From contig NZ_AP018553.1 of assembly GCF_003967175.1 (NCBI RefSeq), forward strand, positions 2,281,982 through 2,345,981: a stretch of 64,000 bases of DNA. Reading direction: 5' to 3'. This document shows, one piece after another, positions 1 through 64,000 of this stretch. Source of the stretch: Sulfodiicoccus acidiphilus (GTDB taxonomy: Archaea > Thermoproteota > Thermoprotei_A > Sulfolobales > Sulfolobaceae). Under the pieces are notes generated by a model. The model made no database searches, had not been told where the DNA came from, and was given only the letters and a program-made list of their open reading frames with translations. Numbering within the stretch: the first letter of the stretch is position 1; the number at the start of each line of letters is the position of its first letter. A program made the position numbers and the translations under genes.

Positions 1-5
1 TCTCC

Positions 6-815
6 GTGGGACGAGAAATAGCTATTCTAACAGATTTTGGTACAGGCGATAACTATAACGGTGTAATGACAGGCATAATCAGAAAGATTAACAGGGAGGC
101 CACGATAACTTACATATCTTCAGAGAGCAAACCGTTTAACATTTACGCCGGGGCCTATCTTCTATATACTTCCTTCCAGAGTTTCAGGAAAGGAACCATA
201 TTTCTTGTTGTCATAGACCCAGGAGTAGGCACAAATAGGAGGGCTTTACTTGTGAGAACTAGGCATTACTACTTCGTGGGACCAGATAACGGTGTTCTAT
301 ACCCTTCGATTCAGAAGGATGGATTGCTGGCCGCCTACGAACTAACAAACCCCCACATCCACCTTGGCCCTCAAATTTCATCTACTTTTCACGGCAGAGA
401 CGTCTTCGCTCCAGCGGCGGCCTTTAAGTCGTTGGGAGTTCCCGATTCCTCACTAGGTTCGCCAGTAGATCCTTTTAGCTTGCTCAGACTGGAATTCACA
501 GAAGAACAGAGAGGTGACCTGAGATGCGGAGTAGTACTCTTCGTAGATCACTTCGGTAACGTAGCCACTAGCATAACACACTTGCCTGAGCTGGGGGACC
601 CTATTATTTCCATAAACGGCGTCCAACATAAAGCGAAAAAGGTAAGGACTTTCGGTGAGGGATTACCTGGGGAACTAATAATCTACAAAAACAGTTACGA
701 TTTCGTGGAGTTAGGAATTAACAAGGGAAACGCTAATAAGGTGATTGATACAAGGGAGGGCGAGAGTATTTGCTTAGGGGGTTATACCCAGGGAGATTTC
801 AGCCGTTCCACCTAG
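6..815 (+). CDS. S-adenosyl-L-methionine hydrolase (adenosine-forming), DUF62 family
   Basis: Cytosolic enzyme that uses hydroxide to split SAM into adenosine and methionine. The 269-residue protein has the family marks in order: LTDFGTGD at residues 8-15, DPGVG at 71-75, GPDNGVLYP at 92-100, FHGRD at 128-132 and DHFGN at 181-185. The aspartates and the HGRD motif form the substrate site in known members. The GTG start lies only 5 bases into the window, so a slightly longer N terminus cannot be excluded, although the protein already begins where the fold normally begins. Its 3' end overlaps the start of nadM by 46 bases in another frame, so the two are probably co-transcribed and translationally coupled. 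The next gene but one is ahcY, another SAM-cycle enzyme. Confidence 0.88.
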
Positions 816-1288
816 GCCACTTAAATGTGGTCAAGTGGGCCCTGGATAGAGTCGACGAGCTCGTGGTATTAGTTGGTAGTGCCCAAGAGAGTCACACCCT
901 TTCTAACCCCTTCACAGCGGGCGAAAGAATAGAAATGATAAGGATGGGACTAAAGGAGTATGGGTTGGATGAACGAACAATCGTGGTGCCTATATCGGAT
1001 GTCTTGATGAATAGTGTGTGGGTCTATCATGTTAAGATCCACGTTCCTAAATTCGGTAAGGTCTTCGCCCGCAATCCGCTGGTTCTCAGGCTTTTCAAGG
1101 AGGCTGGATACGAAGTTGAAATGCCACCTCTCTACAATAGAGAAAAATACAATTCAACAATCATCAGAAAATATATTATAGTTGGCGAAAATTGGTCCGA
1201 ACTAGTTCCGAAATCTGTGCACCGTTACATCGTTGAGGAGATACATGGAGACGAGAGGTTAAAGGACATAGCGGGCTCGGACAAGTGA
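770..1288 (+). CDS. nadM: Nicotinamide-nucleotide adenylyltransferase
   Basis: Archaeal NMN adenylyltransferase, which joins NMN and ATP to make NAD+. The 172-residue length is normal for the family. The nucleotidyltransferase signature [10 protein letters not shown] lies at residues 8-17, with the HxGH element at 14-17, and a second ATP-binding element (NSTIIRKY) near residue 128. The start is a TTG at 770, set by the conserved N terminus ([10 protein letters not shown]). It lies inside the end of the preceding SAM hydrolase gene, so the pair appears to be one operon. A 41-base gap separates it from ahcY. Confidence 0.92.
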
Positions 1289-1329
1289 AGGGGAAACGTT
1301 ATTAGACAGACGTCAGAGAAGCGAGACCT

Positions 1330-2577
1330 ATGTATAAGGTAAAGGACATCAAACTAAGTGACAGTGGCAGGAAACAGCTAGAGTGGGCAGAGAAGCATAT
1401 GCCGGTTCTCATGTCAATCAGACAGAGATTTCGGAGCGAACTTCCCTTGAGGGGAACAAGAATATCGGCTGTACTTCACGTTACGAAGGAGACGGGAGCT
1501 CTAATGCTGACTCTTAAAGCGGGAGGAGCAGAAGTTAAGTTGGCAGGAAGCAACCCCTTGTCTACTCAGGATGACGTGGCGGCTTTCCTGGCCTCAGAAG
1601 GGATAGGAGTTTTCGCATGGCGAGGTGAGTCTCTGGAAGACTACTACCAAAACATGGTTGAAATAACGAGGGATGGGGCGGATCTGATCATGGATGATGG
1701 GGCGGATCTGCACAGCTTTATGCATGAGAAGTCAAGTGAAGGTGGGGAAGTCCTAGGCGGAACCGAGGAGACCACCACTGGTGTTAATAGGTTGAAGGTC
1801 ATGGAGGAAGAAGGAGTACTCAGGTATCCCATTATTGCCGTCAACAACGCTTTCACTAAGTACCTCTTCGATAACAGAATAGGAACTGGTCAAAGTACGG
1901 TAGATGGAATATTAAGAGCGACCAACGTCTTGCTAGCTGGTAAAACAGTTGTGGTGGCAGGCTATGGATGGGTAGGAAGAGGGATAGCGACTAGAATGCG
2001 TGGGATGGGAGCTAAGGTAATAGTAACAGAAGTGGATCCCGTGAGAGCGTTGGAGGCCACAATGGACGGCTTCGACGTCATGCCAATGAGTAAAGCGGCC
2101 CGCCTAGGTGACTTGTTTGTTACGGCGACAGGAAACAAGGGAGTAATAAGAGAGGAACACTTGAAAAACATGAAGGACGGTGCTCTGCTTGCCAATTCTG
2201 GACATTTCGACGTAGAAATAGATGTAGCGGCCCTAAGGAGAATTGCAACGAAGAGAGAAACCCTTAGGATCGGACTCGAGAAATACGTTCTACAGGACGG
2301 TAAGACATTGTACCTACTTGCTGAAGGTAGATTAGTAAACTTGGGAGCCGCAGAGGGACATCCGAGCGAGGTAATGGATATGAGTTTCGCCAATCAGGCC
2401 TTGGCAGTAGAATATCTGGTGAAGAATAAAGGCAAGTTGGAGAAAAAAGTGTATAATGTTCCACCTAACATTGATAACTTCGTAGCCGCTACTAAACTGA
2501 AGACCATGGGAGTGGAGATAGATGAAATGACGATGGAACAGAGAGAATATGTGAAGCAATGGAGATACGGCACCTGA
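1330..2577 (+). CDS. ahcY: Adenosylhomocysteinase (S-adenosylhomocysteine hydrolase)
   Basis: Cytosolic NAD-dependent enzyme that reversibly splits S-adenosylhomocysteine into adenosine and homocysteine and so relieves product inhibition of methyltransferases. The 415 residues match archaeal and short bacterial forms. Visible marks are the substrate-domain stretch with MDDGADLH near residue 120, the TTTGVNRL segment near 148, the Rossmann element GYGWVGRG near 211, and the C-terminal [14 protein letters not shown] region near 345. The ATG start at 1330 is preceded by a purine-rich stretch. It stands downstream of the SAM hydrolase and nadM, so this corner of the chromosome handles SAM by-products and NAD. 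Confidence 0.96.
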
Positions 2578-4242
<1,665 letters not shown>

Positions 4243-4304
4243 GTAATCATAAATTACCTTTCCTTAACTCTGTTTACCGTACAGCATTAGTCTTCCTAAA
4301 ATAT

Positions 4305-4643
4305 TTACATCAGAGCTATACGCTTAACACACTGATCTAGATCTTTCTTGACCTTACTCATCAACCCATCTATAGTGGAATAGACATACTTCGGTCTACC
4401 TATTTTTCTTCCTTCTAGTCTCTTCCTCACCACAAGTCCCAGTTCCATCAAGCGTTTAAGACTAGTTTCTACAGTGGTTTTGCTTAGTCCCATAATTTTA
4501 GACATCTCTTCCGCGTCGATCGGCTTACTTAGCTCAACTATTCTTATTAGACATTCGACGTCGGTATCACTCACCTTATAACAACATTTCACAGGGTCCC
4601 TCAGCTCCCTTAGTCTTACGGGATCTTCAACCTCCGTTTCCAC
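4305..4643 (-). CDS. Winged-helix transcriptional regulator
   Basis: Small DNA-binding protein of 112 residues. After an acidic N terminus with a CC pair near residue 20, a helix-turn-helix of the TrmB/MarR type is visible at about 30-80 (DAEEMSKIMGLSKTTVETSL, then LMELGLVV), followed by a basic wing (KRLEGRKIGRPKYVY) and a C-terminal helix with one more cysteine. The clustered cysteines hint at metal or redox sensing, but this is inference. The start is GTG at 4643. A TATA-like ATTTTAAAG about 25-33 bp upstream would place transcription at the start codon, so the message is probably leaderless. No target gene is evident. Confidence 0.7.
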   Translation of the reverse strand: METEVEDPVRLRELRDPVKCCYKVSDTDVECLIRIVELSKPIDAEEMSKIMGLSKTTVETSLKRLMELGLVVRKRLEGRKIGRPKYVYSTIDGLMSKVKKDLDQCVKRIALM

Positions 4644-4735
4644 AATAATTACATCCTTTCCACGCTTTAAAATTTTTCTATTTTAGGTAGCTTAGGCTTT
4701 AACTTCACAAACAAACTCTAATAGCATTAATCAGC

Positions 4736-5158
4736 CTAAACTCCTATTAATCTTACATACTCTTTATACATACATCGATCTTGAATAAACGTAAAACCAA
4801 CTTCCTTGGCTTCCTTGGCGGCCTCGTCGTCCCTTATACCTTCCTGCGCCCAAATCACTTTAACGTCCCCTCTTTCTCGTCTTCTCGAAATCGCTTCGTT
4901 TACAATGCCTCTCAATTCAGGTGAAGGTCTGAACACTTGGACAATATCTATGTTTAAGGGTACCTCCGATAGCTTGGAGTAGCTTCTTCTCCCCAATATT
5001 TCATTAACTGTGGGATTAACGGGTATTACCTCATACCCTCTCTCTATAAGGAACTTAGGAACATAATGTGATGGTTTGGCTGGATCCTTTGAGAATCCAA
5101 TCGTAGCTATAGTCTTGTAAGTCTCAAAAATTCTCCGGATCTCATCGTCGCCTACCAT
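4736..5158 (-). CDS. CoA-binding domain protein (YccU-like)
   Basis: Single-domain Rossmann protein of the CoA_binding family, of about 140 residues, as is typical. Marks are IATIGFSKDPAKPSHYVPKF near the N terminus (the nucleotide-binding loop), YEVIPVNP, and the late IWAQEGIRDDEAA and DRCMYKE segments that are conserved in this family. Its biochemical role is not established. An upstream in-frame TTG exists at 5170, but ATG at 5158 is preferred because a TATA-like TTAAATAG at about 5183-5190 puts the transcription start at that codon. The gene stands alone, with a MITE directly upstream. Confidence 0.82.
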   Translation of the reverse strand: MVGDDEIRRIFETYKTIATIGFSKDPAKPSHYVPKFLIERGYEVIPVNPTVNEILGRRSYSKLSEVPLNIDIVQVFRPSPELRGIVNEAISRRRERGDVKVIWAQEGIRDDEAAKEAKEVGFTFIQDRCMYKEYVRLIGV

Positions 5159-5193
5159 AAAGTAGGTCAAGAAAGCCGACTATTTAACTATAA

Positions 5194-5519
5194 CCGATCT
5201 CTCTCCGCCCTGGAAGGGGTTCTACTGCAAAGGTGTCGTGGTTACCACCGTCGGTTCGGGATCGCGTCTCCGGTGAGCGGTGGGGGGGGGGGAACTCTTC
5301 CACGTGAAAAGGGGACTTTCGTCGCTGAGCTCCAAATCTCTTGAGGAGGGAATAAGGAAGAATGTTGTTCGTCTCTCTCCCTAAGTCCCGTTGAGGCCCC
5401 AGTGGAGTTGGTGGAGAGACGTCGTTGGTATTGCTGAAAAATATCTAAAAACCATATATTAAATAAGGGAGACTATCCATCCCAGCTGGGGGCTTTCCGC
5501 CACCTCAACCTCAGCTAAG
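5194..5519 (-). mobile_element. MITE-like tnpB-element derivative, copy C
   Basis: A non-coding stretch of about 326 bp. The right-end motif CTCTCCGCCCTGGAAGGGG lies at 5201-5219. The interior shares GACTTTCGTCGCTGAGCTC with copy B at 33.8 kb, and a left-end remnant (CATCCCAGCTGGGGGCTTT) lies near 5478-5496. It ends in CCTCAAC, ten bases, then GTAA (5520-5523), the same arrangement as copy A. It contains an unusual run of 11 G at 5282-5292. It lies between the CoA-binding gene and the E1-like gene and probably carries no protein gene. Confidence 0.7.
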
Positions 5520-5537
5520 GTAAGTGCAATTGGGGAG

Positions 5538-6473
5538 ATGGAGAACGTAGATTACAAACAAGTTAATTTTCAAGCAAGCCTTGTGAAAGTTGTGGAGAGG
5601 TATAGTAGACAGGTACTGGCACTAGGACTGGAGACTCAGGAGAAGTTGAGAGAAATTAGTATCCTCGTGGCAGGATGTGGAGCTACTGGCTCTCATGTGC
5701 TCGAGCTTCTAGTGAGAATGGGGGTAAGAGAAGTTTTAGTAGTTGACCCAGATATCGTTGAACTCAGTAATCTGCACAGAACCTCCCTCTTCAAGGAGGA
5801 AGACGTTGGATCGCCCAAGGCCAAAGTGTGTGCTAGAAGGGCAACAGAGATCAATAGCGAAGTGAGCATAAAGCCTTTCGTCGATATGATTGATCAGTCT
5901 AACGTTCTGAAGTTCGTAAAAACCGTTGACTTCGTATTTGATGGGCTGGACTCCATGTATTCCAGGTTGATCTTGAATGACGCCGCAGTACAGCTAGGTA
6001 GGCCTTTGGTCTACGGTGGAGTAGAGGGAGAGTACGGAACAGCATATTTAATAGTCCCACACAGGACGGCATGCCTCTCATGCTTCGTGGAAGGGGAGCA
6101 GGGTATTGGGTCTTGCGAGGTAATTGGGACTACGGGACCTATAATAGGTCTAGTGGCCAGTCTCGAAGTTCAGCTTTTCCTCAATTATCTAAGGGGAATT
6201 GAGGGAGTTGGTCTGACTTACATAGACGGCAAAAACCTCGAGATCAGGACCGTACCCATCTCCAAGAACCCGAAATGCCAGGCTTGTTCCTTGGGCCTCT
6301 TCAATTACCTCGGCAACAACTTTAATCCCCAACATTGTGGAATTACAAGGGTTTCTGAACCTAAGAATGAAGTTCCAACTTTCGTTAAGGACGAGGTTAA
6401 GGTGTTCGCCTCACCCGCAGGCAAAATAATATGCTACGGTTCCACCTGTTTCAACAAACTTCAAATACACTGA
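5538..6473 (+). CDS. E1-like adenylyltransferase (ThiF/MoeB/HesA family)
   Basis: Adenylates the C-terminal glycine of a small ubiquitin-like sulfur carrier or modifier, as MoeB, ThiF and archaeal UbaA do. The 311-residue protein shows RYSRQ near residue 22, the nucleotide loop GCGATGSH near 53, VDPDIVELSNLHR with the catalytic arginine near 75-87, a KAK element near 98, and two zinc-binding pairs, CLSC near 178 and CQAC near 253. No clear catalytic-loop cysteine can be assigned by eye. The ATG at 5538 follows a GGGGAG ribosome site. The gene heads a tightly spaced run with a membrane protein 17 bases downstream. The carrier protein is not in the window. Confidence 0.85.
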   Translation: MENVDYKQVNFQASLVKVVERYSRQVLALGLETQEKLREISILVAGCGATGSHVLELLVRMGVREVLVVDPDIVELSNLHRTSLFKEEDVGSPKAKVCARRATEINSEVSIKPFVDMIDQSNVLKFVKTVDFVFDGLDSMYSRLILNDAAVQLGRPLVYGGVEGEYGTAYLIVPHRTACLSCFVEGEQGIGSCEVIGTTGPIIGLVASLEVQLFLNYLRGIEGVGLTYIDGKNLEIRTVPISKNPKCQACSLGLFNYLGNNFNPQHCGITRVSEPKNEVPTFVKDEVKVFASPAGKIICYGSTCFNKLQIH

Positions 6474-6490
6474 GGACGTAATGCCCTATA

Positions 6491-7417
6491 GTGGATAAGA
6501 GGGTAATACTATCGGCCGCCCTTATTCCTTTCTTTATCATCGTCTACTCTCTAGTGACCCGCCTCAATATCATTGCTACGATAGAAGGGATAAGACCACT
6601 CGTTCTGCTATCCTTCTTCGCTGCCTACTTGGGCCAAGTAGCCACACTGAGCACTAGAGACCTAGTTATAACGAAGATGGTGAGCGGAACTAGCCTTCGG
6701 TTCACTTCTACATTTAAGGCTAGACTGACTGGGAACGCAGTAGGACTCGTGGTTCCAGGATGGATAGGACCTGATCTATCGAGAGCCCTCAGGTACACAA
6801 GGGATGGAGTGAGACTACAAGACGCTCTCACGACTTCCCTGTCTGAGGCGTTTTACGATGTAATGGGTATGTGTGTAATGTTCACTGCACTGTTCTTTGC
6901 ATTGGATAGGGTTCCGCTCTACATTCCTTTCTTGCTCATAGCATTGGCAAATATAGGAGGATGGCTTACAGTATTCGCCTACTTCCAGACTAACTCCCAG
7001 GTTAACTGGTTGGAGGCCAAGGCAATACAGTTCATGCCTTACAAACGACTTATTTCAAGTATATACGAGACGGTTAAGGGGAATTTCACAAAACCCATCG
7101 CTAAATTGAAGTACTTCGGAACGTTGTTAGCCCTCAGCAGCCTTGGATGGACGGTAAATGTTGTGCCCTTCTGGTACTACACAAACTCGGCCAAAGCCGC
7201 CCTGTTCACTGGCTTCCTCTACTTCGTCTCTGGACTTGTTCCCATTCCAGCCAGTGCTGTTGGGATACCGGAGATCTCCCTGAGTTTGGCCCTTCCTGCC
7301 GGCTCTGTAGTTCAAGTTGTTGTCATAGAAACTCTATGTGTGGCGAGTGGCTTCCTCTTTCTACATGAGGTCAATTTGAATGAACTTAAAAGAGTAGCTA
7401 AGGAGATCGAAAAGTAG
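6491..7417 (+). CDS. UPF0104 / lysylphosphatidylglycerol-synthase-TM-like membrane protein
   Basis: Polytopic membrane protein of 308 residues with about eight hydrophobic segments starting at residue 6. It contains the family's conserved central motif, here a basic stretch followed by NAVGLVVPGWIGPDLSRA at about 75-92. Family members are flippase/synthase-like proteins of uncertain substrate, often linked to glycolipid or glycan export in archaea. The start is GTG at 6491, because the ATG at 6481 runs straight into a stop. It lies 17 bases after the E1-like gene and 3 bases before the RecJ-like gene, so it is probably co-transcribed with both. Confidence 0.7.
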   Translation: MDKRVILSAALIPFFIIVYSLVTRLNIIATIEGIRPLVLLSFFAAYLGQVATLSTRDLVITKMVSGTSLRFTSTFKARLTGNAVGLVVPGWIGPDLSRALRYTRDGVRLQDALTTSLSEAFYDVMGMCVMFTALFFALDRVPLYIPFLLIALANIGGWLTVFAYFQTNSQVNWLEAKAIQFMPYKRLISSIYETVKGNFTKPIAKLKYFGTLLALSSLGWTVNVVPFWYYTNSAKAALFTGFLYFVSGLVPIPASAVGIPEISLSLALPAGSVVQVVVIETLCVASGFLFLHEVNLNELKRVAKEIEK

Positions 7418-7420
7418 CAC

Positions 7421-8395
7421 ATGGAGAACTTCATCGCTCCCACCCAGGAGGAGCAAGCGAGGGAGGCCATATCCCATTTGAAGAACGTTGAGTTGGTGAA
7501 GCTATCTATCCCTTACGATCCCGATGCAATGACGTTCAGTTTCCTGGTGTCGAAACTAGTGAAGCGCACCTCGATCTCTTGGCGAGGAACAGAAGGAGAC
7601 GTCATCCTTAGGAAGGGTGAGAGAAAGACGATAATGATCTCTGGGACGGTATACGACATAGGGAGATCTTCCTTTAGCTCTCTGGTTCCAGTTTCATTCG
7701 AGGACGTCGAGGCCCAACTTGCAGCATTCAGCGCCTCTTGGATGATAGAAAGGAGGGAAGCTACACAGTGGGAGCTGAAAATTGTAAGGGGGATGGAGAA
7801 AGGCGGAGTTAAAGTCGAGAAGGGGCTCAGACTTCCTGCCTACAACGACATTCCACTCTACTCTTCCATACTCATGAGTGTGAACCCCTTACTGATGTCT
7901 ATTTCAGGAAATAGAGAAGCGTCTCTGAAACTGGTGAAGGAAGTGGGAGGAGACGAGACGACTTATCTGAGGGACTTATCTGAGGAACGGTTGAAGAGAT
8001 TAGTCGAGAAGCTCTCACAGTTCACGAACGAACAACTGATATCAACAAGGATCTTCGTGAATGAAAAGGACGTAATGGAGCTCGGATTGGGACTTCTCTA
8101 CTTCTTCGACGTGGAGGGGTCCACCGTTCCTTTCAGGATTGTCCATGTCTCTGGATACTCAAGGTATTTGATCTCTAGGTATAGGAGGGAACTAGTAGGG
8201 GGGTTCCAGTTAGAATGTAGGAAAGAAGGAGGAACGTTGGTAGTGAAGACGGGATTAAGGTCTCCGCTATTTGCAGAAGTTGCTTGTCCAGAGAAGGGGG
8301 AGCAGGTCCTGTTGGAGACTCCGTCTGGACTTTTCAGTAGTAGGTATTTCCTAGAGTTCGAAGGAGAGGGGCTGGTGAGGGTAAGACGATCGTAG
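7421..8395 (+). CDS. RecJ/DHH-family paralog lacking catalytic motifs (RecJdbh-like)
   Basis: A 324-residue protein that aligns by eye with the DHH/RecJ family. The N terminus has PYDPDAMTFSFLV where active members have a histidine/aspartate motif followed by DG. The middle segment NPLLMSISGNREASL, followed by an LSEERLKRLVEKL helix, matches the linker between the DHH and DHHA1 domains of archaeal RecJ-like nucleases. No DHH motif is present, so nuclease activity is unlikely. A catalytically dead RecJ paralog that binds GINS is known in Sulfolobus, and this could be its ortholog; that assignment is inference. Its neighbours Pcc1-like and L10e (2 and 330 bases downstream) place it in an information-processing cluster. 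Confidence 0.6.
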   Translation: MENFIAPTQEEQAREAISHLKNVELVKLSIPYDPDAMTFSFLVSKLVKRTSISWRGTEGDVILRKGERKTIMISGTVYDIGRSSFSSLVPVSFEDVEAQLAAFSASWMIERREATQWELKIVRGMEKGGVKVEKGLRLPAYNDIPLYSSILMSVNPLLMSISGNREASLKLVKEVGGDETTYLRDLSEERLKRLVEKLSQFTNEQLISTRIFVNEKDVMELGLGLLYFFDVEGSTVPFRIVHVSGYSRYLISRYRRELVGGFQLECRKEGGTLVVKTGLRSPLFAEVACPEKGEQVLLETPSGLFSSRYFLEFEGEGLVRVRRS

Positions 8396-8397
8396 AG

Positions 8398-8691
8398 TTG
8401 GAAATCGACTTCTTAACGACGCATGGGGCCGAGATAGGACGAAGCTTGGAGGTAGACAACGTTGACTTACCAGCTGGGATGGTAATTAAAATAAGTTACG
8501 ATAGTGAGAGATTGAGAGTGTTTCTCAGATGTGAAGGAAGATCAAAGGCACTCCTCACATGTAGGAACACTGCAGATGAAATTTTAGAACATGTGAAAGT
8601 AATTGAGGAAACACTAGGGGAGGAGACCAACGAGTTGAAGAAGAGAGCGGAGAAGCAAGAGGAGGACATTGAGGGAGAGGAAAGTGATTAG
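8398..8691 (+). CDS. Pcc1-like protein (KEOPS dimerisation subunit family)
   Basis: A 97-residue protein with the beta-beta-alpha pattern of the CTAG/Pcc1 family, including GRSKALLTCRNTADEILEHV at about 46-65 and a long acidic C-terminal helix. Pcc1 is the dimerisation subunit of the KEOPS complex, which makes the t6A base of tRNAs that read ANN codons. The start is TTG at 8398, two bases after the RecJ-like stop, so the genes are translationally linked. The acidic tail (from about residue 80) is an addition to the core fold. Archaea often carry more than one Pcc1-like gene, so this may be a paralog. Confidence 0.65.
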   Translation: MEIDFLTTHGAEIGRSLEVDNVDLPAGMVIKISYDSERLRVFLRCEGRSKALLTCRNTADEILEHVKVIEETLGEETNELKKRAEKQEEDIEGEESD

Positions 8692-8703
8692 AAAGTTTTA
8701 AAG
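8692..8703 (+). promoter_or_regulatory. Internal promoter (BRE/TATA) for L10e
   Basis: The stretch AAGTTTTAAAGG is centred 27 bp upstream of the L10e ATG at 8726, the spacing expected for a leaderless Sulfolobales message. It gives the ribosomal protein and downstream genes a strong promoter inside a longer co-directional run. Confidence 0.6.
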
Positions 8704-8725
8704 GTATAGGTGGCGGGAAGAACCT

Positions 8726-9238
8726 ATGCCGCTTAGACCAGGGAGATGCTATAGGAAGTTCTCTGGCCCACCATATACGAGGAGAGAGTACATTCCCGGA
8801 TTTCCCATGCCTAAAATAACTAAGTTCACCAGCGGCTCTCCCCACGGTGACTACGACTACGAAGTCAGATTGGTCACAGTACAAAAGGGGCAGATAAGAC
8901 ATAACGCGTTAGAGGCCATGAGGACCATAACTCTGAAGACCATGGCATCCAAGGTTGGCAATGAGACAGACTTCTTCCTTTGGGTGCTGAAGTATCCGCA
9001 CCACATAATAAGGGAGAACAAGATGATGGCGTTCGCAGGGGCAGACAGATTACAGGATGGCATGAGACTTTCCTTTGGAAAGCCAATAGGAACTGCTGCA
9101 AGAATAGAAAAACTGGAGGAGCCCATAATTATCCTTAAAGTGAAGAAGCAGCATCTAGAGGCAGCAAAGGAGGCTCTAACCATAGCCGCAATGAAGATGC
9201 CTCTGAGAAGTAGGATAGACGTCGTAAAAGTGAAGTGA
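8726..9238 (+). CDS. rpl10e: Large ribosomal subunit protein L10e (uL16 family)
   Basis: Ribosomal protein of 170 residues, full length for archaeal L10e. The N terminus ([20 protein letters not shown]) and the segments FPMPKITKF and [21 protein letters not shown] are diagnostic. It sits near the peptidyl-transferase region of the 50S subunit. The ATG is probably leaderless, with a TATA box 27 bp upstream. It is followed 13 bases later by dph2, which modifies elongation factor 2, so two translation functions share the transcript. Confidence 0.97.
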
Positions 9239-9251
9239 AAGATGATTCTGG

Positions 9252-10250
9252 ATGTATATTTTAGAAGAGCAGAGACTTAAGGAGGAAATAAGGAGTAGAA
9301 AAGCCAAGAGAGTGTTGCTTCAGTTTCCAGACGGCCTAAAGCCGCTCTCCACCGAGGTAGTTCGGAGGTTAGGTGAATTACTTCCCGAAGTGGAGTTCTT
9401 GACCTCAGGCGAGCCGAGTTTTGGGTCCTGCGATATAGCGGAAGACGAGGCCAGGTTACTTAACGTAGACCTGATAGTTCACTTTGGACACACTCCCTAC
9501 ACCTGGTACTACCCCAAATTCCCTACGCTATTCGTTGACGCCAAGAGCACCCTTACTGTGACACCAGAGGAATTAAACGAACTCAGGACAGCTATAAGAA
9601 GGAGGGAGGCTAGAACTATCTCACTAACTTCCACGGTGCAGCACAGCGACGTGCTAAAGGAGGTTGCAAATTATTTGAGGAGCGAGTATGAGGTGAAAAT
9701 AGGCAAACCGTCAAATCCGTTCATGTACGATGGGCAGGTGTGGGGCTGTGACTATAAGGCCGCAACTACTGTGAATGCTGACGTATACATCAACGTCTCA
9801 GGTGGAGAGTTCCATTCGCTTGGACTCGGATTGGCCACCGGTAAACCCACCTTGAACCTCGACCCCTACACGGGAACCGTGAAGGACGTAACGGAAGAGG
9901 TGTGGAAAGTACTGAAGGTCCGATACTCGAAAATGTACAAGGCCATGGAGGGCACCACATGGGTAGTAATCCAGGGGCTTAAAGTTGGACAGAATAGGCC
10001 ACTCATGGTGAAATACCTAGTGAGCAGCCTCGAGAAGAGAGGGATGAGGACGTTTACGTTCACGTCGAAGTACCTCACAAAGGAGAGTATAAGAAACTTC
10101 GACAGAAGCTACATAGACGCATATGTGGTAACGTCGTGCCCGAGGCTCCCAACTGACGACTTCTACGACTTCGAGAAGCCCGTGTTGACCCCGGGCGAGG
10201 CGAAGATGATAATAACCGGTAAGATGGAACCCTACATATTCCCGTGGTGA
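9252..10250 (+). CDS. dph2: Diphthamide synthase subunit Dph2 (radical 3-amino-3-carboxypropyl transferase)
   Basis: Catalyses the first step of diphthamide synthesis on elongation factor 2, moving the 3-amino-3-carboxypropyl group of SAM to a histidine with a non-canonical radical-SAM [4Fe-4S] cluster. The 332-residue protein holds the three widely spaced cluster cysteines at residues 60 (FGSCDIAEDEA), 166 (VWGCDYKAA) and 296 (TSCPRLPTDD). Archaeal Dph2 acts as a homodimer. The ATG at 9252 lies 13 bases after L10e, and the csl4 start follows 4 bases after its stop. Confidence 0.95.
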   Translation: MYILEEQRLKEEIRSRKAKRVLLQFPDGLKPLSTEVVRRLGELLPEVEFLTSGEPSFGSCDIAEDEARLLNVDLIVHFGHTPYTWYYPKFPTLFVDAKSTLTVTPEELNELRTAIRRREARTISLTSTVQHSDVLKEVANYLRSEYEVKIGKPSNPFMYDGQVWGCDYKAATTVNADVYINVSGGEFHSLGLGLATGKPTLNLDPYTGTVKDVTEEVWKVLKVRYSKMYKAMEGTTWVVIQGLKVGQNRPLMVKYLVSSLEKRGMRTFTFTSKYLTKESIRNFDRSYIDAYVVTSCPRLPTDDFYDFEKPVLTPGEAKMIITGKMEPYIFPW

Positions 10251-10254
10251 GTAT

Positions 10255-10830
10255 ATGGACCAAGGAAACGTTGTGCTTCCTGGCACCTACTTGTCGACCA
10301 TAGAGGAGTTCATGCCAGGAGACGGGACATATGAGAAAGAAGGGGCCGTCTACGCCGGCGTAGTGGGAAGGACGTTCTACGACATGATAAACAGAAAGGT
10401 GAACGTCATATGCTTCAAAAGGAACTACATCCAGGTCCTGAGGAAGGCAAAGTCTCTCCTTGGCATAGTTATGTCGGTAAGCGAAGATCAGGCCCAAGTC
10501 TACATAGTGGCGGCTGATGACACCCGTTTCGTTAGACCTTTCTCTGGAGTTCTTCATGCTTCTCAGGTCTATCAAAAGCATGTGGACCAAATAACTCAAG
10601 GTGTGAGAACTGGTGATGTTATAAGGGCTAGGCCTATGTCAACTGTTGTGCCTGTCCCACTAAGTATAAAGGCTAAGGAGTTCGGCGTTATCCTCGCATA
10701 CTGTTCTCAATGCGGCAGTATTATGAAGAGAATAGATGATGACCACGTCAAATGCACAAAGTGTGGTCAGGTGGAAACGAGGAAACTATCAAGCTTTGGT
10801 ATGGTGAGGAGGCATGGAAGTCAAGGTTAA
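10255..10830 (+). CDS. csl4: Exosome RNA-binding subunit Csl4
   Basis: Cap protein of the archaeal exosome, the 3'-5' RNA degradation and tailing machine. The order is an N-terminal domain (VVLPGTYLSTIEEF at 5-18), an S1 RNA-binding domain at roughly 60-135 (GIVMSVSEDQAQVYIVAAD...VRTGDVIRARP), and a C-terminal zinc ribbon with CSQCG near 145 and CTKCGQVE near 162. The 191 residues are normal. The last 17 bases overlap the start of rpoL in another frame, so translation is coupled. Confidence 0.95.
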   Translation: MDQGNVVLPGTYLSTIEEFMPGDGTYEKEGAVYAGVVGRTFYDMINRKVNVICFKRNYIQVLRKAKSLLGIVMSVSEDQAQVYIVAADDTRFVRPFSGVLHASQVYQKHVDQITQGVRTGDVIRARPMSTVVPVPLSIKAKEFGVILAYCSQCGSIMKRIDDDHVKCTKCGQVETRKLSSFGMVRRHGSQG

Positions 10831-11086
10831 GAAGACTGGAATAAACTACGCGGAAGTGGAAATAGAAGGAGAGGAACACACTCTGGGTTCGCTACTAGTT
10901 GACCTCCTACTTAAGGAAGACCACGTGAAGATAGCGTCATACTCCCTGCCGCATCCACTCGTGGAGAAGATAGTGATCAAGATCCTGACAGATGGAGAGA
11001 TAGAACCAAAGGTTGCCTTAGAAAAGGCCATAGAGAAGGGTATTGAGCTGAGTAAGAAATTTCAAAGAGACGTAGAAGAAATTTGA
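10814..11086 (+). CDS. rpoL: RNA polymerase subunit Rpo11 (RpoL)
   Basis: A 90-residue subunit of archaeal RNA polymerase, the homolog of eukaryotic Rpb11/AC19. It pairs with Rpo3 to form the alpha-like assembly platform. The pattern EGEEHTLGSLLVDLLLKEDHVKIASYSLPHP, given here only as an outline of residues 18-48, with the C-terminal amphipathic helix, is typical. It overlaps csl4 at its start and the next small gene by 4 bases at its end. Confidence 0.94.
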   Translation: MEVKVKKTGINYAEVEIEGEEHTLGSLLVDLLLKEDHVKIASYSLPHPLVEKIVIKILTDGEIEPKVALEKAIEKGIELSKKFQRDVEEI

Positions 11087-11337
11087 AGAGAGGCACCAGG
11101 GTTGGGATTCTAGTAGAGGGGAGTACTTTCTTCCTCTGCGTATTTAGAGGGTTTTTCTTGGAGGCATTCTTCATCGGAGTTTCGAAGGCGGACGTTCTTT
11201 CTAAACTGGAGGAAAGTGGAGTAACCAAGGAGATCAGTTATTCCAATTTCGGTTTGGGAAGGGAATATTCTGGAGAGCTGATAGAACGCTGTGTTAGGAT
11301 AGCCGAAGGACTGAAGGAAAAACTAAAAAACTATTGA
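11083..11337 (+). CDS. Small conserved-context protein of unknown function
   Basis: An 84-residue protein whose TTG start overlaps the rpoL stop by four bases (TTGA), which together with the uninterrupted frame argues that it is a real gene. The first half is hydrophobic and aromatic (VGILVEGSTFFLCVFRGFFLEAFF) and could be a buried beta-sheet or one membrane segment. The second half is charged and helical, ending in a lysine-rich tail. No known domain is recognised. Lying between rpoL and tfs, it may be linked to RNA polymerase, but that rests on position alone. Confidence 0.65.
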   Translation: MKRGTRVGILVEGSTFFLCVFRGFFLEAFFIGVSKADVLSKLEESGVTKEISYSNFGLGREYSGELIERCVRIAEGLKEKLKNY

Positions 11338-11368
11338 ACTCGAAGTGTAGTTCTATCGGTGTGTAGTT

Positions 11369-11698
11369 ATGAAGTTCTGCCCAAAATGTAAGACAATGAT
11401 GAGCCCAAAGAAGGTAGACGGCCGAACCACGTACAGATGCCCCAAGTGTGGTTACGAGGAAGAAGCAACTCAGAGCCTCACCATAGTGACTAGAGTCAGA
11501 CATGACGATAAAGAAAAGATGTTGGTATTAGATGAGCAGGTGCCCGCGGGAAGCCAAAAAATGAAGGGAATAATCTGTCCAAGCTGTGGTGGAGATGAGG
11601 CCTTCTACTGGATGCTTCAGACTAGGAGCGCTGATGAACCTATCACAAGATTCTACAAGTGCACTAAGTGCGGTAAGGTATGGAGGGAATATGAGTAA
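11369..11698 (+). CDS. tfs: Transcription elongation factor TFS (TFIIS-like)
   Basis: Transcript-cleavage factor that reactivates backtracked RNA polymerase. The 109 residues hold an N-terminal zinc ribbon (C4, C7, C24, C27) like Rpb9 and a C-terminal TFIIS ribbon (C70, C73, C98, C101). The catalytic dipeptide D89-E90 in RSADEPITRF reaches the polymerase active site in homologs. It is the last protein gene of the run, and tRNA-Arg follows 33 bases later. Confidence 0.95.
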   Translation: MKFCPKCKTMMSPKKVDGRTTYRCPKCGYEEEATQSLTIVTRVRHDDKEKMLVLDEQVPAGSQKMKGIICPSCGGDEAFYWMLQTRSADEPITRFYKCTKCGKVWREYE

Positions 11699-11731
11699 AA
11701 CGTTAAAGACCCCCTAAATAGTAGCTGTAGT

Positions 11732-11806
11732 GGACCCGTAGCTCAGCCAGGACAGAGCGCTGGCCTTCTAAGCCAGTGGTCGGGGGTTCGAATCCCCCCG
11801 GGTCCG
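11732..11806 (+). tRNA. tRNA-Arg (TCT)
   Basis: Complete cloverleaf: acceptor GGACCCG/CGGGTCC, anticodon stem CTGGC/GCCAG with loop CTTCTAA giving anticodon TCT, T arm GGGGG-TTCGAAT-CCCCC, and discriminator G. No intron and no encoded CCA. It is co-directional with tfs and may be processed from the same transcript. Confidence 0.97.
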
Positions 11807-12003
11807 TGAATTTAGGTTCTGGGGTAGGGAGCTTTTCACTTCACGGCTTACGATTAGCCTAGACACACCCACAATAACATTATCCGAGACTTGACGAATT
11901 AATGTAATTAATTGATTTAAAATTAATAAAAACGACCTATAATACTACCTAACTACAGACCAGAGAGCTGAATTCTCGAGGAACCAATTTCTTAGTCAAA
12001 TCT

Positions 12004-12295
12004 TTAGCTTCCTCCTTGCCCTGAAAGTCTTTCCTCCAGGAGTTTCGTCGTTCCCGCCATCAGTTCGGGTCTAGTTTGGTGGACAGTAGGTGGCCCAGAT
12101 GACCCACTCCATTCGAAATTAACGAAGGAACCTTCATCGATTTCATCTGATTCTGTCAAAAGGTAGGATTGGGGGTTGATCCTTCCTCAGTTTCGTCGAG
12201 TCTGGAGGAACGTCATTAGCTTCAATAAGATCGTACATAAATAGTGATATATAAATCGTCGTTCCCGCCCTAAAGGGCGGAGCTTTCATTGACTT
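12004..12295 (-). mobile_element. MITE-like tnpB-element derivative, copy D
   Basis: A non-coding element of about 292 bp. The right end reads CTTCCTCCTTGCCCTGAAAG (from 12009), followed by TCGTCGTTCCCGCCATCAG, also found in copy A. The interior CCTCAGTTTCGTCGAG (12183-12198) matches copy A exactly. The left-end hairpin CCCGCCCTAAAGGGCGGAG is perfect at 12264-12282, and GTAA follows at 12296-12299. It lies 198 bp past tRNA-Arg and directly upstream of the thioesterase gene. The rest of 11807-12442 shows nothing but AT-rich sequence and the thioesterase promoter. Confidence 0.75.
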
Positions 12296-12442
12296 GTAAA
12301 CCCTTGCTCCTCGAGTTGGGACTAAAAACGAAGGAGTGTGCCTAAAGCGAGAAGTGACGGCCTTGGATTCCATTGTCGATCTTTCCCACAACTTTAGCGG
12401 GGTCTGGCAAAATTGATTAAAGGTTAGAGATAACGTGAAGGT

Positions 12443-13432
12443 ATGCCCACAATAAGGGAAACCTTGGTGGAATCTTACCATTTAGTGAATCCAGCAGACG
12501 CTAATCCTCTAGGTATCCTTCACGGAGGACATATGATGGATTGGTTAGTCAATGCTGGCACTTTAACAGCATCGAGAGTGGCTAGGGGGGAGGTCGTGCT
12601 AGCCTTCCTAGACGACGTCTTCTTCATAAGACCAGTACATGTAGGCGACATGGTTAGAATTAAGGCATGGGTGGAGTATGTAGGCAAGTCGTCAATGGAG
12701 GTGGGAGTGTTGGCGGAGGCTGGAAAGAACAGTAGTAACTTCTCAACTGCTACTCTATCCTACATGGTTTTCGTGGCCGTGAGTCCACGTGGAGAGCCAC
12801 GTGAGGTAGCGACCAAGGTTGAGCCTGGGAGGGATGAAGCCCTATATGAGGCCGCCAAGAATAGATGGCTAGAGAGGAGGGCTAAAGTAGCAGACAGAAG
12901 GGCCAAAGCTGAGGAGGTTACTCCGCTGGCGCCAGACTCAGAGTGGAAGGTAACGTCTTACAGGATCGTCCTCTCTTCCGACACGGTTTACGGGAACGCG
13001 ATGTTCGGAGGAAGACTCCTGAAGATATTGGACGAACTTTCAGATGTGGTGGCGTCGAGGTTCGCCCAAGGGGTAGTAGTAACTGGAAATGTCGACAACA
13101 TGAGCTTCTACTGGCCCATGAGGGTTGGCGATATTGTAGAGGTAACGACGGCACTGAACTACGTGGGGAAGACCTCAATGGAGATCGGAATAAAGGTGAT
13201 CTGCGAGGATCCGTACACCGGCAGGAGACATCACGCCACTACTAGCTACTATACATTCGTCCATCTAGGCTCAGACGCTAGGCCGGCCCCAGTTCCACAA
13301 TACGTCCCGAAAACAGAGGATGAAAAGAAGAGATGGGAAGAGGGGAAGCAGAGAAGTGAGCAGAGAAGGAGGAGACTAGAGGAGGTGAAGGAGATAATCG
13401 AGAAGGGAGTCTTCATTATGCCTTCCAATTAA
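12443..13432 (+). CDS. Acyl-CoA thioesterase, double hotdog
   Basis: Hydrolyses acyl-CoA to fatty acid and CoA. The 329 residues contain two tandem hotdog domains. The first, at about 10-120, has the NPLGILHGGHMMDWL helix and the YVGKSSMEVGV strand. The second, at about 170-275, has YGNAMFGGRLLKILDE and again YVGKTSMEIGI. This arrangement matches BACH-type thioesterases. A lysine/arginine-rich coiled tail follows. A TATA-like TTGATTAAAGG centred about 27 bp before the ATG implies a leaderless message. The gene stands alone. Confidence 0.88.
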   Translation: MPTIRETLVESYHLVNPADANPLGILHGGHMMDWLVNAGTLTASRVARGEVVLAFLDDVFFIRPVHVGDMVRIKAWVEYVGKSSMEVGVLAEAGKNSSNFSTATLSYMVFVAVSPRGEPREVATKVEPGRDEALYEAAKNRWLERRAKVADRRAKAEEVTPLAPDSEWKVTSYRIVLSSDTVYGNAMFGGRLLKILDELSDVVASRFAQGVVVTGNVDNMSFYWPMRVGDIVEVTTALNYVGKTSMEIGIKVICEDPYTGRRHHATTSYYTFVHLGSDARPAPVPQYVPKTEDEKKRWEEGKQRSEQRRRRLEEVKEIIEKGVFIMPSN

Positions 13433-13513
13433 GTGAAGACGGTTTCAATTTCAAGCTATCTATAAGTATCTTAATCAAGCAGAGAACTTGGATAAGTAAA
13501 ACTATTTTAAAAG

Positions 13514-15250
13514 TTATATTATATTATAATTATTATGATATAAAATCAAGTAGCCCGAGGTGTTTGTGGTGCTATTCTGTAGACCAATGGCGAGGAATGA
13601 TTGTTTATATCCCTGTCCGTTAAGTAGGTTCAGTGCAGTCAGAGCCTTGGTTGTCATGGCGTTATTTGAGGTGAGAGAAACTAATACGGCCCCACCGTAC
13701 TGGTTTATCACCTCTAGTACACCAGAGAAGCCCCCTACTACGCTCTCGTTCTCTTTCATAGATACGGTGAAGTTGTATCCATCGATGACATACTGACTGA
13801 AGTAGCTAAGGGAGAGATCTATACTCCCGTTCTGTAGGTACGAGACGTTGAAGGGAATTGCAGTTGGCGAAGTTATAGGGGTAGAGAAGGCAACGAAGTC
13901 CATCCTTATGGGGTACGAGATTGCGTAGTTCAAGCTAGCATTGATGATACCTCTATTAGAGGAGACCTCGTGGAAGGACTCATCGAGCTCGGCGTATTGG
14001 AAGTAATTGTTGAACTGTTGAAACGCCTGAAAACTTCCCCACTGTCTCACGAAACTAGTTTCTTCCCCGTGCAAGAACCTGAGTATTGCTCCATACTCGA
14101 TCACATAGTGCCCGTCCTCTTGATAGTATGTTCCTGAGAAGCTCCCTTGAAATATGGGAGCCGAGTCCATGAAGCTGGAACCATACTTAGTCAGTTTAGC
14201 GCTGATCATGGGATTTGAGGGGTTGTTCCAAAGCAGCAGCACGCCGGCGAGGTCCCAATCGAAGGCGTTAGAACCGCTTAGGCTACTGGCCTCCCTCAGG
14301 TTGGTCACACTCACTGAAAGGGTGGGATGGAGGCTTAACGCTAGGAGCGGTGTGAGTTCAATGAAGTAGCTGGAATGGAAGGACAGGGTGTTTATAGATG
14401 TTACGGGCCTCCAAGCGAACAGGTCGATCCCCCCGGTGTAGATGGTCTCAAAAGGGTTAAGAACGCCAGCTATAAGGGAGTCATACCTAACTACAATGCT
14501 CCTTGTGGCTGGCTCGTTGGTGTACCAGAACTCGTCTAGTCCTCCTCCTTCTTCGTAGAGAAGGAGGAGGTCCCTGTAAGTGCCGTTGGGAATGGTGATG
14601 TTTTGAGAGTAGGAGGGACGAGAGGGATTCAGAACGACGTAGGAGTAGTTCATGCTGTTCACAAAGAGTGGAATGAAATCGTTTGGAAGTCCTTCCGGCT
14701 TAGCTCCGGGATAAAGGTAAAGGGTAGCGTTGACTTCGTATATACCAGTAATATTAATTGACTTGTCTATATAGTTTGGGATCACGATCTGGAAGGTAAC
14801 GTTCCCCTTCAGTAGGTTCTCGAAGAGTGTCAGGTCGGCCTCAGCAGTGGAGTTCAATATCTCTTGAGTTGAACCCCAGAACACTGGTACTCCGTTCGCG
14901 AAGACGTAGGCTGCTCTATCGAACTGGGCCCCGTCGGTCTCCCTCACTGAGACGTTAAGCAAAACCATCGAGTAGTTTCCAGCCGGAATGTGCACCTTCC
15001 TTATAATAGGGGCCAATCCTGTGTTAGTCACTGCGGCGTTCCTGGCTATTACCACCTCGATGGGAGTAACGTTAGGAGGATGCAGCCCGTAAGCTTCGAA
15101 GGAGTAGTACATAGGGTCGTAACGGAGGACACTGGAAGAGGCTGTGACGTTGAAGAAGAGCCGCGGAGTGTAGGAATGAGAAAAGGACGCAGGAACAGCG
15201 GGGGCTGCAGTTAAAACTACGAAGATCAATAGTACGAGCCACCTCATCAT
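13514..15250 (-). CDS. Exported PNGase-A-like glycoamidase
   Basis: A secreted 578-residue protein with a signal peptide (MRWLVLLIFVVLTAAPAVPA). It resembles peptide-N4-(N-acetyl-beta-glucosaminyl)asparagine amidase A, which releases N-glycans from glycoproteins. The clearest mark is the DEFWYTNEP segment at about residues 236-244, preceded by a YRDLLLLYEE strand and followed by ETIYTGGIDLFAWRP. Many NxS/T sites suggest it is itself glycosylated. The ATG overlaps the stop of the upstream S53 protease (ATGA), so the two form one operon. The plausible joint job is breaking down extracellular glycoproteins. The activity is inferred from fold marks only. Confidence 0.75.
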   Translation of the reverse strand: MMRWLVLLIFVVLTAAPAVPASFSHSYTPRLFFNVTASSSVLRYDPMYYSFEAYGLHPPNVTPIEVVIARNAAVTNTGLAPIIRKVHIPAGNYSMVLLNVSVRETDGAQFDRAAYVFANGVPVFWGSTQEILNSTAEADLTLFENLLKGNVTFQIVIPNYIDKSINITGIYEVNATLYLYPGAKPEGLPNDFIPLFVNSMNYSYVVLNPSRPSYSQNITIPNGTYRDLLLLYEEGGGLDEFWYTNEPATRSIVVRYDSLIAGVLNPFETIYTGGIDLFAWRPVTSINTLSFHSSYFIELTPLLALSLHPTLSVSVTNLREASSLSGSNAFDWDLAGVLLLWNNPSNPMISAKLTKYGSSFMDSAPIFQGSFSGTYYQEDGHYVIEYGAILRFLHGEETSFVRQWGSFQAFQQFNNYFQYAELDESFHEVSSNRGIINASLNYAISYPIRMDFVAFSTPITSPTAIPFNVSYLQNGSIDLSLSYFSQYVIDGYNFTVSMKENESVVGGFSGVLEVINQYGGAVLVSLTSNNAMTTKALTALNLLNGQGYKQSFLAIGLQNSTTNTSGYLILYHNNYNII

Positions 15251-18200
15251 TCCCGCCTCCTCAAGGTGGAGACAGAGGCCACGATCAATCCCACTACTGC
15301 CAGCACTAACGTTAAGTAAAGGAGAGCGTCTGTGAACCCTATCTTCGAGCTTAGATCGGAGAGACCACCGAAGATGGAACTTATCTGCACAGCAGTACGG
15401 ACTTGATGGAACGAGTTGAACAGGGTGAAGTTGAGGTAGTACTGGACACCGTTCGAGGCCACAACCTGAAGGATGTACTCCCCGTCGGGTTCGATCGTTG
15501 CGTTAAAGGGCACAGTGAGCTGAACTCCATCGGCTCGCCTAGAAGCCTCAAATGGGATTGGAACCCCATCTAGCATTACAGAGAGGACCCTGACTTGAGG
15601 ACCAAGAACACTGAAGTTGACGTAAGATGTGGGAGAGGTCAGATTAAACTCAGCCGGCCTTATTGTCGGAGGAGGCAGAGTAGATAGATTCGAAACGTGG
15701 ACGAAAGAAGTTCCATGCTCTTGGATCTCGCTGTTGCTTTGATTGAAGGCGTAAGATAGGTTAGAGAGGGTGGAGGAATAAAGTTGGACTGTGGAGTTTA
15801 GTGCAGTTATTCCGACCTCAGAATTGGATATCTTGGAGTCGAACATCAACAACTCGGACCCGATCAGTTTCACGGAGGAGAGCAAAGAGGAGACTACAGT
15901 GACGGTGGAGTTACGTGCCTCTAACTTCCCGACAACTACGTCGTTCAGGGTTACGTTGATACCGTTCACATCTAGAGACGGTATGTAAACGTCACTCATG
16001 GAGATGCCGCCAGTTAACGGGTAAGCTAGAGGTACGTTGCTCTCGTTGAGGGAGGAAATAGTTTGTGGTCCTATGTAGGTGTAAGGCATGACGTTGAACT
16101 CTTCTCCTGGTGTCACTAGGTTTGCCCCCAACGGTGTGGAACCTGAGATTACCACCTGCCACACTCCCGACAGCGAGGAAACGGACAATCCTTGATACGG
16201 ACCCTCATTGAGAATGGAGGGAATGACATACTCCCCATTCCATAGCTTTGTAGTGCTATTGTACTGTAACGGTACCTCCACTTCTCCGCTAATTAGTGGG
16301 GTTTCATAGCTCAGCTCCCTAGGCAACAGGATGGCAGAGAAAGTACCGTACTGGACAGGCGTTCCATTGGAGTAAGTGATGGAGACTCTCACGTCGATGG
16401 TCTCTCCTTCATAGACTAGGGGGTCAACGTGGACTTGATAGTTGAGGGCCTCTGTGGAGACGTAGAATGAGAGGTTGTAGAGCCCTAGCAGTTCACCTGT
16501 AGAGGTATTGGCCTCTGCCACGAACTCCACTGTGTAGAACCCAGGTGTAAAGTTACCCGGCACAGTGAAGTTGGCCTCGTGGTATCCAAAGAGATTGAAG
16601 ACTCCGAATTGGGTTACGTCGGGAGCAAGGAACATGGGAACCGCTGCTACTAACTTTCCTGAGGAAGAATAGAAGTACGCAGTGATATTAGAAGTGAACA
16701 AACCTAATCCGCTAGGTTGGTATGCCGCAGCAAGCAAGGTGATAGTCTCTCCAGGGGACGCAGAAGCCATCGCTCCGTTCACTGGTGTGAGAATGTAAGC
16801 CAGCATTTGAAGTCCGAAGTAAACGTAGGTGTACGCCCCACCGAGGGAATTATTAACGAAGAACAAGTAGGAACCCTGTGGGTCCGTAGAGGGCAGTAAC
16901 CCTTCTCCTTCATACAATCCCTGGCCTATCGGTAGGAGAGTCACGTTCAACACAGTTCTTCCTTGTCTAACTAAATGCGCAATTAGAGTGGAGTTATCGA
17001 TCGGAGTCCCGTTTGGGTACATCTCGTAGGCTACGACTTGGAAAGGTTGGTTCACTTCGAGAGGAGGTCCGTAAGGGTAGGGAACCGGATATACAATTGT
17101 AACGCCAGCACCTACTTCTACGTACTGTATTCCAGAGCCACTTAGATTATTGTAGGTTCCGTTGACCGTCAACCTCCACATGCCAGGAGAGGCGTTGAGA
17201 GGAATCGTGAATGAGGAAGTCCACTCCAGGTCAGTTGAGTTGAACAGTAGTGGAACCCTCAGGGTGTAGCCACGACCGTCAGAGAAGTAGGCCTGGAAGT
17301 GACCGGAGGTGACGGGGGTGCCGTCGTAGGTGACGTAGGCCGTCACCTGTACGGCCGAGCCCTGGAGGTACCAAGGAGTGCCGTCGGTGGAGACGGAGAT
17401 GGAGAGCCCGGGCCTGAGGGAGGAGAGGAGGGAGAGGAGGAGGCCGCCGTCAGGTGTGCCCAGGCCGGTGGTGCCTGGCCCCGGGCCGTAGAGGCCGTTG
17501 AAGCCGAAGGTGACGTTGTGGAGGGCACCCCTGACGAGGGGGAGCACCCCGTTCAGGTCCCCGAGTGGGCCGAGCCTGGAGTCCAGGTCCGCCACCACCC
17601 CGGCCCAGGTGGGGGCGGCCAGGCTGGTCCCGCCGACGGCGAGGAGCTGTCCCTCCGCCACCACAGCGAGGCCGGTGTAGGGGTCGGCGTCGGCCGAGAC
17701 GGTGGGAACGGTCACCCCGGGGAAGAGGGTGGACGGGCCTCCTCCAGTGGAGACGTCCTGCCCGTAGAGCGGGTCCACGCTCCAGGCCGTCTCGTAGCCG
17801 TAGGTGGCGGTGCTGTTGAGGGCCCACAGGTAGCCGGACGTGACGTTCACGTAGAGCGCGGTCCCTCCCACGGAGGTGACGAAGGGGGAGGAGGCGGGGA
17901 AGAGGGCACCCCCGTAGGCCACCGGGGTTCCCCCAGTTGCCCCCTCGTCCCCGGAGGCAGCTAGGAAGGTGATCCCTTCGGCGGAGCCCAGGGCGAAGTA
18001 GAAGTTGGCGTAGGGGTAGTTCAAGGTGTAGGATGGAAACGTGGTATAAAATCCTGTCATTCCGAACAAGTTCTCTGGAATTCCCCAACTCATGGACACT
18101 ACGTCGGCTAGATCAGCGCTCACCACGTAATCTATTGCCTGATAAAGGGCATTGCCGGCGTTGGAAGCAACCACCACGTCTATGTGTGCGTAAGGCGCCA

Positions 18201-19074
18201 TGGAATGCACTGCCTCTACGTCTAGAGCGGTCTCAACGTCCCAACCAAAGATGTAGCCTAAAACTGGGTGATAAGGCCCTATGGGGATGACAGTTATGTT
18301 GGTTGGAGGGAGGTGGAACCTCTGATCGAAGGCCTGTACATCTTGAAGAAGTAAGGGATCTCCATACGCATCTATCACAGCGACTGTTACATTACGTTCA
18401 GTTGGAGATATGATGGGAGTAACGTTATAAGCACCTTGCAGATCTTGTGGCGTGTAAACGTCAGCGGCTATCGGGAAGGCTAGCGGCATCGAGTTGGGTA
18501 AGTCAACCCTCGAGATCAACCCTTTCTGAATTTTGCCCAACACGATTAACTGAGGTCTTATCTCGCTGTAGTTATCTAGTCCTACTATTATCGTTCCCTG
18601 AAGGGGGCCTGGAACCTGAGGTGGAGATGAAGGTGCGTAGTACAACTCACCTGCTCTATCATATAACTCTAATCTTGTCTGGAATAGGCTCTCCACTACT
18701 CGCGCTGGGGCCTCGACCATTAGGGAGAACCGGTCAGGACTCTGGTAAACTACAGTGAAGCCGTTAGCCTCCAAGTAGTTCAGAATCGAACTGAACATGG
18801 AGGCAGGTGGAGAGAACTCCTTGAGGACCTGAGAACGATTCAGCGGTGGGGCCTGCTTCTGAGACACTTCCTGAGCGTAAATGAGAAGTAGGGAGTAATG
18901 CCTAGGTGGAATAAAGATAGATAAAGTTACCGGAACGTCCAGCGGTAGGGAAGCTGTCACGTTTCCACTCAGCTCTGGACCCACGTATTGTGCCACAACG
19001 ATGTTGGGTATCCATGGGTAAGACATGGAAAGAAGAAAGAGAACAAATATGACCAAACCCGCTTCTCGTTTCAT
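15247..19074 (-). CDS. Membrane-anchored S53 (sedolisin/kumamolisin) serine protease
   Basis: A 1275-residue exported acid protease. The order is a signal peptide (2-28), a pro-kumamolisin activation domain at about 55-165 (YSLLLIYAQEVSQ...FSLMVEAPARVVESLF), a catalytic domain with E281 and D285 (DVETALDVEAVH), a SMSWG oxyanion segment, and the nucleophile S484 in GGTSLAAPTWAG. Ig-like repeats cover about 560-1020, a beta-helix-like stretch (SSLLSSVKLIGSELLMF) lies near 1075, and one C-terminal transmembrane helix is followed by RRR. It is probably held on the outer face of the cell membrane with the PNGase-A-like product of the overlapping downstream gene. Codons for about 355-595 are far richer in G+C than the rest. 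Confidence 0.9.
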   Translation of the reverse strand: MKREAGLVIFVLFLLSMSYPWIPNIVVAQYVGPELSGNVTASLPLDVPVTLSIFIPPRHYSLLLIYAQEVSQKQAPPLNRSQVLKEFSPPASMFSSILNYLEANGFTVVYQSPDRFSLMVEAPARVVESLFQTRLELYDRAGELYYAPSSPPQVPGPLQGTIIVGLDNYSEIRPQLIVLGKIQKGLISRVDLPNSMPLAFPIAADVYTPQDLQGAYNVTPIISPTERNVTVAVIDAYGDPLLLQDVQAFDQRFHLPPTNITVIPIGPYHPVLGYIFGWDVETALDVEAVHSMAPYAHIDVVVASNAGNALYQAIDYVVSADLADVVSMSWGIPENLFGMTGFYTTFPSYTLNYPYANFYFALGSAEGITFLAASGDEGATGGTPVAYGGALFPASSPFVTSVGGTALYVNVTSGYLWALNSTATYGYETAWSVDPLYGQDVSTGGGPSTLFPGVTVPTVSADADPYTGLAVVAEGQLLAVGGTSLAAPTWAGVVADLDSRLGPLGDLNGVLPLVRGALHNVTFGFNGLYGPGPGTTGLGTPDGGLLLSLLSSLRPGLSISVSTDGTPWYLQGSAVQVTAYVTYDGTPVTSGHFQAYFSDGRGYTLRVPLLFNSTDLEWTSSFTIPLNASPGMWRLTVNGTYNNLSGSGIQYVEVGAGVTIVYPVPYPYGPPLEVNQPFQVVAYEMYPNGTPIDNSTLIAHLVRQGRTVLNVTLLPIGQGLYEGEGLLPSTDPQGSYLFFVNNSLGGAYTYVYFGLQMLAYILTPVNGAMASASPGETITLLAAAYQPSGLGLFTSNITAYFYSSSGKLVAAVPMFLAPDVTQFGVFNLFGYHEANFTVPGNFTPGFYTVEFVAEANTSTGELLGLYNLSFYVSTEALNYQVHVDPLVYEGETIDVRVSITYSNGTPVQYGTFSAILLPRELSYETPLISGEVEVPLQYNSTTKLWNGEYVIPSILNEGPYQGLSVSSLSGVWQVVISGSTPLGANLVTPGEEFNVMPYTYIGPQTISSLNESNVPLAYPLTGGISMSDVYIPSLDVNGINVTLNDVVVGKLEARNSTVTVVSSLLSSVKLIGSELLMFDSKISNSEVGITALNSTVQLYSSTLSNLSYAFNQSNSEIQEHGTSFVHVSNLSTLPPPTIRPAEFNLTSPTSYVNFSVLGPQVRVLSVMLDGVPIPFEASRRADGVQLTVPFNATIEPDGEYILQVVASNGVQYYLNFTLFNSFHQVRTAVQISSIFGGLSDLSSKIGFTDALLYLTLVLAVVGLIVASVSTLRRRE

Positions 19075-19081
19075 CTGAGTT

Positions 19082-19103
19082 CACTATAGTGCGCTCACTA
19101 GTG
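19082..19103. promoter_or_regulatory. Two palindromes over the S53 protease core promoter
   Basis: CACTATAGTG (19082-19091) and CACTAGTG (19096-19103) are both perfect palindromes, four bases apart, 8-30 bp upstream of the protease ATG. A TATA-like TTTACA on the minus strand at about 19104-19109 would place the transcription start near 19079. The palindromes thus fill the space between TATA box and start, where archaeal repressors commonly bind. The regulator is unknown. Confidence 0.4.
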
Positions 19104-19304
19104 TAAATCTCTTTCTCACATAGTTTTCGCTAAACTGGTAATGAAACTTTGCCTGTGCAGTTGGTAGAGAGTTTAGTTGACGATGCTCCCACCACTAATC
19201 CCAACTCCCTCCTTAGAGGGTTGGACGTGTAGTTTACCGGTCGTTTACCATCTTCCGTCATTTACCTAAAACTTTACTGGGGTGCAATAAGATAACCGTT
19301 CTAT

Positions 19305-19592
19305 TTAAGAACCCAACGAATTCAATCTCTCGGCCAACCGAAAGTCCAAGTCGGTCAGTCCTCCTGCGTCGTGGGTGTAGAGCTCAACTATTACCTTATT
19401 GTAGTACACACAGACGTCAGGATGATGATCCATCGAGTCGGCTATTGGCGCCACCTTTCTGATGAACTCGACGGATCCGTCAAAGTCGCTAAATGTGAAC
19501 TCCTTCCTCAACTTGCCGTTAACAAGGGCCCAGCCAGGGAGGTTAGAGAGCCTAGCCCTTACTTCTTGGTCAGAGAGCTTTTCCATGCACAC
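19305..19592 (-). CDS. Pterin-4a-carbinolamine dehydratase
   Basis: A 95-residue protein of the PCD/DCoH family, which dehydrates 4a-hydroxytetrahydrobiopterin-type carbinolamines. The active-site signature MDHHPDV lies at 54-60 (H56, H57), with the later histidine in YTHDAGGLTDLD near 74-80. The pterin it would recycle in Sulfolobales is not established. The start is taken at 19592 (MCMEKL); an in-frame ATG two codons on is equally possible. The stretch 19104-19304 before it holds no gene. Confidence 0.9.
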   Translation of the reverse strand: MCMEKLSDQEVRARLSNLPGWALVNGKLRKEFTFSDFDGSVEFIRKVAPIADSMDHHPDVCVYYNKVIVELYTHDAGGLTDLDFRLAERLNSLGS

Positions 19593-19626
19593 ATAGCTGT
19601 CGGGATGGGTTTTTACTGTTTCTGAA

Positions 19627-19980
19627 CTAGTCGAGTAGGTCCAGCTCCTCTAACCTACGCCTCACAAGGTTTATTGCGCACTCTAACTGAGTGTGGGTGA
19701 GGGACTGTTCCCGAACTAAATCCCCCAAGGTGATTAGGGTGCTCTTTATGTCCTGAGTGTAATCGTTATCACCATACCGCCGCAGTAATTTGTCTCCCAA
19801 CTCCTCGAAATTCTCGGAACTCACACCTACAATGGACTGAAGGGCTTCCCTCAGGTTTTTCAGACCTTCATCTAGATCTCTCGCCTGCGCAGCCCTGAGT
19901 GCTCTGTCAAATAGTTCTAAAGTAGGGAACAGGGATCTGGCGTACTTAAGACGGCTTGCGTGATCAGCCATAGGTCCCAA
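19627..19980 (-). CDS. Helical protein of unknown function
   Basis: A 117-residue, almost entirely helical protein (LKYARSLFPTLELFDRALRAAQARD..., then ENFEELGDKLLRRYGDND and ECAINLVRRRLEELDLLD). The central part suggests a small helical bundle. No known family is recognised. It lies 24 bases after lysS on the same strand and is probably co-transcribed with it. A second start at MADHAS three codons in is possible. Confidence 0.55.
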   Translation of the reverse strand: MGPMADHASRLKYARSLFPTLELFDRALRAAQARDLDEGLKNLREALQSIVGVSSENFEELGDKLLRRYGDNDYTQDIKSTLITLGDLVREQSLTHTQLECAINLVRRRLEELDLLD

Positions 19981-20004
19981 ATAACACTGCGCATTAAAAT
20001 AGAC

Positions 20005-21495
20005 TTATTCGTTAATGGTGCGTGAGCTGACCATGGGGAAAGGAATAACCTCCTTTATTGACATGTTGCCCGTGGCCAGCATGACTAACCTGTCTATCCC
20101 GACACCCAATCCCCCGGTAGGTGGCATACCGTAACTTAACGCCCTTATGAAGTCCTTGTCGTACGGATGTGCCTCCACATCCCCTCGTCGCATCATCTCT
20201 TGCTCGTCCTGAAATAGCTTGGCCTGTAGAACAGGGTCGTTGAGCTCTGAGTATGCGTTGGCCACCTCCACGCCGTCCACGAATAGCTCAAACCTCTCTA
20301 CCAGCCCTGGCTTAGATCTGTGAGGCTTGCAGAGGGGTGTTGTTTCAATAGGGTAATCCAGCACGAAAGTCGGCTCGACCAACTTTGGAGTAACGAACTT
20401 ATCGAAGAGCTTCTCTATCATTAGACCTCTCAAATACATTCCTCCTCTTGGTACAAGTCCGTTCTTATTGACAATCTCTTTCAACTGCTCATCGCTCAAG
20501 GACTCAACATTAACCCCTAATTGCTCCGAGAGAGCTTCATACATCGTCACTTTCCTGAAACTGGCGTCCAAATCTAACTGAGCCTTACTGACTGGTGCTG
20601 TTATAATGTGCTCCCCTGTTATTTTCTTTAGAACGGTCCTTATCATCTCCTCGGTAAGCCTCATTATGTCGTTATAGTCGGCGTACGCCCAATAGAGCTC
20701 CAATAGTGTGAACTCTGGATTGTGAGTGACGTCTATGTCTTCGTTTCTGAAGACCTTTCCTATCTCGAACACCTTGTCGAAGCCACCCACAACTAGCCTC
20801 TTCAGGTACAACTCTAGAGATATCCTAAGGTACCAGTCCTCGTTTAAGTAATTCACGTGAGACTTGAAGGGTCTTGCTAGAGCTCCTCCGTAAACGGGTT
20901 GGAGGATCGGGGTGTCAACTTCAATGAAGCCGGCGGCTTTAAGGAAATCCCTAATCTCAGCGATCAGCCTGAACCTCAGTTCCATAGCTTTTCTAGCTGA
21001 TGCGTTGTATAGGAAGTCCACGTAACGGTGAGCATATCTGAACTCCACTCCCAGCGAGGACCAGTCTGGTGGATCCAATAGCGCCTTCGTCAGAAGTTTC
21101 AAGTCTCTAACTAGGAGAGTCAGCTCGTTCTTCATAGTGTAAAATAGGTCCCCTCTCACTCCCACTATGTCTCCCCTGTCTACGTATTTCAGCGTCCACT
21201 CGTACTTTTGACCGAGTTCATTGACCCTAAGGTAAAGCTGAATCCTCTCTCCATCATCGAATATGTCGATGAAACTCGCCTTACCGTGAACTCTGACGTT
21301 AGCTATCCTCCCAGCTGTGGATACGTCATTTACGAAGGGTTCTCTAGACTTCTCTGGAAACTTGGAGGCTAGTTCTCTTAGCTCTTTTATCGTATGAGTT
21401 AGCTGAAACTTTGGGGGATAAGGATCAACTCCTTGTGCCTTCAGCTCCTCGAGGATCTTCAGTCTTCTCTCATCCCAGTTCACTTTGACCTCCAA
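20005..21495 (-). CDS. lysS: Lysyl-tRNA synthetase, class II
   Basis: Charges tRNA-Lys. The 496-residue protein has an N-terminal OB-fold anticodon-binding domain at about 45-145 ([20 protein letters not shown]) and a class II catalytic core: motif 2 ([21 protein letters not shown] near 250) and motif 3 ([13 protein letters not shown] near 465). Many archaea use a class I LysRS; Sulfolobales use this class II form. The start at 21495 is a GTG or ATG codon in good context with the family N terminus. A possible two-gene operon follows with the small helical protein. Confidence 0.96.
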
Positions 21496-21607
21496 ACACT
21501 CTGAAGGCTTAGCATTTTAAACGCTTCCAACGACGCAAGAAAATCGCTCGCATACCTTGCCTGGGTAGATGACGGCCATTATTTTGGGAACTATTTAACA
21601 AGAAATA

Positions 21608-21869
21608 GGGTGTCCTCGCCGCAGTTTGGCATTCCTCCTGGAGGTGGTTCCCACGGCCGGTTCTGGACTTCATCTTGGTTGGATGGGCGAGTGAGGAGAT
21701 ATCCCAAGCATAATGAGGACTCGTTTGCTGGCTCCATGATTGATGCTCCTCCTGACTTGACAGACAGTCAGGGACCCAGGAAGAAACGCTGACTCCGTTG
21801 AAAATGAATTTCTTGAACAAATGGATGGCCGTCCCCGCCTTTAAGGGAGAATCCTTCAGTCAGTCTTTT
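21608..21869 (-). mobile_element. Degenerate MITE-like tnpB-element derivative, copy E
   Basis: About 262 bp. The right-end part is weakened (GTCCTCGCCGCAG at 21611), but the conserved stretch corresponding to CCACC...GGTTC...TTTGGTGGGCAG in copy A can be followed through 21650-21690. The left end CCGTCCCCGCCTTTAAGGGAGA is close to consensus at 21830-21850. GTAA follows at 21870-21873. Beyond it, 21890-22030 is very AT-rich with no gene. Confidence 0.55.
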
Positions 21870-22146
21870 GTAACCTAGAACGTGACCTTCAATTAATTAT
21901 AAAGTATAAATAAAATATTTTTATAATGTTATATACTTTCTATATAATCTCTTGATGGATCAATCTTTTAAAGAACTCATAAATTCGAAGATTAATGGAT
22001 TTTTCTCATCTGATGTTCGAACAAGTAATGCCAATTAGGAAGTTTAGATAGCAAGTGATTTTGTATCGACTGTCGTGATGCTCCTGAGGACGTGATGATT
22101 CACCGAGTCTCTGTTCAGGTCTTGGCCTCGTTCTTAACAGTCATAT

Positions 22147-22451
22147 GAAGGGCCGGCCCTCCTCACCCATAGGACTACCCCGAACAGCCTTATTCCCAAC
22201 TCGCCTCAGGTCGTAAGACCAGTGAACGCCGACGTCCAGGTACGGTTGCTCCCTTCCGGGCCTGGCCGGTTCCCCCAGTAAGTGTGGTAACTTCCCTCCC
22301 TTCGGAGGGAGTTCCACAGCCGTCGAGCCCCACTGGGCGACCCTCATAGCTACGCTGGGGACTATTCGAGGCGAACCCCATAGGTGAGGAGTTACTGGTG
22401 CCCGCTTTACGCCAAGCGGGTTACAGGAGCTGGCGAGACCCCCCACCCTTC
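22147..22451 (-). ncRNA. Signal recognition particle RNA (7S RNA)
   Basis: About 305 nt, the usual archaeal length. The minus strand contains the hallmark helix 8 apical region CAGGCCCGGAAGGGAGCA near 22250, including the GGAA tetraloop and the SRP54-binding internal loop. The Alu-domain element CTGTAACCCG follows the 5' strand near 22418. The ends (GAAGGG near 22451 and CCCTTC near 22147) pair to close helix 1. A TATA box lies about 30 bp upstream on the minus strand. An overlapping 101-codon open frame is incidental. The exact ends are estimates. Confidence 0.9.
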
Positions 22452-22479
22452 CCGACCCGACTCTTCATCAAAGAGCCGC

Positions 22480-22488
22480 TATATAAGT
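22480..22488 (-). promoter_or_regulatory. TATA box of the SRP RNA gene
   Basis: ACTTATATA on the minus strand is centred about 30 bp upstream of the predicted SRP RNA 5' end, within the divergent spacer shared with tRNA-Trp. Confidence 0.55.
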
Positions 22489-22541
22489 TAAGCTTTTTAG
22501 CAGAGCTGAAGCCCTCAATACTGAACTTGATGACCTATAAT

Positions 22542-22669
22542 GGGCCCGTAGCTCAGCCAGGCGGAGCGCTGGGCTCCAGATATGCATTGGGTCTGTAGAC
22601 CGAAAGGGATGATAGGTATCTGGAAAAGGAGAGACCCAGTGGTCGCGGGTTCAAATCCCGTCGGGCCCA
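22542..22669 (+). tRNA. tRNA-Trp (CCA) with 54-nt intron
   Basis: Exons give acceptor GGGCCCG/CGGGCCC, anticodon stem CTGGG/CCCAG, loop CTCCAGA with anticodon CCA, T arm GCGGG-TTCAAAT-CCCGT, and discriminator A. The intron occupies 22580-22633, between positions 37 and 38, the canonical archaeal site cut by the bulge-helix-bulge endonuclease. An intron in tRNA-Trp is standard in Sulfolobales. The gene is transcribed away from the SRP RNA. Confidence 0.94.
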
Positions 22670-22903
22670 TTACAATTATAGATTCTCACTACTTCGATTT
22701 CTATACCTCACTGTCCTCTCAGAGAAACCATGATATCTTCTTTCTAGGCTATGGATAGGCTTTTCTCTATCTGGACAAAAATTATGGCATGGATTTCACC
22801 AGGGCACTCATATGGAACTTACGGGTAGGCGGAGAAAGGATATTCTCACTTCTTCCCCACTCTAGACCATTAGGTGGGTTAGTGGATAGAAAAAGGGATA
22901 GCC

Positions 22904-24336
22904 TCACTTACTCCTCACTCCAGCCACTTTAGAGACTAAATCCTCCGCTGAGCGGAAATTATACTCCCTATACATGGCGATCTTGCTGGCTGCCATGGAG
23001 CCCTCCGCGTGGATCATACCTCCTAGCATGTAACCTGTTATAGGTCCTCCGACCATTTCTCTGACTAGTCTCATGAGTTTAAACCTCTCCTCCCCGCTAA
23101 ACTCCGCGTTCCCCTTCATATACTTCTCTATGTAGCTCCGAGTCTCTGGGTTCTCGAAATCCAAAGTACTTGGCAAGGTGGACACGAGCCCCCAGCTACA
23201 TCTATGAGGTCCCTCACGACGTCGTGGAAGTGTGAATTGGAGTAAAGCTTCCCTACATTAGTATAGATAGGGTTAGGGATGGCCATGTCTCCCACCTTAA
23301 CACAATCTACTGCAGCAGTCCTTGCTGCCATATACATCACCTCCCTGTACATCACTATGTCTACAATGTCGTCTCTCACATGGGGAGCGTCTTCAACACC
23401 ATTATATCTGGCAGCCAACTTGGAGAGGCCAATGTACATGTCGGCCATGGCTGTTCTGTAGGATAGGGCGGTGAACCTATGATATAGAGCAAAGAGATTG
23501 GCAAGTGCTCCAGCTTCTCTGTGGTCCCTATATAGAAAAACCCTCTCCCAAGGAACAAAGACGTCATCCAGTATGGTTAGAGTCTCCAACTCGACGTGTC
23601 TAGAGGCGTTGGGAGCGTCATCCTTTGAGGGAAGACCTTCAATTTCCATTATAGGTCTAACTATCATTTTCAATCCATTACTGTTGGCTGGAACTGCGAA
23701 AGCGATGGAATAGTCGGCATCTTGCTCACTCATAGCTCTGCTGGGAATGAAGATGATCTCGTCAGCAACGGCGGCCTGAGTAGTATGGGCCTTAGCACCT
23801 CTCACAACAATCCCGTCGCTACTCTCCCCTACTACTCTGACGTAAAGATCTGGGTCAGACTGTTCGTGTGGTCTCTTAGATCTGTCGCCTTTAACGTCAG
23901 TTTGAGCTACAGCTAACGCTAAGTCCTTAGTCGCAACCTCATCTCTATACTTCTTCACCCTCTTCAGAAACTCCTCCTTTCCTTCCGTTAAAAGCTCCCT
24001 GCCTATTAATAGGAGAGCAAATATGGCATCGGAACCGATAGCCTGAATGATATTAAATACGCCTCCACCACTCCTCGTGGACTCTTGAATTATTCTCGAT
24101 CTATACCAAAGGGTTTCCGAGTCTGTGGGAACTCTGAAGAACCCACTTATCTCTCCAAGTTCAGGATCACTATACCTGAAGGTAGGATCGGCTAGTTTCA
24201 ATTCGTAAAGGTGAGCCGCATGAAGGGCAGGTACCTTGAGTGCATCATGTTCGACTATGTTATTGATTCTCTTCCCCTTATAGAACACATTTCGTCCATC
24301 GTTAAGACCATTCAGATAGTCTTCCGGCGTTCTCAT
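22904..24336 (-). pseudogene. 4-hydroxybutyryl-CoA dehydratase / HpaB-family protein, split by one frameshift
   Basis: Two frames, 402 codons (23128-24336) and 93 codons (22904-23185), rebuild a protein of about 477 residues of the 4-hydroxybutyryl-CoA dehydratase/4-hydroxyphenylacetate hydroxylase family. The N-terminal TPEDYLNGLNDGRNVFYKGK and the C-terminal DFENPETRSYIEKYMKG are typical. The break falls at a G5 run (minus strand; 23189-23193). One more G gives AGGLVSTLPS, the expected family sequence. The position of the FeS ligands in true dehydratases (histidine, then cysteine seven residues later) reads HRFTALSY here, and no N-terminal cysteine pair is seen. It is therefore probably a divergent paralog rather than the CO2-fixation-cycle enzyme. 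The spacer 22670-22903 is empty. Confidence 0.75.
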
Positions 24337-25551
24337 AGGTTCACTAAGCGAGTATGTAACCTAGAAAGCAAAATAAGTTTCGACGAGGAAATGTTGAGCA
24401 GGGAGGGGGAAGGAAACTCCAGTCCTACCCTCTCCCCCATTTCATCCCGGCTACGCGGTCGAGAAACACCTCTCACAGGACCATAAAAAGTTTGATCTTC
24501 GTAAACTTGCTCTACTCATAGCCTTAGGTCGGTGTGTTTTATCTTATGCCTTGACTCATACTCTTAATTACTTCTAATTCAGTCACGAGCGCTCCTCTAC
24601 AAGGAATTAACACACTCACCCTTAATTCCTTGAGGTCCGACGAAGGATATCAGACTTCCATCACCTCATTTAATCAAATTGAGGAAGTTTCTCCAACACT
24701 ACGTCGTCTTCAATGCTCCTATCAATAACTTTACAAACCTTCGATCTCCACCCTCGTGATCAGTGCTGATCATCAAATAGCGATCAAAGACTTCAACGAG
24801 TCTTTCAGTGACTCAACAAACCTTCCTAAGCCCCATTTTCCTGGAAGAGATAATAGAAGGAAATCCGACTTCTTCCTCGCCCTGGAAGGGTCCCTTTAAG
24901 GTGATTCCCTTCGTCGGTACTGAGTTACATTTAGCATCTGGTGAGCAAATGAGCGGGTCGGAAGCACCACCCCCTTCTCATGTGGTGAGGATCCATAGGT
25001 GATCTGGATCCAGCAAGTTAGGAGATAAGTAAGCCGGTACCCCTTCTTAAATCCCACTGAGTCTTGTAGGAGTATGGGGAAGCACCTTCAGGATCGCCGA
25101 AAAATTCTCCATGAATCAGCCACTTAACTCCTTCCATAAGGGCTCTCCATCCCATTGAATCCTCGTCTTCGTAAGGCAAGGGACTTTCCTAAATCTTCAA
25201 TAGGTTGTCTCTTGGGTGTTTCCACGAACTTGATAACTCCAGATCAATGGACCGTATGATGGACCGTACGTCTTAACTGGCCGCTCCTATTTTCTACCGT
25301 TCTTTTCTGTTGCTCCAGTTGCAATCCTTAAGGGGAATTTACCCACTATAACTTCCGGACTTGATTCTCCAGCTAAGTTATTTGCTCTTATTTGTGGAAT
25401 TTGGTCTCCTCTGTTTCTCTATCTCTCTTCATCGGAATTCCTGCTCCCATATAACGCCTGCCTTAAAACTATGCCCCTGAAAATTTACGTCTGGAGACTC
25501 GGCCCAAGATCGAGGGTTAAAGATAAATAGTAGACCTATATGGTGAATGAT
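24337..25551. other. 1.2-kb intergenic region with repeat remnant
   Basis: No supported gene. The stretch includes the partial MITE copy F (listed separately). An isolated minus-strand frame of about 56 codons at 25017-25190 (GWRALMEGVKWLIHGEFFGD...) has no start in good context and no recognised relative; it could be a gene tail or chance. The rest is AT-rich, and TATA-like sequence lies just before tRNA-Met. Confidence 0.5.
24865..25020 (-). mobile_element. Partial MITE/tnpB right-end copy F
   Basis: The right-end motif GACTTCTTCCTCGCCCTGGA begins at 24867. It is followed by the TTCGTCGGTACTGAGTTACAT and GAGCGGGTCGGAAGC segments that parallel copies A and G. The segment GTGAGGATCC...GATCTGGATCC has a counterpart in copy G at 32.55 kb. 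No left end was found, so it is a fragment. Confidence 0.45.
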
Positions 25552-25640
25552 GGGCCCGTAGCTCAGCTAGGTAGAGCGCTCGGCTCATATGGCGTACCTG
25601 AGATACCGAGCGGTCCGGGGTTCAAATCCCCGCGGGCCCA
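25552..25640 (+). tRNA. tRNA-Met (CAT), elongator type, with 15-nt intron
   Basis: Acceptor GGGCCCG/CGGGCCC, anticodon stem CTCGG/CCGAG, and loop CTCATA-A after removing the intron at 25590-25604 (between 37 and 38). T arm CGGGG-TTCAAAT-CCCCG and discriminator A. It lacks the initiator-type acceptor start. A tRNA-Ile with a modified CAT anticodon is the alternative and cannot be fully excluded from sequence. Confidence 0.9.
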
Positions 25641-25892
25641 TCGCTTGGCTATATGTGATTTAGTTGCCAGTTAAGGAGAGTCGTAAGTACATGGTGACGC
25701 TGAGCAGCATGAGCTTCTTGCTCCCTCAAGAGTTCCTCCTATAGGCTTGGGTTACATCCCACTTCCCAGAGTTGCATAATATCCGTACAAGTGTGCATGG
25801 ATCAAGGTCGCCAGAAGGGATGGACAGTCAAGCGTTAGATTTGGAGAATATCCATCAGTGAGAACGGAGGTAGTTAGTACTTTAAGCCCGTA

Positions 25893-26236
25893 CTGACTTC
25901 CTCCCCGCCCTGGAAGGGACGAGGGTTCCCTCCCAGAGGGCTCATCGTTCCCACCATTGATTCGGGTTTACATGTCTCGTTTGGTGGGCAGTCGAGTGGA
26001 TCAGAGATCCACTCCCATCTGAAGAGGAGGGGACTTTCACCCATTACGTCTAGTCCCTTAAAGGAAATTGAAGCCACTGCTTGCTCCTCCCTCAGTTTCG
26101 TCAAGCACTCGATCGAGCTGGGGAGGAGCGTCGTTAGTACCACTAAGAGAAATTTCACAAAGAAGTATAAATATGAGGGGGCTATCCGTCCCCGCCGTGA
26201 AGGGCGAGGCTTTACGCCCCCTCAACTCCCGACTTT
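25893..26236 (-). mobile_element. MITE-like tnpB-element derivative, copy A (best preserved)
   Basis: A 344-bp element with both ends clear. The right end CTTCCTCCCCGCCCTGGAAG begins at 25898, and the left-end hairpin CCCCGCCGTGAAGGGCGAGG lies at 26189-26208. GTAA follows at 26237-26240. On the minus strand its right third translates to DPLDCPPNETCKPES, parallel to the last codons of the tnpB gene ([16 protein letters not shown]), so the element still carries the tnpB 3' end. Its interior (CTCCCTCAGTTTCG) is shared with copies B and D. No complete gene is present. Confidence 0.82.
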
Positions 26237-26324
26237 GTAACGCGTATCCGCTTCGTAACAGCTTTAAAGTACACCTAAATTAAAAGAAAAAGACACTTAT
26301 TAGTGGTAACACGTAAGAGCTTCC

Positions 26325-26567
26325 ATGCCTATAGACATAAAGATAGTTTACTGCAAACCTTGCGGGTTCCTTCCTAGGGCACTAGGGCTAGCGGAAGAAC
26401 TCCTCAAATATTTAAGTGATATAAACGTCACCTTAACTCCTGGGAGTAACGGGATCTTCGACGTTTATGTTAACGGTGAACTTCGATTCTCCAGATATCA
26501 GAGCCGGAGATTTCCTGAGCCCAACGAGATAATAGAGATGGTGCAGAGAGCATCACCGCAGCCCTAA
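26325..26567 (+). CDS. SelT/SelW/SelH (Rdx) family thioredoxin-like protein
   Basis: An 80-residue protein with the Rdx fold: strand IKIVYC, redox motif C10-K-P-C13, helix, then the GIFDVYVNGELRFS strands and the helix PNEIIEMVQRA. Members are small thiol oxidoreductases whose partners are mostly unknown. Here the usual selenocysteine position is plain cysteine. A TATA-like ACTTATTAG about 27 bp upstream suggests a leaderless message. It is followed by a DsrE-like gene with its own promoter. Confidence 0.82.
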   Translation: MPIDIKIVYCKPCGFLPRALGLAEELLKYLSDINVTLTPGSNGIFDVYVNGELRFSRYQSRRFPEPNEIIEMVQRASPQP

Positions 26568-26650
26568 TAAAGAGCTTCCGGAAGAGCTTTAAGAGTACGA
26601 GAGAGGTTTGTAAGGTAGCTTTTTATTTCAGTAAGTAAAACACTTCTCTC

Positions 26651-26983
26651 ATGCCGAAGGTGTTGTTCCTCGTAATGTCAGGAGACGAGAAGGCACAATT
26701 GGCCATAAGGATGGCATACAATAGTTTGAAGAACAAGAGGTTTGAGGACCTGAAAGTCCTCTTCTTCGGACCTAGCCAGATGTATATAACTAAGTTAGAG
26801 GGAGAGCCGAGGCAGATGTTGATGGAGCTCATACAGAACCACGCCGTCGACTCCGCATGTGTAGGGGTCGCCACGAACATGGGCATAAAGGAGAAGCTGG
26901 AATCTATGGGAGTTCGACTCGAACCGGCTGGGGAGAGAGTATCCCACTACGTTAACCAAGGTTACGAAGTGATTACCTTCTGA
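26651..26983 (+). CDS. DsrE/DsrF-like small protein
   Basis: A 110-residue single-domain protein with the DsrE-like alpha/beta pattern (VLFLVMSGDEKAQLAIRMAYNS, LKVLFFGPSQ, CVGVATNMGIKEKLESMGV, YEVITF). Related proteins take part in sulfur relay, but no cysteine occupies the usual DsrE active position and the only cysteine lies near residue 75. A direct sulfur role is therefore unproven. AGCTTTTTATTT about 27 bp upstream of the ATG indicates a leaderless promoter. Confidence 0.65.
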   Translation: MPKVLFLVMSGDEKAQLAIRMAYNSLKNKRFEDLKVLFFGPSQMYITKLEGEPRQMLMELIQNHAVDSACVGVATNMGIKEKLESMGVRLEPAGERVSHYVNQGYEVITF

Positions 26984-26986
26984 ATC

Positions 26987-27442
26987 TTACTCGACTCCTT
27001 TTCTCCCCTTTAGATCTTTAACCATGATAAATGCGTGCTTACCCCTCCCATAATAGCCCACCTTCAAACCCACCACATAGTACCCCAAGCTCCTGTAGAG
27101 TCCTAGGGCGATCTCGTTACTGACTCCAACTTCCAAAAAGGAGTAAGTACAACCTAACCTACCAAACCTCCTATGTAGTTCCCCAAGAAGGGACTTACCT
27201 AGACCGGCTCCCCTGAACTCCGGCTCCACGGCAAGAGAGATAACATGTCCCCTCCACCTACCTTGCATTACTCCCACGGCATAACCCACAACCTTTCCGT
27301 CTCGCGCTACCACGAACAGGTTACCAGATATGAAGAGATAGGCTTTGAGAAGGGCTAAAGGGTAGGGATCCTCGAAGCTCCTTCTTTCAACCTCATAGAC
27401 CTCCTCTAAGTCCGAAAGGGAGGCATTGTCTATAATTACCAA
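26987..27442 (-). CDS. rimI: GNAT N-terminal acetyltransferase (RimI/Ard1-like)
   Basis: Acetylates protein N termini using acetyl-CoA, as the single Ard1/RimI enzyme of Sulfolobus does. The 151 residues show the GNAT core: VISLAVEPEFRGAGLGKSLL, with the R/Q-x-x-G-x-G/A acetyl-CoA loop at about 76-82, and the late NEIALGLYRSLGYYVVG segment. The N terminus is EVERRSFEDPY. It is divergent from pelA; with pelA started at 27471, 28 bp separate the two starts. Confidence 0.9.
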   Translation of the reverse strand: MVIIDNASLSDLEEVYEVERRSFEDPYPLALLKAYLFISGNLFVVARDGKVVGYAVGVMQGRWRGHVISLAVEPEFRGAGLGKSLLGELHRRFGRLGCTYSFLEVGVSNEIALGLYRSLGYYVVGLKVGYYGRGKHAFIMVKDLKGRKGVE

Positions 27443-27470
27443 TTCGTGGAGTAGTGTCGGGAAACGGTAT

Positions 27471-28499
27471 ATGAGAATTTTGGAGTTAGATGAAAAGCGA
27501 GGAATAATGAAGTTAGTCGCTGAGACTGAGGATGATCTGTGGGTTCTCTATTTGAGCTTGGAGAAGGGAGACGAAGTCATCGCGGCTACTACCAGAGACG
27601 TGAGCATAGGAGGAGAGAGTAGGAGAGTCCCCATGGTAATCTCAATCAGAGTAGAGAAGGCCGAATTCCAACAATACACCAACAGACTTCGCATCCACGG
27701 TGTAATACTTGACGCACCAGAACGTTTTGGAGTGAAGGGCCAATACCACACCATTAACTTGGATCTGAATAGGGAAGTGGTGATAATAAAGGAAAAATGG
27801 CCTAAGTACATCATAGAGAGGATCAAGAGGCAGGCAGAGAGAGCAAGGAGGGTCCTATTGTTGCTAACGGACTATGACGAATACCTGATAGCCGTTCCAA
27901 TGCTTCAAGGTCTCAAGATCCTTGTGGAGGCGGAGATGCGTCCACCTAACAAAGAACAGTCTCAGGTGGAGGAAAATTTAGAGATGGTAGTGAGAGACGC
28001 TACGTCGTTCGCTTCCACGTACTCTTCTGAAGTAATAGTGGTGGCCGGACCTGGAAACTTCAAAGATCTCGTGGCACAGAGGCTAAGAGGCAAGTACTCA
28101 GTTTATGTGGAACACGTTCACAGTGCCACCAGAAACGGCCTTAGCGAACTCCTCAGGAGGGACGTGATGAAGCTCGTCATGAGAGACTATGAGATAAGCG
28201 AAGGAGTGAAAGTCTTCGAGAGAGTGAAAGATCTGATTGGAAGAGGTTCTGGCCTAGTAACGTACGGGAAGTCTCAAGTAATGGAAGCTGCCACACTAGG
28301 CGCCGTGAGTGAATTGCTAGTTGTGGAAGACCTGCTAGCAACCGAGGACGTCGAGGGGAGGAAGTCAGCTGAGAAGATCATGGAAGAGGTCGAGAGTAAG
28401 GGAGGGAAAATATGGATAGTCCCCAAAGATTCTCCAATTTACCACCAGGTAAGAAACCTAACTGGTGTGGTTGCCACCTTGAGGTTCCAGCTAAACTGA
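27471..28499 (+). CDS. pelA: Pelota (Dom34) ribosome-rescue factor
   Basis: Recognises stalled ribosomes with empty A sites and splits them with ABCE1. The protein is 342 residues from this start, the normal length. Three domains are visible: an Sm-like N-terminal domain (MRILELDEKRGIMKLVAETEDDLWVLY), a middle RNase H-like domain from about 120, and a C-terminal eL30-like domain from about 245 (GLVTYGKSQVMEAATLGAVSELLV). An upstream in-frame TTG at 27426 would overlap rimI and adds residues outside the family alignment, so ATG at 27471 is chosen. Confidence 0.93.
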   Translation: MRILELDEKRGIMKLVAETEDDLWVLYLSLEKGDEVIAATTRDVSIGGESRRVPMVISIRVEKAEFQQYTNRLRIHGVILDAPERFGVKGQYHTINLDLNREVVIIKEKWPKYIIERIKRQAERARRVLLLLTDYDEYLIAVPMLQGLKILVEAEMRPPNKEQSQVEENLEMVVRDATSFASTYSSEVIVVAGPGNFKDLVAQRLRGKYSVYVEHVHSATRNGLSELLRRDVMKLVMRDYEISEGVKVFERVKDLIGRGSGLVTYGKSQVMEAATLGAVSELLVVEDLLATEDVEGRKSAEKIMEEVESKGGKIWIVPKDSPIYHQVRNLTGVVATLRFQLN

Positions 28500-28562
28500 C
28501 GTCTATTGGAGATGGGAAGTATATTTTAACCCCACCAGTTCACTTCACTCTCAGCAGTAGAG

Positions 28563-29588
28563 TTGAGACAGTTACTGGGAAACAAGGAAATCGCCCTCCA
28601 CTATGGGGAGCTTCCACTCGGTTGTAAGCTATGCAGAGAGGGGGCGAAATTGGTAGTGTTCGTGACGGGGCAGTGTTCAGACAGCTGTTACTATTGCCCA
28701 GTGAGCGAGGAGAGGTTCGGAAAGGATAGACAGTTCGCTAATGAAAAGGAGGCCACAAGTCTTGAAGACTACGTTATGGAGGCCTACAGGATGAACGCTT
28801 TAGGAGCGGGAATAACTGGAGGAGATCCCTTACTTTCTCTAAATAGAACCATATTACTCATAGAGAAATTGAAAGAGGAGTTTGGCTCAGGATTTCACGT
28901 GCACCTTTACACGAGCGGGAGGTACGCCACTCGGGACGCGCTGCTGGAGCTCAAGAGAGCGGGACTTGATGAAATAAGGTTCCATCCCACTAGGGAAGAG
29001 TTTCTAGACGCAGTGGAGAGGGCAGTAACAGTGGGACTAGAAGTGGGGCTTGAGGTGCCTGCGTTACCGGGTGATGGGGAAAAGATAGTAAAATTGGCAA
29101 AGTGGGCCGAAGAGAAGGGGGTCAAATTCATCAATATAAATGAACTCGAACTTAACGAGAGAAATAGTGGACCTCTGAACTCAAGGGGACTAAGGATATC
29201 ACACGGGTTAGCAGGAGCCTCAGGGAGCTACGAGACTGCACTGTTTATCCTCCAAAAGTTGAGGGACTCTAAACTAAATGTGCACTACTGCAGCTCAGTC
29301 TACAAGGACGTGGTGGAGACGCGGACTAGGTTCATTAGAATCGGAAGGAAGGATAGGAAACCTTACGAAGAGGTGAATGGCGAAGGGTTACTAGTGAAGC
29401 TCTTCATAAGGACAACAGATGAGAATAGTTCGTTGGAAGAACTAGGCGAGAAAACGGAGGAAGGGTACTACGTGTCACAAAAGTTCCTTGAAGACATAAG
29501 GAAGGAGTTAGGAACTCGCGCCGAGATTTGGCTCATAGAAGAGATGCCCGACGCTAAGAGACTCAAGGTGAGCGAGAGGAAAGTGTGA
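28563..29588 (+). CDS. Radical SAM protein, COG2108-type (PFL-activase related)
   Basis: A 341-residue iron-sulfur enzyme with the radical SAM triad C38-SDS-C42-YY-C45, preceded by a conserved PLGCKLC pair (C21, C24) that marks this archaeal group. ITGGDPLL near 80-87 is the SAM-binding GGE-like motif. The reaction is unknown. The TTG start at 28563 fits the family N terminus; another start further upstream cannot be excluded. It lies 63 bases after pelA on the same strand. Confidence 0.8.
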   Translation: MRQLLGNKEIALHYGELPLGCKLCREGAKLVVFVTGQCSDSCYYCPVSEERFGKDRQFANEKEATSLEDYVMEAYRMNALGAGITGGDPLLSLNRTILLIEKLKEEFGSGFHVHLYTSGRYATRDALLELKRAGLDEIRFHPTREEFLDAVERAVTVGLEVGLEVPALPGDGEKIVKLAKWAEEKGVKFININELELNERNSGPLNSRGLRISHGLAGASGSYETALFILQKLRDSKLNVHYCSSVYKDVVETRTRFIRIGRKDRKPYEEVNGEGLLVKLFIRTTDENSSLEELGEKTEEGYYVSQKFLEDIRKELGTRAEIWLIEEMPDAKRLKVSERKV

Positions 29589-29591
29589 ACC

Positions 29592-30140
29592 TCAACGGGA
29601 AGCTTGAAGTTCCCTAAGCTTAGCTCTTATCCAGTCCCTGACCTCCTCCCCGTCGTACTCCCCCTCCAGTTCCTGCAGCCTGTCCGAAAGTTGCCTGGCC
29701 CTATCGGCCAGATTCAGTGGGCGATTGCCCTGCAACTTAGCGGTCCCTTCATTGCCTCCCTCTGGGAAGTACCAATCCTTAAACCAAGTGAAACCAGCCT
29801 GAAGCATCGAGAAACCTAGAGGAGTGATGAGCGGGTGGACACCCCTGTAAAGCATTCGTAGAGTCGCTGGATCTCTCACATACGTCACGAATAACCGTCC
29901 ACCTGGAGGTAAAAAGTCGTGTACTAAAGAGAAGAACTGGACCTCTACGCCGACTTCGCGAACCCACGGATAATAATCGATCTCCAGCCATGGGAGATAC
30001 TCTGCTCTTCCCTGGAACCAAACTACGTTCCCCACTAACTTACCATCAAGCAGAACCTGAAAACTCAGCCGCCTATTCATTCCAGTGGGAGTAATAGGAG
30101 TAGAGGTCAGATTCATGGCCCCTATCTTCCCGCTAAGCAT
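29592..30140 (-). CDS. DUF1122 family protein
   Basis: A 182-residue archaeal protein. The segments FFSLVHDFLPPGGRLFVTYVRDPATLR and GVHPLITPLGF, and FTWFKDWYFPEGG near 130, are what suggest the DUF1122 family. Its fold is thought to be acetyltransferase-like, but the function is unknown. A lysine/glutamate-rich helical tail follows. The start at 30140 overlaps the end of the nucleotidyltransferase gene by 8 bases, so the two are probably one operon. It converges with the radical SAM gene, three bases apart. Confidence 0.6.
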   Translation of the reverse strand: MLSGKIGAMNLTSTPITPTGMNRRLSFQVLLDGKLVGNVVWFQGRAEYLPWLEIDYYPWVREVGVEVQFFSLVHDFLPPGGRLFVTYVRDPATLRMLYRGVHPLITPLGFSMLQAGFTWFKDWYFPEGGNEGTAKLQGNRPLNLADRARQLSDRLQELEGEYDGEEVRDWIRAKLRELQASR

Positions 30141-30782
30141 CCAAGGCCCTCCTGAAGAACTTACTTCTCTTGCTTAATTTAGCTATGGCCTCCTCGAAGG
30201 TCTCGTCCCCTAGTTCATACTTAAGGAAAACGCCAGTGTGACCAGTTAACCTCCTCCTAAGCAACAGTCGTTCCCTAGACAGGACAGTTGAAATTGAAGT
30301 TCCTGTTAACTTACTCACGTACTCCTCGTTTCCCTCGACGGGGATCTCCTCATGGCCTTCTCGATTGGGCACTATCATCACAAGCCTCTTATTGACTCCT
30401 GGCTTTCTCACATTCTTCTTTAGATCCTCGTAGTCCACCGTCCCCCGAAGGCAAAGAACTCGTATTCCTTTGAGGAAAGCTCGGAGAGGGGAAAGGATAT
30501 GACTTCGAGTTCAGCCGAGTCCAATGAAATATATGCTTTTGGAGTTGACGAGGGTGTGGCCTGCACGATGAATTTATGGTGTCCAGTTAACCGATCTAGC
30601 CAGAGTATGTTGGGTCTCAAAACAGCTATGTCGATGTCGCTGTGTTGGTCGACGTCTCCTCTAGCTACCGAACCATAGACTACTGGTTCAAGCTGTTTTA
30701 TGCCCTTCTCCTCAATTATCTCTATTGCTCGCTCCCTCTTTGACCTCAAAAGGGCCCAGTGGGAGGGAGAGTACTTCATCAT
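30133..30782 (-). pseudogene. COG2413-type nucleotidyltransferase, split by one frameshift
   Basis: The N-terminal frame (30420-30782) is a MNT-type nucleotidyltransferase with GSVARGDVDQHSDIDIAVL (G37-S38, D49 and D51 as metal ligands). The next frame (30133-30438) carries the C-terminal part, beginning DYEDLKKNVRKPGVNKRL and ending with a helical domain. In related archaeal proteins these form one chain of about 215 residues. The break falls in a G5 run on the minus strand (30442-30446); adding one G gives FGGTVDYEDLKK. Substrate unknown. The ATG at 30782 is 30 bp from the divergent protease start. Confidence 0.75.
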
Positions 30783-30812
30783 TGTTTAAAGAACCTCACG
30801 AGATTTAACCGT

Positions 30813-31883
30813 ATGGTACCTTTTTTGGAGGAAGCGCTCGCATTCGTAAGTGCGTGGGGCCTCCTCTACGCGATCTGGAGGGCGCGCAGACTGTCCCTAG
30901 AGCGTAAGGGACTACAGATCTATCCATTCCTGATTATATGGAAGAAGGCGTCTAGAGATCAATGGTTTCCCGGCTTCTCACGAGGTAAAGGTTACAGGGC
31001 TTTCGAGACCATATCAATCGGCCTCGCAGTCCTTTCGATGACGTTGGGTATCTACCTCATTCTGTACACGTTGTTCGAACTATCAGTCCTCAGACCTCAG
31101 GCACAGGTAGTCAAGCTCGAACCCATTATACCTGGGGTAACAGTTAGCCTCAATCAAGTTCCTTACCTGTTAGTGGCATTAGTTCTCTCGATCTCTCTTC
31201 ATGAACTTATGCATGCGCTTTCATCCACATCCCAAGGAATTAAGGTGAAAAATGGTGGATTGATCCTGCTGGCCATCTTCCCTGGGGCGTTCGTGGAACC
31301 CGATCAAGACGACTTTTCATCCAAACCGCTGGCCTCAAAACTTAAGGTGATATCGGCAGGGATAGCAATCAACTTGGTTCTTGCAGCAATCTCACTTGCC
31401 CTACTATCTATGGCAGTTTCGATGTTCTCACACGGGGTCCTAATAGTAAGAGTTGTAGGAGGCTCCCCTGCCCAATACGCAGGACTTAAGTCGGGAGATG
31501 TTATCGTGAAGGTGAACGGGACTGCGATTAACTCACCCACCCAATTAGGAAAGTTGACGTCTAGCGGATTGCCCCTAATCCTCACAGTGATAGAAAATGG
31601 GCACATTAGCTCTATCGCTGTTACGCCGGAGAACGGAAAAATAGGAGTTTACATCACGGACTACTTCGCTCCTTCGATAGCCGGCCCCATAGTCGACTTG
31701 TTGGATTGGCTGTTCATAGTGAACTTCAGTTTGACGATGTTCAACGGTGCACCTCTGATAATTACGGACGGGGGGAAGTTGTTGACCGAGCTCCTCAGAC
31801 CTATTGGAGGAGAGAATGTGGCCTACGTGGTACAGACAATGCTTCTCCTCGCTTTCATCCTGGCGATAGGACTCTCTATCTAG
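30813..31883 (+). CDS. Site-2 intramembrane metalloprotease (M50) with PDZ domain
   Basis: Membrane zinc protease that cuts within transmembrane helices, as in regulated intramembrane proteolysis. The protein is 356 residues from ATG 30813. The zinc motif HELMH lies near residue 131 in a transmembrane helix, a PDZ domain (GGSPAQYAGLKSGDVIVKVNGT) lies at about 215-290, and the later FNGAPLIITDGGKLL helix supplies the conserved N/D-G third-ligand region. An upstream in-frame ATG at 30759 would overlap the divergent gene and lacks a membrane context. The substrate is unknown. Confidence 0.88.
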   Translation: MVPFLEEALAFVSAWGLLYAIWRARRLSLERKGLQIYPFLIIWKKASRDQWFPGFSRGKGYRAFETISIGLAVLSMTLGIYLILYTLFELSVLRPQAQVVKLEPIIPGVTVSLNQVPYLLVALVLSISLHELMHALSSTSQGIKVKNGGLILLAIFPGAFVEPDQDDFSSKPLASKLKVISAGIAINLVLAAISLALLSMAVSMFSHGVLIVRVVGGSPAQYAGLKSGDVIVKVNGTAINSPTQLGKLTSSGLPLILTVIENGHISSIAVTPENGKIGVYITDYFAPSIAGPIVDLLDWLFIVNFSLTMFNGAPLIITDGGKLLTELLRPIGGENVAYVVQTMLLLAFILAIGLSI

Positions 31884-31911
31884 GTCTCCGTGTGTTAAGA
31901 GAACCCTCAAA

Positions 31912-31976
31912 GGGTAATTTAACCTAGTGGAGTAAAGGGAACCGAAGTTCCCTTCCTGAGGGGTGGATATCCCCTT
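31912..31976 (+). other. Three consecutive hairpins after the M50 protease gene
   Basis: Just past the protease stop lie ACCCT-CAA-AGGGT (31914-31926), AAGGGAAC-CGAA-GTTCCCTT (31935-31954, eight perfect pairs with a CGAA tetraloop) and AGGGG-TGGATAT-CCCCT (31959-31975). They may end the protease transcript or form a structured leader. No T-run follows directly. Confidence 0.5.
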
Positions 31977-32024
31977 ACAACATACAATTTTTGTGCATAA
32001 AATTATAATTATAATATAGATCCC

Positions 32025-32270
32025 TGTTGTAAGAGCTATGTCTTACTCTCTCGACCGGGGTTAGCTTCAATGGGGGGCGAACTCTGCAATCTTCCTACGG
32101 AGAATCACGGAAAGGCTCGAAGAACCTGTGGCCACTGGTAAAGGGGGATCGGGTAGCTCTGGGAAGCAGGGGTAATCGAGAGATACCCCGGCCAGTTAGG
32201 CTGGGTAGTTCACCGAATACCACAACACTACATAACTTCATAACTTCCTGTGTGCTTCATATTCGGCGGA
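32025..32270 (+). ncRNA. Possible structured RNA (RNase P RNA is one candidate)
   Basis: A gene-free, GC-richer stretch directly downstream of a strongly AT-rich promoter-like block (31986-32019, ATAAAATTATAATTATAATA). It can form a long-range pair CCGGGG(T)/(A)CCCCGG (32055-32061 with 32184-32190) and local hairpins such as CCAG-TTAGG-CTGG. The segment GGGTAGTTCACCGAATACCAC followed by CTACATAAC loosely resembles the archaeal RNase P RNA 3' core, and CGGAAAGGCTC its 5' core. The invariant motifs are not exact, so identity is uncertain. Confidence 0.3.
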
Positions 32271-32291
32271 AAGAACGTCTTACTCAGCTAA

Positions 32292-32366
32292 TGGGCCCGC
32301 TGGGACTTGAACCCAGGACCTCTGCCTTGTAAGGGCAGCGTCCTCACCAGGCTAGACGACGGGCCC
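32292..32366 (-). tRNA. tRNA-Val (TAC)
   Basis: Minus strand. Acceptor GGGCCCG/CGGGCCC, anticodon stem CTGCC/GGCAG with loop CTTACAA, T arm CTGGG-TTCAAGT-CCCAG, discriminator A. No intron. Confidence 0.96.
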
Positions 32367-32433
32367 ATTTAGTCAATTGCAGAAAGACGACTTGAGATTG
32401 AGTATTAAAAACTTCTGCGACCTTTTGAGACTT

Positions 32434-32605
32434 TGACATCTCACCGCCTTGGAATTGTTCCCTCCAAAGCAGTCCTCAACCTTGGGTTCGGGTTTATATC
32501 CAGCGTGGAGCGGGCAATCTGATGGTTCAGAGTACCATCCTCTCTAGTGATGATACATAAGCGATCTGAATCTGGTGAGTGGGAATATTAGCTCACCAGT
32601 GCCCT
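32434..32605 (-). mobile_element. Partial MITE/tnpB right-end copy G
   Basis: Degenerate right end (CTCACCGCCTTGGAATTG) followed by TTGGGTTCGGGTTTATATCC, parallel to TTGATTCGGGTTTACATGTC in copy A. It continues through GAGCGGGCAATCTGATGG and a segment that aligns with copy F. No left end was found. It lies 68 bp from tRNA-Val, between that gene and tRNA-Gln; the remaining spacer is empty. Confidence 0.45.
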
Positions 32606-32844
32606 GCTTTTACTCCCATCAACTCGTCAGCTAGGCTGTAGAGTTAATAGTTCAGTGAGAGCGAATTTAATAGAATCAGATTCAACTTTACAAGGAGCTG
32701 TGGTTGCCTTGAAGGACGAGCTTTTCTTTTTCTAAGATTAAGAGACAACCCCTTTCGGAATGGATCCTTGTTTAGTGTCTTGCTAAGGGAATCCAACCTA
32801 TTACCACAACCGAGGACTTCCATGAATATATGGGTTCCCTGAGA

Positions 32845-32917
32845 TAGCCGGGCTGGGATTCGAACCCAGGTCCCAGGGGCCAAAACCCTGGATCCTTGAC
32901 CGCTAGACTACCCGGCT
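32845..32917 (-). tRNA. tRNA-Gln (TTG)
   Basis: Minus strand. Acceptor AGCCGGG/CCCGGCT, anticodon stem CAGGG/CCCTG with loop TTTTGGC giving TTG, T arm CTGGG-TTCGAAT-CCCAG, discriminator A. No intron. Confidence 0.95.
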
Positions 32918-33175
32918 ATCGAGTCTGAATTACTTTTCCACATCTTAAAGATTGACGCTCGTTTATCCAGAAGTGAATCGGAAGAGGTCTAACGTCTACT
33001 AAAGACCAGTTTGATGGTCAAATATATAGAAATCATTCTGAATAACCCTACCCGCCCAGCACTACATAATCGATAGTAATCTTTAGTGAGAGACTTAAAC
33101 TCCGTCATTCCAGAGTCCACAGACTTATCTCCTCAGATTAATACATATTCGACGTTAAACGTGAAAATCTTTAGG

Positions 33176-33260
33176 TGCGGGGGATGGGACTTGAACCCAC
33201 GCAGGCCTACGCCATCGGGGCCTAAGCCCGACCCCTTTGACCATGCTCGGGCACCCCCGC
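33176..33260 (-). tRNA. tRNA-Leu (TAG)
   Basis: Minus strand, class II tRNA with a long variable arm. Acceptor GCGGGGG/CCCCCGC, anticodon stem TCGGG/CCCGA with loop CTTAGGC giving TAG, T arm GTGGG-TTCAAGT-CCCAT (G-T closing pair), discriminator A. No intron. Confidence 0.95.
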
Positions 33261-33689
33261 ACACTGGGAGTCATTTCTCCTTTCCGCTTTTAGCTCTTAC
33301 TCCACTGAATAGGGAGAGCAGTGTTGAAAAGGCCCAAACCACGAGGCGGATAACCTTAATCTAACTTAGGCCCATAAACCTCAACGGTAAACCGATTGTT
33401 CATGGATGTTGATTTCACTTTCTAGGGAACTTTTGATTATAGTGTGGCTTAGTCTCCTTTAGAGCTACGCGGCTTCACTTTGTGCTCGACCGTTCAACTT
33501 CTCCTAGGATAATGAAGAGGCGGGACCGCTGTAGTAGAGCTCCACCTTCAAACAAGTAGCGAACTAATCTTAATCGGTGGATCGGAAATCGTGAGGAGGC
33601 CAGCTAGTCTCTCGCTGACCACCTAGAATGAACTCTCCTTTCTGACACCCTTCACTCGGGTATTACGATTAAGGGATAAAGACCTTTAG
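33261..33689. other. Intergenic, no feature seen
   Basis: Between tRNA-Leu and MITE copy B. It is the upstream side of tRNA-Leu, so it must contain that gene's promoter, but no frame, repeat or hairpin stands out. Confidence 0.5.
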
Positions 33690-34023
33690 CTGGCTTACTC
33701 CCCGCCCTGGAAGAATCATCCTCCAAGGGGCTCATCGTTTCCACCTTCGGTTCTGGATTACATCTATCGAGGGGGCAGTCGGGTGGCTTAGAGGATCCCC
33801 CACTTGAATAGAGGGGGGACTTTCGTCGCTGAGCTCTAATCCCTGTGGGAAGAGAGATGAAAGAGAGATGCTAGTTGTTCCTCCCTCAGTCCTATTGAGC
33901 ACTCGGTCGAGCTGTGGAGGGGCGTCGTTGGTATCGCGGAGAAAACGTCTGAAAAACCATTCTATAAGGGAGCTGTCCCCCTCCCTTATAGAAGGGGACT
34001 TTCGCCCCTCAACCCCCATAAAG
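33690..34023 (-). mobile_element. MITE-like tnpB-element derivative, copy B
   Basis: 334 bp. The right end ACTCCCCGCCCTGGAAGAAT begins at 33697. The interior shares GACTTTCGTCGCTGAGCTC with copy C and CCTCCCTCAGTCC...GAGCACTCG with copy A. The left end is CCCCCTCCCTTATAGAAGGGG near 33977-33997. After CCTCAAC there are ten bases and then TTAA (34024-34027), where the other copies have GTAA. It lies upstream of the ArsR gene. Confidence 0.75.
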
Positions 34024-34110
34024 TTAAATATAGTCAGGAGGCGTCCAGTCGGTATGACATTTCGCTGTATTTAGAAGTCCTTTTATTGGGGATCAGTAAG
34101 ATAGTTACAT

Positions 34111-34458
34111 GTGGCTGATACTGTCCAAGAAGTCGCCATAGAGGAAATGGTTTCGCTTTTCTCTGCATTAGCTGACACTACTAGACTAGGAATCGTCTTG
34201 TTCCTTTACAAGAACGGAAGTGCGACCGTGCAAGATATATCAAAGTCCCTCTCAAAGTCCCAGTCTCTAATATCTCATCACTTAGCCTGTCTTAAGAACT
34301 GTGGAGTAGTATCTTACAGGAGGGAGGGGCGCTTTATATACTATTCCCTGAACGGGGTCGGAATAAGGGAAATAGTGAACATCGCCCTTAAGCATGTGGC
34401 AGACTACGGAAGATCCATACTGGCATGTGAAGTTATAAAAGGAGAAGAACCGACGTGA
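34111..34458 (+). CDS. ArsR-family metal-responsive repressor
   Basis: A 115-residue winged-helix repressor. The core reads LFSALADTTRLGIVLFL, then the recognition helix (KSQSLISHHLACLKNCGVV, residues 49-67) and the wing (YRREGRFIYYSL). C60 and C64 in or next to the recognition helix, plus a C-terminal C107 or so, form a plausible metal/metalloid site. The start is GTG at 34111; CTTTTATTG centred 27 bp upstream suggests a leaderless message, and a MITE abuts the promoter. No obvious target operon sits beside it: serS converges from the other side. Confidence 0.85.
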   Translation: MADTVQEVAIEEMVSLFSALADTTRLGIVLFLYKNGSATVQDISKSLSKSQSLISHHLACLKNCGVVSYRREGRFIYYSLNGVGIREIVNIALKHVADYGRSILACEVIKGEEPT

Positions 34459-34507
34459 TTTCAAAGGAATTAGTATAATGACCTCCCCCTCTTTGGACAC
34501 TTTACGA

Positions 34508-35872
34508 TCAAGGCCTTCCCTTAGATGGCCTGAGTACTTCCTTAGGAGCTGCCTCGAAATGTTCCAGATATCTTCTGAGGACTCTTGGAATTTCCACTGT
34601 TCCATCTTCCTTCTGATAGTTTTCCAGTATAGCCGTTATTGTTCTCGTGGTGGCCAGGGCTGTGCTATTCAAAGTATGAACAAATCCCTTTTCCCCCGTC
34701 TTCTCCACATACCTTATCTTCAGTCTGTAGGCCTGCCAGTCGAGACAATTGCTGCAACTCACCATCTCCCTGAACTTTGCCTGCGCGGGCATCCAAACTT
34801 CTAAGTCGTACTTCTTAGCTGCACATGCACCGAGATCTCCGGACGCTATGTTAATTACTCTGTAGGGCAGGCCGAGTTCGCTAAACATTTCCTCTGAGTT
34901 AGAGATTAACTCTTCGTGAATCTGCCAACTCTGACTAGGGTCGGAGAAGACGAACTGTTCCACTTTGTGGAATTGATGTACTCTGAAAATCCCCTTCAGG
35001 TCCTTGTTTGCTGCTCCGGCCTCCCTTCTGAAGGCTGGGCTGACCCCTACTAGCCTAATCGGAAGGGAGGATCTCTCTATGTTCTCGTTGGAGTAGAGAG
35101 CAGCCACGGGATGTTCGGCCGTAGATATAAGGTATAGGTCCTCAGCCTCGACCTTATATATGGCGTCCTTGAACGTGTCGAAGTCTATTATGGCTTTTAC
35201 TACGGGACCCCTGAGCATGTAGGGAGGTAGGACCAGACTGAATCCTTTCCTAGTCATGAAATCCACTGCGTAGGCTATCAACGCCATATCTAACCAGACT
35301 AGGTCGTCGAAAAGGTAATAGAACCTCGAGCCGGCCACTTCCCCAGCCTTATTCGTATTGCCGAGCTTCAGCACGTTTTCCAACATATCAGCGTGAGGAC
35401 GGGGCCTCCATTGAAGAACCTCATAGTCCACTTCAGCACCGTTTAACTGTGCCTTGAATGCCTCCATGTCCTCCTTGAAGACCTTGAACCTCCCGTGAAA
35501 TCTTACGGGAATGCTGGCACTCTCGTCTCCAACAGGGACAGACTCATGAACTATATTTGGTAGGACCATTAATGCCAGCTCCCTCTCCCTCTCAATCTCC
35601 TCTAGTTCTTTCTCCTTTTGCTGTAACTCCTGCAGGAGGCGCTTCGCCTCTTCAATCTTCGTCTGTCGGAGTTCTCTTGGAGAAGAGGCCACCTCCCGCG
35701 TGATTTTGTTGTGCTCATGCCTAAGCCTGTCCACTTCCTTTAACATAGACCTCCACCTTTGATCAAGCTCGGCTGCCTTGGTCGCTAAAGACTCGTCCAT
35801 TAGGCGCTTCCTCATTTCACTCTTGAGTCTATTCACATCACTCCGCAGCAGTTCTAGAACGCTCCATGACAT
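34508..35872 (-). CDS. serS: Seryl-tRNA synthetase
   Basis: Charges tRNA-Ser and supplies the serine for selenocysteine-type tRNAs where they exist. The 454-residue protein starts with the long coiled-coil tRNA-binding arm at about 25-110 (rich in L, E, K and Q), followed by the class II core with motif 2 ([16 protein letters not shown]) and the [15 protein letters not shown] region near motif 3. This is the common, bacterial-like form rather than the rare methanogen type. It converges with the ArsR gene, 49 bases apart. Confidence 0.95.
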
Positions 35873-35902
35873 GAGGTGAGCTACGACCTACAGGTAAAAA
35901 CG

Positions 35903-36301
35903 TTACGCCCTCTGCTCCTCTATCGGCATGCCGTAAGTCTGGACCCACATCTCCACTATGTCGTAACCATACATTTTCTTGAACTTCTCTCTGCCTTGGG
36001 CACTCATTTTCATGGGATTCCACTGTGTTTCCATGTCCACATCCACTTTGACATCAGGAGCCGGAACACTTTCCCTTATAACAGCGTCAACGGTATAGAC
36101 TAAGTCGTCGATGACAGGGCATCCCGGGGCCGTCAGACCAATCTTTATGTAGACCTTCCCATCGTCTTCTATCTTCAGATCGTAAATTAGACCCAGGTTC
36201 ACAATGTCAACTGGGATCTCCGGATCGTAGACCTGAGTCAACGCGTCCATTATCTTGGCCTTCCACTCTTCCTTGTTCACCTGTGCATTTGAATGTGACA
36301 T
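35903..36301 (-). CDS. DUF59/MIP18-family iron-sulfur assembly protein (SufT/PaaD-like)
   Basis: A 132-residue protein with the DUF59 signature DALTQVYDPEIPVDIVNLGL near residue 18, the APGCP cysteine loop near 68, and a C-terminal helical extension. Homologs (SufT, MIP18, PaaD) help insert Fe-S clusters into proteins. The extension of about 40 residues (QWNPMKMSAQGREKFKKMYG) is beyond the minimal domain. It lies 30 bases upstream of serS on the same strand. Confidence 0.85.
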   Translation of the reverse strand: MSHSNAQVNKEEWKAKIMDALTQVYDPEIPVDIVNLGLIYDLKIEDDGKVYIKIGLTAPGCPVIDDLVYTVDAVIRESVPAPDVKVDVDMETQWNPMKMSAQGREKFKKMYGYDIVEMWVQTYGMPIEEQRA

Positions 36302-36338
36302 AGTAGATAACCAAATGGATTCTCTCTTCGGCCTAATT

Positions 36339-36728
36339 TCAATGTTTGCTCGATCTGTCGGCTGTCAGCTCGCCGTACCCACGGTAGAAGCAGCTCCTAT
36401 TCATGGTGTGACAAGCCGGTCCCTTGGGCTCCACCTTAAATAAAACTGCGTCAGCGTCGCAGTCCACCTTGAAGTCTACCAATAACTGGTAATTTCCACT
36501 GGTCTCGCCTTTCAACCAAAGGGAGTGCCTGCTCAAGGACCAGAAGTGAAGCAAGCCCGTAGTGAGTGTCTTGAAGAGGGCCTCTCTATTCACACTGGCG
36601 ACCATCAGAACTTCCAGACTGTGGTTATCTTGAACTACAGCAACTACAGTTCCTTCCTCATGTCGGTAGTTAAGAGATTCGACGATCCTGGCGGCCTCTT
36701 CCTTTGAGAGCCTCAACGTTTCAACCAC
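36339..36728 (-). CDS. hisI: Phosphoribosyl-AMP cyclohydrolase
   Basis: Third step of histidine synthesis: opens the purine ring of phosphoribosyl-AMP. The 129-residue protein has the HSLWLKGETSGN element near 72 and zinc/magnesium ligands in VDCDADAVLFKV near 95 and the later CHTMNRSCFYR. It is the last gene of the his operon and overlaps hisH by 16 bases. In archaea this function is separate from HisE, as here. Confidence 0.95.
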   Translation of the reverse strand: MVETLRLSKEEAARIVESLNYRHEEGTVVAVVQDNHSLEVLMVASVNREALFKTLTTGLLHFWSLSRHSLWLKGETSGNYQLLVDFKVDCDADAVLFKVEPKGPACHTMNRSCFYRGYGELTADRSSKH

Positions 36729-37309
36729 CTCATTAAGTTGTCAAGAAAGAGAGAGCCACTGGCTCCGCTCTTCTCAGGATGGAACTGAGTGCCAACCAAA
36801 CTATCCTTCTCTACTACAGCTGGGAACTTCACACCATACACAGAGAAACCCCTCACATAATCATTATCGACGTCGTACGCTGCGTAACTGTGAACAAAGT
36901 AGAAGTATTTGCCCTCCAACCCCTCAATTAGGATAGAGGGCTTAGTCTCAATTAATCTGTCCCAACCTATGTGAGGCAACTTGGGAGAGTTAACAAGCTT
37001 GTCCACAACGCCCTTTAGCCAGCCTAGCCCCTCACTCCTGCCGCCCTCGCTCCCCGACTGGAACATTACCTGCATTCCCAGACATACCCCGAAAAACCTC
37101 GAACCACTCTCCTTGAGTTCGTTGAGTTGATCTCTCCTCGAGTTCAGGAACTTGGAGACTGCGGAGAACGCACCTACACCGGGAAACACGAGGAGATCGT
37201 AAGAGTTCGTTAGCTCTGTGCCAATGTCCACCTCGAGGCCCTTCCTTCTGAGCGCTGAAGATATGCTGAACAAATTTCCCACACCGTAGTTCACCACTAG
37301 GGCCCTCAC
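36713..37309 (-). CDS. hisH: Imidazole glycerol phosphate synthase, glutaminase subunit
   Basis: Releases ammonia from glutamine and channels it to HisF. The 198-residue protein shows the class I amidotransferase triad: the nucleophile in FFGVCLGMQVMF near 75 and the FHPEKSG histidine/glutamate near 177. It overlaps hisE by 4 bases at its start and hisI at its end. Confidence 0.95.
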   Translation of the reverse strand: MRALVVNYGVGNLFSISSALRRKGLEVDIGTELTNSYDLLVFPGVGAFSAVSKFLNSRRDQLNELKESGSRFFGVCLGMQVMFQSGSEGGRSEGLGWLKGVVDKLVNSPKLPHIGWDRLIETKPSILIEGLEGKYFYFVHSYAAYDVDNDYVRGFSVYGVKFPAVVEKDSLVGTQFHPEKSGASGSLFLDNLMRWLKR

Positions 37310-37596
37310 CTCATCCGCCTCCTTATCTCTGCATAGACTTCCTCTGGACTAATATCGTTCATTGCCATAAGGACTAACATGTGGTAGAGGAGATCTGCTA
37401 TCTCACTGACTGTCCTTTCCTTTCCCTCAGAGAGCGACGCCACAACCACTTCTACGGACTCCTCGCCCACTTTTCTAGCCACGTAGCCCTTACCTTTCCT
37501 CCACAGTTCTACAGTGTAGCTACCCTCTGGCTTCTCCCTGATTCTTTGGAGGATCGTGGAGTACAGTTGGTCTAGAACCTCACTCATACCTAGCAC
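37306..37596 (-). CDS. hisE: Phosphoribosyl-ATP pyrophosphatase
   Basis: Second step of histidine synthesis. The 96-residue protein belongs to the all-alpha MazG-like fold; the metal-binding acidic residues are in VGEESVEVVVA and SEIADLLYHMLVL. It overlaps hisD at its start by about 17 bases and hisH at its end. Confidence 0.93.
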   Translation of the reverse strand: MLGMSEVLDQLYSTILQRIREKPEGSYTVELWRKGKGYVARKVGEESVEVVVASLSEGKERTVSEIADLLYHMLVLMAMNDISPEEVYAEIRRRMR

Positions 37597-38778
37597 CTAT
37601 GCTCCTTCCGTGCCACATGAAGCCTTCGTAGTTTGCGATGTCAACGGCTGCAGACCAAAGGTCCTTCTCAATGCCTTTAGCTCTCACGACAGCTCGTTGC
37701 TTTAAAAAGTCGTAAATGGAGAGACCTCCTCTAAAGCGTGCCCACCCAGAAGTTGGTAACACATGACTTGGACCTGCGCAGTAATCCACTAGGGCGGGTG
37801 GTGTGTCGCCTAGAGTTACGATGCCGGCGTTCCTAACTTCAGAGACGTAAGCCTCTGCGTCTTTCACATGAAGCGATAAGTGTTCTGGAGAAAGTGACCT
37901 TGACAGATCAATAGCCTCAGCAAGGCTGCTTACCTTAACTAAGTGATAGCCATTCTCGGGGAGCCACTAGATTGGATCGCTCTCTCAACCTCTTTTAGAA
38001 CTGCCTCGGAGGTGCTCAGAAGAACTAGAACTGTATTAGGCCCGTGCTCAGCTTGTGCAAGTAGGTCATGTGCCACTAGTCTGGAATCAGCACTCTCGTC
38101 AGCAACTATCACCAACTCCGTGGGCCCCTCTATTCCATCTATTCCCACCCATTGACTCACCAATAGCTTAGCTGCCTGAACAAATAACCCCCCAGGGCCG
38201 ACAATTTTGTCTACCTTGGCCACACTCTCTGTCCCAAAGGCCATTGCTGCTATGGCCTGCGGGCCTCCTAGTCTGTAGATTTCCCTCACCCCCATTTTCT
38301 TGGAAATATAGGCGACAGCAGGATCTAGACCGGAAACGGATGGGGCGGAGGCGACGTAAAGCTCATCCACTCCCGCCACAATAGCAGGGACACCTGTCAT
38401 GAGCAGGGTTGAAGGGTAAGAATTCCTGCCTTTGGGTACGTAAATCCCGACCCTGCGAATGGGCTCCCACACTAGATCGATCACTAGATTAGATTGACTT
38501 ATTCCTTGGTTAGGAGGCTTAGTTTGAGAGTGGAAATCGTAAAGGTGCTTGAATATAACGTCTATGTCGGTTGCTATTCTATGTGGTAGCTTAGCTGAGG
38601 CTTCGTCAATTTCCTCCTTCGTTGCCTTTACCGTGCTTAACTTCACGCCGTCAAGCCTCTCCGTTAGCTTAATGAGAGCATTGTCGCCGCCTTGGCGTAC
38701 TTCATTAACTATGGCCCTAACCTTCTCTACGTAATCGCCGATGTCGCTTCTTCTGTCAGGTAAGGTATGATATATCAA
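37580..38778 (-). pseudogene. hisD: Histidinol dehydrogenase, split by one frameshift
   Basis: Last two steps of histidine synthesis, histidinol to histidine with NAD+. The first frame (37939-38778, 279 codons) ends soon after LLAQAEHGPNT; the second continues with ENGYHLVKVSSLAEAIDLSR and the C-terminal YCAGPSHVLPTSGWARF. Together they give about 399 residues, near the normal length. The break lies at a G4 run on the plus strand (37958-37961); one more base gives SGSPENGYHL. All catalytic segments are otherwise intact, so the gene is probably functional and the shift a sequence error. Confidence 0.9.
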
Positions 38779-39530
38779 GGCCTGACCTCAACTCCATATG
38801 ACAAGAGGAAGCGTTTTACAGCAGACACCGTGGTCACTCCATCGTGAAACATGCCCGCAGCTAATGCAGCGTCAGCTCCTCCTTCTGTTAAGACTTGGAG
38901 AATGTGTTCAGGTTTCCCTGCGCCTCCACTGGCGATTACTGGAACGTTAACTGAGGAAGTCACGGCACGCGTTAACTCCACATCATACCCTTCCCTAGTA
39001 CCGTCTCTATCTATGCTAGTCAAAAGGATCTCCCCGGCTCCCAACTGAACCACCTTGGTCCCCCACCATACTACGTCCAACTCTGTGGCCACGGAGCCGG
39101 ACTTCACGTGCACCTTCCAGCCGCTGGAGCTCCTTTTGGCGTCTATCGCGACTACTACAGCCTGTGAGCCGAACTCTCGCGCTATCTGGGTGACTAAATT
39201 TGGGTTCTCTACTGCGGCGGTGTTTAGACTCACTTTGTCAGCCCCAGCGGAAAAGAGGGAACTGGCATCCTGAACGGACCTGACACCTCCCCCTACGGTT
39301 AATGGGATGGAAACGACGCTGGCCGCTGACTTAACGGACTCTAGGAGGGTCCCTCGCCCTTCCACAGTCGCCGTAACGTCTAGGAATACTAACTCATCTG
39401 CTCCTTCCTCCTCGTAGCGTGAGGCGAGCTCCGCTGGATCCCCCTCATCCCTTAGGTTCAGGAATTTTACCCCCTTAACCACTCTCCCCCACTTCACGTC
39501 CAAGCATGGTATTATGCGTTTGGTCGTCAT
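38775..39530 (-). CDS. hisF: Imidazole glycerol phosphate synthase, cyclase subunit
   Basis: Uses ammonia from HisH to form imidazole glycerol phosphate and AICAR. The 251-residue (beta/alpha)8 barrel shows [15 protein letters not shown] at 6-20 with the catalytic aspartate, the phosphate loops TVGGGVRS and [10 protein letters not shown], and the second catalytic aspartate in VVAIDAKR near 131. It overlaps hisB and hisD by 4 bases each (ATGA type). Confidence 0.97.
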
Positions 39531-40066
39531 AGCATCCCCTTCGTACTGAAAACTCCCTCTTCGGTTTTCCTAGTTGCCTGGTAAAGAGCCATCCCCACTG
39601 CTTTGAAGCCCGCCTCTATTATGTGGTGGACGTTGCTTCCGTCCAGCTGCCTTAGATGCAAGGTGACTTCGGCCCGTCTTGCTAAGGTTTTCATGAAATG
39701 TTCTACGTTTTCTGTCGACATTCCCCCTATATTCTCTCGCGACAAGTCTAATTTCACGAAACCTTCTCCCCTACCTGAGATGTCCACCGCAGCCAAAACC
39801 AAAGCGTCATCCATGGGTACCACAACGCTGGCGAAGCGAGCTATACTTGCTCTGTCTCCCAACAGTTCCCTCAAAGCATCTCCCAATACGATAGCGCAGT
39901 CCTCGACCACGTGGTGGTCGTCGTAACCTAGTTTATCGGTAGCTGACAGAGTGGCACTGGTCCTCATGTAGAACAGTAGGGTGTAAAGCATGTGATTTAG
40001 AAAGGGGACAGGTGTTTTCACTTCAATTGGGCCTGGAGAATCTATATCTATCGACAACTCCACCAC
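39527..40066 (-). CDS. hisB: Imidazoleglycerol-phosphate dehydratase
   Basis: Sixth step of histidine synthesis. The protein is 179 residues from GTG at 40066, with the manganese-binding DDHHVVEDCAI near 50 and NVHHIIEAGFKA near 150. The usual HisB N terminus (R-x-T-x-E-T) is encoded immediately upstream in frame (RRRETRET), back to a CTG at 40096. No ATG, GTG or TTG lies between the in-frame stop and 40066. Translation may therefore start at CTG 40096, adding ten residues. Confidence 0.93.
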   Translation of the reverse strand: MVELSIDIDSPGPIEVKTPVPFLNHMLYTLLFYMRTSATLSATDKLGYDDHHVVEDCAIVLGDALRELLGDRASIARFASVVVPMDDALVLAAVDISGRGEGFVKLDLSRENIGGMSTENVEHFMKTLARRAEVTLHLRQLDGSNVHHIIEAGFKAVGMALYQATRKTEEGVFSTKGML

Positions 40067-40100
40067 CGTCTCTCTCGTCTCTCTCCTCCTGCTCAGCGAT

Positions 40101-40793
40101 CTAGACGTCTACTACACCCCTCAACTTCCTGTCATGAAAGGCCATTCCTAATAAGACCGCATCAAATCCAGCACTCTTGATCTTAAGTAAGTGTTCCATC
40201 GTGGAGACCCCGCCCGCATATTCCTTAAGCCCACGGAGGCCTTTAGCTACGATTAAGGCGCCCTCGTCCACCCCGCCCTCGGTTCCCTCAGTTCCGACGT
40301 GAGTCAGCACAGTTCCCTTCACATCCATTTTGCCTACCTTGGATATGGCCTGATCGAGCGAGATGCTGGATACTGTCCACCCCCGCGTTAATATTCGCCC
40401 GTTAGCGTAGTCCAATGAAACTAAGACCTTATCTTTTCCAATTTCCCTCGTTATATAATCAAACTTCTCAGGATCCGTGAAGGGCAAAGTTGAAAACACT
40501 ATAGCACTCGCACCTGACTTCAAGTAAAGGTTAGCTCTATCTAAGCTTCTCACACCTCCACCAACTTGGATCCACTTGAAGGGGAGTTTGAGAACTTTGA
40601 GTAGAGTGGCACTGTTGTCTCCTGTTCCAGCTGCGGCATCTAAGTCGACTAAGTGCAGTGAATCGTAACCTTCTTCTAGGACCTCTCGTGCTACCTTCAT
40701 CGGATCGCCTACAACTAATCCCGTCCCAGGAATCCCCCTCACTCTCTTAACAACCAATCTACTGCTGACGTCAAGTGCAGGAATTACTTTCAC
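40101..40793 (-). CDS. hisA: ProFAR isomerase
   Basis: Fourth step of histidine synthesis, an Amadori rearrangement on a (beta/alpha)8 barrel. The 230-residue protein has VIPALDVSSRLVVKRVRG at the N terminus with the first catalytic aspartate, and the phosphate loops WIQVGGGVRS and KEYAGGVST. It overlaps hisG by 4 bases. The spacing to hisB (about 5-35 bases) depends on the hisB start. Confidence 0.95.
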   Translation of the reverse strand: MKVIPALDVSSRLVVKRVRGIPGTGLVVGDPMKVAREVLEEGYDSLHLVDLDAAAGTGDNSATLLKVLKLPFKWIQVGGGVRSLDRANLYLKSGASAIVFSTLPFTDPEKFDYITREIGKDKVLVSLDYANGRILTRGWTVSSISLDQAISKVGKMDVKGTVLTHVGTEGTEGGVDEGALIVAKGLRGLKEYAGGVSTMEHLLKIKSAGFDAVLLGMAFHDRKLRGVVDV

Positions 40794-41656
40794 CTTATCA
40801 CCTTCTCTATGTCTACTATGAGTATGTCTTTGGCTCCCTTTCCTCTCAGAGTAGCCACCACTTCAGGTAAATCCCTCTCATCAACCACAGTTATCACCTC
40901 CCAAACATCTCCACGACTCAACCTAGTTATGGCTGGAGCAAGCATGGCTGGTAAGGAGGCTAAAACTTTGTCCAGATCGTCGTTAGGCACGTTCATGAGG
41001 ATGAGCTTCTTCCCGCGTGCGGTTATTGTGCCCTTTATCATTGTTAGCACCATGTTGACCTTGTCTGCTTCGTCGCTCTTCATCCAATTCTTGTTACCTA
41101 TCACTACCGCATAAGTCTCCATTACGTCGTCAACTGGATTTAGCCCATGCAGCCTCAACGTGGTCCCAGTATTGGTAACATCTATTATTCCGTCGGCGGC
41201 GTTAAGGGAAGGCATGACCTCTGCAGCTCCACTAATTTTCACTAGTTTGGCTTTAATCCCCTTCCGCTTCAGATAGTCCGTAGCTATGTTCACGTACTTG
41301 GTGGCTATCCTTATCTCTCTGTCAATTTTAGTAGGATCCTCGATGTTCCAACTGATCGGGAGGGCAAGGACCAGCTTGGCCCTACCGAAATCGAGCCTGA
41401 CTAGTTCCTCCACCTCGGCTCCAGACTCTACTACATAGTCTAGACCGGTCATTCCGAGTTCCGCGGCCCCAGCCTCCACGATGTTTGGAATGTCTTCGGT
41501 GCGAACCATGACTAATTGGACTCCGTCCCAGCTAGTGGGTAAGATAAGTGCTCGGTCGTCAGACGCGAGCGGCCTTATACCTACAGCATAGAGGAGATCC
41601 AGGACTGGCCTCTGCAGTCTACCCTTATTTGGAACGGCTATCTTCAAGGATACCAC
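40790..41656 (-). CDS. hisG: ATP phosphoribosyltransferase, long form
   Basis: First committed step of histidine synthesis and the usual point of feedback inhibition. The 288 residues match the long form, which has its own C-terminal regulatory ACT-like domain (from about 215) and needs no HisZ. Catalytic-domain marks are IAVPNKGRLQRP at the N terminus and DGIIDVTNTGTTLR near 165. It overlaps hisC by 32 bases. Confidence 0.96.
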   Translation of the reverse strand: MVSLKIAVPNKGRLQRPVLDLLYAVGIRPLASDDRALILPTSWDGVQLVMVRTEDIPNIVEAGAAELGMTGLDYVVESGAEVEELVRLDFGRAKLVLALPISWNIEDPTKIDREIRIATKYVNIATDYLKRKGIKAKLVKISGAAEVMPSLNAADGIIDVTNTGTTLRLHGLNPVDDVMETYAVVIGNKNWMKSDEADKVNMVLTMIKGTITARGKKLILMNVPNDDLDKVLASLPAMLAPAITRLSRGDVWEVITVVDERDLPEVVATLRGKGAKDILIVDIEKVIR

Positions 41657-42656
41657 CTAGGGAAGTCACGAGAATGCGGTTCTCTGCCTCGGTTCCCACA
41701 GTTATTCTGTAAAGGTCCTTTCCATATTTCCTTATGGCAATTCCCTTCGACAGTAAAGGTGTGAGTATGTCTGTTTCCGATCTCACTAGGAGGAAGTTGG
41801 TCACGGACTGATAGACCTTCAAACCGAGGCTCAGTAGCTCCCTCCTTAAACGCTCCCTGTTCCTAGAGACCTCATCGGCCACTCGAAGGGCGTAAGACGG
41901 GGACTCTAGAGCGGCTATCCCCGCTACTAAACCAGGCAAAGCCACGTCAAATGGAGTAGAGACTTTCATCAAAGCGTCCACGATCTCCCTGTCGGCTATC
42001 AGATAACCAACTCTGAAGGCGGCCATTGAGAAAGCTTTGCTCATAGTTCTTAGTGCTATTACGTTAGGGAAGTCCTGCACCATTTTGGCCACAGTGTACT
42101 TCGAGAACTCGTAGTAGGCTTCATCTATGAGCACAAGGCCCTTTGCTCTGGAGGACAGTTCCTCAATCAGTTCTCTCTTGGCTTCCAGCATTGGAGAGCC
42201 AGTTGGATTGTTCGGATCGTCAATTGCCACTAGATCAGACTGAGCGGCCAAGGTGTATAGGGAAGGTAGATCCTCCTTCCAACTATCGCCTTCTTCCCTT
42301 AGGTTCACCTTAAGTAGCCGCATTCCGGTTGCTGCCGAATAAACCTCGTACATACTATAGGAGGGCGAGTTTATAGTTACAGTGCTCCCTGCTGCAAGGA
42401 AATTGTAGAAGAGCTGTCTGATGCCACCATCCCCCCCTGGAGAGGGATAGATGTTGGAGGGCTCCACTCCGTTATATTCCGCGGCCAACCTCCTGAAGCG
42501 TTCTGTTAAGTCCGGAGTGGGATACCTATTTCCCCTATCCAGCCAACTACTTACTGCGTCCAACACGAACTTGGGGGGAGGATATGGAGATTCGTTGAGA
42601 TGTAATCTTAATGCGTCCTTAAAGTCGGTGAAGTTGTAGGGCTTCGCGCCCCTCAA
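41625..42656 (-). CDS. hisC: Histidinol-phosphate aminotransferase
   Basis: PLP-dependent transaminase of histidine synthesis and first gene of the nine-gene operon C-G-A-B-F-D-E-H-I. The 343-residue protein has the PLP lysine in RTMSKAFSMAAFR near 218, LNESPYPPP near the N terminus and the DDPNNPTGSP loop near 150. The TTG start at 42656 is a choice: the frame stays open further upstream without a standard start in good context. The divergent promoter region lies at 42657-42767. Confidence 0.93.
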   Translation of the reverse strand: MRGAKPYNFTDFKDALRLHLNESPYPPPKFVLDAVSSWLDRGNRYPTPDLTERFRRLAAEYNGVEPSNIYPSPGGDGGIRQLFYNFLAAGSTVTINSPSYSMYEVYSAATGMRLLKVNLREEGDSWKEDLPSLYTLAAQSDLVAIDDPNNPTGSPMLEAKRELIEELSSRAKGLVLIDEAYYEFSKYTVAKMVQDFPNVIALRTMSKAFSMAAFRVGYLIADREIVDALMKVSTPFDVALPGLVAGIAALESPSYALRVADEVSRNRERLRRELLSLGLKVYQSVTNFLLVRSETDILTPLLSKGIAIRKYGKDLYRITVGTEAENRILVTSLGGILEDSRSK

Positions 42657-42728
42657 ATAGGGTTTAATCAGATTCCTAACGTCCTTCTTCGATGCAATAA
42701 GCCTACCCTCGGCGGTGAGACAGACGAA

Positions 42729-42740
42729 AAGATAAATAAC
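42729..42740. promoter_or_regulatory. AT-rich TATA region shared by the his operon and the divergent gene
   Basis: AGATAAATAACG reads as a TATA box in both directions. On the plus strand it lies about 30 bp before the ATG at 42768. On the minus strand it would start transcription near 42708, leaving a leader of about 50 nt before the hisC TTG. Confidence 0.4.
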
Positions 42741-42767
42741 GTTTTTGCTCCCGAGGACTCAGTTACA

Positions 42768-43361
42768 ATGCGCCTACTGGAGTTGTTAGCGTCAAGAAAG
42801 AGCTTAGTGAGGTCTTACTTTTACTCAGTCAATTTAATGCTACTATTCAAAGTAGGAGCCATCCTGGCCAAAACTAACGACGTGTGCATAATTAACGAGC
42901 ACAAGATAAGGTGGAACTTGGCTCCTGTCCTGGAATTCAATCCTAGGTGCGTAGAAGGTGCGAAACTCCTCGTCTTCGAGGCCGAGAGTGAGCTAGAAGT
43001 ACCACAGGAATTCTGGCTAGCTACTTCGCCCAAGAGATTGAAACTTCAGGCTGACGTCGTAGAGGTTGTGAAATTAAGTGATGGCTCCTTCAAAGCAACT
43101 CTAGCTAACGAGCTTTTCAATTTTCGTATAAGTGGTGGCCAATTGCTCGAACTAAAAATGGGGAGTGATGAGGCCGAAGTCCTTCGATTACTGGAGGAGT
43201 GGGGAGGTGAGGCCGAACTTAAAGACGTCGTAGCGGTAGCATCGAAGCGATGTGGAATGACAAGGGATGCCGTCAGAGAAGTAGTATGGAGGCTCAAGGA
43301 GAAGGGATATCTAGACTTGATTGGGAGGCTAGTGAAGAAAAAGAACATGAGGGAAGGGTAA
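42768..43361 (+). CDS. Unknown protein with C-terminal helix-turn-helix
   Basis: A 197-residue protein divergent from the his operon. The N-terminal 140 residues look like a mixed alpha/beta domain without recognised relatives (a hydrophobic FYSVNLMLLFKVGAILAK helix near 18-35). The C terminus, about 135-195, has winged-helix character (GGEAELKDVVAVASKRCGMTRDAVREVVWRL then KGYLDLIG, quoted in outline). It could be a regulator, possibly of histidine synthesis given its position, but nothing in the sequence proves this. Confidence 0.6.
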   Translation: MRLLELLASRKSLVRSYFYSVNLMLLFKVGAILAKTNDVCIINEHKIRWNLAPVLEFNPRCVEGAKLLVFEAESELEVPQEFWLATSPKRLKLQADVVEVVKLSDGSFKATLANELFNFRISGGQLLELKMGSDEAEVLRLLEEWGGEAELKDVVAVASKRCGMTRDAVREVVWRLKEKGYLDLIGRLVKKKNMREG

Positions 43362-43987
43362 AGCTAAAGTCCCCAAACTTACGTAGTGAGAGCTAATTAG
43401 GCCACAGTTGTGGGAAGCCCTAGTCAACAGCTTCCATTAAACTGTGGTTTAATATTTTACAGTTAAGACAAAATAATGCCACAGCAAATGGGGGTAGTCG
43501 TACCGACAAGGTCTAGTGGTTTGGAGGTGTTCGGATCTTCCCACTTCCTCGGGACGACATAGAGATAGGTCCAGGTCACCTTCACCAACTGGGCTGAGAA
43601 AGATGAACGCTCCCAAAGACTTCGGTGAAGCGCTAGACTGAGAATTGCAAGTTCGCGAAAAATCAATGAAAGCCCGAACCCTAGAGAACTAAGCTCCACA
43701 CTTTCCTAAGAAGACTGCATTGTGTTTACCCGCGGCGTAACTCACCCACTTCCAATTCCGCCCCGGCCACCCTTAAGGGATCGCAAACCCTCAAGTCCTC
43801 GGGGCCGGTGGAGGGGAGCACCACCCTCACCTTCCTCGTCCCCCACCCTCTCGAGAGGTGTCAGTCCTCGGTTCGGGGGTAGTCGACTGAAGTCCTCGGG
43901 TGGCACTACGTGAACGCAACTCTAGACAAGGACGTTTAGAAGAGATTGAAAGCGTTTGGTCGCGCGAAGGTGCTATAGTCTCTAACT
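43362..43987. other. Intergenic, 626 bp, with GC-rich patch
   Basis: No supported gene. An inverted pair CCACAGTT/AACTGTGG lies at about 43402-43447. A minus-strand frame of 78 codons at 43463-43699 has no recognisable product. At 43740-43880 the sequence becomes GC-rich and contains CCGCCCC...CCCTTAAGGG, faintly like the tnpB-element ends; it may be old mobile DNA. Confidence 0.4.
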
Positions 43988-46858
43988 TTACCCTTTAGTT
44001 AATAACATTATGGCTGGTTTCATGGGCAGAGAGTCCTTCTTAACGCCGTGGACTTTCATCATGGAGGCTTCGTAGGCCTTCACGGCCTTCAGTCCAGTTT
44101 TCATTGCTATGTAGCTGGAAAACTTAGATATAACACTTAACTCGTCTAAATTAATTGCCAATACCTTTTCCCTCAGCTCCACTTTCATTTGAGAGGCCTG
44201 TTCTATGACTCGCCTCAACAAGTTAGCTGACTCCCTGTCATGTGGTCTCATTTCTTTCATCAGCTCTCCAAACCCCTTGCCTTGCTTCAGCTCTAAAATG
44301 ACCTTCCTCAAGAGCTCCCCTTTGTCACGTTCGGCCACATATATGGAAGCCTCCTCAGCACGACCACCAACCACGTTCATAATAGACTTTATGTCGTCTA
44401 TTAGAGAATGGATGTATTCCACACTTAGCTCGCTCTCTACGTCCACTAAGGAGGATTCCATTACTGGCCACTTTTCGGTATCAAGCAGAGTCCTGTGACC
44501 TAAAGAACTCCAGATCTCCTGCGAGATGTGAGGGGCAAGAGGAAAGAGCATTTTAATCCATGTTTCAATAAATTGCCTTAATATTTTCTCGTTAGGACCT
44601 CTATTAGCGGCCTTCACCATGTCTAGGTAGTCCTCTACGTAGTATCTCAACTTATACACCAACGTATTCATTACTTCCCTAAGTCTCAACTGCTCCATGG
44701 CCGTGGTGACATCTCCTACGGCTAATTGGAGCTTACTCATCAGCCATCTCTCAGGTACGTCAACCGTCTCTGACCCTGTTATTGACCTTGAGAATTCGTA
44801 AAGCCATCTGAGCTGTTCTAGGACGCTTTTTGCGTCCGAGTCTGTGAAGTTGGAGTCTGTCCCTATCTCGGCTCCTCCCAGTACAGTCAACCTAACCGTG
44901 TCCGCCCCGTAAGTCCTTATTGCCCTCCTCAAGGAAAGTATGTTCCTCAAGGACTTGCTCATCTTCTTCCCCTCATAAAGCACGAAGCCGTTAACCACGA
45001 TCTGCTTGGGCCAGAGCTCCCGCGGGAAGATGGCTGCGTGATTGAAAATGAAGAAGGACAGGTGATTTGGAATGAGGTCCTTGCCGCTGTGTCTAGAGTC
45101 GAGTGGATACCAATACAGGAACTCGTTCCTCATTTTAGAGAGGACATCTTCTGGTATGGCTGATCGCTGGGACACTTGTTTAACGTCCCCCTCCCCCAAT
45201 AGTAAGTAGTCCCACACCTCTGGAGTTAATTGTGTGGCCCTAATCCCAGCGTCCCTCATTGTTTTCACAAATGTGTAATAAGCCATATAGATTGTAGAGT
45301 CGCTTAAGCTCTCAATTATCCACCTCTTATCCCATGGAAGTGGAGTCCCCAACCCCCTAGTCCTCGCGCAGGCCCTCTTCTCTAACCACTCGATTGAATA
45401 CTGGAAGTCCTTCCTGACTTCCTCAGGCAACAATCGCATTTGAGCGAGGAGCTCCCGTGAGAGTTCCTTCCACTTTTCGTTGCCATAATCCAAGAACCAT
45501 TGATCCTTCAGTAGTTTAACCACAGTCTCATTGCCACACCTGCAGTAGACTGGCCTATTCATCATTTCATAGATCCTCCTTCCCTGCCCTTTTCTAATTA
45601 GGAAACTAGTTAACATCTCCCTCGCTTCTTTCACCGACGCTCCTACCAGCTTGCTCAATTCTTCCCTGTGTTGAGGGGCTGCGAGCTGAAGTACGTCTGG
45701 AGACATTTTTCCTCTGTGGAACTCCGTCTTATAGACCTCTTCAGTCAACTTCTCCAACTCTTCCTTACCCTTTGGTGGGTGTTGATCGACTAACTTCACA
45801 GCCAAAGGGACTTGCTCCCCTGGTACGTCAATTACCTTTATAGGGGTTACCTTGAGTCCCTTTTTCTTTATATAGAAATAATCGAAGGGCGCATGCGCTG
45901 GTACGCTCATCACTACCCCTGTTCCCATCAGTGGGTCAACGAATTCCGCCTGGATCACTGGAACGAACATGTTGGTCAACGGGTTCTTGGCCTTAAGCTC
46001 TAGAAGCTTAGAGTGATCTACTTTATCGACTATTCTCAGGTCATCCACTTGGAATGCGAGTTTCTGGGCAGCCTTCTCTGCCATTATGAACTTCTTTCCA
46101 TCCATCTCGACACTGACGTACTTTTCTGAGGGGTTGATCCAGATGCACACGACCCCCAACACAGTCTCTGGCCTCAGGGTCGCTGCCGGAAGTATACCAC
46201 TATCAGTTTCGAAGTAGATAAGCGTGAATTCTCCGATCTCTGGCTCAACATCCCCCTTCGTGTCGTGCATTCCGACCGGTAAATTATGCACTGGACACCA
46301 ACCCACTGGATGCGTGTCCTTCACAACGAATCCGCGTTCACTAAGTTTCTTGAACTGCCACGTGATGAAGCTCGAGAACTCTGGATCTATAGTGGTGAAC
46401 TCCCTCCTCCAGTCTAGACTCATTCCCATTTCGGTGAGTGCTGCCTTTATCTCATCCTTGAAGTAGTTAGCCATGAACAGGGGGTCAGCGAGCATTGATA
46501 TCTTGTCAGGTGGAATGTCGTAGATGGACTTGAAAATGTCAATCAGTTCCCTATCCCCTCGTGCGATGTCGTCGGCCATTGTGATAATCGGCGTCCCCGT
46601 GAAGTGAAACCCGAGAGGAAAGAGGACGTTATATCCCTTCATCCTCATGTACCTTGCGTAAACGTCTGCTGTACCATATGTTCTCGCGTGGCCTAGGTGA
46701 GGGGGACTGTTGGGATATGGGAAAGCAGCAGTCAGAAAGAACTTGGGTCTTTTGGGGTCGGGCTCCGCATCGTAAACTTTTCCAGAGCTCCAGACGGTCT
46801 GCCACTTACTGGCGATTTCCCTGAGGACCGAGACGAAGTTGGAGGAGACCTCATTCAT
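43988..46858 (-). CDS. leuS: Leucyl-tRNA synthetase
   Basis: Charges tRNA-Leu. The 956-residue class I enzyme has the HIGH-type motif PPHLGH near residue 52, a large CP1 editing domain between about 170 and 500 (threonine-rich TLRPETVLG segment), KMSKS (YEGKKMSKSLRN) near 640, and the anticodon-binding helices plus an archaeal C-terminal domain. Length is typical of archaeal/eukaryotic LeuRS. The ATG at 46858 is 50 bp from the divergent cobalamin gene. Confidence 0.97.
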   Translation of the reverse strand: MNEVSSNFVSVLREIASKWQTVWSSGKVYDAEPDPKRPKFFLTAAFPYPNSPPHLGHARTYGTADVYARYMRMKGYNVLFPLGFHFTGTPIITMADDIARGDRELIDIFKSIYDIPPDKISMLADPLFMANYFKDEIKAALTEMGMSLDWRREFTTIDPEFSSFITWQFKKLSERGFVVKDTHPVGWCPVHNLPVGMHDTKGDVEPEIGEFTLIYFETDSGILPAATLRPETVLGVVCIWINPSEKYVSVEMDGKKFIMAEKAAQKLAFQVDDLRIVDKVDHSKLLELKAKNPLTNMFVPVIQAEFVDPLMGTGVVMSVPAHAPFDYFYIKKKGLKVTPIKVIDVPGEQVPLAVKLVDQHPPKGKEELEKLTEEVYKTEFHRGKMSPDVLQLAAPQHREELSKLVGASVKEAREMLTSFLIRKGQGRRIYEMMNRPVYCRCGNETVVKLLKDQWFLDYGNEKWKELSRELLAQMRLLPEEVRKDFQYSIEWLEKRACARTRGLGTPLPWDKRWIIESLSDSTIYMAYYTFVKTMRDAGIRATQLTPEVWDYLLLGEGDVKQVSQRSAIPEDVLSKMRNEFLYWYPLDSRHSGKDLIPNHLSFFIFNHAAIFPRELWPKQIVVNGFVLYEGKKMSKSLRNILSLRRAIRTYGADTVRLTVLGGAEIGTDSNFTDSDAKSVLEQLRWLYEFSRSITGSETVDVPERWLMSKLQLAVGDVTTAMEQLRLREVMNTLVYKLRYYVEDYLDMVKAANRGPNEKILRQFIETWIKMLFPLAPHISQEIWSSLGHRTLLDTEKWPVMESSLVDVESELSVEYIHSLIDDIKSIMNVVGGRAEEASIYVAERDKGELLRKVILELKQGKGFGELMKEMRPHDRESANLLRRVIEQASQMKVELREKVLAINLDELSVISKFSSYIAMKTGLKAVKAYEASMMKVHGVKKDSLPMKPAIMLLTKG

Positions 46859-46908
46859 TGAGTGAGACTAACAGTAGCATATTTTAAGTCATTAGTGAAG
46901 TACTACCA

Positions 46909-47439
46909 GTGTTCACTAGGTCTGGAGATGACGGCACCACCTCCGTCAAGGATAAGAGAATAGGGAAGGATTCGCCAGTGGTGGAATTCCTAGGTGAGGT
47001 AGACGAACTAAATTCCTTCCTAGGATTTGCACTCAGCTCCCTCACATGGGAGGACATGCGACGTGACATTGAGAGAGTCCAGTTCGAACTATTCCAACTA
47101 GGCCAAGATGTCGCCACAGAGGGGGAAAGAGCTTCCTTTTCTGAGGAGAACGTTAAGTGGATAGAGGAAAGAACGATCTACTACAGAAAAGAGAGCGGCC
47201 CCGTGAGGCTCTTCGTGATCCCTGGGGGAACGGAACAGGCAGTGAGACTTCACTTAGTTAGGACAATAGCCAGGAGAGTGGAGAGAAAGTTGGTAAGGTT
47301 AAGTCGGGAAGTGAGCGTGAACCGCTGGACAATAGTTTACTTGAACCGCTTATCTTCGATGCTGTTCTCTATGGCCGTAGTCGCCAACAAGAGGAGTAAT
47401 AGTCAGGAACGATATTTCGATATCAATAGATACTTTTAG
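46909..47439 (+). CDS. Cob(I)alamin adenosyltransferase, PduO type
   Basis: Transfers the adenosyl group of ATP to cob(I)alamin to make coenzyme B12. The 176-residue helical protein has the family N terminus FTRSGDDGTTSV (ATP loop), VEFLGEVDELNSFLGFA near 22-38, and the RTIARRVERKLVRL helix near 125. The start is GTG at 46909. Adenosylcobalamin is needed by methylmalonyl-CoA mutase, a step of the 3-hydroxypropionate/4-hydroxybutyrate cycle. Its end overlaps the convergent ttuA-like gene by 17 bases. Confidence 0.93.
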   Translation: MFTRSGDDGTTSVKDKRIGKDSPVVEFLGEVDELNSFLGFALSSLTWEDMRRDIERVQFELFQLGQDVATEGERASFSEENVKWIEERTIYYRKESGPVRLFVIPGGTEQAVRLHLVRTIARRVERKLVRLSREVSVNRWTIVYLNRLSSMLFSMAVVANKRSNSQERYFDINRYF

Positions 47440-48379
47440 ACAGCATGTCTAAAAGTCCGCTCTTCAACAGGAGCTCGCAGTTTTTGCATATTTCCCTATT
47501 AAGGCTAGTAGGTTCCCCACAAATTCTGCAGAGGGGAAGTGAGGGAAGCTGTCCTGAAGAGGAACGCATTTTCTCAGAAAGACCATCAAAGACGTCAAGT
47601 ATTTTCAGAAGGGAGCCAGGGGAAGTCGACTCTAACTGATAGAGAAGCTCCCTTACCTTAGCCCTGAGAGTAGGCTTCGTAACCATGTAAGGGCATTCCA
47701 CGTCCTGAAACTTGTAACCGCTCAGTTCAGCGTACATCGTGGTTTCCCACTCATATATCCTTCTTAGAGGTTTCAATCTGGGGACGAACCTGTCACTTAG
47801 TCGTAATGGTGAATTGCCAAACCTGATCAACCTCTCTACGTCTCCCCTTAATAAATTGATCACTATAGTCTGCACTTCGTCGTCCAAATTATGGCCAGTA
47901 ACAACTGCGTCAGCGCCAACCCGTCTAGCTGCGTCATTGATCAGCTTCCTTCTGAAGCCTCCGCAGAAGGTGCATGCTGAGACGTTCATGTTAGAATGGT
48001 TAGCTGCGGTCATCATGTCATCCAACGTGTAACCGACGGATTGCTTGAAGCTACTCTTTATAATGTTATAGATGCCAGTTAAGGATATCAACTGCTCAGT
48101 CTGGTCTTCCCTATTATATCCTCTTATTCCCTCCTCTATGGTAAACGGGACTAGCGATTCTCTATCTATCAGCCGCCTCAGTGTGTCTAACAATACGAAA
48201 CTGTCTTTCCCCCCAGACACCGCGACCAAGATCTTCTTGGTCCTGTCTAACCCGAGCTTGGTTACCTCGACCGCTACTCTGGCCCTGACATCCGAGAGGA
48301 AGCACTCCTTGCAGAGCTTCCTCCTCGTATGAGGCTGAAATACTCTTGGCTCCCTAATCCGACATGAGTCGCAACTCAT
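47423..48379 (-). CDS. tRNA 2-thiolation PP-loop protein (TtuA/NcsA/CTU1 family)
   Basis: Adenylates and thiolates a tRNA uridine (position 34 or 54) using sulfur carried by a ubiquitin-like protein. The 318-residue enzyme has an N-terminal zinc site (MSCDSCRI...LCKECF), the PP-loop SGGKDS near 55, the catalytic/FeS cysteines CTFCG near 137 and a second one near CPYMV, and a C-terminal zinc ribbon (CRICG...CKNC). Its sulfur carrier would need an E1-like enzyme such as the one at 5.5 kb. It overlaps DUF211 by 4 bases. Confidence 0.92.
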
Positions 48380-48660
48380 TTGGGTCTCCTTCCTTCAACT
48401 AATTTAGTGCCGCTGGCCACTTCATCTATGCTGTGAATAGCGCAACCAGTATCGTCAAGCAATCTTTTAACAGCGCTGAAGTTGATGGCCTCCCCCTCTA
48501 CAACTATCATGAGGCCCATTGTTTCTACGTCCATGTCTGTCACAGTTATGTTGACACCTTCTACACCCTCCAAGGAAGAGATTCTCTCAGAAAGTTCAAC
48601 TATAGATACTCCCTTAATCGGTTTGAGTACGTCTAACGTTATCCTCCTTATTCTTCCCAT
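48376..48660 (-). CDS. DUF211 protein
   Basis: A 94-residue archaeal protein with the ferredoxin-like DUF211 fold ([55 protein letters not shown]). The function is unknown; ligand-sensing, ACT-like roles have been suggested for the fold. It overlaps the start of the ttuA-like gene (ATGA), so the pair is one operon. Confidence 0.88.
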
Positions 48661-48929
48661 GCAACTGCAACCAAGCGTAGATCCATTGTTTCTAAGATAA
48701 AAACTGCTCTACAAAGGAGCAATCCCTCTTGAAACCGAATTACTCGCTCCATCGAACGCAACACTTGATGACGATAAGAATCTTATACTTATGGGCTTCG
48801 TCGAAAGGAGATTCGACCTCCTCCTCCAGTGCAAATAGTGAAGGCCACCAGAGGTCTCTATGGGTGCTACTCCACCACACCGCTATCTACAATGCACTGT
48901 CCACAATGTAAGATGAGGAGGTTTCCTGA

Positions 48930-49139
48930 TCACCAATACAACGATTCCGACGCCTTCCTGAAAATATTCAGGGCACCATTCAAGTCGGAATAAAGTTCGC
49001 AACCCACAGGACAGTGGGCGATGTCTCTGGGTCGTCTTTTGACTCTAGGACAATGAAAAGCGCAGTGTTCTGGAGTATTATATTCACTTGCTTCAAACAG
49101 TTTTGTCCTCTTATTCCTCAATTCGACTTCGTACCGCTC
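48930..49139 (-). pseudogene. tnpB C-terminal fragment, different lineage
   Basis: About 70 codons without a start encode the zinc finger and RuvC-III part of a TnpB: EYNTPEHCAFHCPRVK, AHCPVGCELYSDLNGALNI. The aspartate in SDLNGALNI is the third RuvC residue. This sequence type differs from the CPKCG...NDRDVVAI type of the element at 3 kb, so it came from another IS family. A stop lies just upstream, and the remaining gene is gone. Confidence 0.75.
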
Positions 49140-49299
49140 CTCCTACGTTGTGAGAGTAGGGTCGCTCTCACTCCTTAATTTTCGAGGAGTTATCCAGAAG
49201 AGGTTAACGTACACGGAGTATATTTTGAAAATTTTCCAGCCTTTTAAGGTGAGGTTTGCCTATTGTTCTATATAGTGAGCCACAAGGTCTTCAGAAATT

Positions 49300-49820
49300 G
49301 TGCAGGAGACTGAGGACAGCCGGAACGAATCCGTCAAACAATTCCTCTCCCCCCGCCGAGGCGGCTCGTGGGCGACGAAGGGGCCCACCTGAGCGTCTAC
49401 GCTGTTCCGGGGAGAGTTCGTCGGTCTCAGCTCGCGCTCAGACCGACAGGAGGCCTCCACCGCTTCCCTCAGGGGGTGACGTCCCCTCAGTCCATTGGAC
49501 ACATAGCACCTCGTCGTCGACGGCGGGGGCACCCCCGGGAGAGGACGTACCACCCGGTCTAGGCGAGGCCGCTCTCGTCCTCCACCGGGGATTTGCTCCC
49601 TCCACCTGCCTGACCTCTCCCACCGCCCGCTTCCCCGGGTTCAGGCCGGGTGCGACGGACTCCGCTAGCCGAGTGGACTCGGGGGTTCGACACTTCCCGT
49701 CGAAGTTAGTTGGGGATCCCTCGTCGGGGAGGTGGTCGAGTCCCCTCACCTTCGTGGCGCCCTCCGGCTCGAAAGTCGTCCTCTCGAAACGAATTGTTAG
49801 ACACAGTCGCTGCAACACTC
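49300..49820. other. GC-rich non-coding patch
   Basis: About 500 bp with much higher G+C than the flanks. Long frames are open on both strands, as expected at this composition, but none resembles a known protein or has a start in good context. It lies upstream of the tnpB fragment on the same strand, so it may be part of the same decayed mobile element. The stretch 49140-49300 holds nothing recognisable. Confidence 0.45.
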
Positions 49821-49848
49821 TAAATACTTAAATAGGGGGGGCATAGGG

Positions 49849-49858
49849 GTTATATTTT
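49849..49858 (+). promoter_or_regulatory. TATA box of the SAM decarboxylase gene
   Basis: GTTATATTTT is centred about 25 bp before the tandem ATG codons at 49876 and 49879, implying a leaderless transcript and favouring one of these over GTG 49873. Confidence 0.5.
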
Positions 49859-49872
49859 GTCGGGGGGCCAAC

Positions 49873-50250
49873 GTGATGATGGGGGCTAGGGCTCTGGATG
49901 CTCCAAAAGTAATAGGAAAACAAGTGTTTGGAAGCCTCTACGAGTGCGACGTAGAAGCTCTGCGTGACGAAGAAACAATTAGGGAAGTTGTAATCAGGGC
50001 AGTCAGCGAAGGAAATATGACGTTGCTTGACATAAGGGGCTGGAAAATTGGGGAGGGGGTAAGCGTTGTCGCAATAATATTGGAGAGTCACATAACGGTT
50101 CACACTTGGCCAGAGTATAGGTTCGCTACAGTCGACGTCTACTCCTGTGGTGCACACACCGATCCCGTGGCCGCTTTCAAGTACATCGCAACCAAGTTGA
50201 ACGCGAAAAGGTTTAGTATGAACCAGACTGACCGGTCATCTGATTTCTAG
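49873..50250 (+). CDS. speH: Pyruvoyl-dependent S-adenosylmethionine decarboxylase family protein
   Basis: Proenzyme that cleaves itself to create a pyruvoyl group; makes decarboxylated SAM for spermidine synthesis. The 125-residue chain has the cleavage site E71-S72 in [13 protein letters not shown] and the conserved cysteine in [12 protein letters not shown] near 92. Crenarchaea also have a close paralog that decarboxylates arginine. The length and the [17 protein letters not shown] segment favour the SAM enzyme here, but the paralog is possible. The stop overlaps the next gene's start region directly (ends 50250, next ATG 50251). Confidence 0.85.
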
Positions 50251-51177
50251 ATGTTCATCGTAGTGGGCGGCGGACTAGCAGGACTACTTACTGCCGAGAA
50301 ATTACGAGAACATGGAAGGACGATCGTCTTCGACAGGAGAAGAAAGCCTGGAAAAGAGTGTACAGGAATAATTAGCAGATCGACCCTGGCAAAACTTAAC
50401 GTTGGTAAGGAATACGTGGAAGCAGAGTTCAAGGAAATCGAACTGAAATATGGAAAGTACTCCATTCTAGTGAAAACGGATGTAGTTAGACTAGATAGAC
50501 AACGATTAGAAATGGATCTCGACATGAACTTTCGAGTGATCAGGCCGGTTAACGCAGTGATCAAGGAAGACTGCGTCGTAGCCAGCAACGAGGTGTATAG
50601 AGGAAGGATAGTAAGGGCTTGGGGATGGAAGGGTAAAGCGAGGTGGATCAGGGGAATAGAGTACTCCGCCGAGCCTACCAATCTAGACCATATATTAGTC
50701 TACTTCGATCGGAGAAACGTGGGTGGTTTCTCGTGGATAGTTCCGACACCGAGTAGGACCCTAGTAGGAGCAATATCCTACACCGACCCTATTTACTTCC
50801 TTCCTCATCTGGAGAAAAGAAGATTGGAGGTCCATGGCGGCGCTATACCTAGAGCTAAACCACGTTTCAACCTAAACGCTGAGATAGGTGATGCGACAGG
50901 ATTGATCAAGACATTCACGGGAGGCGGAATTTACGGCATAGCTGCCCTACTGGAACCCCTAGTAAAGTGGATCGCTTTAGGTGACCCCTCTCAGTATTTT
51001 CAAACCAGAAAATCCCTAATTAAAGAGGTGACAACCCAATACAACATCACACGTTTCATGGAATGGACTTGGCCTACCTTGCTTTCAGCCTTCCGACTAA
51101 TGAAAGACAGAGAGTTCAAGGTGGGAGACGAGTTTGATTTGCACTCAAGGCTTTTCCGATTGCTTGTTCCGTTTTGA
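50251..51177 (+). CDS. FAD-dependent geranylgeranyl-reductase-family protein
   Basis: Flavoprotein of 308 residues with the N-terminal Rossmann motif [15 protein letters not shown] at 4-18, [10 protein letters not shown] near 46-55 (the cysteine region typical of the family) and the late [21 protein letters not shown] motif near 212-229. Archaeal members saturate the isoprenoid chains of membrane lipids. This one is shorter than the main reductase (about 450 residues), so it may be a paralog with another substrate. The lipid prenyltransferase ubiA lies just downstream. It starts one base after the speH stop. Confidence 0.8.
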
Positions 51178-51363
51178 ATCCCTCACCAGGTTGAAACAGC
51201 CCTCTCCTCGCTCTATTATTCCCATCTGAAGTAATGCCTCTATGACTTTTTCTGGCTCCTTAACTCCTTCCGCCATAAGTTCCCTGACTGCTATTAACTC
51301 GCCAACAGATATATTTTCTTTAAAATATTTGATCGCTAACTCTATCTCTTTCTCGGTTGCCAT
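51145..51363 (-). CDS. Small winged-helix-like protein
   Basis: A 72-residue protein with a helix-turn-helix look ([36 protein letters not shown] quoted in outline, then [10 protein letters not shown] as a wing). Its end overlaps the convergent flavoprotein gene by 33 bases, and it is divergent from ubiA, 41 bp away. The function is unknown; a local regulator is possible. Confidence 0.6.
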
Positions 51364-51404
51364 AGTTAACGTTTAATTACACTCCCCTTTATGGTTCCAT
51401 AAAG

Positions 51405-52255
51405 TTGAAAACGAAGAGGCTACTCCAACTGGTGAGAATACAGAACGTCATAGGAGCTGCTGTTGGGGATTTAATGGGATACGTGGTTTTCACGTCCTGG
51501 CGAATAGAGTGGAAAACGCTCTTGATCTCAATGGTTGTAGTTGCCTTAGTAGCAGGAGGTGGATACGTCATTAACGATATCAGGGATGTAGAAATAGATA
51601 AAGTGAACAAGCCAGAGCGTCCTTTACCGTCTGGGGAAGTCAGTTTGAGAGAAGCTAAAGCGATAACGCTAATATCTTTCTTAGGAGGTGCCTCCCTCTC
51701 AGCGCTTCTCGGACCTGTACCGTTCACAATAGCTTTGTTGACAATATTCCTTCTCGTAAGCTATGCGCTGTGGTTAAAGAAACAGGGGCCAGTTGGAAAC
51801 TTAGTAGTCGCACTAACCACTGCCCTATCCATATTCTTTGGCGGGATTTCGGTTTCAGTTAACGCCCTAAGTTCAATTACGCTTATGATACCAGTAGTCT
51901 ATTCGTTCCTTTTGACCCTTGGGAGAGAAGTGGTTAAAGGTGTAGAGGACTACAACGGTGACTACGCCCACGGCGTGAAGACACTAGCAATAAGGCTGGG
52001 GTAAGGCCGGCTTGGAACACTGCAAAAGGACTGATATTGTCAACGGCACTAATTTCTCCCTTACCTATTCTCTTTCACTACAATTTGGCTTATATAGTGT
52101 TACTTTTAGCCTTTCTCTTCTATGTGGTTAAAACGTTGACGCTACCTCCCTTGATAGAGAACGCTGCAAGAGGTAGCAAGTACTTGAAGGTAGCAGCTCT
52201 AATCGGCATAGCCGCGTTCATCCTAGGAAGTGTCCCGTTCGTCTTTCCTCATTAA
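51405..52255 (+). pseudogene. ubiA: Digeranylgeranylglyceryl phosphate synthase (UbiA family), split by one frameshift
   Basis: Membrane prenyltransferase that adds the second geranylgeranyl chain in archaeal ether-lipid synthesis. The frame 51405-52004 carries the first aspartate motif NDIRDVEIDKVNKPERP (N57, D58, D61, D65) and a second in KGVEDYNGDYAHG. It stops after AIRLG. The next frame continues VRPAWNTAKGLILSTALISP and three membrane helices to 52255. The break is at a G4 run (51998-52001); one more G joins them to about 283 residues, the family length. The enzyme is essential, so the shift is probably an error. The TTG start follows a TATA-like CCTTTATGG. Confidence 0.9.
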
Positions 52256-52282
52256 CGACTCCGCCAGTTAGGGCGGGGTGAT
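52256..52282 (-). repeat. Solo tnpB-element right-end hairpin
   Basis: GACTCCGCCAGTTAGGGCGG followed by GGTGATTC resembles the right end of the tnpB element (GACTTCCTCCCCGCCCTAAA...). It sits exactly between two convergent genes, where the stem could also serve as a terminator for either. Confidence 0.4.
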
Positions 52283-53245
52283 TCACACAACTTTAGTTAC
52301 TGCCTTCCTGAGGCTACCCCTTATACCAACAGCTCTAACTACTAACGATCCCCTAACGTCCCTACTTAGGGGAACTGTAACGACGAGGGAGGAACGAGCG
52401 CTCATCTCCCTCACCACTTTGTAACTTATGGTTATTCCGTTATTGAGTACGCTAAGCACTACTTTGTCCAAGGGAGAGTCGCTATTGTTAAACACTTCCA
52501 ACTTGATGTGCTCAGCCGTCCTCTCAGCTTCCAGACCTAACTCCACCTCAGGCTCCGTTACCTCCATCCAGTACAATAAAGGAATCGCTACAGTGCTCTG
52601 AGCCGACTCCCCAAGGTGAACAAGCTTGAACCCGTCCGTCTTCGGAACTTCTATTTCGTTTGCTTCACCTGGATCCAATGCCAAGTCGAGCACTCTATCT
52701 CCCTCAAAGGCCTTCAGTCTGGTCCTGCAGTTACTTCTCAGGACCACATAGCCTGTCCCTTTTCCCCTGATCGCATATTCCTCCCCAGCTCTAAGCAACA
52801 TACTCCCGGCTTTAAGGCTGTACTTAGTGAAGAATCCTTCTCCCCTGAATATGGAAACAACGCTGAGCTCAAGTAAAGTTAGCTCTGTTCCTATAGAGCT
52901 CAGGCTCACTTCGTTCCTCCCTTCCTTTACCACCGGGGTTATGTCGTATATTACGGACGAAAACGTTCTCCCTCCCATTTGTTGCTCAATAGTCGGACGA
53001 AATTCCCTTGTCAACGAGAAGTCGTTTATCCACACTCTCCATTTCGGAGAAACGATAGAGTTCCTTTGTAAATTTATCACCAAATAGGTCTCAGCGGGTC
53101 TCTTCTCCAGCGTGAAGGGGTAAGTCTGGTTCCTCCCTCCCCTTAACGAAGTGGACTCTATATACGTCACATGATCTAGGAAGCCATCAATGTCTCCTTC
53201 ACTGAAGGTTATTAGTTCTCCAACTGGCATATTACTCACCTGCAC
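52283..53245 (-). CDS. Unknown beta-rich protein
   Basis: A 320-residue protein without signal peptide or membrane segment. It alternates short beta strands throughout (TYLVINLQRNSIV, SPKWRVWINDFSL, SSVIYDITPVVKEGRNEVSLSS in outline) and suggests two or three jelly-roll or Ig-like domains; the C-terminal third (HIKLEVFNNSDSPLDKVVLSVL) looks Ig-like. No family is recognised. It is divergent from the GTPase gene, 30 bp between starts. Confidence 0.65.
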   Translation of the reverse strand: MQVSNMPVGELITFSEGDIDGFLDHVTYIESTSLRGGRNQTYPFTLEKRPAETYLVINLQRNSIVSPKWRVWINDFSLTREFRPTIEQQMGGRTFSSVIYDITPVVKEGRNEVSLSSIGTELTLLELSVVSIFRGEGFFTKYSLKAGSMLLRAGEEYAIRGKGTGYVVLRSNCRTRLKAFEGDRVLDLALDPGEANEIEVPKTDGFKLVHLGESAQSTVAIPLLYWMEVTEPEVELGLEAERTAEHIKLEVFNNSDSPLDKVVLSVLNNGITISYKVVREMSARSSLVVTVPLSRDVRGSLVVRAVGIRGSLRKAVTKVV

Positions 53246-53275
53246 TTACGTTGCATTAAATAAAGGTGAAGGTAA

Positions 53276-54034
53276 ATGAAGCTCCTATTACGATTGCTAA
53301 GTAAGGCAGACCTTGCTGTAGAAGTCGTAGACGTGAGAGAACCGCTTCTAACACACTCTAGGTTTATAGAGGCTAGGGTCAGACAGTCAGAAAGGAAAAT
53401 ACTGATCGCTCTAAATAAGGCGGACCTTGTTCCGAGGGAGGTTGCTGAATCGTGGAAGAAACACTTCGAAAGGGAGGGACTAAGTGCCGTCTATCTTGCC
53501 GCCACGGGTCACATGGGAACTAAGTTCCTCAGGGCAGAAGTGCAGCGACTGTTAGGAGGAAAAGGAGAGGTGGTCTTAGTAGGCTTCCCCAAAACTGGCA
53601 AGTCCTCAGTAATAAACGCTTTGAAAGGCAGACACTCCACCTCTACCTCAAAATTTCCCAAGTCGCCGGGGTTTACAAAGAGAGTCAATAGGTTTAGGGT
53701 GGGGAATCTAACATTTTACGATACTCCTGGTACACTTCCTCCAGATGGAGATCCGTTCGAGAAGACAATTAGGGGACTCCCTGTGGAGAAAATACCCGAT
53801 CCAGTACTCCCAGCGATTAGGATATTGCGAACCGCGATACTTCTAAGTGAGAAAGAGTTAGTGAGGAAGTATGGACCGTTTCGAGGGCCTGAGGAATTAC
53901 TTGAATTAATAGCAAGAAAACGGGGCTGGGTTTACAGCGAAGATGGAGAACCCAACGTAGAAGAGGCGGCACGGGCGGTAATAAGGCAATATCATGAGGG
54001 GAAAATAACTTATTACACGTTTCCTCCGACGTAG
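53276..54034 (+). CDS. Circularly permuted GTPase (YlqF/RbgA-like)
   Basis: A 252-residue GTPase with motifs in permuted order: G4 NKAD at 47-50, then G1 GFPKTGKSS at 103-111, G2 around the SKSPGFTK stretch near 128, and G3 DTPG at 149-152. This order marks the YlqF/YawG family, which works in large-subunit ribosome assembly. A small C-terminal helical domain follows (ELLELIARKRGW). It is followed after 10 bases by the HAD phosphatase gene. Confidence 0.88.
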   Translation: MKLLLRLLSKADLAVEVVDVREPLLTHSRFIEARVRQSERKILIALNKADLVPREVAESWKKHFEREGLSAVYLAATGHMGTKFLRAEVQRLLGGKGEVVLVGFPKTGKSSVINALKGRHSTSTSKFPKSPGFTKRVNRFRVGNLTFYDTPGTLPPDGDPFEKTIRGLPVEKIPDPVLPAIRILRTAILLSEKELVRKYGPFRGPEELLELIARKRGWVYSEDGEPNVEEAARAVIRQYHEGKITYYTFPPT

Positions 54035-54044
54035 GGAACTAGAA

Positions 54045-54536
54045 ATGGTAATCAAGGCTGTAGTTTACGACGCTGATAAGACCCTCTGGAACCATCACAA
54101 CATATCGGAGTTGGTTGAGCCAATGAGTGTGTCTGGAGACGTCCTAGTTGATGGAAGGGGAGACAGGGTAGTCGTCTTCCCAGGTGTTAGAGACACACTG
54201 AAGACTTTGAGGGAAACGGGAATTATGTTAGGTCTTGCAACGTGGAACTACGAATCCGCCACTAAGAGAGTCCTTTCCCTACTAGATTTAAGGTTCGACG
54301 TTGTGGTATCTAAAGACTATCCGTACAAGTTCATGATGTTGATGGAGTTCTTAATCAGAGCCTCACAGCTCGGAATGCGAATAAAGCCGGATGAAGTGTT
54401 ATACGTCGATGACAGAAGGGATCACTTCGGTTACATCTGGTTTCACATTGGAAAAGTGAAGTGTCTTGAAATGTGGAAAGACGTCAAGGAGCACCGAGAA
54501 ATCCTGAAAATGATTGAGAATGAACCGAATAGTTAG
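54045..54536 (+). CDS. HAD-superfamily phosphatase, MDP-1-like
   Basis: A 163-residue phosphatase with the HAD nucleophile motif D9-A-D11 (VVYDADKTLWNHH), motif II in LGLATWNYES near 66, and the DEVLYVDDRRDH acidic pair near 120. It is close to magnesium-dependent phosphatase 1, which acts on phosphotyrosine or sugar/glycation products. The physiological substrate is unknown. It is probably in one operon with the GTPase. Confidence 0.82.
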   Translation: MVIKAVVYDADKTLWNHHNISELVEPMSVSGDVLVDGRGDRVVVFPGVRDTLKTLRETGIMLGLATWNYESATKRVLSLLDLRFDVVVSKDYPYKFMMLMEFLIRASQLGMRIKPDEVLYVDDRRDHFGYIWFHIGKVKCLEMWKDVKEHREILKMIENEPNS

Positions 54537-54711
54537 CAGCTTATATCTATAGGTGAACGCCGTTAGAATGTAGGAAAAACTTATAACGGATATCACAGGG
54601 TTATGGTTGGGACCAAACGTGACCGGTGAGTTCTCTCTCCAAGTATAATATGTCTCAAAGGAAAAGCCTCTGCGCCTCTAAGGAACTACTTAGTGGGGAG
54701 GTGGAGAGGCC

Positions 54712-56398
54712 TTGACTAACGGAGCTAAACTGACGATAGATGCGCTGAAGAGAGAGGGCGTGAAAGTGATCTTCGGTATTCCCGGGCTCACTAATATGCC
54801 TCTCTACGATGCGTTCCTGGAGGATCTTCAGAGCGGGGAGCTAAGACATGTGCTAATGAGACACGAGCAGGCGGCTGCACATGCTGCAGACGGCTATGCG
54901 AGGGCCAGCGGAGTTCCAGGCGTGTGCACTGCCACTTCTGGACCTGGAACTACTAACTTGGTCACAGGAATAATCACGGCGTTCCAAGACAGCTCTCCAG
55001 TGGTTGCAATAACAGGACAGGTCGTCAGACAATCAATAGGTAAGCTGGCATTTCAAGAAGCCGACACGCCTGGAATCTTCGCGCCCATCACCAAATATAC
55101 TGTCCAAGTTAGGAAGGCCGAAGACATTCCTACATGGATAAGAAACGCCTTTTACATATCTACAACGGGGAGGCCTGGTCCAGTCCTAGTGGACATTCCT
55201 AGAGACGTTCTCTTAGAGGAAGTTAATGGAGAGCCGGTTGTTAAACCTTTGAGAGGTTACAGGCCCTTTAAGAGCAATGTGACGCTTGAGAAAATCAAGG
55301 AAGCTGCCAAGTTAATGATCAGTGCAGAAAGACCTGTCATCTTGGTGGGAACAGGTGTTGTATGGGCTAACGCTACACAAGAGGTATTGGAGTTAGCAGA
55401 AACACTAATGGCTCCTATAGTTTCAACCTTACCTGGAAAGTCTGCAATACCGCACGACCACCCACTGTACGTGGGCCCAATGGGCTATTATGGGAGAGCT
55501 GAAGCTAGTAAGGTGGCACTAGAAGCAGACTTGGTAGTTGCGATAGGTGCTAGAATAAGTGATAGAACAGTGACTTCTGGAGAGGAGTTTAAGGATGGGC
55601 GAAAGATAATAATGGTGAACATAGACCCCACGGATGCGGAGAAGGCGGTTGGTATAAACGTCACCTTAAACGGAGATGCTAAGTCCATAGCGAGACAGCT
55701 ACGGGAGGCCTTGCTGATAGTAGGAAAACGCAATGAACGCTCAAGCTGGATGAGGAGAGTGAAGGAATTGAAGGAGTACTATTCAAAGTTCTACTTCGAA
55801 GACGATGGAAAGAAACTGAAACCTTGGAGGATCCTGAAGACCTTGAGGAACAGTATACCAAAGGACGCCATAGTGACCACTGGAGTAGGACAACATCAAA
55901 TGTGGGCAGAGGTTTTCTGGGAGGTACTTGAACCTAGAACGTTCCTATCGTCGACGGGAATGGGCACCATGGGTTTCGGACTCCCCGCAGCCATGGGAGC
56001 TAAGATGGCGAGGCCTGAGAGGACTGTAGTTGACATAGATGGCGACGGATCCTTCCTGATGACCGCGACCAACTTAGCCACTGCTGTAGACGAGAACATA
56101 CCGGTGATCTCTATCATAATGGATAATAGAACTCTTGGTTTAGTGAGGCAAGTTCAAGATCTATTCCAATCAAGGAGAATAGTTGGCGTGGATTACGGAA
56201 ATTCCCCAGACTTCGTGAAGCTAGCCGAGGCCTTCGGAGCGATGGGATTCGATGCATACACCTACGAGGACATAGAGAGATCGGTCAAGGTGGCGATGGC
56301 TGAAAGAGTTCCAGCTGTAATAAGAATACCCATAGATAAAGAGGAGCTAGCCTTACCTACACTTCCCCCTGGAGGAAAACTGTCGCAGGTGATTGTGA

Positions 56399-56421
<23 letters not shown>
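54712..56421 (+). CDS. ilvB: Acetolactate synthase, large subunit
   Basis: TPP/FAD enzyme for the first common step of valine, leucine and isoleucine synthesis. The 569 residues show the catalytic glutamate in LMRHEQAAAHAADGYAR near 47, the FAD/PYR domain GPGTTNLVTG, and the TPP motif VDIDGDGSFLMT...NIPVISIIMDN near 443-470. The start is TTG at 54712 behind GGGGAGGTGG, a strong ribosome site, so the message has a leader. TATA-like AAGTATAATATG lies at 54640-54651. The operon continues with an ACT-domain subunit (23-base overlap) and ilvC. Confidence 0.96.
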
Positions 56422-57713
<1,292 letters not shown>

Positions 57714-57724
57714 GGGGCTAGGAG

Positions 57725-58159
57725 TTGAGTGAAAGGAAGAGGAGAGGCTCGACAGTAGAGAGATACATAGTCAACAGGTTGACAGCGAAAGGCTTCGCCT
57801 GTCTTAGAGCACCAGCCAGTGGCAGTAAGAGGAAGCAACCAGTTCCTGACATAGTGGCCCTGAAGGATGGGGTGATAATTATTATAGAGGTCAAGAGCAG
57901 AGCAAGCGAGGAAAACATCTACGTGAACAGGGACCAAGCGGAAGGTATAACGAAGTTCTCGGAGAGAAGTGGAGGAGAGCTCTTCTTGGCGATAAAATCA
58001 CCTTCTGGAATTCGATTTCTCGATTTCAGTAAGCTGAGGCAAACTAGAGGAGGAAATTTCGTCGCGGATAAGAATTTAATCTCCTCCGGTATGTCGTTAG
58101 AGGACCTAGTGCGTCACGTGGAATCTAAGCTAGTTAAGAAGCTAGACCTCTTCGCTTGA
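57725..58159 (+). CDS. hjc: Holliday junction resolvase Hjc
   Basis: Dimeric nuclease that cuts four-way DNA junctions. The 144 residues carry the catalytic set E12 (GSTVERYIV), the SGS loop near 32-34, D42 (VPDIVAL), and E55-x-K57 (IIIEVKSR), all in normal spacing. The start is TTG at 57725. The last 18 bases overlap the 3' end of the convergent PINA gene, whose product is known in Sulfolobus to bind Hjc and act on junctions. Confidence 0.95.
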   Translation: MSERKRRGSTVERYIVNRLTAKGFACLRAPASGSKRKQPVPDIVALKDGVIIIIEVKSRASEENIYVNRDQAEGITKFSERSGGELFLAIKSPSGIRFLDFSKLRQTRGGNFVADKNLISSGMSLEDLVRHVESKLVKKLDLFA

Positions 58160-59686
58160 ACCGTTCTCTGCTACTTGGACTCTTATTCTGACCCCAAGCT
58201 TCTTCTCGAGTTTCCTGAGCCTACTAGCAACTTTATTGTACCTAGAGGTCTCACTGCGCGGAAGGGAAATAACGTACTCTCCTCCTTCGAACTTGATCAC
58301 TGCCCTAGGGACGTACTTCGAGATGATCCTGCCTACCTTATCGTGTTCTTGTCCCCGTTGGACATCCTTAACTCTGACTATCATGGTCTGTTCTCCAAAT
58401 ACATACATTTCATACTCAACAGAGTCCGTCAGGAAGTCCCTCACCTCTACCACAGGCCTAGCTAAGTCGGCCTCTCTGAGGCCTGTAGGTATCTTCACCA
58501 CCATGTTCAGAGAGAACACCTTGGCCACTTGCCCCTTTTCGATGAAGACCACTGTGTCAACTATGTTAGGAACGGTTCCCAGATCGTTCCTGCTCAAGAA
58601 CCTATGAATAGCGTCAATTGGAGTGGTGGCGTGAACTACCCCTATCATTCCTATTCCCGCTAACCTCAAGTCTATGAAGAGCTTGAAATCCTCGTCGTTC
58701 CGCATTTCATCATAGACAGTATAATCTGGCCTACTTAACAACAAGATATCGTGAAGTTCACCCACTTCCGCATAATTCTTAGAGTACTGGGTTATCTCAG
58801 ATGGAAGGTCCATGTCCCGCGGAGATTCTACAGTCTTAACTACCTTCTCCATCTTCATGTAATATTCGGCGAGTGCTTGAGCAAAGGTGGTCTTACCCAT
58901 TCCTGGAGCCCCGGCCACAAGTATGCCCTCGGCTTTCTCCTTAAACCTAGTTACCAATCTCTCGTCCAGCCCGTAGTCCTCCAAGCTCTTTTTCGTCACC
59001 GGTCTAGTAACCGTCATCTCCCACCCGTCACTGAGAGGTGGTCTCGTTACCACTATTCTATAGTTCCCCAGCTGAATCACAGTTGAACCTTTCCTCTCTA
59101 TTTCTACGAACGAACTCCTAGTCAATCCAACCGCTAAGACAACTTCCGATAGCATCCTCTTAATCTCTCCAGCAGTCACAGGGTTTTTCGTAACCTCTAA
59201 GAATTGCCAGTTACCTGGACTGCCCCTCTTGGCCTTTATGGTAGTCCCTTCCTTAATATGAAGGCTCATCGTATTTGAATCGAAGAGGTTCTCAAACGGG
59301 ATCTCCGCCTGCTTGGGCGAAATAAGCACACAATCCACCCCCAACACGGCCGCGGCTTTAGCTTGAAGGGGGTCAGCGGTGACTAACGTAGTCCCATGTT
59401 TCATGGAGTATCTCCTTAATACGTCGTTGAGGTCCCTCCCGTCACCATCCCACACTACCTCGAACGGCATGAGGAATCTCTCTGTGACGTCCTTCAGGAA
59501 ACCTAGCTCCTCCAACGCGATTTCGCTAGTCACTAATCCTCTACTCACATCATTCCACAACTTCCTCACAAGGGCTCCGTGGACCACTATTCTACCTACT
59601 AGTCTACCCTCTCTCACCAAGCTCGTTACTCCAGCCAAGAGGGCGGACCTATCTATTAGGAAAGCCTTATCATAAGAACTGCTCAA
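58142..59686 (-). CDS. pina: PIN-domain ATPase PINA (Holliday-junction branch-migration ATPase)
   Basis: Hexameric DNA ATPase of 514 residues. An N-terminal PIN domain occupies about 1-135 (FLIDRSALLAGV, EIALEELGFL, TLVTADPLQAKAAAVLG), then a central domain, then a PilT/VirB11-type ATPase with Walker A GAPGMGKTTF at about 256-265 and Walker B region YTVYDEMRND near 312, and a C-terminal KH-like nucleic-acid domain (EGGEYVISLPRSETSRYNKVA in outline). The Sulfolobus protein unwinds and migrates Holliday junctions and stimulates Hjc, with which this gene converges. Confidence 0.92.
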   Translation of the reverse strand: MSSSYDKAFLIDRSALLAGVTSLVREGRLVGRIVVHGALVRKLWNDVSRGLVTSEIALEELGFLKDVTERFLMPFEVVWDGDGRDLNDVLRRYSMKHGTTLVTADPLQAKAAAVLGVDCVLISPKQAEIPFENLFDSNTMSLHIKEGTTIKAKRGSPGNWQFLEVTKNPVTAGEIKRMLSEVVLAVGLTRSSFVEIERKGSTVIQLGNYRIVVTRPPLSDGWEMTVTRPVTKKSLEDYGLDERLVTRFKEKAEGILVAGAPGMGKTTFAQALAEYYMKMEKVVKTVESPRDMDLPSEITQYSKNYAEVGELHDILLLSRPDYTVYDEMRNDEDFKLFIDLRLAGIGMIGVVHATTPIDAIHRFLSRNDLGTVPNIVDTVVFIEKGQVAKVFSLNMVVKIPTGLREADLARPVVEVRDFLTDSVEYEMYVFGEQTMIVRVKDVQRGQEHDKVGRIISKYVPRAVIKFEGGEYVISLPRSETSRYNKVASRLRKLEKKLGVRIRVQVAENGSSEEV

Positions 59687-59809
59687 GGTTCGATTTCACC
59701 GCCCCGTTGCTCATATTGTTCGCGCTCAGTATTAAAGTGCCTCACCAAGAAGACAGATCTCTAGGAAAATCTCGATTGAAAATATTGAATAGGGAAGGAG
59801 TCTCGAGAT

Positions 59810-60409
59810 TCACCTTTTCACGATCTTGAGGAAGTACTGATGCACAGCATAGCTGGAGGATAGTTCTGGGTGAAAGGTGGTTGCCAGAGTGGGCCCTTCC
59901 TGCACCATTACAGGTCTTCCCTCCAATTCCGCTAATATCTCCGTATTTCCCCAGACTTTGACTATCGCTGGAGCCCTTATGAAGGGGACGAGCACTTTCT
60001 CCGCACCTATTCTACTCATGTCGAGGGTTTCTTGGAAGCTCTCCCTCTGCCTTCCGTAGTAGTTCCTTACAACCGCGAAGTCCATTACCCCTAGCGTGGG
60101 CTGTTTTATTTTAACCTTAGAGTCCGAAGTCTCTTTGGCTAACATTATTGCCCCTGCACATGTTCCTAGTACAGGTAGTCCATCGTGAATCGCAGTCCTC
60201 AGGTCTTCGAGTATTCCCATCCTCTCCGCAACTACACCAAGAGTAGTACTTTCACCTCCTGGTAGAACTATTCCTTCCACAGAGGTTAGGTCCATCCGTT
60301 TCTTTACGGGTATCACTTCCCCCTCCAGCCCAGATGTAGAGAGTGCCTTTCGAAGGTGGTGTGCATGCTCCTCGAAGCTACCCTGATAAGCGAGGATCCC
60401 GATCCTCAT
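59810..60409 (-). CDS. pdxT: Pyridoxal 5'-phosphate synthase, glutaminase subunit
   Basis: Provides ammonia for vitamin B6 synthesis. The 199-residue class I amidotransferase has GGESTTLG near 52-59 (oxyanion), the nucleophile in [11 protein letters not shown] near 80-90, and TTFHPELSS near 180. It overlaps pdxS by 4 bases (ATGA) and forms the PdxST complex with it. Confidence 0.96.
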
Positions 60410-61389
60410 GAACCCCTCACCTGAAGAAGCTCCTCGGGCCTTAGCGTCTTTACATCTATCCCCATCATAGATTTCTTTTCGCTTATCATTTTCTGGGCCT
60501 CCAAGACTACTTCTGGATCTTCCCAGTTAGATGTGGCTAAAACAATAGCCTTTGCTCTCTCCTCCGGATCCTCGCTCTTAAATATCCCAGAGCCTACGAA
60601 CACACCGTCAGCTCCAAGCCACATCATCAGAGCGGCATCGGCAGGCGTGGCTATCCCACCTGCCGCGAAATTGACTACCGGTAGCCTTCCAAGAGTTGCC
60701 GTAAGCTTGGCCAACTCATATGGTACTTGAAACTCTCTAGCCTTCTTGGCAACCTCCTCATCGGTCAACGCCTTTAGTTCGCCGATCTCCCTACTAATTA
60801 TCTTCATATGCTTCACTGCCTCACTGACGTTACCAGTTCCAGCCTCTCCTTTAGTCCTAATCATTGAGGCCCCCTCATATATCCTTCGAAGTGCCTCGCC
60901 TAGGCTCCTAGCTCCATTAACGAAGGGCACGGTAAACTGCCACTTATCTATATGATGTTCTTCGTCAGCTGGAGTCAGGACCTCACTCTCATCTATCATA
61001 TCCACTCCTAATGCCTCAAGCACCTTAGCCTCCATGTAATGTCCTATTCTCACCTTGGCCATTATAGGTATTGTTACAGAATTCATGACCTCCTCTATTA
61101 CTCGGGGCTCGGCCATTCTGGCTACCCCTCCACTCTTTCGAACGTCATAGGGTAGTTTATCCAAGACCATAACTGCAGTCGCTCCAGCGGATTCGGCTAT
61201 CTGAGCTTGAGAGGGGTTTGTTACGTCCATTATAACTCCCCCCTTCTGAAATATGGGGAAGGCGTGCTTCACTAGGATTGTTCCTTTCTTCAAGGGCTTA
61301 GGCTCAGATTTCCCAGAAGCTTCTCTGAGCTCCGCTAACTTATAGAAGAAGCTCTCTATCTCCGAAAACTCCAGGGGGTAGTACCTCAT
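60406..61389 (-). CDS. pdxS: Pyridoxal 5'-phosphate synthase, lyase subunit
   Basis: Builds PLP from ribose 5-phosphate, glyceraldehyde 3-phosphate and ammonia. The 327-residue (beta/alpha)8 barrel has [20 protein letters not shown] near 55, the [12 protein letters not shown] lysine region near 110, [17 protein letters not shown] near 237 and [14 protein letters not shown] near 255. A TATA-like CTTTTTAG on the minus strand, 27 bp upstream, indicates a leaderless start at ATG 61389. The divergent spacer to the ATPase genes (61390-61686) holds no gene. Confidence 0.97.
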
Positions 61390-61686
61390 ATCACCTTGAA
61401 TGAAATCAAACTAGCTAAAAAGTATTGGCAGGTGTTAGTTGTATAGCTGACTAATATCCGTAATATAGCCCACCCGAGAGGACGGAGCCCACTTCACTGC
61501 TCACAAATTCATACTGTTTAACACGTGCAATGAAACAGGAATTATCTAGAAAGGACCAAGGAGATGATATCGACGTATGTACCTAAAACTCTAATGCGTC
61601 TCCAGACTTCTCTCCTGTAGAAAATTCAACAGAACAGCTTCCACATCATCAAAGGTTTTAAGCAAATTCCTGCGGAGTTCCTTACA

Positions 61687-62028
61687 GTGAGCCGATTGAG
61701 CCAACGGAAGATAGGAGACTACGTGCAAGCCATCAGTAAGTTTGAGACCGGTGTAAAAGAGTTAGAGAGATCTAGTAGCGAGGACGCCAAGAGATTACTC
61801 ACCGAAGCTGAGGCCCTCTCTTCCCAGTTTGAGGAAGCGGCCTCTAAGGCCATTGATATAATAGCAGAGTCCATCTCTAAGGAAGAGAAACAAAAGATAG
61901 ATCAGCTCAGGAAGATGTTTCTAGATCAAAGGCAGAAACAGTTAGCCGAAATAAAGAGGAAAGGAGAGAAGAATCTAGATAAGGCCGTCCAATTTCTTTT
62001 GGAGCAAGTTAAAGGTGCTTACAGGTGA
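61687..62028 (+). CDS. A-type ATPase peripheral-stalk protein (subunit H/G-like)
   Basis: A 113-residue, almost purely helical and charged protein (ELERSSSEDAKRLLTEAEAL, then ISKEEKQKIDQLRKMFLDQRQ), fitting a coiled-coil stalk subunit that pairs with subunit E. The assignment rests on this character and on the overlap with the subunit C gene (4 bases). The start is GTG at 61687. Confidence 0.6.
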   Translation: MSRLSQRKIGDYVQAISKFETGVKELERSSSEDAKRLLTEAEALSSQFEEAASKAIDIIAESISKEEKQKIDQLRKMFLDQRQKQLAEIKRKGEKNLDKAVQFLLEQVKGAYR

Positions 62029-63011
62029 GCGTCAATACATACCTCACCTCGATAGCGAGACTTCTCAAGTCTAAAACCCTCTCTCGTTCTTTAATGGATG
62101 AGCTGCTGGGAAGTGGTAGCTGGAAGGAATCGGCCAACATATTAAAGGAGCGGGGTATCTTACCTGAAGTAGGACAGAACCTAGAGGATACCGAAGCGAT
62201 TGTGAAGAGGCACTTTACTAGTCTAGGAAGCGAATTAAGGAACTTTACACTATCTTCCAACATTGGAAAAAGAATAGCAGACCTATACTATTACAGACTC
62301 ACTTTGAACGATCTAAAGTATTTGGTGTCGTCAGTCTACAGTAAAGTGAAGGTGGAGAGGAGGATGATACTTTCTGGAGATCAAAACCTCTTCTCTGCTG
62401 CTGAATCCTCACCAAATAGCATAGATGAACTGTCAACGTTACTAAGGGGGCAGATTTACGGTGAAGCGCTAGAGTACGCCGCCAAAAGTGGGGCCAGAGA
62501 TCTCTCGGCCCTTAACTCATCCCTAGATCTCTTCTTTATCATAAGATTGAGCTCCACGATCAACGAAATGCGTGGGGACTGGAAGGCGAAAGCGGATCAG
62601 TTGACTTGTGGATATAGAGACTATTATGCCCTAAGTATGGCGGCTACTCAAAGGGTTGCAGTCTCAACCGAAATCTACTGCAAGGTATCACCTGAGGTAG
62701 CTAAGGATCTCGCTGCAGCCTCTTCCCAACAGGAAGGAATCGAGATAGTTAAACGCACGGAATATGGAAAGGGGATTCAAACCACGACTTTAGCTGCTGC
62801 ACTGGCCTTTGTGGAACATGAAGCCAAAATCCAGGCTCGAAAGGCTGCTAAGGCAGTGTTCATGGGGGATCCGTTTACGCCTCTGTCGGTTATGGCTGCA
62901 CTAGAACTGATTTCACTCGATCAAGAGGACATCATAAAGCTATTTAATGCACAGGCTTTGGGATTTCCTTCAAATAAAATAAAGGAACTTTTGTCGTTTG
63001 AGTTCATCTAA
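62025..63011 (+). CDS. atpC: A-type ATP synthase subunit C
   Basis: Central-socket subunit that links the rotary shaft to the membrane ring of the archaeal ATP synthase. The 328-residue helical protein shows the three-fold repeated pattern of the family, including LYYYRLTLNDLKYLV near 88 and the C-terminal FTPLSVMAALELISLDQEDIIKLFNAQALG, quoted only as residues about 285-314. The start is GTG, overlapping the stalk gene. The catalytic subunits are not in the window, so this is a detached ATPase gene pair. Confidence 0.8.
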   Translation: MSVNTYLTSIARLLKSKTLSRSLMDELLGSGSWKESANILKERGILPEVGQNLEDTEAIVKRHFTSLGSELRNFTLSSNIGKRIADLYYYRLTLNDLKYLVSSVYSKVKVERRMILSGDQNLFSAAESSPNSIDELSTLLRGQIYGEALEYAAKSGARDLSALNSSLDLFFIIRLSSTINEMRGDWKAKADQLTCGYRDYYALSMAATQRVAVSTEIYCKVSPEVAKDLAAASSQQEGIEIVKRTEYGKGIQTTTLAAALAFVEHEAKIQARKAAKAVFMGDPFTPLSVMAALELISLDQEDIIKLFNAQALGFPSNKIKELLSFEFI

Positions 63012-63357
63012 TTTTTGCTTTAGCCAAAAATCTATGGCTTTCCGAACTATTGGGCCAAAACTAATTATGTCGATAGTTTTGCTCCTATGATCCTTAAAAC
63101 AGGCTTTAGGGTGGACGTCTACTTCCACACTTAGTGGTAGAATCCTGACTACGATTGAGCTGGGATAGCCGGCCTTGAGGAAGAGGGACTGGGAATACTA
63201 ATCTCCACTTTCATCCTAAAGTCTTGTAAAGTCCAGCACGGACTTACCCCTCGCCCTGCAGGGGATTGTTGATCATTTACCTTTAGAAGAGTATTGATCA
63301 AAAACAAATGATTTAGCCTTTCATAAAGAATAAACATCTAAAGCTTTAGATCAGGAC
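63012..63357. other. Intergenic, 346 bp, with right-end hairpin remnant
   Basis: No gene. CTTACCCCTCGCCCTGCAGG at 63242-63261 resembles the right end of the tnpB element. A T-rich stretch after the atpC stop may end its transcript. Confidence 0.45.
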
Positions 63358-63699
63358 CTACAATACCTCACAGTTTTCACCTACACATAACAGCGAAATA
63401 CGAGGAATGTAAGGAGGATCAGGTAAACTACTCAGAGGTTTCTCCGAGCCGACGTAGTTCCATTTCAGTTTCCCATCCCTCCTCCTAAGAACATACCAAT
63501 AACGTCCAACGTAAACATACTTCCTACCGTCCCTCTTGTAGACGAAGTGGACAGGTTTCAGGTAGACTCCTTTACCTCGGATATCCTCATTATAGGCATA
63601 TATACGTCTCTTTAGCTCACCAATGTAAGTTAAAAGTAGGTCCTCCTTCAACTCGGGATGAATTGTAAGCATGGGTAGATAAATTAACGAGAACTCCAA
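63358..63699 (-). CDS. Unknown small protein
   Basis: A 113-residue basic protein rich in tyrosine and arginine ([25 protein letters not shown] near 70-95, quoted in outline), with a helical first half. The late [18 protein letters not shown] strands look like a small beta sheet that could bind nucleic acid; no family is recognised. It is divergent from the aldo/keto reductase gene with only 6 bp between starts, so one or both starts may lie slightly inside. Confidence 0.6.
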
Positions 63700-63705
63700 A
63701 GGTGT

Positions 63706-64000
63706 ATGATCGTGAAGTACAGAAGAGTTGGTAATACCGAGCTTGAGGTTTCAGAAATAGGAATAGGGACTTGGTCCATAATAACAGACTGGTGGGGTGC
63801 GGAGGTGACTAAAGCTGAAGAAGTATTACGTAGGGCTTATCAACTTGGTGTGACCTTCTACGACACAGCGGACTACTACGGCCAGGGTAAAGGAGAAGAG
63901 ATCTTGGGCAAAACTCTGTCCACTGTAAGGGATAAGGTCGTAATTTTAACAAAGATAGGATATAATTTTTATAGTGGAGACCATAGAAAACAGGATTTCA
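63706..64000 (+). CDS. Aldo/keto reductase, N-terminal part (cut by window end)
   Basis: NAD(P)H-dependent oxidoreductase of the AKR superfamily; only the first 98 residues are in the window. They show [20 protein letters not shown], the catalytic aspartate and tyrosine in [19 protein letters not shown], and the start of the KIGYNF strand that carries the catalytic lysine. ATG 63706 is used; GTG two codons later is possible. The substrate cannot be told. Confidence 0.88.

Follow-up and report, generated by a model that had tools for sequence, protein, structure and literature searches.

Two adjacent minus-strand genes of the heat- and acid-loving archaeon Sulfodiicoccus acidiphilus, one for an S53 protease with a predicted surface anchor and one for a predicted exported protein of the PNGase A family, form a pair that we found in the same order in all 31 Sulfolobaceae genomes. 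We explain the pair best as a translationally coupled unit whose products probably work together at the cell surface to dismantle N-glycosylated proteins in hot acid. We hold this joint reading with modest confidence, as what we infer are both activities at acid pH, a substrate common to the two proteins, which of them acts first, and their physical association. Neither enzyme is of a new family; what appears to be new is their fixed pairing across Sulfolobaceae. Our search of the open-access literature found no paper on an archaeal PNGase A or its pairing with S53, and none on how archaea remove N-glycans. Sulfolobus surface proteins carry eukaryote-like N-glycans linked through chitobiose, and a coupled, single-copy PNGase is a concrete candidate for their removal, within reach of experiments in genetically tractable species. 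The pair could also provide heat- and acid-stable glycan-releasing enzymes.

Gene junction and conservation of the pair

In the window (the whole stretch of 64,000 nucleotides analysed), both open reading frames lie on the minus strand. The gene for the S53 pro-protease, of the kumamolisin/sedolisin type, spans 15247–19074 and encodes 1275 residues; the gene for the PF12222 protein, here called PNGase, spans 13514–15250 and encodes 578 residues. As the earlier note had claimed, stop and start overlap in an ATGA (15247–15250, minus strand), with the S53 stop TGA at 15249–15247 and the PNGase start ATG at 15250–15248. A Shine-Dalgarno-like GAGGAGG (15256–15262, minus strand) stands 5 nt ahead of the PNGase start, within the coding end of the S53 gene, and a similar purine-rich stretch also precedes PNGase in the orthologs.

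The PNGase profile matched all 31 Sulfolobaceae genomes, each with a single copy, and in every one an S53 gene lay directly upstream on the same strand. The two genes overlapped or abutted throughout (junction offsets of –10 to +9 nt), and at 21 of the 31 junctions PNGase could start 3 nt ahead of the final base of the stop codon, as it does in the window (offset –3). The genes flanking the pair fell into several unrelated clusters that differed by genus. This indicates that the pair, and not the region, is what is conserved, and that the pairing is not chance, because order, strand and tight junction are kept in all 31 genomes while the flanks differ. The earlier note had taken adjacency in relatives as its test; rare adjacency is refuted, and the conservation of the pair is stronger than a reader of the sequence alone could know. 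The Sulfolobaceae loci showed no peptide-transporter genes next to the pair, which counts against the joint reading. In a tree, the paired S53 proteins formed one clade, separate from other S53 paralogs. Two more proteins joined this clade: L003, a duplicate in the S. acidiphilus genome with 57% identity, and L057, an S53 relative in the Acidilobus-like genome G046 that lies away from PNGase.

Predicted protease and PNGase

The S53 protein begins with a Pro-kumamolisin activation domain (PF09286; E = 1.1e-16; residues 43–163, 18586–18948, minus strand) and matched kumamolisin 1t1e with E = 3e-24. Alignment to 1t1e/1t1g placed the catalytic domain at about residues 205–550 (17425–18462, minus strand), with E281, D285 and S484 on the kumamolisin Glu-Asp-Ser set and D376 on the oxyanion Asp. 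All four residues were conserved across the S53 orthologs of the pairs, and the S53 identity first read from the letters alone thus holds on both activation domain and catalytic residues. At the kumamolisin calcium site, compared here for its side-chain ligands, the Asp ligands are replaced by Asn520 and a short deletion in the window protein, and are replaced in nearly all orthologs too. This site is common in S53 enzymes, not defining.

The window protease differs from kumamolisin and sedolisin, with which it shares the activation domain, the Glu-Asp-Ser set and the oxyanion Asp, in its long beta-domain tail and membrane anchor. An AlphaFold2 model of the tail from residue 559 (mdf75bcbbe7a7; mean pLDDT 86.2) consisted of beta-sandwiches, a beta-helix-like stretch and a C-terminal helix, in an arrangement that is uncertain at a pTM of 0.55. 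The macroglobulin/Ig-like sandwiches and the beta-helix-like stretch that follows them, at about residues 1023–1133, together span 15676–17400 (minus strand). Foldseek found resemblance to tandem Ig/macroglobulin domains with low whole-model TM-scores, so we read the tail simply as tandem domains of this general type; Pfam gave a weak MG2 match in the C-terminal region. By hydropathy, the chain closes with a strongly hydrophobic segment at about residues 1245–1272 (15259–15342, minus strand), followed by basic residues. The same ending closes the paired orthologs, which bears out the C-terminal anchor claimed before. No NCBIfam family was found for the S53 protein or for PNGase.

PNGase matched PF12222 with E = 3.9e-30 and 105.2 bits, against a curated cut-off of 25.3. 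Its sole sequence relative in the PDB was PNGase Bb (9vla), at 17–20% identity. We built an AlphaFold2 model with 30 archaeal sequences (mean pLDDT 85.4), which superimposed on 9vla, a complex with the MUXF glycopeptide, with Z = 34.1 over 477 residues (rmsd 2.7), and on PNGase F (1pnf) with Z = 18.6 over 260 residues. Other solved PNGases scored Z = 17–18 and unrelated entries at most 10. By its scores against 9vla and 1pnf, the model has the double-domain PNGase fold. Two motif residues, Asp111 in Q-Y/F-D-R (14918–14920, minus strand) and Glu240 in DEFW (14531–14533, minus strand), were invariant in 30 of 30 archaeal sequences and kept in 9vla; they are the putative catalytic residues. Of the 21 bacterial relatives that we retrieved, from acid-soil groups such as Acidobacteria, Rhodanobacter and Dyella, 20 had the motifs as well, as QYDR or QFDR and as DEFWY (EEFWY in one case). 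No PNGase relative was found in a phage collection. Profile, fold and motif residues together uphold the PNGase-A-like identity proposed in the earlier note. The window protein is like the PNGase A/PNGase H+ group, PNGase Bb included, in profile, whole-chain fold, motifs and export, and unlike it in being archaeal, thermoacidophilic and protease-coupled, at its low identity to 9vla and with a putative activity, the release of N-glycans from Asn (EC 3.5.1.52).

The first jelly-roll of PNGase also resembled carbohydrate-binding modules in structure comparison. This fits a different role, in which the PF12222 protein would no longer act as an amidase but, as a subunit that binds glycans, would bring the protease to glycoproteins. 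We regard this role as very improbable, as Asp111 and Glu240 stay invariant over the 30 diverse archaeal sequences, as do Arg250 and Trp280, and enzymes also carry the Asp and Glu motifs.

PNGase has one N-terminal hydrophobic stretch and no second. Export of both products, as claimed previously, is borne out by the export signals predicted in their sequences. Both proteins are also rich in N-glycosylation sequons, with 35 in the S53 protein compared to 10.0 in shuffles and 18 in PNGase compared to 7.3. PNGase would thus work among glycoproteins that probably include the protease paired with it, a point against the joint reading. The many sequons of the S53 protein, together with the strict one-to-one coupling of the genes, are consistent with a closed maturation pair, in which PNGase acts mainly on the protease, or the protease on PNGase, to control activation with no wider substrate. 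This is improbable in our view: PNGase relatives exist where S53 is absent or not adjacent, and the S53 duplicate L003 has no PNGase of its own in a genome with one PNGase.

Proposed substrates and order of action

Many sites of the Sulfolobus S-layer protein bear N-glycans linked through chitobiose (PMC2948927), and Sulfolobus N-glycans are released by PNGase F (PMC12042106), so that a bond of the right kind is available for PNGase. PNGase H+, a characterised relative in the PNGase A group, has a pH optimum of 2.6 (PMC4231336). Together with the PNGase fold and the invariant motif residues, these facts lend indirect support to the glycoprotein-degrading unit of the earlier note. In that note, loss of the glycans comes first and opens proteins to the protease, an order that is unsupported as stated. 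Plant PNGase A is reportedly inefficient on intact glycoproteins (PMC4231336). This property favours the protease acting first and PNGase second, an order that we rate as no less likely than the reverse.

In the surface unit that we propose, the S53 protein would be exported, fold with its pro-domain and be anchored through its C-terminal helix, with the catalytic head held outward on the stack of beta domains. PNGase, which lacks an anchor, would be exported and remain at the surface or in the medium. The protease would cut unfolded or foreign glycoproteins into glycopeptides, its targets being shed S-layer, dead cells and possibly damaged surface proteins of the cell itself. PNGase would then cleave the GlcNAc-Asn bond, which would make the peptides digestible and importable and let the glycans be recycled. 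In eukaryotes, cytosolic PNGase (NGLY1) acts with the proteasome. The likeness is one of concept, glycan removal coupled to protein destruction; NGLY1 and the proteasome are unrelated to the window enzymes and, unlike them, intracellular and ATP-dependent.

The pair could instead be directed at the cell itself, trimming, maturing or removing its own S-layer and other N-glycosylated surface proteins in quality control, division or growth, and not in feeding. We consider such self-maintenance rather unlikely, though it has several points in its favour. PNGase is kept as a single copy in all 31 Sulfolobaceae genomes, one of 1.5 Mb included; the STABLE protease is known on tetrabrachion, an archaeal surface-layer stalk (PMC5744192); a subtilase, a stalk protein and PNGase lie in a row in one Desulfurococcales genome (see below); and the thermopsin-like secondary stalk of Sulfolobus islandicus indicates that surface proteases can have structural roles (PMC6712394). 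However, folded glycoproteins should withstand enzymes of the PNGase A type (PMC4231336), and the neighbours of the pair are not conserved between genera, so there is no positional tie to S-layer genes.

PNGase outside Sulfolobaceae and the S53 paralog

Across the whole order, PNGase was present in 55 of 214 genomes. The S53–PNGase pair also occurred in an Acidilobus-like genome (G037), in two Caldisphaera genomes (G054 and G081), in Marsarchaeota (L125) and in Thermoprotei CPBay (L129), where PNGase is split between two frames. No S53 gene adjoined PNGase in families f5 and f10, in Aeropyrum-like and other f6 genomes or in Vulcanisaeta-like genomes, and the archaeal S53 model found none next to bacterial PNGases. 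In two further Acidilobus-like genomes (G046 and G062), an S53 relative was located elsewhere, away from PNGase. In bacteria and in Aeropyrum-like, Thermogladius, Staphylothermus and Vulcanisaeta-like genomes, PNGase also occurs with no protease as its neighbour. These cases count against the joint reading, as they indicate that the partnership is not needed everywhere.

A different protease accompanied PNGase in the Desulfurococcales genome EvPrim.Bin15 (G036, family f5). At locus L116 (1225–9387), three genes follow one another on one strand: one for an S8 subtilase (1374 residues), one for a protein of 1261 residues with a coiled coil and a membrane helix at its end, and PNGase. The arrangement was seen only in L116/L131, both of this genome; in genome G004, the same stalk end stands ahead of PNGase at a contig edge. 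The row suggests, from one complete example, an independent link between a protease and PNGase. It resembles tetrabrachion/STABLE of Staphylothermus marinus, in which, as predicted for the window S53 protein too, the archaeal surface carries a protease. STABLE is of the subtilase family and sits on a separate coiled-coil stalk, whereas the window protease is an S53 enzyme with its own stalk and anchor and falls outside that type. The S53–PNGase pair would add a further case of proteases carried on surface stalks in archaea.

These loci raise the tentative possibility, which we put at clearly less than even, that several archaeal lineages repeatedly placed a PNGase-A-type amidase beside a surface protease suited to their pH, making a general extracellular system that deglycosylates and degrades. 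The protease would be S53 in the acidophilic Sulfolobaceae and Caldisphaera, and an S8 subtilase with its stalk in the Desulfurococcales genome. If true, this would be an archaeal counterpart, outside the cell, of eukaryotic PNGase and proteasome.

Oligopeptide ABC-transporter genes adjoined PNGase in three lineages (L066, 4159–9659; L069, 4508–7327; L129, 650–5228), which speaks for the joint reading. We rejected an Opp-type transporter beside PNGase as a general link to peptide uptake, since it was confined to L066, L069/L072 and L129. In Vulcanisaeta-like genomes, PNGase was split over two frames or left as a C-terminal remnant (L130, 9839–11646; L183, 8625–9068; G533:C1:256619–256972), which suggests that these genes are decaying; PNGase was intact in a sibling genome (L173).

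The S53 gene of the window shares a tract (17269–18024, minus strand) with its paralog about 140 kb away (G000:C1 2157140–2157860; L003/L162). Over these 252 codons of the catalytic domain, 746 of 756 nt were identical, compared to about 45–75% identity over most of the two genes outside the tract. The tract has a GC content of 71%, and its third-position GC was 0.90 compared to 0.51–0.60 in the flanks; the corresponding values in the sister genome G171 were 0.73 and 0.44. Judged by this base composition and near-identity, the tract looks like the product of GC-biased gene conversion in an archaeon.

Follow-up and report, generated by a model that had tools for sequence, protein, structure and literature searches.

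Structure of the Locus

The window (the whole 64,000-nt stretch of DNA that was analyzed) carries on its minus strand a 344-bp gene-less element at 25893–26236, inserted 3′ of the tetranucleotide TTAC (26237–26240), its left border and a candidate TAM. From this border inward, and all on the minus strand, the element has a left-end hairpin with AAAG in front, CCTCGCCCTTCACGGCGGGG (26190–26209), recognized from sequence and alignment, the outer stem of that hairpin (26174–26182 with 26216–26224), and a TATA-like box, TTTATA (26166–26171; TTTAAATA in relatives), that is common to the tnpB promoter region. A leader follows with two helices, helix 1 (GCTCCTCCC/GGGAGGAGC, 26083–26129) and helix 2 (GGGACT/AGTCCC, 26030–26057; GGGATCC/GGATCCC in other genera). 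The predicted omegaRNA core (25947–26018), a homologue of the tnpB 3′ end, contains helix 3 (26006–26014 with 25994–26002) and helix 4 (25982–25988 with 25950–25956). The element closes with a right-end hairpin, CCTCGTCCCTTCCAGGGCGGGG (25903–25925), and a TCAG right border (25893–25896). The adjoining right flank, TACGGGCTTAAAGTACTAAC (25873–25892), is unique to this copy and is predicted to supply its guide sequence.

The extent of the element is supported by 38 aligned copies with unique flanks, which begin after TTAC and end at TCAG and differ in sequence on both outer sides, and by a copy (L002) that sits inside an amidohydrolase-like gene. When the unit is excised, starting behind TTAC and including TCAG, this gene regains its reading frame, and the restored frame is gap-free at the junction relative to seven relatives, one of them in the same genus. 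Insertion was thus precise and free of duplication, a signature of IS200/IS605 elements. Neither terminal inverted repeats nor target duplications, the criteria for classical MITEs, were found in the copies, so the "MITE" of the initial annotation is better called a palindrome-associated transposable element (PATE), the type described from haloarchaea such as Haloquadratum (PMC3119063). The initial annotation had also confined the element to 25893–26040, which is too short; the unit runs to 26236 and abuts TTAC at 26237–26240.

Across the complete 2.35-Mb genome, the 148-nt stretch at 25893–26040 has 41 matches, far more than chance would give, comprising 40 copies and one 35-nt fragment; in 33 of the 40 copies this stretch is full length and at least 91% identical. 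Of the 38 copies whose left end could be delimited, 37 are bordered by TTAC, a fraction that is not independent of the search, which used TTAC-type anchors. Left ends of intact tnpB elements, including L034, are also bordered by TTAC. In 35 of 38 delimited copies, TTAC, the TATA-like box, and GTCAG are all present, and every full copy has hairpins at its left and right ends (subterminal palindromes). Judged by its sequence, the element is a nonautonomous IS200/IS605 derivative of the PATE type.

The minus strand of the window also has matches of 18–35 bits to a tnpB omegaRNA model, at 33738–33805, 24904–24976, 12050–12112, 32457–32543, and 5241–5305. Of these, at least 33738, 12050, and 5241 retain degraded left-end and leader sequence of this element family.

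Orientation of copies is organized in blocks. All 10 copies past 1.88 Mb share one orientation and all 12 at 1.076–1.50 Mb have the opposite (runs test, p = 0.008), which is expected if insertion follows the direction of replication fork movement. Because the copies are young, selection within the genome is poorly measurable. Positions 98–296 (199 in all) contain 2 of the 17 private mutations, seemingly fewer than expected, but this is a post hoc count among young copies in which some differences at the left tip may be alignment artifacts, and it was given no weight as evidence.

Relationship to tnpB Elements

The last ∼126 nt of the element match the 3′ end and right end of tnpB. Relative to the intact tnpB of L034 and to a tnpB remnant in the window, identity is 81–82% across the final 74 tnpB nucleotides and 93% across the right-end hairpin, the value found across right ends of tnpB elements of the same lineage; relative to L070, an intact tnpB of another genus, it is 89% over 126 nt. 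The claim of the initial annotation that copies keep these two parts of tnpB is borne out by these identities and by a score of 85.8 bits to a tnpB-derived covariance model (see below). The left end is likewise common to the element and to tnpB elements, in the order TTAC, GGCGGAAAGCCTCGCC, and GGATAGCCCCCTTATATTTAAATACTTCTTTG, followed by ATG in tnpB elements or by the leader in the gene-less element. As left end, TATA-like box, and right end are all of the tnpB type, the unit corresponds to a tnpB element with its gene replaced, and the comparison indicates that it arose from a tnpB element by replacement of the nuclease gene.

This kinship is at the nucleotide level. The peptide parallel first quoted in its support, DPLDCPPNETCKPES, is out of the tnpB frame; in that frame, the element reads GSGSLIHSTAHQTRHVNPNQW and the tnpB stop codon is gone. 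The tnpB that had been cited for comparison, at 3033–3090, is a relative, as proposed, but the locus itself is no functional gene: tnpB at 3033–3440 is the tail of a pseudogene (about 3036–4169) with internal stops. The end of this pseudogene holds a homologous omegaRNA core (3026–3097, minus strand; 91.1 bits with the covariance model).

A Conserved RNA Fold

The covariance model, R1, was built only from the right ends of real tnpB genes. In the window copy it matches 25947–26018 with 85.8 bits (E = 3.6e-18), and it recovers 40 of 40 copies with 44–92 bits and 90 sites genome-wide at E ≤ 0.01. Covariation was assessed in two alignments, one of 33 tnpB right ends and one of 22 distinct gene-less copies from several genera and families, both limited to a 72-nt core that aligns without gaps and stops short of the terminal hairpin, since complete right ends of the short and long forms fall out of register. 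Helices 3 and 4 are paired in 93.9% of cells in the tnpB set, versus 46–60% when the partner is slid by one to three columns, and in 94.3% of cells in the gene-less set, versus 32–49%. Their covariation scores also exceed those of all 500 shuffles, but sliding is the stronger control since it keeps relatedness and shuffling does not.

Compensatory changes are readily seen in helix 4, which is CCCCTCA/TGAGGGG in most tnpB genes and CCCACCA/TGGTGGG in the window copy, with CCCCGCA/TGCGGGG, CCTCCCA/TGGGAGG, and CGGGCA/TGCCCG elsewhere. In helix 3, two positions pair poorly in distant families. Helices 1 and 2 of the ∼120-nt leader, in which no homology to tnpB was detectable, covary as well, with 91.6% of cells paired versus 44–65% when slid. 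Without guidance, RNAalifold also recovers helix 3 and the helices of the leader, and the minimum free energy (z = −4.3) was counted in favor of an omegaRNA gene. No Rfam family matched the element at threshold. Taken at the level of sequence, an RNA fold has been kept across genera with compensatory changes, and the comparison of right ends by covariance model that had been proposed at the outset came out in its favor, with all copies recovered and compensatory changes in both omegaRNA helices.

These patterns bear on whether the tnpB 3′ end was retained merely as part of a right end that TnpA requires, with its hairpins under constraint because they act as single-stranded DNA in transposition, and without any function as RNA. 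IS200/IS605 transposition does require end hairpins on one DNA strand (PMC8612924), and recent copies with a blockwise orientation bias are what lagging-strand transposition is expected to leave. Against such passive carry-over, the covarying core lies upstream of the terminal hairpin, two further covarying helices are found in a leader without detectable homology to tnpB, and the tnpB TATA box is retained even though transposition does not need it. Moreover, loop letters between helices are conserved as much as in tnpB genes, and where only one partner has changed and pairing persists, the result is a GU pair as read on the tnpB-sense strand. We consider this explanation unlikely.

Distribution and Neighboring Observations

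Full-length relatives with 75–82% identity are present in other genera, which we take to be Sulfolobaceae from the named virus and plasmid hosts of the relatives and from the sequences themselves. Other families of the order have separate gene-less units with the same omegaRNA core (L074, L077, L081, L109, and L113). These units have a left end, a TATA-like box, and a different leader with a long stem of its own. Two viral records contain the element too, with a full-length copy in that of Sulfolobus tengchongensis spindle-shaped virus 4 (OP999031.1:181–529; L182) and a near-complete copy on a viral contig (L165:5889–6207). The former is annotated there as overlapping hypothetical proteins.

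Two observations concern rearrangements at copies. In other genera, an IS110-family element (transposase at L068:1922–2872; PF02371/PF01548) is inserted exactly at GGGGAG in the omegaRNA right end. Such insertions are found in the right ends of both gene-less copies and tnpB genes (L068, L096, L097, L102–L104, L116, and L118), and in L069 an IS110-family insertion lies in leader helix 1. From the positions of these insertions, the IS110-family element looks as if it targets the GGGGAG motif and thereby disables the guide. In genome G146, the junction sequences of L066 and L098 are reverse complements of each other, which suggests that two copies recombined and thereby inverted a piece of the chromosome.

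Guide Geometry and a Candidate Nuclease in Trans

At the level of sequence, copies have the geometry of a guide RNA: a fixed right border is followed by a unique flank, and the left-border motif joined to that flank constitutes the target. The predicted guide of the window copy begins with TACGGGCTTAAAGTAC. TTAC followed by this guide is absent elsewhere in the genome, allowing up to three mismatches, and the only genome match is the occupied junction, in which TCAG stands in the place of TTAC. This is the arrangement needed to spare an occupied site and to cut an empty one. Fold, TTAC/TCAG geometry, and empty site thus agree with the original proposal that each copy could, which is not to say does, make a guide RNA directed to its own insertion site.

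The same proposal described the copies as guides without a nuclease. None is encoded in cis, as stated, but the cell is not without one because the search for an intact tnpB of this lineage, suggested at the same time, identified a candidate in the same genome. One intact TnpB of the lineage was found (P0001, C1:1030134–1031276); other matches are partial or contain stops, and intact TnpBs of other lineages are also present. P0001 matches PF07282 at 60.5 bits, has a RuvC triad (D182/E272/D353) that is invariant in 24 relatives, and has a predicted structure that matches ISFba1 TnpB, ISDra2 TnpB, and Cas12f (Foldseek matches 8iaz and 8exa). Disorder is predicted for its last ∼18 residues (pLDDT < 50), yet their codons, which lie in the omegaRNA, are conserved, a combination that fits constraint on the overlapping RNA and not on the protein.

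The P0001 element has TTAC as its own left border. Its own right end is of a short form (107 nt), whereas copies have a long form with an extra 22-nt hairpin, and the long form accompanies intact TnpBs of other genera (L070 and L119). This difference is a caveat to a role of P0001 in trans, although recognition of both forms by P0001 is plausible, these TnpBs being ∼79% identical by sequence. The sole intact Y1 TnpA found in the genome (C1:430993) is part of an element whose TnpB is a different one, and copies would be mobilized by TnpA in trans. In a genome of another family, G040, the omegaRNA model has at least 25 matches; a TnpB of the P0001 lineage was not found there at E ≤ 1e-30, only a few other TnpB pieces.

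We suggest that the PATE-type transposon doubles as a stand-alone omegaRNA gene that is served and maintained by P0001 in trans, and we put the probability of this reading at about 0.7. Transcription of the element is predicted to start ∼25 nt past the TATA box and to read through the right end into the flank; it is plausible because the TATA box is shared with tnpB and RNAs of the same kind have been published (PMC4247193, PMC10544981). P0001, as the single intact TnpB of the lineage, would bind these RNAs in trans. Excision of a copy from one of the daughter strands by a Y1 TnpA would leave TTAC and the flank behind, and TnpB loaded with the RNA of that copy would cut the empty site, such that repair templated by the sister brings the element back. 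An occupied site would escape cutting because its guide-matching flank is preceded by TCAG, not TTAC. By cutting empty sites in trans, one nuclease would maintain dozens of guide-only elements.

RNA from the element might instead soak up or silence TnpB. Forty guide copies against one intact TnpB of the lineage would indeed dilute the nuclease, and the leader adds helices 1 and 2, to which no role has been assigned. We regard this as improbable, even more so than retention for transposition, as the scaffold keeps the core and right end of functional tnpB elements and places the flank in guide position, and dilution as such needs no TTAC/TCAG geometry, although this arrangement could also be due to transposition alone. 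A small protein in the peptide frame of the initial annotation was rejected as having next to no likelihood: the frame is open over 70–115 codons in most copies, but its start codon is not conserved, with none upstream in the window copy. Past DPLDC, the frame is thrown off by indels of one base in the right-end hairpin, it is broken upstream in L015 and L049, copies share no stop, and conservation tracks RNA pairing.

Relation to Known Elements and RNAs

Cas12 descends from TnpB, a nuclease whose gene ordinarily comes with that of its omegaRNA. In the 2021 omegaRNA literature, IscB reportedly has stand-alone guide RNAs that act in trans; these resemble the present elements in having guide loci apart from the nuclease gene and differ in nuclease family and organism. 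In ISDra2 (PMC8612924) and SisTnpB1 of S. islandicus (PMC10640517), as here, the right end together with the 3′ end of tnpB is the source of the RNA, the flank is the guide, and the TAM is the left border. In contrast, both have the nuclease gene in cis and are bordered by TTGAT or TTTAA/TTTAT, whereas the element of the window has no nuclease in cis and is bordered by TTAC. The S. islandicus TnpB cuts in vitro (PMC10640517).

Haloarchaeal PATEs (PMC3119063) are similarly short, lack a transposase, have subterminal palindromes of the IS605 type, cause no target duplication, have lost the core, and occur in many copies. Compared with them, the present element also retains a promoter and a complete covarying omegaRNA and has a conserved structured leader; an RNA product is not discussed in the passages of PMC3119063 consulted. 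The right part of a PATE on the haloarchaeal virus HRTV-DL1 is strongly transcribed (PMC10544981). It too is a gene-less element on a virus, but of another lineage, and it was not read there as a TnpB guide.

A link to a described RNA family comes from the right-end hairpin. The consensus of HgcC (Rfam RF00062) ends at its 3′ side in this same hairpin followed by GTCAG, and HgcC coincides with tnpB right ends at L111:1506–1638 and, in G000, at C1:1030081–1030191 and C1:432576–432701. The tnpB right end of L111 passes the HgcC gathering score (51.3 versus 50); the window copy scores 16.2 bits with this model, below the gathering score of 50. HgcC RNAs were detected before omegaRNAs had been described, and these coincidences of position and structure suggest that HgcC may be an archaeal omegaRNA family. 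HgcC RNAs of Thermococcus (T. kodakarensis) are transcribed, with three starting inside transposase genes and two lying elsewhere (PMC4247193).

PATEs (PMC3119063) and TnpB guides (PMC8612924) are thus already known. In the open-access literature, the scope of the search, no paper was found that unites them as guide-only elements served in trans by TnpB.

Implications

More tentatively, and with somewhat less than even odds, one TnpB may run a multiplexed set of transposon-borne guides, about 35 complete promoter-plus-omegaRNA elements that are programmed by their insertion sites. Under this broader proposal, several families of the order would have evolved the design independently, and it would have hitchhiked on archaeal viruses, cutting viral genomes free of the element, and HgcC would belong to the same class.

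The element family offers a direct test of a TnpB serving guides in trans, and it suggests a function for archaeal HgcC RNAs. If the proposed reading is true, it would explain why PATE-like elements retain more than their ends. It would also represent a natural step from a self-guided transposon to a nuclease that uses many separate guides, like CRISPR.
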